Shown: positions 1 to 33,048, counted from the first letter of the stretch. The stretch is DNA of 33,048 nt from Patescibacteria group bacterium (GCA_018826445.1 JAHKBB010000027.1:1-33048); one strand, 5' to 3'. Translations and numbers: made by a program. The notes: generated from the sequence alone by a model not told the origin.

Positions 1-932
1 GCGATCCCGATGATCGCGATTGCGGATGCGATTGTGAGAGGTGACTTAACTATTTCCTGGATCCTTTGTCGTGTCTTTTGGCGCTTTTCTGTACTTGTCA
101 CCTTGCATTCCGCGTCTTTATTGGTCCAGAAGTCGTATAGGAAGTATAAACCCGCTCCTATCGCTATCATTCCTATTATCGGGGTAACTATCTTGTCCAA
201 TCCGATAAAGTCCCACGTTGTGAACCACAGGTTTAAGATCAAGTAATACATTACCGTCTCCGCGAAAATGAATAACCCTGCTATCTGGAGCATTTTTTTA
301 CGAGATCCTGTTTCCAGAAGGATTATTACAAACATCAGAAGTACCCACATTGCGCATGGGTTGAATCCGTCTACAAATCCCAGGATCAATGACATTGCCG
401 GGAGCGAATAGCTTTTTATGTCTATTACTCCCAGAATCGGGACTTTGAGTAGGCTTTTTGAGGTTTCGTCCTCGAGTGAGCATCCTGATCCGTCTGAACA
501 AGTTCCTTCTTCGTACGATTCTACGTTTCCGTGTCCCCCGGCTTTTACGTATTCTTCAAAGTTCAATGTGTTTTTTCCTTTGCTTTTCTCTATTAATTCG
601 ATAATTCGTTGTCCTGTTGTTTCCTCACTGTCAAAACCTTGTATTATTGTGTTTCCGACCAGTGTGATTGGTGTGACTTTGGGAAGTCCATCCAGTTCTG
701 TTATCTGATAGAAATGCTCTTTGTGTATTTCTTCTTCGATATCGTGGAATGTAATGTCCAGGTCTCCGCGTTCTTCTGAGAGTTCTTCTAGAAATGCCTT
801 TTCGTCTTGGCAGTGTTTGCAATTTAGCCTTTCAAATACGGATATGGGGATCTTTCCGTCTTGCGCGAGGGCGGTCTGGCCGAAAGCAAACAGAGTCGAA
901 ATTAAAAATAATGCGAGTATAAATTTTTTCAT
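1..932 (-). CDS. Thioredoxin/glutaredoxin-like + CcdA-like membrane fusion (partial)
   Basis: The frame is open from the ATG at 932 to the window edge, so the C-terminus is missing (310 codons visible). Residues 1-24 look like a signal peptide ending in ALAQ. A redoxin-like domain follows, with the motif CKHC at 38-41 and a VTPITLVGN stretch that fits the cis-Pro loop of glutaredoxins. After a linker containing CSDGSGCS, a hydrophobic domain starts with GFVDGFNPCAMWVLL, the signature of CcdA/DsbD-type electron-transfer membrane proteins, followed by further membrane segments. The inferred role is moving reducing equivalents across the membrane to an exported thioredoxin domain. It lies 13 bp after mscS on the same strand and is probably the last gene seen of that operon. 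No Shine-Dalgarno precedes the ATG. Family assignment is good; the partner is unknown. Confidence 0.82.
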   Translation of the reverse strand, partial: MKKFILALFLISTLFAFGQTALAQDGKIPISVFERLNCKHCQDEKAFLEELSEERGDLDITFHDIEEEIHKEHFYQITELDGLPKVTPITLVGNTIIQGFDSEETTGQRIIELIEKSKGKNTLNFEEYVKAGGHGNVESYEEGTCSDGSGCSLEDETSKSLLKVPILGVIDIKSYSLPAMSLILGFVDGFNPCAMWVLLMFVIILLETGSRKKMLQIAGLFIFAETVMYYLILNLWFTTWDFIGLDKIVTPIIGMIAIGAGLYFLYDFWTNKDAECKVTSTEKRQKTRQRIQEIVKSPLTIASAIAIIGI

Positions 933-945
933 CTTTGCAATTATA

Positions 946-1989
946 TCACGAATTTTTCTGAACAAAAACCGTTTGGGTGGGGTATGCGAAGTCGATCTTC
1001 TTTTTTTCGAAAGCTTCTTTTATGGCAAGATTTACTCTTTGCTGGATGTCCATGTACTCTTTGTATTCGTTTGATTTTACAAAGTATACGATTTCGTAAT
1101 TCAGGCTGAAGTCACCGAATTCCTTAAAGTGGACTCGATCCAGTGTTGCTTTGCCGGTCTTTGCAAAAATCTCTTTGATCATCTTTGGGATTTGTTTTAG
1201 TTTTGTCTGGGGAGTTTCGTATGTTACGCCGATTGTAAATACAATTCGGCGGTTTTTCATCTTCTTGAGGTTGTGAACTCTGGAGTTTGTGAGATCCTGA
1301 TTTGAGATGACTACTTCTTCACCTCGCAAACTTTCTATTCTTGTGGTTTTCAGACCAATTTTTTTGATGGTTCCTTGTTCGTTGTCGATAATAATGTGGT
1401 CACCTACTTCGAACGGTTTATCGAGATATATTGTAAATGAGGTGAATATGTCGGAAAGGATGTTTTGAAGCGCGAGGGCTATTGCGATACCTCCAATTCC
1501 CAGTCCCGCGATGAGCGAGCTTACGTTATATCCGAGGTTTGAGAGGATCAGGATGACTGCTATTATCCACAGCACTACTTTTGCGAATTTGTTGATGATC
1601 TTTAATGTGGCTTTGTTTTTTGAGTCGTTTTTTGTTGCTCTGTCGGTGCCGTACTCGATGATGTTTTGTACGGCTTTTACTCCTTCATATGTAAGGAGGA
1701 TTACGAGGATATACCAAATTCCTTTTTCGATGTTTGGTTCTAGCGCGAGGACGCGTGTGCTGAGGAAAAGGGCCAGTGCGAAGTAGAGGGGCCATCTGAT
1801 TCCCGCCAGGACCGCTACAAGCAAATTGTCCCACTCTGTTTTGGTTTTCTTTGCCAATACTTCAAATTTCGCGAGGACGTAGTTTGTAAATACCTTGAAC
1901 AGAATCATTAGTAAGACGAAGAGTAGGAGGGTGTAGAAATAGTCTCCCAAAGTATTACCATATGCGGTAATGCGCAAGAATTCTTGCAT
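946..1989 (-). CDS. mscS: MscS-family small-conductance mechanosensitive channel
   Basis: This 347-residue protein has about four N-terminal hydrophobic segments, then the pore helix region with small-residue packing (SSLIAGLGIGGIAIALALQ). The beta domain follows, with LDKPFEVGDHI, a GTIKKIGLKTTRIESL stretch and NQDLTNSRVHN, the classic MscS order. The family opens under membrane tension and releases solutes during hypo-osmotic shock. The length exceeds the minimal E. coli MscS because of extra N-terminal membrane helices. It starts 11 bp after the 4-TM gene and ends 13 bp before the redoxin/CcdA gene, so all three are probably cotranscribed. The start ATG begins MQEFLR and has no clear Shine-Dalgarno. 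Family assignment is firm. Confidence 0.93.
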   Translation of the reverse strand: MQEFLRITAYGNTLGDYFYTLLLFVLLMILFKVFTNYVLAKFEVLAKKTKTEWDNLLVAVLAGIRWPLYFALALFLSTRVLALEPNIEKGIWYILVILLTYEGVKAVQNIIEYGTDRATKNDSKNKATLKIINKFAKVVLWIIAVILILSNLGYNVSSLIAGLGIGGIAIALALQNILSDIFTSFTIYLDKPFEVGDHIIIDNEQGTIKKIGLKTTRIESLRGEEVVISNQDLTNSRVHNLKKMKNRRIVFTIGVTYETPQTKLKQIPKMIKEIFAKTGKATLDRVHFKEFGDFSLNYEIVYFVKSNEYKEYMDIQQRVNLAIKEAFEKKKIDFAYPTQTVFVQKNS

Positions 1990-2000
1990 AGAGCCTGTTT

Positions 2001-2459
2001 TTATTGATTAATGTCAGCGATGATGAGACCTCCCAGTACTTTGATTACGAAGTCTTCAGCTGCCCATAGCAGCAGTAGTCCAACCGGCATTTCGAATAGG
2101 AGTCCCATCATTAAGTATCCCGGAATGCCTGCTACGACAAACATCATAAGTCCATACGAGAGACCTTTGCATGTTAGGCATTTCCCGGGGATAGCTTTTT
2201 TAACGATTGTATAAAATCCAGCGAAAAGCAGTGTCGTGATCAGTGTGAACAGAACTGATAGGTACATGAATGTGGCCGTAGGCTCTTGTCCGAGCGACGG
2301 CATCATCAATTTGTTCCACAGGAATTTGTATTGCGGATTTAGATAATAATCCATGCTGAGCAGCGGGTCGATACCCGCATATATAAATTGTGCGAGTACC
2401 GCAACGGCAACAGCGGAGATCAGGTATCTCCAGACGTTAAATTTTTTCAGAACTAACAT
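2001..2459 (-). CDS. Uncharacterised 4-TM membrane protein
   Basis: I do not recognise this 152-residue protein. It shows four hydrophobic stretches, at about residues 12-30, 66-85, 100-120 and 125-148. There is a CLTCKG element at about 94-99 on the loop before the third segment, and it ends DINQ. Glycines and a proline inside the third and fourth segments (AGIPGYLMMGLLFEMPVGLLL) suggest a compact helical bundle. It sits between a membrane-type phosphodiesterase gene and mscS in the same direction, 36 bp and 11 bp away, so an envelope role is plausible but unproven. The paired cysteines could be redox-active or structural. No Shine-Dalgarno is visible before the ATG. Confidence 0.75.
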   Translation of the reverse strand: MLVLKKFNVWRYLISAVAVAVLAQFIYAGIDPLLSMDYYLNPQYKFLWNKLMMPSLGQEPTATFMYLSVLFTLITTLLFAGFYTIVKKAIPGKCLTCKGLSYGLMMFVVAGIPGYLMMGLLFEMPVGLLLLWAAEDFVIKVLGGLIIADINQ

Positions 2460-2495
2460 TTTTGTATTGGTTAATGGTTGTCCTTAAATACAAAG

Positions 2496-3803
2496 TTACT
2501 TCTTATAAGTTATATAGTCAAATATTTCTTCTGTCCGCGCGTATTTTTCAACACTCTTTATTTTGTCCGAAACGATGAGTGGAGTGACCATTTGTATTCT
2601 GCGCAGGCCTCCATGGGCTGCTCGCGGCTCTATTTTGTTCCAAGTTATACCCTTTTCTGTTGTTGCGATAAGTTCTCCTGCGTTTGGGAGTTGCAGAAGT
2701 CCGTGAATCTGATATATCGCGTCCGGGTATTCTGTGTGGTGTGAAAGTGCGAGACATTCTTTTTTCGTGATCCATCTGTCTATGAGTTTTTTTGCTTTTT
2801 CGTCCTCGGAATATCGCAGAGGATCTTTTCCTTCCAATAGTTGATACATATATCTTTTCCCTCTTTTTAAAATCTTTGCTACCCCCTTTTGTGAAAAAAT
2901 ATATGTTGTATTTTTCTTTGCCGCCATCAAGAATTCTATGGCTTTTGATTTTGCCATTCTTTTCATAATTACCTCAAAATCCGCGCGATCTTGCACATAA
3001 TTTCTAAATTTCTTGTATGACATTTTTCGTTGCCAGAAATCACCCTTTTGTCTGTGTTTGAAATATATTTGTCCGAAGCATCCACCGTCAAAATTGAACC
3101 TCATAAAATGTGTCAAAAGGCCCATTTGTCTCAAGGCCTTTCTGATTCTGAACGGCTTTCGTGCTTTTTCCATTCCGTGGTCGGAACAAACGATGATTCT
3201 GGTGTTGTCTTGTTTTATATTCAGAAGTTTACCGACCAGCACATCTACTTTTCTCATCATTTTAATCAGCTTTTTATCTGTCTGTTCAATATGTTGAAAT
3301 GAATCACTGTTTGGGAACCATCCTACTATCAAATCCTTGCCGTGTATGTACGATCTTATTATTTTGCGAATAACTCTGTTTGTATCGTAGTCATTATGGA
3401 AAAGCCAGACTAAAGCATTTGTGTAGTGTCTGATAAATGTTGTGGCTCCTTTGTATACCAATTCTCCTATTGCGACTGAATTTTTGTAGTATTCATAAAC
3501 TGTTTTTGCTTTCTCCAATTTTTTATTTAGTGCTTTGTAATTCACGAGGTATTCATCGAAGTACCTATAGTTTCTGTTGAATTGGTTGTGGCCGGAAATA
3601 CCAAAGTGAAACGGATTTTTGCCGGTGAAAATAGGCACGTGTGATGGTCCCGTAACAGACGGGAATGTCGATACGCAGGTCGGGACGTATGTTCCCCTCT
3701 TTATGAGCTTCCTAATATTCGGCAAAAGTCCTCTTTTTAAAAAAGATTCCAGCTTTTTTGTTGAGAGACCGTCGATGAGCAGGGTTATACACCTTTTTGG
3801 CAT
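2496..3803 (-). CDS. Type I phosphodiesterase / nucleotide pyrophosphatase (alkaline phosphatase superfamily)
   Basis: The 435 residues begin TLLIDGL, where D11 is a likely metal ligand, followed by the hallmark TFPSVTGPSHVPIFTGKNP. T46 is the likely nucleophile by family analogy. Further on come IIVCSDHGME and, near the end, AAHGGLRR, both matching metal-binding blocks of the Phosphodiest family (PF01663). Members hydrolyse phosphodiester or pyrophosphate bonds in nucleotides, nucleotide sugars or lipid head groups; the substrate here is not predictable. No signal peptide is evident, so it may be cytoplasmic or retained by another means. A weak TTAGGA lies 10 bases before the ATG. The start is only 4 bp after the 35-codon ORF. 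Confidence 0.87.
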   Translation of the reverse strand: MPKRCITLLIDGLSTKKLESFLKRGLLPNIRKLIKRGTYVPTCVSTFPSVTGPSHVPIFTGKNPFHFGISGHNQFNRNYRYFDEYLVNYKALNKKLEKAKTVYEYYKNSVAIGELVYKGATTFIRHYTNALVWLFHNDYDTNRVIRKIIRSYIHGKDLIVGWFPNSDSFQHIEQTDKKLIKMMRKVDVLVGKLLNIKQDNTRIIVCSDHGMEKARKPFRIRKALRQMGLLTHFMRFNFDGGCFGQIYFKHRQKGDFWQRKMSYKKFRNYVQDRADFEVIMKRMAKSKAIEFLMAAKKNTTYIFSQKGVAKILKRGKRYMYQLLEGKDPLRYSEDEKAKKLIDRWITKKECLALSHHTEYPDAIYQIHGLLQLPNAGELIATTEKGITWNKIEPRAAHGGLRRIQMVTPLIVSDKIKSVEKYARTEEIFDYITYKK

Positions 3804-3807
3804 GGTT

Positions 3808-3915
3808 TTATATTCCTAATGCTGTTTTCACGTCTCTAGCGTGCTCTTCTTCCATTGTTAAAATATCTTCCAGCGCTCTTTTTAGTCCATATTCTCCAAG
3901 TTCTTCCTTTGTCAT
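3808..3915 (-). CDS. 35-aa ORF resembling a ferritin-like C-terminal helix
   Basis: The short ORF begins MTKEELGEYG and ends VKTALGI. Its EDILTMEEEHARDVK segment looks like the last di-iron helix of bacterioferritin/ferritin-like proteins (the EEEHA pattern). Nothing resembling the rest of a ferritin exists upstream in any frame on this strand, and a TGA closes the frame six codons upstream. It could be a decayed ferritin gene, a genuine microprotein, or chance. The phosphodiesterase ATG follows after 4 bp, as in an operon. A strong GC-rich hairpin ends 3 bp before the ATG. Confidence 0.4.
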   Translation of the reverse strand: MTKEELGEYGLKRALEDILTMEEEHARDVKTALGI

Positions 3916-3918
3916 TAT

Positions 3919-3962
3919 CCCGGGACGCTTTCAACCGAACTTGTAAGTAAGTCCGTCCCGGG
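3919..3962. repeat. 9-bp GC-rich inverted repeat (hairpin)
   Basis: CCCGGGACG at 3919-3927 is exactly complementary to CGTCCCGGG at 3954-3962, with a 26-nt loop that itself contains a small CTT/AAG pairing. Neither side has a T-run, so it is not a standard terminator. It lies directly upstream of the minus-strand ORF starting at 3915 and could control entry into that operon. Confidence 0.7.
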
Positions 3963-4134
3963 GTGTTTAACACCTCTGCACAGTCTGCCACTCTTTCTTT
4001 GTTTTCTCAAATTTTTTGTTATACTTCTGCTTGCATTAATTTGGACTCGTTCCGGTTTTGAGTCACTGTTGCACGCATTTATGGTCCGGCTTCAGGGATT
4101 GGGAGTGATGGCGGTCAGTTTGCTTCTGTTTGTG

Positions 4135-4162
4135 TTGTGTAAAGTTTTTTATTCGTTATAAT
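4135..4162 (+). promoter_or_regulatory. Sigma70-type promoter for the DUF318 permease
   Basis: TTGTGT at 4135-4140 and TATAAT at 4157-4162 are separated by 16 bases. The expected transcription start near 4169 leaves only about 6 untranslated bases before the ATG at 4176. The rest of the 260-bp gap from 3916 holds nothing else I can support beyond the hairpin at 3919-3962. Confidence 0.6.
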
Positions 4163-4175
4163 TTGCAGCGCTACT

Positions 4176-5120
4176 ATGTTCCAATATATTGCAGATTTAA
4201 TTACGTATGATCTTTTTGAAATTGCACAGGGCAGTCCTCTCGCTGATTCCGTGAATTTTTTTATTTATGATGTCCTAAAGATATCTGTGTTGATTTTTTT
4301 CATTGTTTCTTTGATCGCATTTGTTCGAACTTATATTCCTACGAACAAGATTCGCGATTTCATGTCTGGGTCTCATTACGGTTTTGGGAATGTTGCTGCT
4401 GCCACGTTTGGTGCAGTCACGCCGTTTTGCTCCTGTTCGTCCGTTCCTCTTTTTATTGGATTTATCAAAGCACGGGTCCCTCTTGGGATAGCGTTTTCTT
4501 TCCTGATTACGTCTCCTCTGGTTAATGAGGTGGCATTTGTGATTATGGGAGGTCTTTTTGGTTGGAAATTAGCTGTGCTGTATGCACTCTCCGGAATTTT
4601 GCTGGGTGTAATTGCAGGAATTATTTTGGGAATGTTGAAAATGGAGAACAGTTTGATTCTTGAGGACGCAAAAGGTGGGAAGATGTATGAATATATTCCT
4701 TCTAAGTTTGTGGAAAAAATAAAATATTCTTCCAAAGATGGTTGGAAGACATTCAAAAAATTACTTCCTTATATCGTTGTGGGAATTGGTATTGGAGCTG
4801 TAGTTTACGGTTACGTCCCACAGGAGTTTTTCATCAATTATGTAGGGAAATATAGTGTTTTTGCTGTTCCTGTTGCTGTCGTGGTTGGTGTCCCTATTTA
4901 CGCCGGTTGTTCTACTGTTGCGCCGCTTATTTTTGGAATTACCGCAAATGGTGTTCCGCTTGGAACTTCACTTGCTCTGATGATGTCTATTGCCGGACTT
5001 TCGTTGCCTGAGGGGGTTATGTTAAGGCGAGTGATGAACATGAAGTTGCTGGCCACCTTTTTTGGGATAGTGGCTGTTGGGATTCTGCTGATTGGATATT
5101 TGTTTAACTTTTTGGGGTAA
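4176..5120 (+). CDS. DUF318 / ArsP-YraQ-like permease
   Basis: The 314-residue integral membrane protein carries the repeated signature of the PF03773 permease family. TPFCSCSSVPLFIGF at 82-96 begins the first half, and a matching YAGCSTVAPLIFG begins the second. Each is followed by a GVPLG/RVPLG element and a long hydrophobic run (SFLITSPLVNEVAF; LALMMSIAGLSLPEG). Some relatives export organoarsenicals (ArsP), while many are uncharacterised. The cysteines at 85, 87 and about 242 could bind a soft metal or metalloid, which is an inference. No arsR or other resistance gene is adjacent. There is no Shine-Dalgarno and the mRNA is probably nearly leaderless. Family is confident, substrate unknown. 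Confidence 0.85.
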   Translation: MFQYIADLITYDLFEIAQGSPLADSVNFFIYDVLKISVLIFFIVSLIAFVRTYIPTNKIRDFMSGSHYGFGNVAAATFGAVTPFCSCSSVPLFIGFIKARVPLGIAFSFLITSPLVNEVAFVIMGGLFGWKLAVLYALSGILLGVIAGIILGMLKMENSLILEDAKGGKMYEYIPSKFVEKIKYSSKDGWKTFKKLLPYIVVGIGIGAVVYGYVPQEFFINYVGKYSVFAVPVAVVVGVPIYAGCSTVAPLIFGITANGVPLGTSLALMMSIAGLSLPEGVMLRRVMNMKLLATFFGIVAVGILLIGYLFNFLG

Positions 5121-5133
5121 TTCTGTCGAAATC

Positions 5134-5162
5134 TTGACAAAGAGTGTTCCTCGGGAGATAAT
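5134..5162 (+). promoter_or_regulatory. Strong sigma70-type promoter for the Cys/Met PLP enzyme
   Basis: A perfect TTGACA at 5134-5139 and GATAAT at 5157-5162 have the ideal 17-base spacing. Transcription would begin near 5169, giving a leader of about 23 bases to the ATG at 5192. Confidence 0.8.
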
Positions 5163-5191
5163 CCCTCCCTATTTATTTGTTGGTTTTGAAT

Positions 5192-6589
5192 ATGACCGAT
5201 AAGACGAGAGTGCAATCGGAAACTCCGAGAGTAGTGAGGGTCACTCCTGATATGAAGGCATTGGCCCGATTTGTATTAGAGCAGGCCGGAAGAGAGGCCA
5301 TTACTGATGACGTGAGATTGGCCGCTGCTTATATCTTGGGGCATGAAGGGGTCGAACCCGCTGCCGAATCGGAGTGGGACCCGGGTAGGGCCCTAAAAGA
5401 CGGCGTTCGTCATGAATTCGGGGAACGTGGCGGTGTTAATATGTCGATAGAAGCTTCAACTACATTTACCGTTATTGAATCTGAGACGATGCCTAAGATT
5501 TTTCAAGGGGAAAGGGGAGTGAAGGAAGGGTGTTATCTTTATTCAAGGCATTTCAATCCGACCAATTTTCATTTCGGACAACGACTGGCCGCTATGGAGG
5601 ATATGAAAATTGCCTATCCTACCGCGAGCGGTATGTCGGCAATAGGGTGTACCGTACGTCAGAACCTTGAGATGGGTGACGAGGTTATAGCCAGCGGTAC
5701 CGTGTATGGTGGGACGCATGCTCTTTTTGAGAATATTCTTCCGCGGGAAGGCATTGGTGTCACATTTGTTAATCCGAATAACACGAAAGATTTTGAGAGG
5801 GCGATTACTCTTAAAACAAAGATAATTTACGTGGAAACCGAGGCAAATCCCACGATGGTAATTGCTGATCTGCGTGCTCTTGCGCAAATGGCAAACGCTC
5901 ACAGCATTGCTTTGGTTGTGGACAATACATTTACGCCGCTAAGTTTTACACCGGCTCATATGGAGGCGGATAATTTGGTGGTTCTTTATTCCACTACCAA
6001 ATTTATTAATGGAATGAGTGACGCGGTTGGCGGCGCCATCTGCTGTAGTGAAGAATTTTTGACGAAATTAATGGATTTGCGTACCGGCCGCTTGATGCTC
6101 GATGGACCTGTCATGGATCCGAAAAATGCTTTTCAACTGAATTTGTATCTTAATACTCTGCCTATTCGTATCATGGAACATTCGAGAAGAGCTCTTATGT
6201 ATGCTCAGAGGATGGAGGAAATGGGTCTTCGCGTATATTATCCAGGTCTTTCATCACATCCCCAGCATGAACTTGCGACTTCAATGATGAATCCTCGGTA
6301 CGGATATGGTGGTATGCTCTCTGCTGATTTTGGAAGCGCGGAAATGGCGATGAAATTCGCTGACAAACTCCAAGAACTTAATGGGGCGTTTCACGCCGTC
6401 AGTTTCGGTTATTGTCATACGCTTGTTTCTGTGTCCGCCACTTCCACTTCGTCCGAGGTTGCTCCTGAGGATCAGAGAGCGATGGGGCTTACGCCCGGAT
6501 TGGCAAGACTTTCTATAGGTTTCACCGGGGGACTTGAATCCGAGTGGAAAAAAATAGAAGAGGCAATAAATTGTGTGCGGAAAGGATAG
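5192..6589 (+). CDS. Cys/Met-metabolism PLP enzyme (methionine gamma-lyase / cystathionine synthase-lyase-like)
   Basis: This 465-residue protein belongs to the Cys_Met_Meta_PP family. YSRHFNPTN at 117-125 is the phosphate-binding tyrosine/arginine block. VVDNTFTP at 242-249 holds the aspartate that pairs with the pyridine nitrogen, and STTKFINGMSDAVGG at 267-281 holds the PLP lysine K270. The C-terminal ARLSIGFTGGLES is the substrate-carboxylate arginine region. Members do gamma- or beta-elimination or replacement on homocysteine, cystathionine or methionine derivatives; which one is not decidable here. About 80 N-terminal residues precede the usual family start, an unusual extension. The ATG at 5192 is preferred over the in-frame TTG at 5177 because it is the first ATG after the predicted transcription start. 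It is probably monocistronic. Confidence 0.88.
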   Translation: MTDKTRVQSETPRVVRVTPDMKALARFVLEQAGREAITDDVRLAAAYILGHEGVEPAAESEWDPGRALKDGVRHEFGERGGVNMSIEASTTFTVIESETMPKIFQGERGVKEGCYLYSRHFNPTNFHFGQRLAAMEDMKIAYPTASGMSAIGCTVRQNLEMGDEVIASGTVYGGTHALFENILPREGIGVTFVNPNNTKDFERAITLKTKIIYVETEANPTMVIADLRALAQMANAHSIALVVDNTFTPLSFTPAHMEADNLVVLYSTTKFINGMSDAVGGAICCSEEFLTKLMDLRTGRLMLDGPVMDPKNAFQLNLYLNTLPIRIMEHSRRALMYAQRMEEMGLRVYYPGLSSHPQHELATSMMNPRYGYGGMLSADFGSAEMAMKFADKLQELNGAFHAVSFGYCHTLVSVSATSTSSEVAPEDQRAMGLTPGLARLSIGFTGGLESEWKKIEEAINCVRKG

Positions 6590-6670
6590 GCCGGACCATG
6601 ATTTTACTATATGATGAGCAAGCGAGATTACCCTGTTAATGTGCCGAACTCCAGAAATTGTCAAAAAGCC

Positions 6671-6699
6671 TTGACTTTTCTAGCCTTTGTCTGCATAAT
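6671..6699 (+). promoter_or_regulatory. Sigma70-type promoter for the RRM protein
   Basis: TTGACT at 6671-6676 and CATAAT at 6694-6699 are 17 bases apart. A start near 6706 gives a leader of roughly 89 bases, unusually long for this window. It includes a small CCCCGA/TCGAGG stem-loop around 6731-6746. A leader of this kind before an RNA-binding protein is a reasonable site for self-regulation. Confidence 0.7.
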
Positions 6700-6794
6700 T
6701 CCCGCGTAAGTTTTCAACAGGTTTTATTTCCCCGAGTGTTCGAGGTTCTAAAAAAGGTTGCAGTCTTACATTACCTATCATTTAACAAAGCAAA

Positions 6795-7073
6795 ATGGGT
6801 AAAAAATTGTACGTCGGAGGAATTGCTTGGACCACCAAAGAGGACGGTCTGAAGGAAACATTCTCCGCAGCAGGCGAAGTAGAGTCTGCAACCATTATCA
6901 CGGACAGAATGTCCGGTCGCTCAAAGGGTTTTGGATTCGTTGAATTTGTCAACGATGACGACGCTCAGAAAGCTATCGAGATGTTCAACGGAAAGGAGCT
7001 TGACGGCAGAACTCTTACTGTCAATGAAGCTCGTCCACGTGAGGAAAGACCATCTAGAGAAGACAGTTACTAA
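6795..7073 (+). CDS. RRM-type RNA-binding protein
   Basis: The 92-residue protein is a single RNA-recognition motif. RNP2 is LYVGGI at 5-10 and RNP1 is KGFGFVEF at 44-51, with the aromatic residues that stack on RNA bases present in both. The C-terminus (RPREERPSREDSY) is a short charged tail. Similar bacterial RRM proteins, known best from cyanobacteria, often respond to cold and bind single-stranded RNA. The ATG follows AACAAAGCAAA with no Shine-Dalgarno. The gene has its own promoter, a long leader and a strong terminator, so it is a single-gene unit. Family is certain; RNA targets are unknown. Confidence 0.95.
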   Translation: MGKKLYVGGIAWTTKEDGLKETFSAAGEVESATIITDRMSGRSKGFGFVEFVNDDDAQKAIEMFNGKELDGRTLTVNEARPREERPSREDSY

Positions 7074-7090
7074 GAAAAAAGGTCAAATAG

Positions 7091-7118
7091 AGAGTCCCAG
7101 CAATGGGGCTCTTTTTTT
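7091..7118 (+). terminator. Intrinsic terminator after the RRM gene
   Basis: AGAGTCCC (7091-7098) pairs with GGGGCTCT (7105-7112), one pair being G-U, over a 6-base loop. It is followed by a T-run to 7118. It lies between convergent genes and may act in both directions, although the minus-strand side has a poorer U tract. Confidence 0.9.
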
Positions 7119-7119
7119 G

Positions 7120-7488
7120 TTACATTGTCGCTTCGGCTTTTGTTTCCTCTGTTGCGGGCGATGATCCCTCTGTTACTGCCGCTTTTCCCCGTGCGAGTTG
7201 CATGATCGATGCAATCTCCGGATTTTTCGGATTTAAGTTTCGTGGTTTTTCATCACCTTTCTCTATGAAAAAGAGGCTTCTTTCTATTAATTGCGACTCT
7301 TTTTCTCTACCTTCCAGTTGCACGCGTAATCTTGCAACTTCACTGTCTTCCTGTAATGACGGATCCTGTTTTAAGATTGCTTCAAACGCCGCCCTTACCG
7401 TTACAACTGCTTGGGTTGTGAGTCTGACTTCTAGTAATGATCCAATTATTTCCAATTCTTTTCCGAAATTTGTTTCTGGGGTTCCCAT
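7120..7488 (-). CDS. Hypothetical protein, 122 aa
   Basis: I do not recognise this protein. It is soluble and mostly helical by composition. An N-terminal helix-rich segment (GKELEIIGSLLEVRLTTQAVVTVRAAFEAIL) is followed by a charged region that could form a short coiled coil (SEVARLRVQLEGREKESQLIERS) and an Ala/Glu/Thr-rich tail. No membrane segment or cysteine is present. The ATG at 7488 is the only ATG available after the upstream in-frame stop, and no Shine-Dalgarno precedes it. It converges with the RRM gene, with their terminators adjacent, and diverges from the gene at 7642. I prefer this frame over the plus-strand frame across the same bases because that one reads as a low-complexity Ser/Phe/Cys sequence. 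Confidence 0.65.
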   Translation of the reverse strand: MGTPETNFGKELEIIGSLLEVRLTTQAVVTVRAAFEAILKQDPSLQEDSEVARLRVQLEGREKESQLIERSLFFIEKGDEKPRNLNPKNPEIASIMQLARGKAAVTEGSSPATEETKAEATM

Positions 7489-7604
7489 GGGTTTTTGGTT
7501 AATGGCTTTTGAAACAATTCAAGCGTAAGCCTTCTTTATAAAAATTGCAAAACGAAAAGAACGTTTTGTAATTCGAGTACAGGAAGCAACTCGTAATAAT
7601 AGAT

Positions 7605-7633
7605 TTGACCTGTTGCGAAAGATGGTGTTTAAT
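7605..7633 (+). promoter_or_regulatory. Promoter for the 151-aa hypothetical gene
   Basis: TTGACC at 7605-7610 and TTTAAT at 7628-7633 are 17 bases apart. The ATG lies at 7642, only 8 bases after the -10 box, so the mRNA would be essentially leaderless. Confidence 0.55.
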
Positions 7634-7641
7634 ACCCTCCA

Positions 7642-8097
7642 ATGCTGGAAAAAACACCGGTAAATATAGGATTGGTACATTGCCTGTTTCAGGAGGGGCA
7701 TGATGATGAGCTTAAGGATTGGCTGATCGCGCATATGACTGAACTTGTCAGAGAAAGGGTTAATCTGACGGTGCGGGTTGTAGCTCCCTCCGAGCATGGA
7801 GACCAAACCGAGTGTGTTCTTAGGGAGGTCCGAGCTATGCTTCGGGATTGGGCTGGTACTTACCACTATATTTTGGCTTCGGACCCGGCCATTGATATTT
7901 TGGGCGGGCGTGGGATTAATGTCGGGGAAGGGAGCAGGTTTCGTCCGTTGGGCGGTCCAGGGTTTGTTAATAGATTGAGGACGTGGTTGATTTACATTCT
8001 GCGGGATCTTGGCGGGGTTGAAGACGAACACGAATTCGAACCCGAATCTTTGAAATCCGCATGGAAAGAGATCGGGGTTTTAAGAAGGCGTGTTTAA
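7642..8097 (+). CDS. Hypothetical protein, 151 aa
   Basis: I do not recognise this protein. It is soluble, with a region NIGLVHCLFQEGHDDELKDWL at the start, a central strand-like VNLTVRVVAP, and a Gly-rich stretch (ILGGRGINVGEGSRFRPLGGPG) at about 88-109. That stretch may be a loop or nucleotide-binding element but fits no motif I know. The C-terminus is acidic then basic (EDEHEFEPES, VLRRRV). It is favoured over the 170-codon frame on the opposite strand because it has a plausible promoter, ordinary amino-acid balance and a start at the right distance. It ends 3 bp before the tRNA-Asn gene on the other strand. Confidence 0.65.
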   Translation: MLEKTPVNIGLVHCLFQEGHDDELKDWLIAHMTELVRERVNLTVRVVAPSEHGDQTECVLREVRAMLRDWAGTYHYILASDPAIDILGGRGINVGEGSRFRPLGGPGFVNRLRTWLIYILRDLGGVEDEHEFEPESLKSAWKEIGVLRRRV

Positions 8098-8099
8098 AA

Positions 8100-8174
8100 T
8101 GGCTCCGGGGGTGGGATTCGAACCCACGACCAATTGATTAACAGTCAACTGCGCTACCGCTGCGCTACCCCGGA
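8100..8174 (-). tRNA. tRNA-Asn (anticodon GTT)
   Basis: On the minus strand, acceptor arm TCCGGGG (8174-8168) pairs with CCCCGGA (8110-8104), followed by discriminator G and an encoded CCA (8102-8100). The T arm reads GTGGGTTCGAATCCCAC. The anticodon loop CTGTTAA gives GTT (complement of 8140-8142), which decodes AAC/AAT. It abuts the 3' end of the plus-strand gene ending at 8097. Confidence 0.97.
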
Positions 8175-8203
8175 TTATTGCCTAATTTTCAATTGCCGTG
8201 ATT

Positions 8204-9340
8204 TTAAGCGTGCTCTAGCTTGAAAATCTCACGGCCTACAATTTGCTCAGGACGATCATAGAGTAGTGATTTATTCTGTTCGTCGAGGGCAGGAACACTA
8301 TACCCAAGCTCCTGAACCTTTTCAACAAAATTTTCTATATGGAAGTTTTTCTGTTTTGATCTGATGAATGGGATCGCAAGTACGATCGGGCATTTTTGTT
8401 CCAGGTTTTGAAGGAATTCGTACACAATTTCGCCGACTTCACTCAAGCACTTTTTTGTGTTTTGTTCTCCCGGGAATTTGAATAATGCGGGTCCGAGATA
8501 CGTTTCGGTTATGATCACATCCGGTTTGATTCCGTCCAATGTATTACAAGCATCATGTTCAAGAACTTCCCATTCTCCGTTGAATTTGAAGTGGTGATCC
8601 AGCCATTTCAGGTTTTTGTCGCTGTCCTTTACCGCTTTCCCGTTAATATCTGATCCGATTACGTTCATGCCCATCAAAAGTCCTTCCATCAAAACAGTTC
8701 CGCTTCCGCAGAAAGGATCCCAGATTTTTTGCCCGGGTTTTGCACCACTTAAGTTTATCATCATTTGCGCGAGTTTTGGAGGAAGCATTCCGCTCTTGCT
8801 GTCGCGGGCCGGGCGTTCATAGTCACGGAAGCCATATGATTTGAAGTCCTGGGCTGCGACTGTTTTTGTGAGGTATTTTTTCTTGTCCAAAAAGGTGCAT
8901 AGTTCGACTCCGTGTCGGAGCAGCCCGGAGTCCTGGATTGCTGTGTTTGCGACGTTTTTGAAGTCTTTGTTCACAAATCTGGCTTTGATGCCTGCTTCTT
9001 GCAGTGATTTTTTAGAATCTTTTAATAAATTTTTCAGGAAAATTTCATGTCCGTGTGCTAACTTGTATAAGCTCAAACCGTAATTGATCTTTGAAGTAGC
9101 GTCTTTGAAATGATTTTGCAGAAATTTTTCGACAGATTTTCTGACATCACTCGTTTCTTCAATAACCTCACAGATTTTTACAGTTCCTCCGAGTGAATCC
9201 AGGAATTTCTGCGGATCATCCGGCAGCTTGCCATTAAACAAGGCGGCTTGCTGGCTCAGAGGTTCAATATTGCCCAGACGCGATCTCAGTTCAGCAATCG
9301 ATAATCTTTCTTTCCTACCTAATAAAAAAATATATGACAC
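8204..9340 (-). CDS. Trm11/TrmG10-like RNA methyltransferase
   Basis: The 378-residue protein ends in a Rossmann methyltransferase domain of the UPF0020/Trm11-TrmG10 family. The pre-domain block RDYERPARDSKSGMLPPKLAQMMINLSG (170-199) precedes SAM motif I WDPFCGSGT at 207-215 and motif II GSDIN at 229-233. Such enzymes methylate N2 of guanosine in tRNA. The catalytic motif, normally DPPY or NPPY, is replaced by ITETYLGPAL at 277-286, so the target or even activity is uncertain. The N-terminal 190 residues are weakly THUMP-like in position. The start is a GTG at 9340; the N-terminus YIFLLGRKERLSIAEL fits the family. Its first 7 bases overlap the divergent 48-aa gene. Confidence 0.82.
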   Translation of the reverse strand: MSYIFLLGRKERLSIAELRSRLGNIEPLSQQAALFNGKLPDDPQKFLDSLGGTVKICEVIEETSDVRKSVEKFLQNHFKDATSKINYGLSLYKLAHGHEIFLKNLLKDSKKSLQEAGIKARFVNKDFKNVANTAIQDSGLLRHGVELCTFLDKKKYLTKTVAAQDFKSYGFRDYERPARDSKSGMLPPKLAQMMINLSGAKPGQKIWDPFCGSGTVLMEGLLMGMNVIGSDINGKAVKDSDKNLKWLDHHFKFNGEWEVLEHDACNTLDGIKPDVIITETYLGPALFKFPGEQNTKKCLSEVGEIVYEFLQNLEQKCPIVLAIPFIRSKQKNFHIENFVEKVQELGYSVPALDEQNKSLLYDRPEQIVGREIFKLEHA

Positions 9341-9480
9341 GAAAAGAATATTTAGTTTACTTGCTACTCCTCATCAGTATAACTCTCAGTTTCTTTTTCG
9401 GCTACTTTATATGTAAGTATGAGAAAGTCGAGCAGGCGAGAGGGGAGATACGAGTGGTCCCGGAAATTAATGGGTATTGA
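9334..9480 (+). CDS. 48-aa single-span membrane protein
   Basis: This ORF, too short for usual gene finders, starts ATG ACA CGA and encodes a basic N-terminus (MTRKEY). One clear membrane helix follows (LVYLLLLISITLSFFFGYFI, about 7-26), then a charged tail ending in PEINGY. An N-in/C-out or small bitopic topology is likely. The function is unknown; such peptides often regulate membrane enzymes. Its start overlaps the start of the divergent methylase by 7 bp, so at least one transcript must begin within the other gene. ssb follows 55 bp downstream in the same direction and may be cotranscribed. Confidence 0.6.
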   Translation: MTRKEYLVYLLLLISITLSFFFGYFICKYEKVEQARGEIRVVPEINGY

Positions 9481-9535
9481 ATTGGATATGTGTATATAGT
9501 ATCGTGCAGACGCTGTACAATTAACCAACTTAAAA

Positions 9536-9994
9536 ATGTCAATGTCACTGAACAGAGTCCAATTGATTGGGAATCTTACGCGTGATCCGGAACTACGCCA
9601 AATTCCCGGCGGGCAATCCGTTGCCAGCTTTGGAGTTGCAACAAATATGCGTTGGAAAGATCAAAGTGGGGAAACTCAAAACAAAACCGAATTTCACAAT
9701 ATCGTTGCTTGGAGGAAGCTTGCCGAGATTTGTGGGCAATATCTTCGCAAAGGAAGCAAAGTTTTCATCGAGGGAAGACTTCAGACTCGTGATTGGGAAG
9801 GTGAGGATGGTGTGAAAAGATACAGAACCGAAATCGTTGCGGACAATATGATCATGCTTGATCGAAAAGGCGAAGGAATGCCGGATCTGGCAAATGAAGA
9901 TCGTGAACCCGCGGGAGTTAAAGGGAAGTCAAAAGACGCGGAGCCGGTTCCGGTTGAGGGGGATGATGTTGAGATAGATGACTTGCCGTTTTAA
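9536..9994 (+). CDS. ssb: Single-stranded DNA-binding protein
   Basis: The 152-residue protein has an N-terminal OB-fold ([20 protein letters not shown], then [43 protein letters not shown]) and a short acidic tail ending in the conserved DDLPF tip that recruits replication and repair partners. It coats single-stranded DNA during replication, recombination and repair. The linker is short and lacks the Gly/Gln-rich run of E. coli SSB. It is not flanked by rpsF and rpsR, its usual neighbours. A second ATG two codons in is possible; no Shine-Dalgarno precedes either. A short hairpin follows the stop directly. Confidence 0.97.
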
Positions 9995-10014
9995 TCAATC
10001 TCGGGATTGATTTT
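9993..10014 (+). terminator. Probable intrinsic terminator after ssb
   Basis: AATCAATC (9993-10000) pairs with GATTGATT (10005-10012) around a TCGG tetraloop and runs into a short TTTT. The stem is AT-rich, so termination may be partial. A second possible stem, CCCAACC with GGTTGGG, encloses the next 30 bases. Confidence 0.55.
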
Positions 10015-10039
10015 CCCAACCTGGAGATTTTTTAATCCC

Positions 10040-10346
10040 GGGGTTGGGGCATAAGTAAGAGGCGTCATTTCATTTCACGTGCAGGCTCTGAAATTTAGAG
10101 CGGGGTGCAGAGGTGGAAACGACGCCTCAACATAATGCTCGACAATCGCATCCATCAGCATCTTTTTTAAGGAGAGCTGGAATGCATATGATTGAAGAGC
10201 AGTGGTCGCAACAGGGCCGACATTTGTGTCCTGTTACTCTCCCTACTGTTCTTCGGTGGTTTCTTTATAGTGGAGTTCCGCCGTCCACTTCGTTTGTTTT
10301 TGTTTTTGGTGTCGTTCATCCCGTAAGGGAAACGACAGTTTTTTTT
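10040..10346 (+). ncRNA. Candidate structured RNA in the 639-bp gap between ssb and gmk
   Basis: No convincing protein is encoded between 9995 and 10632. A long stem GAGGCGTC (10059-10066) pairs perfectly with GACGCCTC (10121-10128), enclosing GCTCT/AGAGC (10085-10089 with 10097-10101). A purine-rich AAGGAGAG lies at 10169-10176. A strong terminator closes the unit at 10311-10346. I found none of the conserved cores of RNase P RNA, tmRNA, SRP RNA or 6S RNA. The boundaries are approximate. An alternative reading is a long leader or decayed sequence. Confidence 0.45.
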
Positions 10347-10366
10347 GTCCGTTTGTTTTTGTTTTT
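10291..10366 (+). repeat. Two copies of a 17-nt T/G-rich direct repeat
   Basis: CGTTTGTTTTTGTTTTT occurs at 10291-10307 and again at 10350-10366. Each copy is followed by a hairpin: the terminator after the first and CCCTTTAAAAGGG at 10373 after the second. This suggests a local duplication of a hairpin-bearing unit. Confidence 0.7.
10311..10346 (+). terminator. Strong intrinsic terminator
   Basis: GTCGTT (10311-10316) pairs with AACGAC (10331-10336), stacked on CCC/GGG with a GTAA loop, followed by eight T residues (10339-10346). It would end any transcript coming from ssb or the structured region. Confidence 0.85.
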
Positions 10367-10412
10367 TGCCTGCCCTTTAAAAGGGAGGACTGCTTTAGAG
10401 GTGGTAGTGTTC

Positions 10413-10466
10413 GGCTGCCATCGAAAAGCAGGGAGGGAGTGGCTTCTCAAAAATGCTTGAGCAGCC
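10413..10466 (+). other. Alternative pairings upstream of gmk
   Basis: GGCTGC (10413-10418) can pair with GCAGCC (10461-10466). Alternatively CTCAA (10446-10450) pairs with TTGAG (10457-10461), flanked by GGC/GCC, in a local hairpin. The two compete for the same 3' bases, as in a switch, but no ligand-binding consensus is recognised. Confidence 0.3.
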
Positions 10467-10542
10467 ATATCTCTACCTTCTTTACGAGCCTGATTATCAA
10501 TGGGCTCTTAAATCATATCCCGCTATTATATCATTTTTCAGG

Positions 10543-10573
10543 TTGACTTTCAAGACTGCTGGTAATGTATAAT
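10543..10573 (+). promoter_or_regulatory. Possible promoter for gmk
   Basis: TTGACT at 10543-10548 and a perfect TATAAT at 10568-10573. The 19-base spacing is wide, so strength is doubtful. A leader of about 53 bases would precede the ATG at 10633. Confidence 0.5.
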
Positions 10574-10632
10574 GCCTTTGAAAAGTCTTTGTCATTACTG
10601 AATGATAACACAAATAAAGTAATACGTCAACA

Positions 10633-11229
10633 ATGCAAGACTCCGCAGTGGAAAGCCAATACAAAGGGCGCTTAGTGTTGATTGTTGGGCCATCCGGATC
10701 CGGAAAAGGAACGGTGATTTCTATATTGAAAAAACGTCACCCGGATTGGATTTATCCAATTTCTTACACGACTCGCAAGAGGCGTCCAACCGAGGTGGAT
10801 GGTGAGGTTTATCATTTCTTATCCAGGGAAGACTTTGAAAAGGGGATTGAAGATGGGGATTTCCTGGAATATGCGATTGTTCACTCCAACAATTATTACG
10901 GAACTTCAAAGAAGGATATTTTGAACGCTCTCGAACAGGGGAAAATTGTTGTGCGGGAGATTGATATTCAAGGTTTTGAGTCGATAAAAGAGGTTGTGCC
11001 AGCAGAAAATCTCACATCCATCTTTTTGATGGTTGATTCGCTGGATGATTTGATTGGTCGTATTTTGAAGCGCGGGAAACTTCCGGAAGAGGAGATAAAG
11101 CGTCGGATGCAGAGTGCGCAAAATGAGATTGCGAAGAAGGATAAATGTGATTTTGTTGTCCCTAGCGTGACCGGGCAAGTTGAACAGTGTGCCGATCAGG
11201 TTGAAAAACTGATTTTAGAGCGGGCGTAG
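10633..11229 (+). CDS. gmk: Guanylate kinase
   Basis: The 198-residue protein phosphorylates GMP to GDP with ATP, an essential step of guanine nucleotide synthesis. The P-loop is GPSGSGKGT at 19-27. The GMP-binding block is SYTTRKRRPTEVDGEVYHFLS, and the domain continues with FLEYAIVHSNNYYGTSK and VREIDIQG, all in the standard order. The lid arginines lie in LIGRILKRGKLPEEEIKRRM. Length is normal for the family. There is no Shine-Dalgarno. It lies alone between the structured region and tRNA-Gln; the usual rpoZ neighbour is absent. Confidence 0.97.
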   Translation: MQDSAVESQYKGRLVLIVGPSGSGKGTVISILKKRHPDWIYPISYTTRKRRPTEVDGEVYHFLSREDFEKGIEDGDFLEYAIVHSNNYYGTSKKDILNALEQGKIVVREIDIQGFESIKEVVPAENLTSIFLMVDSLDDLIGRILKRGKLPEEEIKRRMQSAQNEIAKKDKCDFVVPSVTGQVEQCADQVEKLILERA

Positions 11230-11298
11230 TAGCTACCACGAGGTTCTTTCTGGACGTGTTTTTGGTTTTGTTGTAAGGTTATTACTGATTTAAACCAA

Positions 11299-11374
11299 TG
11301 GGGCGTCGCCAAGTGGTAAGGCAGTGGGTTCTGGTCCCACCATTCCGGGGGTTCGAATCCCTCCGCCCCAGCCA
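11299..11374 (+). tRNA. tRNA-Gln (anticodon CTG)
   Basis: Acceptor TGGGGCG (11299-11305) pairs with CGCCCCA (11364-11370), followed by discriminator G and an encoded CCA (11372-11374). The anticodon stem GTGGG/CCCAC holds the loop TTCTGGT, giving anticodon CTG (11331-11333), which decodes CAG. The T arm has GGTTCGAATCC. The cupin gene starts 27 bp downstream. Confidence 0.96.
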
Positions 11375-11401
11375 AAAATATAAATGCTTAACTAAAATCA
11401 T

Positions 11402-11812
11402 ATGAAAGGATACACGGAGAATATTGAGAAACTTACTCTTGAGAACGATAAGTTTCGGCGTGTTCTTTATACAGGGAAGAATTGCCAGCTTGTTCTTATG
11501 AGTCTTGAGCCAAATCAAGATATCGGGATGGAGGTTCATGAGGAGAATGATCAGTTCTTTAGGTTTGAAAGTGGGACGGGGAAGGTGATTATTGATGGGA
11601 ATGAATATGAAGTGGAGGACGGATTGGCTGTCATCGTTCCGGCGGGAGCGGAGCATAACGTTATCAATACTTCTTCCTCAGAGGCTCTTAAGATGTACAC
11701 GATATATTCTCCGCCGCATCATAAGGATGGAATTGTACGTATGACTAAGGAAGAAGCTGAGGCGAATGACGAGGGTTTTGATGGAGTGACAACAGAGCCA
11801 GCCATGTTTTAA
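11402..11812 (+). CDS. Cupin-domain protein
   Basis: The 136-residue single-cupin protein shows cupin motif 1 as GMEVHEENDQFFRFESGTGKVIIDG (about 44-68) and motif 2 as VIVPAGAEHNVINT (about 79-92). H49, E51 or E52, and H88 are likely metal ligands. It resembles the small cupins annotated as mannose-6-phosphate-isomerase-like, most of which have no demonstrated activity. The C-terminal SPPHHKDGIVRMTKEEAE fits this group. The DNA glycosylase begins 4 bp after its stop, so the two form an operon, possibly including the upstream tRNA-Gln. Function beyond metal binding is not predictable. Confidence 0.87.
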   Translation: MKGYTENIEKLTLENDKFRRVLYTGKNCQLVLMSLEPNQDIGMEVHEENDQFFRFESGTGKVIIDGNEYEVEDGLAVIVPAGAEHNVINTSSSEALKMYTIYSPPHHKDGIVRMTKEEAEANDEGFDGVTTEPAMF

Positions 11813-11816
11813 GCAC

Positions 11817-12314
11817 ATGAAAAAACTGCCGCGAAAATTTTTTGAAAGATCTACGCTGGAAGTTGCCGGGGATTTGGTGGGAAAAGTTTTGGTTTTCGGC
11901 GACAAAAAGGCTGTTATTACCGAAACCGAAGCGTATTTTGGTGATGATCCCGCCAGTCATGGATCACGCGGAGTAACAAAAAGAAATTTTCCGATGTTTG
12001 GACCTGCGGGGCATACGTATGTCTACTTCATATACGGGATGTATTTTTGTTTGAATATTACGACTGAAAAAGAAGGGTTTCCTGCGGCTGTTTTGATTCG
12101 AGGTGTAAGGGTGTTGGATACGAATGAATTGTTTAACGGTCCCGGGAAATTGTGTTCGCATCTTGGCATAACCAAGAAGCACAATGATATTGATGTTTGC
12201 AGGTCCGGTCTGGTTTATGTTGCTGATGCCGGGATAAAATTAAAAGCGAAGAAAACTCCTCGTGTCGGGATTAAGAAAAATGCTCATAAGAAATGGCGTT
12301 TTGTGGCAGTCTAG
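11817..12314 (+). CDS. 3-methyladenine DNA glycosylase, AAG/MPG family
   Basis: The 165-residue protein matches the AAG (PF02245) family, which excises alkylated purines such as 3-methyladenine to start base-excision repair. The core ITETEAYFGDDPASHGSRG (34-52) contains the catalytic glutamate (E38 by alignment to human AAG). It is followed by RNFPMFGPAGHTYVYFIYGM and FCLNITTEKEGFPAAVLIRG (77-96). The NGPGKLCSHLGI block is also present. It is somewhat shorter than the usual 185-200 residues, mainly at the C-terminus, but all core motifs remain. It is translationally close to the cupin gene (4 bp) without its own Shine-Dalgarno. Confidence 0.95.
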   Translation: MKKLPRKFFERSTLEVAGDLVGKVLVFGDKKAVITETEAYFGDDPASHGSRGVTKRNFPMFGPAGHTYVYFIYGMYFCLNITTEKEGFPAAVLIRGVRVLDTNELFNGPGKLCSHLGITKKHNDIDVCRSGLVYVADAGIKLKAKKTPRVGIKKNAHKKWRFVAV

Positions 12315-12504
12315 AACAACCCCAACCGGTTGGCTTCTCAAAATCATCATTTAATTTCTACTTGGGTCTGTAAATATTTTTGTGTAAATGTTAAGTGGCC
12401 AAATCATATTAACTCTTTTGAATAGTTGTTTCATTAAAAATTGTGCCTTTCCACTTTTTTATACTGTCTCATTTTCAGATATGAGCTGGAATTATGCTGA
12501 AATC

Positions 12505-12539
12505 GAGCTCAAGGGTACTAGACCCGAGTAGCCAGCCAT
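12505..12539 (-). other. Downstream hairpin motif, copy 1
   Basis: Directly after the TGA of the SLH gene, the minus strand reads ATGGCTGGCTACT, then CGGGTCTAGTACCCTT, in which GGGT pairs with ACCC around a CTAGT loop. The same motif follows the next gene upstream (15270-15306). Confidence 0.55.
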
Positions 12540-15215
12540 TCAGTACATCACATCCAGTCGTCCTGTGTTTGTGTTGCCGAGATAGAAGTGGAAATTTAAC
12601 GTCATTCCGATTCTTGTGGCGGTGAAATCTTTATTATCGTTGCTGTCGATTTTGTAGCCGAGAGCTTCCAAAGCGGTTATTGTTTTTTCGATGTCATCTT
12701 CTGTGACGAGCCGGTTAAATCTGTACGCGACCCATCCGCTGACATCGTTGTCCCATAACTTTACTTCGTTCTCGAATACTTCCTTTAGAATTGGCATTAA
12801 TTCATCATTAACTATTATTCCTTTTTCAGTTGCGGCTTCAATTTCTATTGTTTCGTCGTACTTCATTTGAGGACGTGTTTTTGTGACGGGGGGTGCGCCA
12901 CTACCACCAGTAAAACTATCTGTGGTTTCCGCATGGCAAAGTTGTGTCTTGTATGTGGAAGGTTCCGAAGCGGTTGTGTTCACACCATCTTTATTGGTTA
13001 TGTGAGCCGTTCTAATGGTATTGCTCATTGGATATTCCACTACCAATTCCGGTGAGCTTAAATCGTTGGCAACAACATAAACACTGACATCACTTGATTC
13101 GGTGTCGCTAAAATCCGCGATGAGGCCGTTGTCGTTTCCCAAATTTCCGTTGGCGTCCAATTTCATAATCATCGCTTCGGTATATTCCAACCATGTTCCT
13201 AAGACCTTGCGTTTAATTCCGGTGTGCCATGTTCCCGCTATTGCGTAGCCGGAATCGGTGGTTGGAATTATGTCGTAGCCGTTCAAATCTTTCATTCCAC
13301 CGATAGTTTTCCCCCACTGGTAATTGAAATTTTTGTCCAGTTTTACTAATACAATGTTTTTAGCCCTAAAGGGGGCTGATGTTTCTTCAATAGTGTCAGC
13401 AATTATCTCCATGTCTCTTTTGGACGCCGAAGTTTCGGGGCTTCCAAGAGGGTATCTTTTGTTGTATTCATTTATCATTTCCTCATATGTTTTATTCCGC
13501 TCGCTGATTTGTTGATCTTCAAGACTGATAGCGGTGATATTTCCCATGATGATGTACCCGCCATCGGAGGTTTTTTTCATTACAATGTCTCCTAAAAACC
13601 TTTTTATTTTAATGATTCTTGCCCACTGAAATTTGCCTTCCGAGTTCACTTTGGCGCCTACCAAAGACGATTCTTTAAAAGCTCCCTCTACTCCTTTGGC
13701 AATTTCGGCATCTGATAAAATGGAAAAATAACTTCCAAGGGCGATGTAACCGCCGTCCGAAGTCTGCTCCGCCGTGATGAATTGCCCAAATCCCACGTGG
13801 AATTTATTCGGGGTTCCCACCGTGAAGCTTTTTCCGTCCGGGTTCATTATCAAATTCGGAATTTCGATTGGCACATTTTCCAGTCCGGTGGCCCACTCAA
13901 ATTCTCCATTCTTATCTAATTTAACGAGAGCGGGGACTTTCTGATCGTTTTCTTCTACAAGTTTGACATTGCCGATCAAAATATAACCGCCATCCGAAGT
14001 TTGTCTCATGGACTTGGCCATCTTGTCATCACCTTCGATTTTTTTGAGCCAATTGGTTTCACCGTCGGTAGAAAAGTTTCCAAGAAATAGAGTGTCCTGT
14101 ACGTCTGCTACATCTACCTGTCCGACCAAAACTCCCGTCGCTCCGGACATCACGAATCCCCCGTCTTTGGTGGGTAAAAGTTTTGCGGGGGTGTCTGTGC
14201 TTTGTTGGCTTACTGTTCTTGTCCAGATCCGATTTCCGTTGCCATCAAGTTTTACCACAAAATTATCGCCCTGTGCCTCAAGCGCTTCCTCTTCTTCATC
14301 CGTCATGAACTCGCCGCTGATTTCTCCGGCCGCAACGATACTCCCATCAGTCAGCTGAGTGATAGCGTAGCCATCTGAACTGCAATTATGAAACATTTTG
14401 CTCCATTCTTTATTCCCATTGCTGTCAGCTTTGATCCAAAACATACTCATGCCACACAGTTCGATAGGGGTCCAAGTGCTCCCCGTGATGGCATATCTGC
14501 CATCTGAAGTTTGAACTATACTAAAAGAATCAGAATTGTCTTTGAGGCGGTACGATTTTATGAATGTTGTTGTTTGGAAAGTTTCCGTGTCTCCGGAGAA
14601 GAAACTCATTGAACTTTTGTCTGTAATATCTTCTTTCAATCTATAAATCATTTCCGCCATTTCTCCACGCGAAATGTTTTTTGAAATAGAGTGGATAGTG
14701 CCGGGGACTGCTTTGAACTCTTCCAATTTCTCTACAAACGGTTGATACCAAATATTTTTTGCGGGGACTTTGTAACCAAAAGCGTTCACGATAATTTTCG
14801 AAGCCTCGGCAAAATTTATATAATTCCCGGGTTTAAAAGAACCATCAGGATAACCGCTTATAATTCCGTTATTGGAAGCCGCGCAAATATATGGGTAAAA
14901 CCAGTCGCTTTGGGATACATCGGGGAAGGTTTTGTTTGGTGCGCATCCCGAAATTTGATCTTCGGCAAAAATCGCACCGATAATAATTTTTACAAATTCA
15001 GCACGATTAATTCGGCTATCCGGTTTATAAGTTCCATCTGCATATCCGTTTACAATGCCTTGTGATCGCACATAATCCACAGCGTCAAAAAATGGACTAT
15101 TTGCACTCAAGTCCGAAAATCCCGCATCAGTATCAGCATATACGGGAATTAAATTCACAAAGAAGAAGAGTGTGGCCAAAATGGACGTAATAAAAAAGAG
15201 TTTTTTATAAGACAT
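12540..15215 (-). CDS. Surface protein: three SLH domains plus seven-bladed propeller
   Basis: The 891-residue protein begins with a signal peptide (SYKKLFFITSILATLFFFVN...VYADT, cleavage near residue 28). Three S-layer-homology segments follow: FSDLSANSPFFDAVDYV with NGYADGTYKPDSRINRAE, FPDVSQSDWFYPYI with SGYPDGSFKPGNYINFAE, and a diverged third ending ISRGEMAEMIYRL. SLH domains anchor proteins to cell-wall polymers. The next approximately 480 residues contain seven repeats built on the pattern TSDGGYxxxG, giving a likely seven-bladed beta-propeller. The last 170 residues, including a TGGSGAPPVTKTR linker, are unrecognised. The function is probably structural or adhesive. A TAGGA lies 10 bases before the ATG. 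The cysteine-rich gene lies upstream, 91 bp away. Confidence 0.85.
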   Translation of the reverse strand: MSYKKLFFITSILATLFFFVNLIPVYADTDAGFSDLSANSPFFDAVDYVRSQGIVNGYADGTYKPDSRINRAEFVKIIIGAIFAEDQISGCAPNKTFPDVSQSDWFYPYICAASNNGIISGYPDGSFKPGNYINFAEASKIIVNAFGYKVPAKNIWYQPFVEKLEEFKAVPGTIHSISKNISRGEMAEMIYRLKEDITDKSSMSFFSGDTETFQTTTFIKSYRLKDNSDSFSIVQTSDGRYAITGSTWTPIELCGMSMFWIKADSNGNKEWSKMFHNCSSDGYAITQLTDGSIVAAGEISGEFMTDEEEEALEAQGDNFVVKLDGNGNRIWTRTVSQQSTDTPAKLLPTKDGGFVMSGATGVLVGQVDVADVQDTLFLGNFSTDGETNWLKKIEGDDKMAKSMRQTSDGGYILIGNVKLVEENDQKVPALVKLDKNGEFEWATGLENVPIEIPNLIMNPDGKSFTVGTPNKFHVGFGQFITAEQTSDGGYIALGSYFSILSDAEIAKGVEGAFKESSLVGAKVNSEGKFQWARIIKIKRFLGDIVMKKTSDGGYIIMGNITAISLEDQQISERNKTYEEMINEYNKRYPLGSPETSASKRDMEIIADTIEETSAPFRAKNIVLVKLDKNFNYQWGKTIGGMKDLNGYDIIPTTDSGYAIAGTWHTGIKRKVLGTWLEYTEAMIMKLDANGNLGNDNGLIADFSDTESSDVSVYVVANDLSSPELVVEYPMSNTIRTAHITNKDGVNTTASEPSTYKTQLCHAETTDSFTGGSGAPPVTKTRPQMKYDETIEIEAATEKGIIVNDELMPILKEVFENEVKLWDNDVSGWVAYRFNRLVTEDDIEKTITALEALGYKIDSNDNKDFTATRIGMTLNFHFYLGNTNTGRLDVMY

Positions 15216-15269
15216 ATGTTCATTTTCCTATCATTGTGGTTGAATTGCAAATAATTTGCAAACAACCTT

Positions 15270-15306
15270 CAGCCCAAAAGATACCAGACCTTAAGTAGCC
15301 GGCCAT
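15270..15306 (-). other. Downstream hairpin motif, copy 2
   Basis: After the TAA of the cysteine-rich gene, the minus strand reads ATGGCCGGCTACT, then TAAGGTCTGGTATCTTTT. The hairpin positions match copy 1: the outer G-C pair becomes A-T and one G-C becomes G-U, so the stem is retained while sequence changes. Confidence 0.55.
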
Positions 15307-16275
15307 TTATCTTGAATAATACAATTCCGCCAGCGTATCCTCGTACTTGTACGTTGAGGGGAAGTTTATCTGGTTCCAAACGCTTGCCGCGAGCATTTCC
15401 TGCTTTATTTCCTCGAATTTTTTGAAGTATTCTTCGGGCGAGTATTTTTGGTTGAGAATTTCGTATTCGGCGTGATTTTGGGAGACGCATAGCAGGCAGT
15501 GTCTGGAATTCCAAATTTGTTCGCTGTGATATATGTCGCTTGAGAACCAGACTATGCATGAATTTTGGACGTTTTGGATACCGCTGCATCCGATAGAATT
15601 GTAGATAACTTCTGAGGGGTTTGCGGCTATACATTCGATATCAACTCCGTCTTTTACGTTGTTTATATGCCTGAGTGTGTAGATACAGTCTTCGGAATTT
15701 TTTGCGGCTGAGCTGTAGAATACATTTTTGCAATGCCTTAGATCCGGGCCGATGCAATTTTCACAATTTTTTTGAAAAACCGCGCGCTGGGGGTGTTTTT
15801 GCCTAACTTTTATCAATTCTTCCAGCAGTTTTTCTATGGAATATTTGTCTAAAAGTTCTCTTTTCTTCTTTTTGTATTCTTCTTCCGTTAATTTTTCATT
15901 GGCGATGCAATGTGAGGTGTTTTGCATTCCGGTGCAGAGGAAGCAATTTGTGCAATTTGACATGTCCCAGCAAAAATCGCAGTCACTGCACGCTATGAGA
16001 TAGCTTCCGTGCGTGCAGTTGTAGCATTTCTCGCACAAGATACATTCGTACATGAGTTCGCTGTGTTCAATGTCTTCGCAGTCGGTGCAATCTGTGTTTT
16101 TCACACTGTATCCGAGATAGTAGCAATCTTCTGAGTAGTGGATTCCAAAGCAGAAATAGCAGTTTCTGTTAAATGAACAGTAGTTTGTGAAGTCACTGTT
16201 TTCCGAATTTACGCACGTGAGGGCCAGGCGCGGACTTTCCTTTTGAAGTTTTTTATATTCTTCGAGAAACCACAT
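15307..16275 (-). CDS. Cysteine-rich repeat protein, CPR-type
   Basis: The 322-residue protein has 27 cysteines, 18 of them within residues 21-123, mostly as CxxC pairs in semi-regular repeats with aromatics (NCYFCF, DCYYLGY, CEKCYNC, CSDCDFC, CTNCFLC). A charged helical segment (about 128-165) separates a second, sparser cysteine repeat (NCENC, HCKNV, EDCIY, HCLLC). A similar family with an extra N-terminal zinc ribbon is, to my memory, widespread in CPR genomes with no known function; this copy lacks that ribbon. It probably binds several metal ions, likely zinc, in a solenoid-like fold. No signal peptide. A TGA six codons upstream fixes the start near 16275. Confidence 0.72.
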   Translation of the reverse strand: MWFLEEYKKLQKESPRLALTCVNSENSDFTNYCSFNRNCYFCFGIHYSEDCYYLGYSVKNTDCTDCEDIEHSELMYECILCEKCYNCTHGSYLIACSDCDFCWDMSNCTNCFLCTGMQNTSHCIANEKLTEEEYKKKKRELLDKYSIEKLLEELIKVRQKHPQRAVFQKNCENCIGPDLRHCKNVFYSSAAKNSEDCIYTLRHINNVKDGVDIECIAANPSEVIYNSIGCSGIQNVQNSCIVWFSSDIYHSEQIWNSRHCLLCVSQNHAEYEILNQKYSPEEYFKKFEEIKQEMLAASVWNQINFPSTYKYEDTLAELYYSR

Positions 16276-16299
16276 GAGATTTGAGTTTCATAGGCGCAT

Positions 16300-16305
16300 A
16301 TTATA
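16300..16305 (-). promoter_or_regulatory. -10 box for the cysteine-rich/SLH genes
   Basis: The minus strand reads TGTATAAT here, a perfect -10 box with an upstream TG. The -35 region is weak (TTTATT at 17 bases). Transcription from about 16293 would leave about 18 bases before the ATG. It separates these genes from the seven-gene operon that ends at 16340. Confidence 0.5.
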
Positions 16306-16339
16306 CACCTTCGGATTGCTGAAATAAATTGAGGATGAT

Positions 16340-17359
16340 CTATAGATAATATTTTGTGTATCTATTTTTACATGGGGCTCCATGGCAGACCATCATCCAT
16401 TTTTCTTCCGGATTCATAATGGCTGAAGCAATAGTAAAGTTCGAATTCGAGTGTTTGCCCTTGTGCGAGCATATTCCGGATTTGTGATCTTTGAGGATTT
16501 TTTTCAGTATATCAATGTTGATTTTTGGCGTTGCAGAGAGAGTCTTATTGGCGTATTCATACCTTTTTACGGATTCTTTTGGTGTGTTTTCTCTGTTTTG
16601 GTATTTATGTTCCAAGGGATGATTGGTGTGGATAAGCCATTTGTTGCTGTGGAACACTTCGTGATGACACCATAGTGTTTCGATATCCTCTATGGTTTCG
16701 TCTTCTGCCAGTAATGTGTTTGCACAGATGCTGGCCCAAGGATCTTTTATCAATCTTCTTGCCTCCTTGATATCTCTAGCTTCCAGTAATTGCCTGAGAA
16801 GGAAGATTCTTGGTATTCCGAGACGGAAGCGTTTGTAATCCAGCGAATTAACCGTAAAACAAACTCCTCGATTATTGATGCCGCAGGCGGTTCCCGGGAG
16901 GGACCCCATATAGCTAAGCGCCAGAAAAGAATGTGAATTGATATGAGCCTCCACGAGATATGTTCCATTTGTCCAGTATTCTTCCATCCAGTCGTCATTG
17001 TGACCAATAAGAATTTGTCCATCCCCCGTGTGTACGGCAATGCTTGTGCAGTGGGGAATGTAATAATCGAGAATTTCTTCCTCGCAATTCAGCACCAATA
17101 ATTCATCAAAGGAAACTCCCGCTCCCTTACTCATGCATTTCAGTTCCTTTAAGAGATTTGGAAATTCTTTTTTAATGGCTGGAAGGAATTTTTTTGCATC
17201 CTTTATAAGAATGTCGAAATCTTTTGCGCCTCTTTTTTTGTATGCTATTTTGTTCGCTTTAATGCGTGACGCAATTTTTTTTGATAAAGCTTTACCTAAT
17301 TGATACCCAAAATCTTCGTGGTTTTTAGCGTAAACTTTGATAAATGGTATTTTTTTCAT
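16340..17359 (-). CDS. C45-family Ntn hydrolase (penicillin/isopenicillin-N acyltransferase-like)
   Basis: The 339-residue protein resembles acyl-CoA:6-aminopenicillanic-acid acyltransferase-type enzymes. An N-terminal about 103-residue segment ends in IPHCTSIAV. In this family the precursor cleaves itself before that cysteine (C104), which becomes the N-terminal nucleophile. Matching blocks are ILIGHNDDW and SYMGSLPGTACGINNRGVCFTVNSL, then a C-terminal NFTIASAIMNPEEKWM. Relatives hydrolyse or transfer acyl groups on amides and peptides. It is the last gene of the seven-gene unit; its ATG overlaps the stop of the decarboxylase gene as ATGA. In context it may add or remove an acyl or peptide group from the pathway product (inference). 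No signal peptide. Confidence 0.82.
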   Translation of the reverse strand: MKKIPFIKVYAKNHEDFGYQLGKALSKKIASRIKANKIAYKKRGAKDFDILIKDAKKFLPAIKKEFPNLLKELKCMSKGAGVSFDELLVLNCEEEILDYYIPHCTSIAVHTGDGQILIGHNDDWMEEYWTNGTYLVEAHINSHSFLALSYMGSLPGTACGINNRGVCFTVNSLDYKRFRLGIPRIFLLRQLLEARDIKEARRLIKDPWASICANTLLAEDETIEDIETLWCHHEVFHSNKWLIHTNHPLEHKYQNRENTPKESVKRYEYANKTLSATPKINIDILKKILKDHKSGICSHKGKHSNSNFTIASAIMNPEEKWMMVCHGAPCKNRYTKYYL

Positions 17360-18648
17360 GAAAGGTTGTAAACTTTTGGAATATCTTTAATGAATTCTTG
17401 AGCCAGTGTGTACGTATATGCGCCCTGGAACGGAATTAAGAGTATGTCGCCGAGAGCTGCTTTCCCCCCGTAAACGTAGTATCCCCAGATGTCGTCAGGG
17501 GTGCAGAGAGATCCGTATACGACGAATGGTTTTTCGTGTTTCAGGTCAAATTGACTCAGGTTGATCAGCGGGACATAATAGAAGAACTGGTATTTTTCCC
17601 AGCCGACAATATTGGTCCCGCCGTCTGTAATCCCGAAGGTGGTTTTCCCTGTTCCTTTGATGTCTATGATTTTCAGCAGAATATGCATTGAAGTATGGCT
17701 GACGAATCGCCCCGGTTCGGCATAAAGCTGAATTGCCGGCAGTATTGGCAGGACTTCTTTTTTATAAACTTCACAGATTTTTTTCACGACTGTTTCTATC
17801 GGGGTTACTTTCACGGGTATGTAACGCTTTTTGAATTTGTCTTTTACAATTTTGTCCATTAGATTTCCTTCATCGAAAATGTTCATTTCATCTTTTTTGT
17901 TCCACGTGTATTTTCCTTCAAAACTTTCAGGGTAATAGCCGCCTCCCATGTCGATGTATTCGAATTTTTCTCTTTCCTTCGCGCTGAAGTTTGTTTTTAC
18001 ATATCTCGCCACCTCTTTGAGAGTTTTAAGATACGGATCCGGTTTTTTGTTCATACTTATGTGGAAATGTATGCCGCAGAATTTTATTGATTTGTATTTT
18101 TTCGCTTCGTTAAAAAAGTTTTTCAACTGTTCGAGGGGCATCCCGAATTTTGTCCATCCTTTCTGCATTTTCGTGTAAACTCTTGCTCCGCATCTCATTG
18201 TTATGTTTCTTTTTGCCGCCATTTTCGCTAAAAGTTCCAGCTCGCGTTTACTCTCGAGATTTACTGTGATTTTTGAATAATGTTTCAAAATCAACTCAAA
18301 ATCCTTTTCTGTTTTTGCCGGTCCGGTATATATGATTTGTTTCGCTCCGGCTTTTATGGCGAGTTCCAACTCGCGCTTGCTTGAAGCGTCCAGATTTCCT
18401 CCGTTTTTGACGACTGTTTTTAAAAGATCTATGTAATAGTTGCTTTTTATGGCGTAAAAAACATTGACATCCACTTTGTTTTTTTTGAATTCACCGGTGA
18501 ATTTCTTTAGATTCTCCTTAATTTCGTTTCCATCAAAGACAAAGAGAGGAGTTCCTTTCGTTTTTGCGATCTTTTGGAGAACCGGTCTCAGCTTGCTGAT
18601 TTTTTGAAAATATTTTTTGGATCCCGGCAGGTTTTCTTGTTTTTGCAT
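17356..18648 (-). CDS. Fold-type III PLP decarboxylase (Orn/DAP/Arg decarboxylase family)
   Basis: The 430-residue protein has the alanine-racemase-like barrel with the PLP lysine in FYAIKSNY (K68). HFHIS follows at 194-198, the glycine-rich phosphate loop YIDMGGGYYP at 231-240, AEPGRF at 310-315, the C-terminal cysteine of the active site in GSLCTPDD (C382), and GAYTYT at 409-414. Family members decarboxylate meso-DAP, ornithine, arginine, carboxynorspermidine or carrier-bound glutamate. GAYT is more ornithine-decarboxylase-like than DAP-decarboxylase-like, and the substrate is undecided. An ordinary lysine-biosynthesis role is not supported by the neighbours. It starts 7 bp after the ATP-grasp gene and overlaps the C45 gene by 4 bp. 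Confidence 0.85.
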   Translation of the reverse strand: MQKQENLPGSKKYFQKISKLRPVLQKIAKTKGTPLFVFDGNEIKENLKKFTGEFKKNKVDVNVFYAIKSNYYIDLLKTVVKNGGNLDASSKRELELAIKAGAKQIIYTGPAKTEKDFELILKHYSKITVNLESKRELELLAKMAAKRNITMRCGARVYTKMQKGWTKFGMPLEQLKNFFNEAKKYKSIKFCGIHFHISMNKKPDPYLKTLKEVARYVKTNFSAKEREKFEYIDMGGGYYPESFEGKYTWNKKDEMNIFDEGNLMDKIVKDKFKKRYIPVKVTPIETVVKKICEVYKKEVLPILPAIQLYAEPGRFVSHTSMHILLKIIDIKGTGKTTFGITDGGTNIVGWEKYQFFYYVPLINLSQFDLKHEKPFVVYGSLCTPDDIWGYYVYGGKAALGDILLIPFQGAYTYTLAQEFIKDIPKVYNLS

Positions 18649-18655
18649 GTTTACG

Positions 18656-19930
18656 CTATTCTAGCAAAATAATTTCTTTTTTAAAGTGATTATAAATGTA
18701 TTTCCCGTCTTTGTTTAGTTTTCCCGTGCTGATATCAAAAAGGGGCTTGTTGCTGATGATTGTGCATAAAGTGGTGGTGCGACATGAGGATTTTTTACCT
18801 GACAGTTCGTTGAAAAGGAGGAAATTATCGTTTTTCCCGCGCATGTCTCTGATTGAGCGGCTCACGAATTTTATTTTCTTGTTCTTGTATGTATATACTC
18901 CAACTTTTGGAATATTTTTTATATTAACTTTCCCTTTGGCGTCGATGTCCAGGAGACATCCGCGGAATGAGTGTCTTGGCAATTCTCCGTTTTGAATCTC
19001 CGGGTTTTTTTCTCCGTTGAAGGCGTTTATGATGAATGACCATACGTTTTTTGAGCCGCACAGATTTGGTATGGAGAAGAGATGTTGGGTTGCCGATGAC
19101 ATTCTCGGATTGCATTCGATAACATACGGCTTGTTATTGTGCAGAATGAAGTCTATATTTGCCACTCCGATGAATTTTTCTTTGATCAATGTTTTTGTGA
19201 GTTTTTCGAGTACCTTGTTTATTTCCTTTATTGTCTTTGCTGGGAAAGACCCATGTGGAATCCATTGAATTCCGAGGAATACGTGCGGGAACCCGTTTTT
19301 ATACTCGAAACATTGGCGCCGCATGCCGGAGAAAAAATAGTTTTTATCTTTATCCATAAATATGCTTACTCCTATGGACATTCCGTCCAAGTATTCTCTC
19401 AAGATAAGATTCCTCTTTTGAAATTTATATGTCTTAATCGCATCTGTTAATTCACGTCGATTTTGGCAGAATTTTGTGCCAAACATTCCAAAACTGGAGG
19501 CTTCTTGCAATACGCACTGCCGCGATGTTTTTTTATTCAATTTCAGGGTTTTGGGGGAAGGAATTTTGTTTTTTTTGAGGAGTTTGTCGAAGTACAGTTT
19601 ATTTTCTAGTCTTTTTTGCTGTCTCAGCTCTGTTACGAGCGGTTTAATGTTGTTTTTTTTACACCATTTATCTATTTCTTCCGATGTTCTGTGTGGAATG
19701 AAGAGATATTTTATATTATTTTTTTTCAATATTGTTGCAAAAGCCTCTATTTTGATAGCACTTTTTATATCGGCTTTGTTCAATATAATGAGCTGATCTT
19801 TATTGAAGTTGTTTTTTGCAAAAATTTTACAGTTTGTGTCCTTTTGTACTATTACGAATAGGTTCTTTTTGTGTTTCTTTTCTAGGAAAACGGGGTCGAT
19901 GCTGTTTATAAATACTGCGATTTTGTTCAT
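18656..19930 (-). CDS. ATP-grasp ligase (second in the operon)
   Basis: The 424-residue protein has the ATP-grasp layout: an N-terminal Rossmann-like half, then NKLYFDKLLKKNKIPSPKTL (110-129), REYLDGMSIGVSIF (178-191), GVANIDFIL (255-263) and IECNPRMSS (271-279), where E272 and N274 are the expected Mg ligands. Such enzymes join a carboxylate to an amine or thiol via acyl-phosphate. The usual lysine of the first ATP-binding strand (KPxxG) is replaced by Q142 in VLQEASSFGMFG, so nucleotide binding may be altered. The start overlaps the DegT-like gene as ATGA. In context it may attach one amino acid to a peptide or amine intermediate, which is an inference. Confidence 0.8.
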   Translation of the reverse strand: MNKIAVFINSIDPVFLEKKHKKNLFVIVQKDTNCKIFAKNNFNKDQLIILNKADIKSAIKIEAFATILKKNNIKYLFIPHRTSEEIDKWCKKNNIKPLVTELRQQKRLENKLYFDKLLKKNKIPSPKTLKLNKKTSRQCVLQEASSFGMFGTKFCQNRRELTDAIKTYKFQKRNLILREYLDGMSIGVSIFMDKDKNYFFSGMRRQCFEYKNGFPHVFLGIQWIPHGSFPAKTIKEINKVLEKLTKTLIKEKFIGVANIDFILHNNKPYVIECNPRMSSATQHLFSIPNLCGSKNVWSFIINAFNGEKNPEIQNGELPRHSFRGCLLDIDAKGKVNIKNIPKVGVYTYKNKKIKFVSRSIRDMRGKNDNFLLFNELSGKKSSCRTTTLCTIISNKPLFDISTGKLNKDGKYIYNHFKKEIILLE

Positions 19931-21039
19931 TTTAAAAACTTAATTATTGTGTCGGACATAAAATCAACGTCGGTTTTTTTTACGGACCACGACAACGGCA
20001 GTATTACGAGTGACTCAAACAGTTTTTTATTTGCGTGTTCATACGACTCAAAGTCCAGGTCGTTTGGGTCCCACAATTTGTCCGCATATATCCCGTGTAA
20101 ACTTAAATATTCTATGAGTGCGTCTATATGGTTTTTGTTGACTATGACCGGATAGTAGCATAGCTCGGATGATTGTATGAGTTTATCTTCCAACACGGTG
20201 ACGATCGGACTTTTTATTTCTTTAAGTTTCGAATTGTAATATAAAGCGAGTTCTTTTTTGTGCTTTTTTATTTTTTCTGCGTCCAAGAGGTTGTACATGT
20301 GATAGCTGTAGAAGCTTCCGAGCGTCGGCTTCGGCGATTTCGATCCTATAACTTTGTCCAGCCGCAGAAATATTTTTTCGCTCAATACATATAGCTTTGG
20401 CGATCTGAATATCAGCGAAGCAAGTTCCAATAAGTTCCTGGATGTCTGCAGTAGGCCGCATCTTATTTTGTACGAGTTCATTTTCTCCACGGTATTTTTT
20501 TTGTAAGAGAAATTATCCGAGAATATATGCGAACCTAAAAGTGAGCGGTGCTTTCTTACACTGTCCACATAAAGACGATTTTTGGAGGACTGGATTATTT
20601 TTGATTTATCTATGATTCTATGTGCGTAGTCCTCGATGATTATTGTTGATTCGCCGCAAAGTGAATCGAGTTTTTCTTGTTCCGCCTTGTTCAGTGAAAA
20701 TCCCAGAAATGTGTAATTTAATATTACTCTCGGGTTGTGTTTTCTGATCTGTTCGAAGTAGTCATCTTTGTTTAAGGTGAAATCGTCGTTTATCTTGTAA
20801 AATTTCACGTTTAAATACTCCTTTATTATTTTCAAGGTGTCAGGACAATAGAAATTTGGCATTAAAATTGTCTCGTTTTTCTCCGTGAGACTGTGGCTCT
20901 CGAAAATGCATTTCAGGGAGTCCGAAAAGGACATGAAAAAATTTGCCCTTTTGCGTTTAGGATGGGATTTTCCCCCTGCGCGGAAACTTAGAGGTTGTGC
21001 CAAAAGTGGTTTAACAAATGTTATGAGACGTCTATGCAT
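19927..21039 (-). CDS. DegT/DnrJ/EryC1-like PLP-dependent protein
   Basis: The 370-residue protein has the fold-type I aminotransferase layout of the DegT family: NFYCPDTLKIIKEY near 62-75, IIIEDYAHRIID at 133-144 (D137 expected to contact the PLP nitrogen), and DSVRKHRSLLGSHIF at 159-173. K163 is the candidate Schiff-base lysine, matching the SxRK variant of the family. Relatives transaminate keto-sugars, but some act on non-sugar substrates. The surroundings here (ligases, epimerases, decarboxylase) suggest an amino-acid-derived substrate. The N-terminus is Arg/Lys-rich. It starts 5 bp after the epimerase gene and ends overlapping the next ATP-grasp gene. Family is likely; reaction unknown. 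Confidence 0.68.
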   Translation of the reverse strand: MHRRLITFVKPLLAQPLSFRAGGKSHPKRKRANFFMSFSDSLKCIFESHSLTEKNETILMPNFYCPDTLKIIKEYLNVKFYKINDDFTLNKDDYFEQIRKHNPRVILNYTFLGFSLNKAEQEKLDSLCGESTIIIEDYAHRIIDKSKIIQSSKNRLYVDSVRKHRSLLGSHIFSDNFSYKKNTVEKMNSYKIRCGLLQTSRNLLELASLIFRSPKLYVLSEKIFLRLDKVIGSKSPKPTLGSFYSYHMYNLLDAEKIKKHKKELALYYNSKLKEIKSPIVTVLEDKLIQSSELCYYPVIVNKNHIDALIEYLSLHGIYADKLWDPNDLDFESYEHANKKLFESLVILPLSWSVKKTDVDFMSDTIIKFLK

Positions 21040-21044
21040 ATCGG

Positions 21045-22091
21045 CTATTTCAGTTTAAGTTCTTTTTCTATTGTTATATATCCTTTTTCGACTTTTATTC
21101 CTCCCGTTGCCGGGTCATCATGGAAATCCAGATTTCCACTGTCGAGATCCACGTAATCAATCGGCAGTGCAAGGGCTAGGTTTGCCGCTGTTGTAAGCGA
21201 TATATTCGACTCGTACATACATCCGATCACTATTATTTTGTTTAAGCTTTTTGCGAGTTTGTAGATTTTGATAAAGTCCAGAGGGCCGCCGCATTTCGTT
21301 AATTTTATATTCACGCCGCTCACGTAGTTTCCTTTTATCAGTTTGATCGCGTCATTCACTGTCACGATGGATTCGTCGGCTACAACCGGTATGCTTTTTA
21401 GCAGATTTAATTTTTTCAGGCCTTCGAGATCGCCGCTTTTCACGGGTTGTTCTATCAGCGCTATTTTTTCGTTTTTCAACGATTCCAATAAATGCTCCGC
21501 TTCTTTTAACGAATATCCTTGGTTCGCGTCCAAAATCATTTCACAATCATCAGGGAGTATTTTGCTTACTGCGCGAATTCTTTCTATGTCGCCTTCTACA
21601 TCAAGGCCGCATTTCAATTTGATGATTTTGAATCCTTCGAGCAGTCTTTTTTTTACTTCGTCGATTGTGCTGTTTTTATCTTCTATTCCAATTGTGATCA
21701 TTGTACGGCACTTTTCTCTGTGTTTTCCAAACAAATCCCGCATGTGCATTTTGTGGCGCTTACAAAACAAGTTCAGAACTGCTTCTTCCACTGCCGCTCT
21801 GGCTGAAGGAAATGAACGGAATGTTTTTTTAATTTTCTTGTGATATTCGCGCCATTTTTCGATATCGAGATCAAAAAAATCTTTCGTTAATTCTTTCTTC
21901 AGGATTTTATACACGCTCTCTATTGTTTCTCCGGTTACTTCCGTGTCCGGTGACGCGCTTCCCATTCCTTGGAGTCCGTCGTCGTCTGTTATTTTTACGA
22001 GAATAATTTCCGCCGTATCAACGCTTTCATAACTGATGGTGAAGCGTTTGTGGAAATGAAGTGTTTTTTTTGAAATTTCTATGGATTTCAT
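21045..22091 (-). CDS. Enolase-superfamily dipeptide-epimerase-like enzyme
   Basis: The 348-residue protein (ATG at 22091) follows the muconate-lactonizing/L-Ala-D/L-Glu epimerase pattern. The KxK base is K158-L-K160 in IKLKCG; metal ligands are D188 in DANQGY, E214 in EQP and D239 in ADES. The second base K263 is in NIKLTKCGG. The end carries DLDSGNLDFHDDP with the D-x-D typical of dipeptide epimerases. These enzymes invert the alpha carbon of the C-terminal residue of dipeptides. The start is placed at the ATG that overlaps the previous TGA by one base (TGATG), not the ATG 75 bases upstream inside that gene. The exact dipeptide is not predictable. Confidence 0.87.
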   Translation of the reverse strand: MKSIEISKKTLHFHKRFTISYESVDTAEIILVKITDDDGLQGMGSASPDTEVTGETIESVYKILKKELTKDFFDLDIEKWREYHKKIKKTFRSFPSARAAVEEAVLNLFCKRHKMHMRDLFGKHREKCRTMITIGIEDKNSTIDEVKKRLLEGFKIIKLKCGLDVEGDIERIRAVSKILPDDCEMILDANQGYSLKEAEHLLESLKNEKIALIEQPVKSGDLEGLKKLNLLKSIPVVADESIVTVNDAIKLIKGNYVSGVNIKLTKCGGPLDFIKIYKLAKSLNKIIVIGCMYESNISLTTAANLALALPIDYVDLDSGNLDFHDDPATGGIKVEKGYITIEKELKLK

Positions 22092-23464
22092 CAGATATTT
22101 AGGCTTAATTCCTTCTTGTAAATTTTCAGGAGATTTTTCTTGTATTCTTTCGGAATATTTGGACATTCGTTTATGCCGAGGTATTGTTTTGCGTAGGCTT
22201 TTCTGTTTTTCCGAAAGCGGGGGAGGAGTGTTTTTTTGAATTTTTCCATGCTGTAGCCTTTAAATCCGTTCAGAAATGACAAATAGAATGCCAATCCCAA
22301 TTCCTCCTGTGAGCCGTATGCCGGCGCTTTCGGATTATAGTTGAAGAAATGGTCGTATATTTTGCTATGTTTTTTGTCGAATAAGTTTTCGGTAAATCCT
22401 ATCTTTTTCAAATCCAAATTAAAGGCGCAGCACAATGCATAAATATATCCGCATTTCACGCACTTTTGACACCATCGGTTGTTTTTTGCGTTTTTATTGT
22501 CGGCCATGCAGGACATTTGATACTTGCCGTCTTCCGGATATCTCGTGTGAAGAATTTTATTTATTGCTATTTCGTAAAGTGATTCCATGAAACTCACGAC
22601 TTCTATTCTCCTGCCCAATATAAGTGATGCCAAGAGTCCCTGTTGGGGTGTCCAATCCGAGTGCTGGTCGTAGGCGGCTTTATATGACAACATTCCTTCT
22701 TTGTCGAAGAATATGTCGTTGCATGACTGTTCATTGCCGAGGACGATATAACCCGCGTTAAAATATTCGGCAAACGGCAGACTCATAAGCGCGTATTCCG
22801 TTGTTTGAAGTCCCCATCCCAGTTCTGTGTTCAGGCTCCAATACTTTCCGTACCTTAGAATTCCCGGGTCATATTGAACCGTGTAAACTCTCGTTTTCAT
22901 TTCATTTTCGAATTTTTTGATCAGGTTTCTCTTATGGAAATACTCGTATTTATTTGATGGTTCTATAAAATTGACCAGTATGGGTGTTATGCCAATTTCT
23001 TTGCACAAGCTGAAACTGAGCATACTTTCCTTACCAAATGAAAAGGGGACTATCGCTGTCTTTTTTGTTCCCACCTTTGTTTTTCGCTGTGTAGGGATGG
23101 AAATTTTATTTTTTTCGTGGATTGGCCTGGTGTTGAAAAAGTTCTTCACGTAATTGAGGGATGATTTGTTGTCTGTAATTGCGCAAATCGGCATGTCGTA
23201 TATTCCGTTCTTAAACAAAAATGTTTCGGAAATCGGGCGGGCCGTCTTGTAATGAATCTCGTGCAGTCCAAACATTTGTGGAACAAACATGGTTGAGCTG
23301 TATGCGATATTTTCCGCCAAAACCCGCTTGAGTGTTTTGTCGTACTTCTCCCATATCTTTGCCGGGTAAATTATTTTGAAGCAATCGTTGTTCAGCATGA
23401 TGTCGATTCCTTCCTTCGTAATTTTCGCATCAACTTCCAAACTGCTCGGTTTTATCTTACTCAT
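22091..23464 (-). CDS. PP-loop ATPase resembling MurL-type glutamate epimerase
   Basis: The 457-residue protein has an adenylating PP-loop variant, VPFSFGKESMLSFSLCKEIG (139-158). GNEQSCND follows at 243-250, YKAAYDQHSDW at 261-271, and a cysteine cluster (C319, C332, C335, C338 in WCQKCVKC) that could bind zinc. From memory, this combination resembles MurL, which activates UDP-MurNAc-L-Ala-L-Glu with ATP and epimerises the terminal L-Glu to D-Glu; I could not verify the match. PP-loop tRNA-modifying enzymes are an alternative. The start overlaps the preceding gene by 8 bp, and the stop overlaps the dipeptide-epimerase start. The pairing with a second epimerase favours a peptide substrate over tRNA. 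Confidence 0.62.
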   Translation of the reverse strand: MSKIKPSSLEVDAKITKEGIDIMLNNDCFKIIYPAKIWEKYDKTLKRVLAENIAYSSTMFVPQMFGLHEIHYKTARPISETFLFKNGIYDMPICAITDNKSSLNYVKNFFNTRPIHEKNKISIPTQRKTKVGTKKTAIVPFSFGKESMLSFSLCKEIGITPILVNFIEPSNKYEYFHKRNLIKKFENEMKTRVYTVQYDPGILRYGKYWSLNTELGWGLQTTEYALMSLPFAEYFNAGYIVLGNEQSCNDIFFDKEGMLSYKAAYDQHSDWTPQQGLLASLILGRRIEVVSFMESLYEIAINKILHTRYPEDGKYQMSCMADNKNAKNNRWCQKCVKCGYIYALCCAFNLDLKKIGFTENLFDKKHSKIYDHFFNYNPKAPAYGSQEELGLAFYLSFLNGFKGYSMEKFKKTLLPRFRKNRKAYAKQYLGINECPNIPKEYKKNLLKIYKKELSLNI

Positions 23465-25853
23465 ACTGCAAATGATAAAATGGGGGATGATCTTTGTATC
23501 TCTGCACCGCTGTTAAAATTATTTCTTCCAGGAATTCCTCGTAATCGTATCCGGCGAGTTTTGCCGCCAGCGGCAAAAAGTCATGTTTTCTTATCGATGG
23601 ATTCGGATTTAGTTCGAGGACAAACGGGTTTCCGTTTTTGTCTATTCTCATTTCTATTTTTGTGTAATCCCTGCAGTCGAAGATGTTGAAAATGTCCAGC
23701 GCCATTTCGCTTATCAGTGTATCTAGTTTTTGAGGTATTCTTGCCGGTTTTTCGATTCTGATCAGGTTTAGTGCTTTCCTATGCTCGATTTCATATATTT
23801 CCGATGAGTATATATGCCAGTATCCTTTTGGGACTTTGTCAAAGATGGATCGGATTAATGGCAAGACCTCCGCCTCTTCGCCATTTCCAATGACGGAAAC
23901 GTCGATTTCGTCTCCCTCTATGTATTCTTCTATCAGGGCCGGTTTTTGCAATTTCTCAATTATAATTTTTAGCTGTTTTGCTAACTCGCGTTTGTTTGTG
24001 ACAATTGAGTTGTTGTTTATTCCGAAATGATTGTCCGAGTTTGCCGGCTTCACAATTAGCGGGTAGCAAAGATCGTCATTTACTTCTTCGTCCAAAGATT
24101 CTATATAATCCCATTCCGGTGTCGGAATGGCGTGATATTCCAGTAACTTTTTTACTTTTACTTTATCCGTGGCGAGTGACAATGTCCCCGCTGTTGATCC
24201 CGTATAAGGAATTTGCATCATGTCCAGGAAGTCGGCTGCGTAGGCTTTCATTATTGTTGATCCCGACTTGGCGTCTGTCAGGTTTATTACAAAATCCAGA
24301 TTCGCGTCTTGTATATTTTTTATTGGGAATGGGAGTTCGCTTATGTCGAATAAGCTTATTGAATATCCGAGTGATGAGAGGGCGTTTTTAACCTCTTCTC
24401 CTCCCGGGATGTCATTTGTTAAGAGGCCTATGTGCAATTTTTTTACTGCGTTGAGATTTACCGATCTTATTTTTACCATTTTCGATGCTCTGAGAATTTG
24501 GTTTCTTACTATGGACGCGTTGTCCAGTGGCGATGATGTTTTTCCCAAAGAAGAATCTTTGTGGAATTTTGTAACATTAACTTCTACCGTTTCCATGATT
24601 CTATTCAAGAGCACTTCTCCGTCTTGATGAGTCCTTCCTTTTACTACTGCCCATCCCGCCGTTTCGAACCCTTCCGGGGGGACTAAAATGGCGTCCCCGA
24701 CATTTTTGTGGATTGTTACCTGCATCACGTTTTTCATTGCTTTCGCTTCTTTTACATTCTGGATTTGAGTTACCACGCCTGACGATTTTGGAACGAAGTA
24801 TCTGCCTATTGTGCAGCCTTTCGGGTCTTTTTTACACGGTTTCACGATTTGTTTTGTCGCTATTTTTATACCGATTTCCACCATGTCCACTCCCCATATT
24901 TCTTTTATGTTGTCATAGATATAGTCTCCTCCCATTCTGGACGCGATTTCGACTATTTTGGGACCGGTCGGAGTGATTCTGATTTCGGTGTGAGACAGGC
25001 TGTTTGTCACTCCCAATGCTATAAGCGACGATTCCGTCAGTTTGACAATCTCGTCCTGGGTTTTCGGATCTATTCTTGCCGGGATAACATCTCCGTATTC
25101 AAGGAAGTATGGCGGTTTTGACGCCTGTTTTTCGTGTATTCCTATTACGTGAGGTATTCCATACTGTGAAAACCCCTCAACGCTCACTTCGGTGCCGTCC
25201 ATGTATTCTTCGTACAAAAATGAATTGTCATTGTACTTGAAGATCGGATTGAATTGTTCGTTGCAGTTTTTGAAAAAGTAGTTAAGTGTGTTTTTTGCTT
25301 CTGTTTCATCTCTCACTAGAATTACAAATTCGCTGTCGGACCCCCATACAGGTTTCATCACTGCCGGAAATCCTATCTCTTCAATTGCTTTTTTGAGATC
25401 TCTGTGGGTTTTAATGAGATGGAATGCCGGGCATCCGAGACCGGTATCTTTCAGTCTTTTCCTCATTTCATATTTGTTTCGTGTGTTGATTGCCGTTTTG
25501 TAAGTGTTCCCGGTCAGATTGAATTCTTCACATACTCTCGCTAATAGCGGGACATCGTCTTCCCAAAAAGTAATGGCTCCGTCAAATGCCGTATCCGGGT
25601 TCTGTTTCAAAAAAGATTTTAGTTTTTCAATCACCTCGCTGTGGTTGTACGTATCAGCTTCAATAAACGATCCAGCGATATTTTTCCCACAATCGAGTTT
25701 TTTGTTTACGAGAATTGTATTAACCCCGAGTTTTTTCGCTCTCTCAAGCGTGAATTTCTTTTTCTTTCCCCCCGAGTTGATAAATATGATATTGCAATCG
25801 GCAAGATCCGGATTGTTTTTCATGGTTTTTTTTAGGTCGGTTTTAATATCCAC
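23457..25853 (-). CDS. Double ATP-grasp protein (amino-acid ligase + D-Ala-D-Ala-ligase-like)
   Basis: The 798-residue protein is two ATP-grasp enzymes fused. The first (about 20-430) has FPAVMKPVWGSDSEFV (162-177), YEEYMDGTEVSVEG (214-227) and VEIASRMGGDY (301-311), resembling BacD-type L-amino-acid ligases and carbamoyl-phosphate-synthase-like folds. The second (about 470-798) resembles D-Ala-D-Ala ligase: TGSTAGTLSLATDK (551-564), VKPANSDNHFGI (601-612), EEYIEGDEIDVSV (642-654) and ELNPNPSI (747-754). Both active sites look intact, so two peptide bonds could be formed in sequence. It opens the operon. The start may be the GTG at 25853 or the ATG at 25823; a -10-like TATAAA at 25958-25963 (minus) is a possible promoter. 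Confidence 0.83.
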   Translation of the reverse strand: MDIKTDLKKTMKNNPDLADCNIIFINSGGKKKKFTLERAKKLGVNTILVNKKLDCGKNIAGSFIEADTYNHSEVIEKLKSFLKQNPDTAFDGAITFWEDDVPLLARVCEEFNLTGNTYKTAINTRNKYEMRKRLKDTGLGCPAFHLIKTHRDLKKAIEEIGFPAVMKPVWGSDSEFVILVRDETEAKNTLNYFFKNCNEQFNPIFKYNDNSFLYEEYMDGTEVSVEGFSQYGIPHVIGIHEKQASKPPYFLEYGDVIPARIDPKTQDEIVKLTESSLIALGVTNSLSHTEIRITPTGPKIVEIASRMGGDYIYDNIKEIWGVDMVEIGIKIATKQIVKPCKKDPKGCTIGRYFVPKSSGVVTQIQNVKEAKAMKNVMQVTIHKNVGDAILVPPEGFETAGWAVVKGRTHQDGEVLLNRIMETVEVNVTKFHKDSSLGKTSSPLDNASIVRNQILRASKMVKIRSVNLNAVKKLHIGLLTNDIPGGEEVKNALSSLGYSISLFDISELPFPIKNIQDANLDFVINLTDAKSGSTIMKAYAADFLDMMQIPYTGSTAGTLSLATDKVKVKKLLEYHAIPTPEWDYIESLDEEVNDDLCYPLIVKPANSDNHFGINNNSIVTNKRELAKQLKIIIEKLQKPALIEEYIEGDEIDVSVIGNGEEAEVLPLIRSIFDKVPKGYWHIYSSEIYEIEHRKALNLIRIEKPARIPQKLDTLISEMALDIFNIFDCRDYTKIEMRIDKNGNPFVLELNPNPSIRKHDFLPLAAKLAGYDYEEFLEEIILTAVQRYKDHPPFYHLQYE

Positions 25854-26026
25854 TTTTTTTGAAAAAAAACAAGAGTTTTTCGCTTTCGGGCGAGGTTCCT
25901 AACCAATATCAACGTAACGATGCGCCATTGCGCTTGAAAAGACGGAGAATCCACCTGTTTTATAACATTGTTTTGTTTGACAAATTCCAGAAAAAACTTT
26001 AACCTCGACCTCCTGGGTGTTTTTTG

Positions 26027-26032
26027 TAAAAT
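26027..26032 (+). promoter_or_regulatory. -10 box for the BCAT gene
   Basis: TAAAAT lies 9 bases before the ATG at 26042, with a weak TCGACC 16 bases upstream. A TTGACA at 25976-25981 is too far for this box. The mRNA would be leaderless or nearly so. Confidence 0.45.
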
Positions 26033-26041
26033 AAATCACTT

Positions 26042-27685
26042 ATGGGGGGACTTGTGGATCAAATTGCGCTTGCTGTAAAAACTGGGGCTGTTACGCCTGA
26101 AAATCCTCTGGGTTTTGAGGGTGATGATGTTAAGAAATTGTTGGATGAACTCACATACGGTTTTGCCGCTAAATTGCGTGATTGCGTAAGTGAACAATAT
26201 CCAAACGGCTTAATATTAACTTTTCACGGAGATGGTGTGCGTGTGGACGAAGAGGGTGGCCATATTGAGGTTGATGATATTGCGGATGAGGCCGGATCGT
26301 TTTTGCCGCGCCCCAATGCGGAAAATTTGCTGGGTGAGGAGGGGCTTGTTCTTCCGATCCCGGAAGATGTGATCAAAGAAATCAGAGTAAGAGTCGCGAA
26401 TGTCACTATGGGCGTACCCGTGGAATCGCGCTATGAGGATTTTAAACGTCTTGATGAGGATGGGCAATTGGGGTTTGGAGACAAAAAGCACGGACTGATT
26501 GTTACCGATAACATGATAATAGCCACGTGCAAGGATGGAAAATGGAGTGAAGCGATGGCGGTACCGTATTCGAAACTGAGTTTTTCTCCAAATATGCAGG
26601 CAATACATTATGGAAGTGCGTTGTTTGAAGGTATGACAGCGGAAATCGGAGTTGACGGAGAGATATATATTTACGGAATGAAACAGCATTATAAACGAAT
26701 GCGGCGTGGGATGCTGAAGCTCGGACTCGATATCGTGCCTTGGGAGTTGTTTGAAGAACCAATTATTGCGGGAGTACAGCAGAATGCGAGATTTATTCCG
26801 AGAAATGGGCGGCTTTATATTCGTCCGCATGTTGCGGATATCGGTCCGCACATGAGGGTCGGCAATTCGAGAGTCACCGGCTCTATGGTGGAGGTGACGC
26901 CGATAGGTTCGGTTGAAGCTTATTATGGAAGCCGGGAGGTCGATGAAAACGGTAATATACCTATGAGGGTATTGGGTGTTCCGGATAATAAAGTTCGGGC
27001 CGCCGCGGGTCAAGGCGACATCAAAGCCGCGGGCCATTATGCCCAGACCACGCCTGTAATTCATGCCGTTTGCGGCATGAACGCCGCCGAGGATGGAGCT
27101 CCTAAAATCTATCCCGACGGAGTTCTTTATCTAGACCGCGTTGTGGAAGGTTTTGAAAAAAGCGGCGAAAAGTTCAGAAATGCCCGAGTCTGTGAGACCA
27201 ACGCGTCAAATTCACTTTTCTTCCAGGATCTGGGTGGTGGACGATACAAAGTTATTGCTCCTTCTCTGAAACATGGCGATATTTTGCCGGGGAACACGCG
27301 GAAACTAATCTTGGAAAAAGCGGAAGGACTCGGGTGGGAGATAGAGGAACGTGATGTCACGGTTGGTGAAATTTTGGACGGAAAATTCGATGCCGCCGTA
27401 AATTGCGGAACCGCGGCAACACTTTCCACATTTGATGCTATTAGATTAGTCCATATTAATGAAGAAATAACACAAGACGATAAGGCGAATGTGACGGCGG
27501 AACCTCGAAGTAAATTGATCTATATCAGGAGTCAAGAAGCGGTGAATGAAAATCCAACTCCAAAGCCTGTCGAAATACTTTTAGAAGAGGTGCTTAAGGT
27601 GAAAACCGCGAACTGCTCGGACGAGGACAAGAAAAAATATTTAACACAGGTTCCCGGGCTTCGCTTGAAGAGGAAATCCGAATAA
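26042..27685 (+). CDS. Branched-chain-type (class IV) aminotransferase with N-terminal extension
   Basis: The last about 390 of 547 residues are a BCAT-family aminotransferase. SFSPNMQAIHYGSALFEGM ends at 198. The PLP lysine K328 is in GDIKAAGHYAQT, ETNASNSLFF begins at 385, and LPGNTRKLILEKA and NCGTAATLS follow. Members transaminate leucine, isoleucine and valine with 2-oxoglutarate; class IV also includes D-amino-acid aminotransferase and aminodeoxychorismate lyase, less likely here. About 160 extra residues precede the family start, not recognised and acidic. A comparable extension occurs on the Cys/Met enzyme at 5192. It is divergent from the seven-gene operon, so a supply role for that pathway is possible but not shown. 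Confidence 0.85.
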   Translation: MGGLVDQIALAVKTGAVTPENPLGFEGDDVKKLLDELTYGFAAKLRDCVSEQYPNGLILTFHGDGVRVDEEGGHIEVDDIADEAGSFLPRPNAENLLGEEGLVLPIPEDVIKEIRVRVANVTMGVPVESRYEDFKRLDEDGQLGFGDKKHGLIVTDNMIIATCKDGKWSEAMAVPYSKLSFSPNMQAIHYGSALFEGMTAEIGVDGEIYIYGMKQHYKRMRRGMLKLGLDIVPWELFEEPIIAGVQQNARFIPRNGRLYIRPHVADIGPHMRVGNSRVTGSMVEVTPIGSVEAYYGSREVDENGNIPMRVLGVPDNKVRAAAGQGDIKAAGHYAQTTPVIHAVCGMNAAEDGAPKIYPDGVLYLDRVVEGFEKSGEKFRNARVCETNASNSLFFQDLGGGRYKVIAPSLKHGDILPGNTRKLILEKAEGLGWEIEERDVTVGEILDGKFDAAVNCGTAATLSTFDAIRLVHINEEITQDDKANVTAEPRSKLIYIRSQEAVNENPTPKPVEILLEEVLKVKTANCSDEDKKKYLTQVPGLRLKRKSE

Positions 27686-27686
27686 A

Positions 27687-27894
27687 CTAAAAAGACCCCA
27701 GTTTTTTTCTGATCTGTTAAATACAAGCAGTTCTTAATGTTTCACCGGACAAACCTTGTAATATTTTGTGGCATAATTTAACAGATTGGGAACCCCAACA
27801 TGTTGGGGTTTTACAGGTGAGGATTAAACTATTTCTGTTTTTGCCCAAACGATATGTCAAGTGCGTCGATTTGGAAAAGCTGGGGTCTTTTTAG
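27687..27894. repeat. 15-bp perfect inverted repeat enclosing two further hairpins
   Basis: CTAAAAAGACCCCAG (27687-27701) is exactly complementary to CTGGGGTCTTTTTAG (27880-27894). Inside, ATCTGTTAAAT (27712-27722) pairs with ATTTAACAGAT (27776-27786), and a 20-base perfect palindrome spans 27791-27810. The arms look like the two halves of a bidirectional terminator, but 178 bases separate them. It could be a terminator with an insertion, a miniature element, or a structured RNA. It fills the 279-bp gap after the BCAT gene. Confidence 0.75.
27791..27811 (+). terminator. Palindromic hairpin, possible terminator
   Basis: AACCCCAAC and GTTGGGGTT flank an AT centre. Only four T residues follow, so termination strength is uncertain. 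It may serve the BCAT transcript. Confidence 0.4.
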
Positions 27895-27904
27895 GAATAA
27901 AAGC

Positions 27905-27934
27905 TTGACAAAACAGAGGGGATATGTGTAGTAT
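27905..27934 (+). promoter_or_regulatory. Promoter for the 572-aa gene
   Basis: Perfect TTGACA at 27905-27910 and TAGTAT at 27929-27934 with an 18-base spacer. A start near 27941 gives a leader of about 24 bases to the ATG at 27965. Confidence 0.65.
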
Positions 27935-27964
27935 GACCTCCAACTTAGAACTAATCCCAAAATA

Positions 27965-29683
27965 ATGGCTTCAAATCCAGACAATGCTGAAGAATACTAT
28001 CCGGAGTTTGACCCCGGAGGGCCGTCATACCCGCCACCGGGAAAGTACGAGGCGAGGTATATAGTGAATGAATTGCTGAAAATGGAAGGTGCGTATGAAA
28101 TAGTTGAGAAAATAATTGGAGAAGGAAAAAAGATTCGCGTTAAAGACAAGATCCTGGACGGCCTTCTTAAAGAAGTTAAAGATGCAACATTGAAAACTCC
28201 GGAAGAGATAGAAATGATCAGAAGCGAGGTTCTCCATCTTTTAAAGTTTCAATTGAAAGTTCTGAAAAGAATGGAAGCAGGCGGAAGCAGGTGGGAAATG
28301 GTTGATGAAGAGAACAAAGAAAGCGTGATAAGAGACATGAGAAGCGGCAAAATCGTTAAAAAGCTGAAAGAAGTTGATGGAGAATTCCAGCATGAAGAGA
28401 AAACATACAGAGTGGCTGACGGGAAGGTATTCATTGTCGAGGCGGGGGTTGAAACTCCGACCGAAGATCTGCGGGTCGGCAACTCCAGAAGAAAGTACAA
28501 TCTTGGCATAAACGGCGCGGCTTTGAGGGTCTGGAGAACGTTAGGACTGCGTGCGGCCCAGACCGGAAAGGATTTGGCCAATAATAATGAGTTGGTCATG
28601 CCGGATATTCCGGATTCGATGTCCAGATTTACGTTTAGAGCAAACGACGATCCGGGTTTCATGGATTTGGTCAGGGGGGAGGTCCGCAGAATGATATATA
28701 CGGCTCAGCATTCAATAGACGCTCTTATCCCCGTGATGGAGGCAAGGGTGTTGTCCGGTGAAAAAGTTAAAGCTATCAAAGAAGTACTTGGAGATAAAGT
28801 TTTTGCGATTACCGAACAAATCAACATCCTGAGAGGACTCAGCGGGTTTGGTTTGGATAAAAAACTTACTCCAAAATTCATACAAGCTCTGGAAGACGCG
28901 ATAATAGAATCTGCGGAGCGGCTGTATGCCGAATTGGGACTGGATAAAGAAAAATCCGATACGCCCAATAGGGTTGAGGAAGCGTACAGGGCGGCATTTT
29001 GCGATGAAACCGGTGAAAATAAGGGATTCCCGTCTGACGTATGGGAGGCGATCAGTGATAAGCACGGAGCGGAATTTACTCAAGAACTGCATAAGCGGTT
29101 AAAAACAATGATTGTTATTCAGCCTTTTACCGAATATGACATATTGCATTTGCCATCTCAAAAAAGATATGAAAAAGTTGAATATCAGCATGATGACTTT
29201 AAAAGAGCTATGAGGCGTTTGCTTGGTCATCCGGAAGAAGACTATAACTACGGCAGGGCGCAGGCGCTTCGCCGTGACCATTCGGTGCATACAGACAGAT
29301 TTGTTCCACAGGTTGTTCAAACTCACGCCAGACCGATCGGCGCCTTTGCGTCGGATGGGGAACAAAAATTGGCGCTGGAGACGCTCAGTGAAAAAACCGG
29401 AGATCCATACAAACACCTCTCGGGCGCCGGTGTTATCGCAATGGCGCTTGCCGATACGATACAGGAGCAATCGCTTGGAGAACCGAGGTACTTGCGGTCG
29501 GACGCGGGCAAGAACATGCTGGTCGAATATGAATATAAAGACGATGATCGTAAAATCAAGTTGAATGTGGTTCCTGAAAAGAAGAGGGGAGATGAAGGAA
29601 ACGTGCACCCGTTCACATTTGGAAAATGTGTTGAATTGGGACAACAAATGTCAAACGCGGAAGTCGCCGATTCTACAGGATAA
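27965..29683 (+). CDS. Hypothetical protein, 572 aa
   Basis: I do not recognise this protein. It begins with a Pro/Gly-rich stretch (DPGGPSYPPPGKYE, 17-30) and has no signal peptide or membrane segment. Charged helical segments alternate with a short strand-rich block (EFQHEEKTYRVADGKVFIVEAG, about 140-161). A C-terminal region from about 430 contains RRDHSVHTDRFVPQVVQTHARP and a Ser/Asp/Gly tail. Cysteines are few. The Pro-rich start and large, highly charged, helical body suggest a cytoplasmic scaffold or structural protein, but this is only a description. It has its own promoter and is followed by a small membrane-protein gene after 67 bp. Confidence 0.7.
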   Translation: MASNPDNAEEYYPEFDPGGPSYPPPGKYEARYIVNELLKMEGAYEIVEKIIGEGKKIRVKDKILDGLLKEVKDATLKTPEEIEMIRSEVLHLLKFQLKVLKRMEAGGSRWEMVDEENKESVIRDMRSGKIVKKLKEVDGEFQHEEKTYRVADGKVFIVEAGVETPTEDLRVGNSRRKYNLGINGAALRVWRTLGLRAAQTGKDLANNNELVMPDIPDSMSRFTFRANDDPGFMDLVRGEVRRMIYTAQHSIDALIPVMEARVLSGEKVKAIKEVLGDKVFAITEQINILRGLSGFGLDKKLTPKFIQALEDAIIESAERLYAELGLDKEKSDTPNRVEEAYRAAFCDETGENKGFPSDVWEAISDKHGAEFTQELHKRLKTMIVIQPFTEYDILHLPSQKRYEKVEYQHDDFKRAMRRLLGHPEEDYNYGRAQALRRDHSVHTDRFVPQVVQTHARPIGAFASDGEQKLALETLSEKTGDPYKHLSGAGVIAMALADTIQEQSLGEPRYLRSDAGKNMLVEYEYKDDDRKIKLNVVPEKKRGDEGNVHPFTFGKCVELGQQMSNAEVADSTG

Positions 29684-29750
29684 CTTCATTTACTTTTGGA
29701 TAGAATCTGTTATATTTGTAGGTAATATAGATTTTTTAACCAATCTTAGC

Positions 29751-30053
29751 ATGATGATGTATTATTATGGCGGAATGGGGGCGGGGTACTTGTGGCCCCT
29801 GCACGGGCTTTTTTGCCTTCTGTTCAGTGTAGGCCTTGTACTGCTTGTCGTTTGGATGATCAAGAACCTGGACAAGAAGATGCTTTTTAAATGGGCCGCA
29901 GGGCTTCTTGTTGTGGGTGTTCTTGGAGGTTTGGTTCTTGGATTCGCCGGAAAGTATGGATGGAAAAATTGCACTGAAAATGAAGAATGCAAGGGACACA
30001 TGGACGCTATGAAAGAGTTCATGAAAAAGGACATTGAGGAAGTAGCCGAGTAA
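29751..30053 (+). CDS. Small two-TM membrane protein
   Basis: The 100-residue protein starts at the ATG at 29751 (three consecutive Met codons, then YYYGGMGAG), not at an earlier in-frame codon inside the preceding gene. Two hydrophobic helices lie at about 14-36 (LWPLHGLFCLLFSVGLVLLVVWM) and 47-65 (WAAGLLVVGVLGGLVLGFA). A C-terminal soluble tail has CTENEEC, a possible disulfide or metal pair, and many Lys/Glu. The aromatic-Gly N-terminus recalls short phage-shock or SHOCT-associated membrane proteins, but I cannot assign a family. AsnRS follows after 32 bp and may share its transcript. Confidence 0.7.
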   Translation: MMMYYYGGMGAGYLWPLHGLFCLLFSVGLVLLVVWMIKNLDKKMLFKWAAGLLVVGVLGGLVLGFAGKYGWKNCTENEECKGHMDAMKEFMKKDIEEVAE

Positions 30054-30085
30054 AAATTTTGTAAAGATTCGAGCTTTCTTGTAGA

Positions 30086-31387
30086 ATGTTTTTTGTGTTA
30101 ATCGAAGATTTAAAAAATCATGTTGGTGAGGAGGTCGAGATAAAGGGCTGGATGTATAATAAACGCGGGTCCGGCAAGCTTTATTTTCTTCAGCTTCGGG
30201 ACGGCACCGGATTTATCCAGGGTGTTGTTGCTGAGGACGATGTGAGCAAGGAGGTTTTTGAGAACGCGGAAAAGTTGAAAATGGAATCGTCTTTGGTTGT
30301 TAAGGGGAAGGTTTCAAAGCATCCGAAGCACGACGACGTATTTGAATTGCGGGTTACTGATATAAAACCTATCCGGATTCCGGATGAAGATTATCCAATT
30401 TCAAAGAAGGAGCATGGTATCGATTTTTTGCTGGACAACAGGCATTTGTGGTTGAGGAGCAAAAAGCAGTGGGCGACTATGCGAATTCGTGATGAAGTTA
30501 TTTGGGCGATCCGAAAATATATGAAGGATAATGGATTTGTGCTTGTGGATGCGCCTATTTTGACAAAGACTGCGTGTGAGAATACTACCGAGCTTTTTCG
30601 CGTGGATTATTTTGAGGGTGACGCTTATCTTTCACAGAGTGGACAGCTTTATACAGAGGCGTGCGAGTATGCTTTGGGCCGAACGTACTGTTTTGGGCCC
30701 ACTTTCCGCGCTGAGAAATCGAAGACTCGCAGACATCTGACCGAATTCTGGATGATTGAGCCTGAGATTCCGTTTATGGAATTTGAAGAACTGATTGATT
30801 TTGAAGAGGATTTCTTTTGGTATATTTTGCAGAGTGTTTTGGAGAATCGCCAAGAAGAGTTGAAAGTTTTGGAGCGTGATGTTGAATTTTTGAAAAATAT
30901 AAAAAGACCGTTTGACAGGCTTTCGTACGATGAGGCGATAAAAACGCTTCGGGAGAAGTGTGGTTCAGATGTTGCCTGGGGCGATGATCTCGGCGCCGAT
31001 GACGAGACTAAGCTTACAAAGCTCTTTAACGGGCCGCTTTTCGTTCACAGGTATCCTGTTGGCATGACTTCATTCTTTATGGAGCCGGATCCGAACAATG
31101 ATAAATTAACTTTGAATGTGGACCTGCTCGCGCCGGAAGGGTACGGAGAAGTGATTGGCGGCGGTTCGCAGAGGAGTATAAATCTCGAGCTTTTGGAAAA
31201 GAGGATCAAGGATCAAGAGATTAATAGGAAGGAATATGAGTGGTATTTGGATCTCGTGAAATTTGGAGGTGTGCCTCACTGCGGGTTTGGTATGGGAGTT
31301 GAACGTTGTGTCGCGTGGCTGTGTGGAACAGAGCATGTTCGTGAAACAATTCCGTTCCCAAGGACTATATATAGGATTGTTCCTTAA
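30086..31387 (+). CDS. asnS: Asparaginyl-tRNA synthetase
   Basis: The 433-residue class IIb synthetase charges tRNA-Asn with asparagine. The N-terminal OB-fold anticodon domain spans about 1-110 (KGWMYNKRGSGKLYFLQLRDGTG). Catalytic motif 2 is FRAEKSKTRRHLTEFWMIEPEIPF, whose HLTEFWM distinguishes AsnRS from AspRS. Motif 3 is GFGMGVERCVAWLCG, followed by RETIPFPRT. Its presence means Asn-tRNA may be made directly rather than by amidation of Asp-tRNA. The stop overlaps the stop of the convergent formyltransferase-like gene. A cognate tRNA-Asn lies elsewhere in the window at 8100. Confidence 0.95.
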   Translation: MFFVLIEDLKNHVGEEVEIKGWMYNKRGSGKLYFLQLRDGTGFIQGVVAEDDVSKEVFENAEKLKMESSLVVKGKVSKHPKHDDVFELRVTDIKPIRIPDEDYPISKKEHGIDFLLDNRHLWLRSKKQWATMRIRDEVIWAIRKYMKDNGFVLVDAPILTKTACENTTELFRVDYFEGDAYLSQSGQLYTEACEYALGRTYCFGPTFRAEKSKTRRHLTEFWMIEPEIPFMEFEELIDFEEDFFWYILQSVLENRQEELKVLERDVEFLKNIKRPFDRLSYDEAIKTLREKCGSDVAWGDDLGADDETKLTKLFNGPLFVHRYPVGMTSFFMEPDPNNDKLTLNVDLLAPEGYGEVIGGGSQRSINLELLEKRIKDQEINRKEYEWYLDLVKFGGVPHCGFGMGVERCVAWLCGTEHVRETIPFPRTIYRIVP

Positions 31388-32193
31388 AAGTAGTTGAAGA
31401 TTTTCCTGAATGAGAAGAATTTGCGGCCGTATTTGTTGAATTTGTGTACGGCTTCTTTGGTTGGGAATGAGTAGTACGTTCCTTTTGGGTTTTTGATTTT
31501 AATTTCTTTAAATTTGCCTTTTTTTATGCTTCTCAGAACTTTGTTTAACGCGGGGAGTCCTTTTTTTGCGGATTTCATCCATAGGTCCGTCGCGGTGTCG
31601 TTTTTTCTGATTTTGAAAGTCCCAAGAGCCAATACTTTCCCTTTGTCTATTGCTTCTGTTATGAAGTGGATTGTGAAGCCTGACACTTTTTCTTTGTTAA
31701 CCATGCTCCAAACGTTCGGGAATATTCCTCTGTATTTTGGCAAAACTCCCGGGTGAAAGTTTATTGATCCCTTCATTGGGATATCGAGAACTTTCCTTTT
31801 TAGAACCTGGTCGAAATGGTTTGAGATTATCAAATCCGGTTTTAGTTTTTTAATTATCCTGATCGAAGATTCGCTGTTTATGTTTTCTACTTTGTATAAT
31901 GGGATTTTGTATTTTTTTGCGATTTCATCGACATCCAAAATTTCTCGTTTTTTTGAAAATATTCTTTTTAAAAATCCTATGCTTTTTACCGCCACAAAGA
32001 ATGCGAGTATTTTGATGGACATTATTATACCGGACACAACGATCATGCGTATTACGTTCTTTTTGAAGAATGACCATTTAGACGGTTTTGTCTCAATTAT
32101 CCCCACAACATTAATGCCGCTGTTCTCCGGAAGGTGGGTGAGAATGTAGTTTGCGTTGAGCTTTGTTGAATCTGTTAATACGACTACCCTCAT
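31384..32193 (-). CDS. Formyltransferase-family protein (Fmt/sugar N-formyltransferase-like)
   Basis: The 269-residue protein has the formyltransferase core INFHPGVLPKYRG (144-156) with catalytic N145 and H147, followed by SGFTIHFITEAIDKGKV, where D183 completes the N-H-D triad. Such enzymes transfer formyl from 10-formyl-tetrahydrofolate to amines, including Met-tRNA or sugar-nucleotide amines. A hydrophobic stretch at about 47-76 interrupts the N-terminal Rossmann half and could be a membrane-contacting insertion. The C-terminal tRNA-binding domain of Fmt is not evident, so a small-molecule acceptor is likelier. The start at 32193 overlaps the GNAT stop as ATGA; the ATG 36 bases upstream lies inside that gene. 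Confidence 0.83.
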   Translation of the reverse strand: MRVVVLTDSTKLNANYILTHLPENSGINVVGIIETKPSKWSFFKKNVIRMIVVSGIIMSIKILAFFVAVKSIGFLKRIFSKKREILDVDEIAKKYKIPLYKVENINSESSIRIIKKLKPDLIISNHFDQVLKRKVLDIPMKGSINFHPGVLPKYRGIFPNVWSMVNKEKVSGFTIHFITEAIDKGKVLALGTFKIRKNDTATDLWMKSAKKGLPALNKVLRSIKKGKFKEIKIKNPKGTYYSFPTKEAVHKFNKYGRKFFSFRKIFNYF

Positions 32194-32606
32194 GATTTGC
32201 TTGGTTTTCGCCACCAAAAAATTCTCCAAACGCCGTCCAGGTGGTTTTTTTTGTAAAACTCCTTTGCTTTGGCGGTAAAGAGGAAGAAGGCCGCTATGCC
32301 CAGTTTTATGTTTAGCTTCTTAATTCGTGCGAGTAATAATGATCCGATGCCGTTTCCTTGCAAATCCGGGACCACGGCAAGTCTGGAGATGTACATGATT
32401 GCGAATACGCCTAGAAATCCGATAACCGTGTATGAAAACACAGCTCTGATTTTCTTTTTGTCTTTGAGTACGAATACTTTTTTCTTTTCTATCAGTTCGT
32501 GAACTTCTTTTTCTTCTACTTTTCTGTTCACCAGAGATAGTAATTTGCTAACGATTCTTACTTCGTGGGTTTCGGCTAATCTCAGTTTTAATTTTTGAAA
32601 ATCCAT
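32190..32606 (-). CDS. GNAT-family N-acetyltransferase
   Basis: The 138-residue protein has the acetyl-CoA-binding motif A as ISRLAVVPDLQGNGIGSLLL (about 73-92), with the Q-x-x-G-x-G core, and a following FFLFTAKAKEFYKKNHL typical of the GNAT C-terminal strand and helix. It acetylates an unknown amine. Its ATGA overlap with the formyltransferase gene suggests both modify related amines, for example in surface sugar formation, but no sugar-nucleotide gene is present in the window. No Shine-Dalgarno precedes the ATG at 32606. Confidence 0.85.
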   Translation of the reverse strand: MDFQKLKLRLAETHEVRIVSKLLSLVNRKVEEKEVHELIEKKKVFVLKDKKKIRAVFSYTVIGFLGVFAIMYISRLAVVPDLQGNGIGSLLLARIKKLNIKLGIAAFFLFTAKAKEFYKKNHLDGVWRIFWWRKPSKS

Positions 32607-32766
32607 AAAAATCTCGTTTTGTTCTACGATTATAACATTTTTCTAAAAAAGGGAAATAGATTACGGAATAAAAATTAAAAATTGTCTGTTGAAAGTTTGA
32701 GTTTTTACTTCCATTGGTACTCGGATCTTTGCTACATTAGTTTCCAAATAAAATAACCCAATTAAA

Positions 32767-33048
32767 ATGGCTGGTATTGCTTCGAGTGAAGATGGTGGTG
32801 TGAAAGAAACCACCGAACATAGTGCCCAACATTCTATAAGTCCGGAGACAGATTATCCTGGATGTATTACTGTTGTTGATGCGTTAAGGGCCGCAGTGGT
32901 ATATGGGGATGAGGAGGTTAGAAAGAAAGTTTTGAATATTTCCGGATTGCAAGATCGCGAGGGGGTTATGTATGGAGAATTGACGGGTAAAGAGATGCGG
33001 CTTCAGGAGTATATATTGAGGCGGACTAGTGGTGGTATGGAAGCTGAA
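32767..33048 (+). CDS. Hypothetical protein, N-terminal 94 codons (cut by window edge)
   Basis: The frame is open from the ATG at 32767 to the end of the window. It begins MAGIASSEDGGVKETTEHS and continues TVVDALRAAVVYGDEEVRKKVL with no membrane segment. I do not recognise it. The ATG follows AACCCAATTAAA without a Shine-Dalgarno, as for most genes here. A TACATT at 32732-32737 is a possible -10 box. It diverges from the GNAT gene, with 160 bp between. Confidence 0.65.
   Translation, partial: MAGIASSEDGGVKETTEHSAQHSISPETDYPGCITVVDALRAAVVYGDEEVRKKVLNISGLQDREGVMYGELTGKEMRLQEYILRRTSGGMEAE

Follow-up and report, generated by a model that had tools for sequence, protein, structure and literature searches.

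Pathways in which ATP-grasp ligases act without an NRPS are already known, as are the component enzyme families of the locus described here. In the MurD2-MurL peptidoglycan branch of Xanthomonas and Micromonospora, which is an alternative one, an L-residue added by an ATP-dependent ligase is then inverted by a MurL-family enzyme. The MurL reaction consumes one ATP with release of AMP and proceeds only from L to D, and the enzyme has been described as having no known conserved domains (PMC8788868). SbnH, FigC, and BtrK decarboxylate an amino acid that has already been joined to another moiety (PMC7857480). Finally, the ATP-grasp ligase TabS and the Thermotoga maritima dipeptide epimerase, combined as an engineered pair, yield L-Cys-D-Val in vitro (PMC13338154).

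We analyzed a window of 33,048 nucleotides that constitutes one contig (C79) of a Patescibacteria group bacterium genome (GCA_018826445.1; 1.05 Mb in 148 contigs). All seven open reading frames of a minus-strand run, genes A to G, are present (Table 1). The initial annotation had described these genes and their junctions, and every one was correct when read from the sequence: A and B overlap by 8 bp (23457-23464), B and C meet in a TGATG that contains the ATG start of C at 22091, C and D are separated by 5 bp, D and E share an ATGA, E and F are separated by 7 bp, and F and G share a second ATGA. The assigned families also held, with A, C, E, F, and G upheld by HMM searches and B and D by fold. 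No terminator-like sites above chance were found inside the run, and promoter-like and terminator-like sites occurred only at chance level. GC content over the cluster dips slightly, to 0.37 to 0.42, without a sharp break. We put at roughly 0.55 the probability that this locus belongs to a family of modular clusters in Patescibacteria, in which stand-alone ATP-grasp ligases, with no NRPS, build a short peptide conjugate.

Table 1. Genes of the cluster (16340-25853) and its neighbors in the window
Feature	Coordinates	Strand	Description
A	23457..25853	-	two fused ATP-grasp ligases: N half BacD/BL00235-type with LAL_C2, C half Ddl-like
B	22091..23464	-	divergent MurL homologue; PP-loop ATP pyrophosphatase, QueC-like core, Cys4 motif SC..WCxxCxKC
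C	21045..22091	-	enolase-superfamily dipeptide epimerase; KxK, D/E/D, K, DxD all present
D	19927..21039	-	very divergent DegT/DnrJ/EryC1-fold PLP enzyme; invariant Asp137 and Lys163
E	18656..19930	-	ATP-grasp_3 ligase; adjoins F or lies one gene away
F	17356..18648	-	alanine-racemase-fold PLP decarboxylase; CTPDD replaces the CE[ST]GD loop of DAPDC
G	16340..17359	-	C45 (AAT-like) acyltransferase/amidohydrolase; HCTS nucleophile motif
H	15307-16275		Cys-rich protein, unrelated; 64-bp gap after G
aminotransferase class IV gene	26042-27685	+	divergently transcribed, flanks cluster
SLH-domain protein	12540-15215		3' of cluster

Gene A matched Dala_Dala_lig_C, ATP-grasp_4, and LAL_C2 in HMM searches and scored 183 bits against PDB 3vot and 124 bits against the Ddl structure 3r23. 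Its N-terminal half has the characteristics of an L-amino acid ligase, namely, homology to BacD/BL00235 and scores over the Pfam cut-offs for ATP-grasp_4 and LAL_C2. The C-terminal half scored 170 bits against a cut-off of 243 for curated D-Ala-D-Ala ligases; it reads SDNHFG where the Ddl of the same genome reads NLGSSVG and has WHIY in place of the FYDY omega loop, so that neither substrate motif of Ddl (GSS loop, FYDY omega loop) was found in it. Since these motifs are missing, the Ddl-like half is probably a ligase with a specificity other than that of Ddl. The start of A may be ATG 25823 rather than GTG 25853, since homologues align from about residue 11. Full-length A also occurs alone in several genomes (L017-L021, L093, L098, and L099), so it is of use without its cluster partners.

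Gene C matched MR_MLE and scored 174 bits against PDB 3jva. The preferred start, ATG 22091, gives a protein of 348 amino acids, while the first ATG (22166) gives one of 373; in the numbering of the latter, K183xK185, D213, E239, D264, K288, and D340xD342 are invariant in five homologues. C therefore has the KxK motif, D-E-D metal ligands, second Lys, and strand 8 DxD of dipeptide epimerases, while at 230 bits it falls short of the equivalog cut-off of 500. The engineered pairing of TabS with the T. maritima epimerase (PMC13338154) is a precedent for the combined logic of A and C and supports such a step here.

Gene D had no match in Pfam or NCBIfam. Its predicted structure (pLDDT 82) has a DegT-type PLP fold, whose best Foldseek matches were PseC and DegT at E values of about 1e-10 (PseC 2fnu, 7e-11), and the protein has the fold type I architecture, Asp, and Schiff-base Lys of the DegT/DnrJ/EryC1 family; on the basis of this model, we propose that D may be an aminotransferase. 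G scored 193 bits against NF040521 (cut-off, 85), which places it in the C45/AAT family of N-terminal-nucleophile enzymes, and its HCTS motif aligns to the nucleophile Cys of PDB 2x1d.

Gene B had no match in Pfam. The AlphaFold model of the protein (pLDDT 92) has a PP-loop/QueC-like fold that matches QueC and other PP-loop enzymes. The earlier description of B as a PP-loop protein resembling MurL was borne out: a profile of B aligned over its full length to bona fide Patescibacterial MurL (399 columns, 99.8%, E = 3e-28; hhalign), with GK[DE]S, NExS, and SC..WCxxCxKC motifs in common, but the relationship is distant, with a score on the curated MurL model of 24.9 bits versus an equivalog cut-off of 700. 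The true MurL proteins of other Patescibacteria, at 245 to 417 bits, also fall below 700 and adjoin MurD genes. B does not sit in such a context, which would be a neighboring MurD or MurD2 gene in a genome without MurI, and the window cluster contains no Mur ligase. We rejected B as the MurL of this genome given this low score and the presence of MurI, Mur ligases, and a canonical Ddl elsewhere. Weak B matches across the phylum were likewise rejected as further clusters at the three loci checked, where they proved to be true MurL beside MurD. Taken together, B may be an ATP-driven epimerase of the C-terminal residue of a peptide.

The sequence of B is so distant from that of MurL that B could adenylate to form an amide instead of epimerizing. 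B would then be a PP-loop amidotransferase or adenylating ligase that makes an amide, amidine, or similar group, and inversion would be left to C alone. Enzymes of the QueC and WbuX families transfer N by way of adenylation; QueC is the nearest solved fold to the B model, and one relative of B matches the PP-loop amidotransferase WbuX at 32.6 bits. B and C also co-occur in some clusters. For the proposed peptide pathway, two epimerases would be redundant unless they act on different residues. However, C is missing from most B-bearing clusters, and the full-length profile match and motifs shared with MurL point away from amide formation, which we consider unlikely. The predicted fold of B, a QueC-like PP loop with a Cys4 site, would by homology also be that of MurL and offers a testable basis for the MurL enzyme. 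If B is indeed an epimerase, MurL-type ATP-driven epimerization would be in use outside peptidoglycan.

We asked whether these genes travel together in other genomes. Homologues co-occur rather than being scattered: a Peribacteraceae locus (L013) carries A-B-C-D-E-F in the order of the window, and a Falkowbacteria locus (L011) carries A-B-x-C-D-E-F, where x, after B, encodes a 300-aa protein with no assigned family. Repetition of the A-F order in both, with one insertion in the latter, indicates that the grouping is more than chance. The initial annotation had proposed a search for all seven genes conserved in order; such conservation was seen for A to F, while G lies beside A-F only in the window and was absent at the other loci compared. 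The seven-gene set was thus rejected as a conserved module, and the recurrent modules are A+B, E+F, and A-B-C-D-E-F. Other arrangements include A-B-E-F (L012 and L015), A-B-C (L091), A-E-F (L096), A-B (L054 and L055), A-C-methyltransferase-B-D (L014/L053, on one Andersenbacteria contig), A-B-radical SAM-A (L057), and B with A split into two genes, one for each half (L058). Three loci of one genus, which belongs to the same taxonomic order as the source of the window (L016, L094, and L095), have A-second LAL-E-F with an opposite-strand gene between E and F, which at L016 encodes a GNAT protein by Pfam, and there EamA and PAP2 genes follow F. Since C, D, E, F, and G can each be missing, there is no single fixed pathway. 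The view that the set has no transporter or extra pathway genes applies to the window cluster, in which no transporter, immunity gene, or regulator was found, but not to its relatives, which variously carry EamA, PAP2, a nearby MATE, methyltransferase, radical-SAM, GNAT, and extra ligase genes.

In a panel of 380 genomes, full-length A was found in 16 and cluster-type B in 10, with 5 genomes shared (hypergeometric P = 1.5e-5, treating genomes as independent), and in each of these 5 the two genes lie in the same cluster. A pattern-limited scan of genome contigs returned five matches, all from Patescibacteria. In gene trees, B and E of the window pair with those of Falkowbacteria L011 (support of 0.98 and 1.0), while window A and F group with the L016/L012/L013 sequences and A and F of L011 are placed elsewhere (support of 0.94 to 1.0). 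These conflicting trees suggest that the clusters arose through new combinations of exchanged genes, a pattern often found in specialized-metabolite clusters. A mobile origin of the cluster was rejected, given that B had no tblastn match in phage or plasmid records and no match in a pattern scan of IMG/VR contigs, and that an integrase adjoins only one relative (L058).

The genomic surroundings also bear on whether the product is released. In a cell-envelope tailoring role, A, B, and their partners would instead make a peptide for attachment to an S-layer glycan, a lipid, or a polymer of the surface. The SLH-domain gene downstream of the window cluster, ORFs of SLH or related type close to A at L013, L016, and L019, and the PAP2 gene of L016 are all compatible with such a role, as are B relatives beside Wzy- and polysaccharide-flippase-like genes (L059-L061) and distant E-like ATP-grasps with 7TM-transglutaminase, ATPgrasp_ST, and glycosyltransferase genes (L152). 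However, the SLH neighbor is not consistent between clusters, glycosyltransferase and lipid carrier genes are absent inside A-F clusters, and the tailoring genes vary as they do in specialized-metabolite clusters. We think an envelope role rather unlikely; with amide formation by B, it is one of the two main alternatives to the proposed pathway.

Genes E and F form a constant pair. E is an ATP-grasp_3 protein by HMM, with distant likeness to carbamoyl-phosphate synthase, and a close E has F with it at 10 of 10 loci, one of which is a second copy in genome G057. Strong E matches (>300 bits) were found in 5 of 380 genomes, each with F alongside (twice in G057). F matched Orn_Arg_deC_N, and the initial assignment to a DAP-type decarboxylase was too specific: F scored 147 bits against TIGR01048 (LysA; cut-off, 298), lacks CE[ST]GD, and resembles SbnH, FigC, and BtrK, with which it shares an alanine-racemase fold family and a non-DAPDC Cys loop, a likeness in sequence that does not imply membership in their clade. 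The catalytic loop reads CTPDD in F, CTPKD in SbnH, CMQHD in FigC, and CE[ST]GD in DAP decarboxylases. We propose from these motifs that F may decarboxylate a conjugate.

The resemblance of F to N-citrylornithine and N-citryl-Dap decarboxylases raises the question of whether the locus instead encodes a polyamine or siderophore-like amine pathway, in which the product would be a small amine conjugate and stereo-inversion would be incidental. The E-F pair does occur without B, C, and D at L016, L096, and L149. However, FigC contacts the citryl group with a His and SbnH with a Lys (PMC7857480), while Asp follows CTP in 5 of 6 aligned F proteins (the window F and 4 of 5 homologues). An acidic residue in place of the basic one argues against citrate, and the clusters showed no gene for an NIS synthetase, so we regard an amine pathway of this kind as doubtful.

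The window genome encodes a MurI over the cut-off (contig C81), Mur ligases outside the cluster, and a canonical Ddl (NLGSSVG, FYDY) whose contig also carries, next to it, a fragment of an alanine racemase. With its own MurI and Ddl, the organism does not need B for D-Glu or A for D-Ala-D-Ala, and an ordinary peptidoglycan role, an outcome that would have refuted the initial annotation, was rejected. This argument assumes that the bin, with an estimated contamination of 6.9%, is mostly one genome. Although the families resemble Ddl, MurL, LysA, and the Ala-Glu epimerase of muropeptide recycling, a chance gathering of peptidoglycan, lysine, or arginine genes is very improbable given these separate enzymes, the absence of matching substrate motifs from A and F, and a gene order kept across distant lineages.

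Altogether, the families, their co-occurrence, and the separate MurI, Mur ligases, and Ddl favor the ribosome-independent peptide pathway first suggested for this locus, in which residues are joined, inverted, and decarboxylated. At the gene level, the cluster combines ligases with tailoring genes and has no NRPS or carrier protein, as judged by HMM family calls and locus comparison, as expected of an NRPS-independent ATP-grasp pathway. From the families, folds, motifs, conservation, and module exchange observed, we infer substrates, an order of steps, and a product. The L-amino acid ligase half of A would join two L-amino acids. Inversion would follow, by C, B, or both: C would act on the free dipeptide, at its C-terminal residue, and B on a C-terminal residue in a one-way, ATP-driven, MurL-like reaction. 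The Ddl-like half of A could then extend the peptide from the inverted residue. The third ligase, E, might couple an amino acid by way of the carboxyl or amine of its side chain, so that its alpha-amino-acid head stays free for decarboxylation by F, as BtrK, SbnH, and FigC do on their conjugates. D may supply or aminate a building block, and G may transfer or remove an acyl group. The product would probably be a short peptide with one or more D-residues and a decarboxylated end.

The genomes of Patescibacteria are small, and few metabolites are expected from these bacteria. A conserved and diversifying nonribosomal peptide pathway in this group would therefore indicate that they interact with hosts or rivals through dedicated chemistry. 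We found no description in the open-licence literature searched of a cluster with this gene set, or of a MurL-type enzyme in such a combination or with such a Patescibacterial spread. It is possible, and we suggest it only tentatively, that these clusters make a class of natural products across Patescibacteria not described before, namely, ATP-grasp-built tri- or tetrapeptide conjugates with one-way inversion of a peptide residue by a MurL-related PP-loop enzyme, loss of an alpha-carboxyl through a conjugate decarboxylase, and module swaps between lineages, perhaps acting between epibionts and their hosts or rivals.

Several parts of the locus have a counterpart in a known system. Like L-Ala-D/L-Glu epimerases of the T. 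maritima type, C has all catalytic and DxD residues, but it falls under their equivalog cut-off and adjoins ligases rather than recycling genes. F shares with FigC, SbnH, AcsE, MccE, and BtrK (PMC7857480) a DAPDC-like fold with an altered catalytic-Cys loop, as in the CTPDD of F and the CTPKD of SbnH, whereas genes for a citrate, nucleotide, or carrier partner are absent here and the ligand-contact residue of F is acidic. The pairing of an ATP-grasp ligase (E) with an alanine-racemase-fold decarboxylase (F) recalls the BtrJ-BtrK side-chain assembly of butirosin, although no acyl carrier protein was seen in the cluster and the likeness between E and BtrJ concerns their pairing. The MurD2-MurL branch has in common with the locus the homology of B to MurL over its length; here, in contrast, the ligases are ATP-grasp enzymes of the LAL and Ddl-like types rather than Mur ligases, UDP-MurNAc genes are absent, B lies far under the equivalog cut-off (25 versus 700 bits), and the genome has MurI. 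Lastly, the bacilysin- and tabtoxin-type dipeptide pathways (BacD, TabS, and BL00235) share with the locus an L-amino acid ligase bearing LAL_C2, found here as the N-terminal half of A, and the lack of an NRPS or carrier protein, but here that ligase is fused to a Ddl-like ligase and accompanied by predicted peptide epimerases and a decarboxylase.

Full-length A, the LAL half fused to a Ddl-like ATP-grasp half, occurs by itself in several genomes (loci L017-L021, L093, L098 and L099). Since A is encoded there without the other cluster genes, these sequences indicate that the fused ligase is useful for some purpose apart from the cluster. The neighborhood of two paralogues of B, the divergent MurL homologue, contained no A gene (L056).

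Features in the window and at loci in other genomes
Feature	Position	Remarks
LAL-type ATP-grasp genes	L022:11189-15120	three in tandem; genome G015
B paralogues	L056:7967-10820	two; opposite strands, 3' ends overlapping
H, Cys-rich repeat protein	window 15307-16275	next after cluster
H homologue	L092:810-2492	560 aa; ~6 kb from B gene
SLH protein	window 12540-15215	near cluster
E-like ATP-grasp operon	L152:3013-14400	Ddl-like ATP-grasp, ATPgrasp_ST, 7TM-transglutaminase, MATCAP and FGase genes alongside

The C-terminal 138 residues of the window's SLH protein are 64% identical to an ORF (L016:4979-5395) situated near a gene for F, the PLP decarboxylase, in genome G033. Homologues of D, the DegT-fold PLP enzyme, stand alone at L106, L107, L108 and L109 (~21 to 23% identity), outside any cluster; a more distant one at L112 lies beside a second gene, the start of which looked FemX-like by eye. 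In L152, the gene group containing the relative of ligase E is followed by a glycosyltransferase gene, and we read this operon as one more that modifies a peptide or polymer.

Genuine MurL-MurD pairs were found at the three loci checked, in three Patescibacteria genomes (L062, L063 and L065), and weak matches to B suggest that ~40 further genomes of the 380 searched probably carry such pairs. MurL is said to lack known conserved domains (PMC8788868). Because MurL is homologous to B, it should adopt a QueC-like PP-loop fold.
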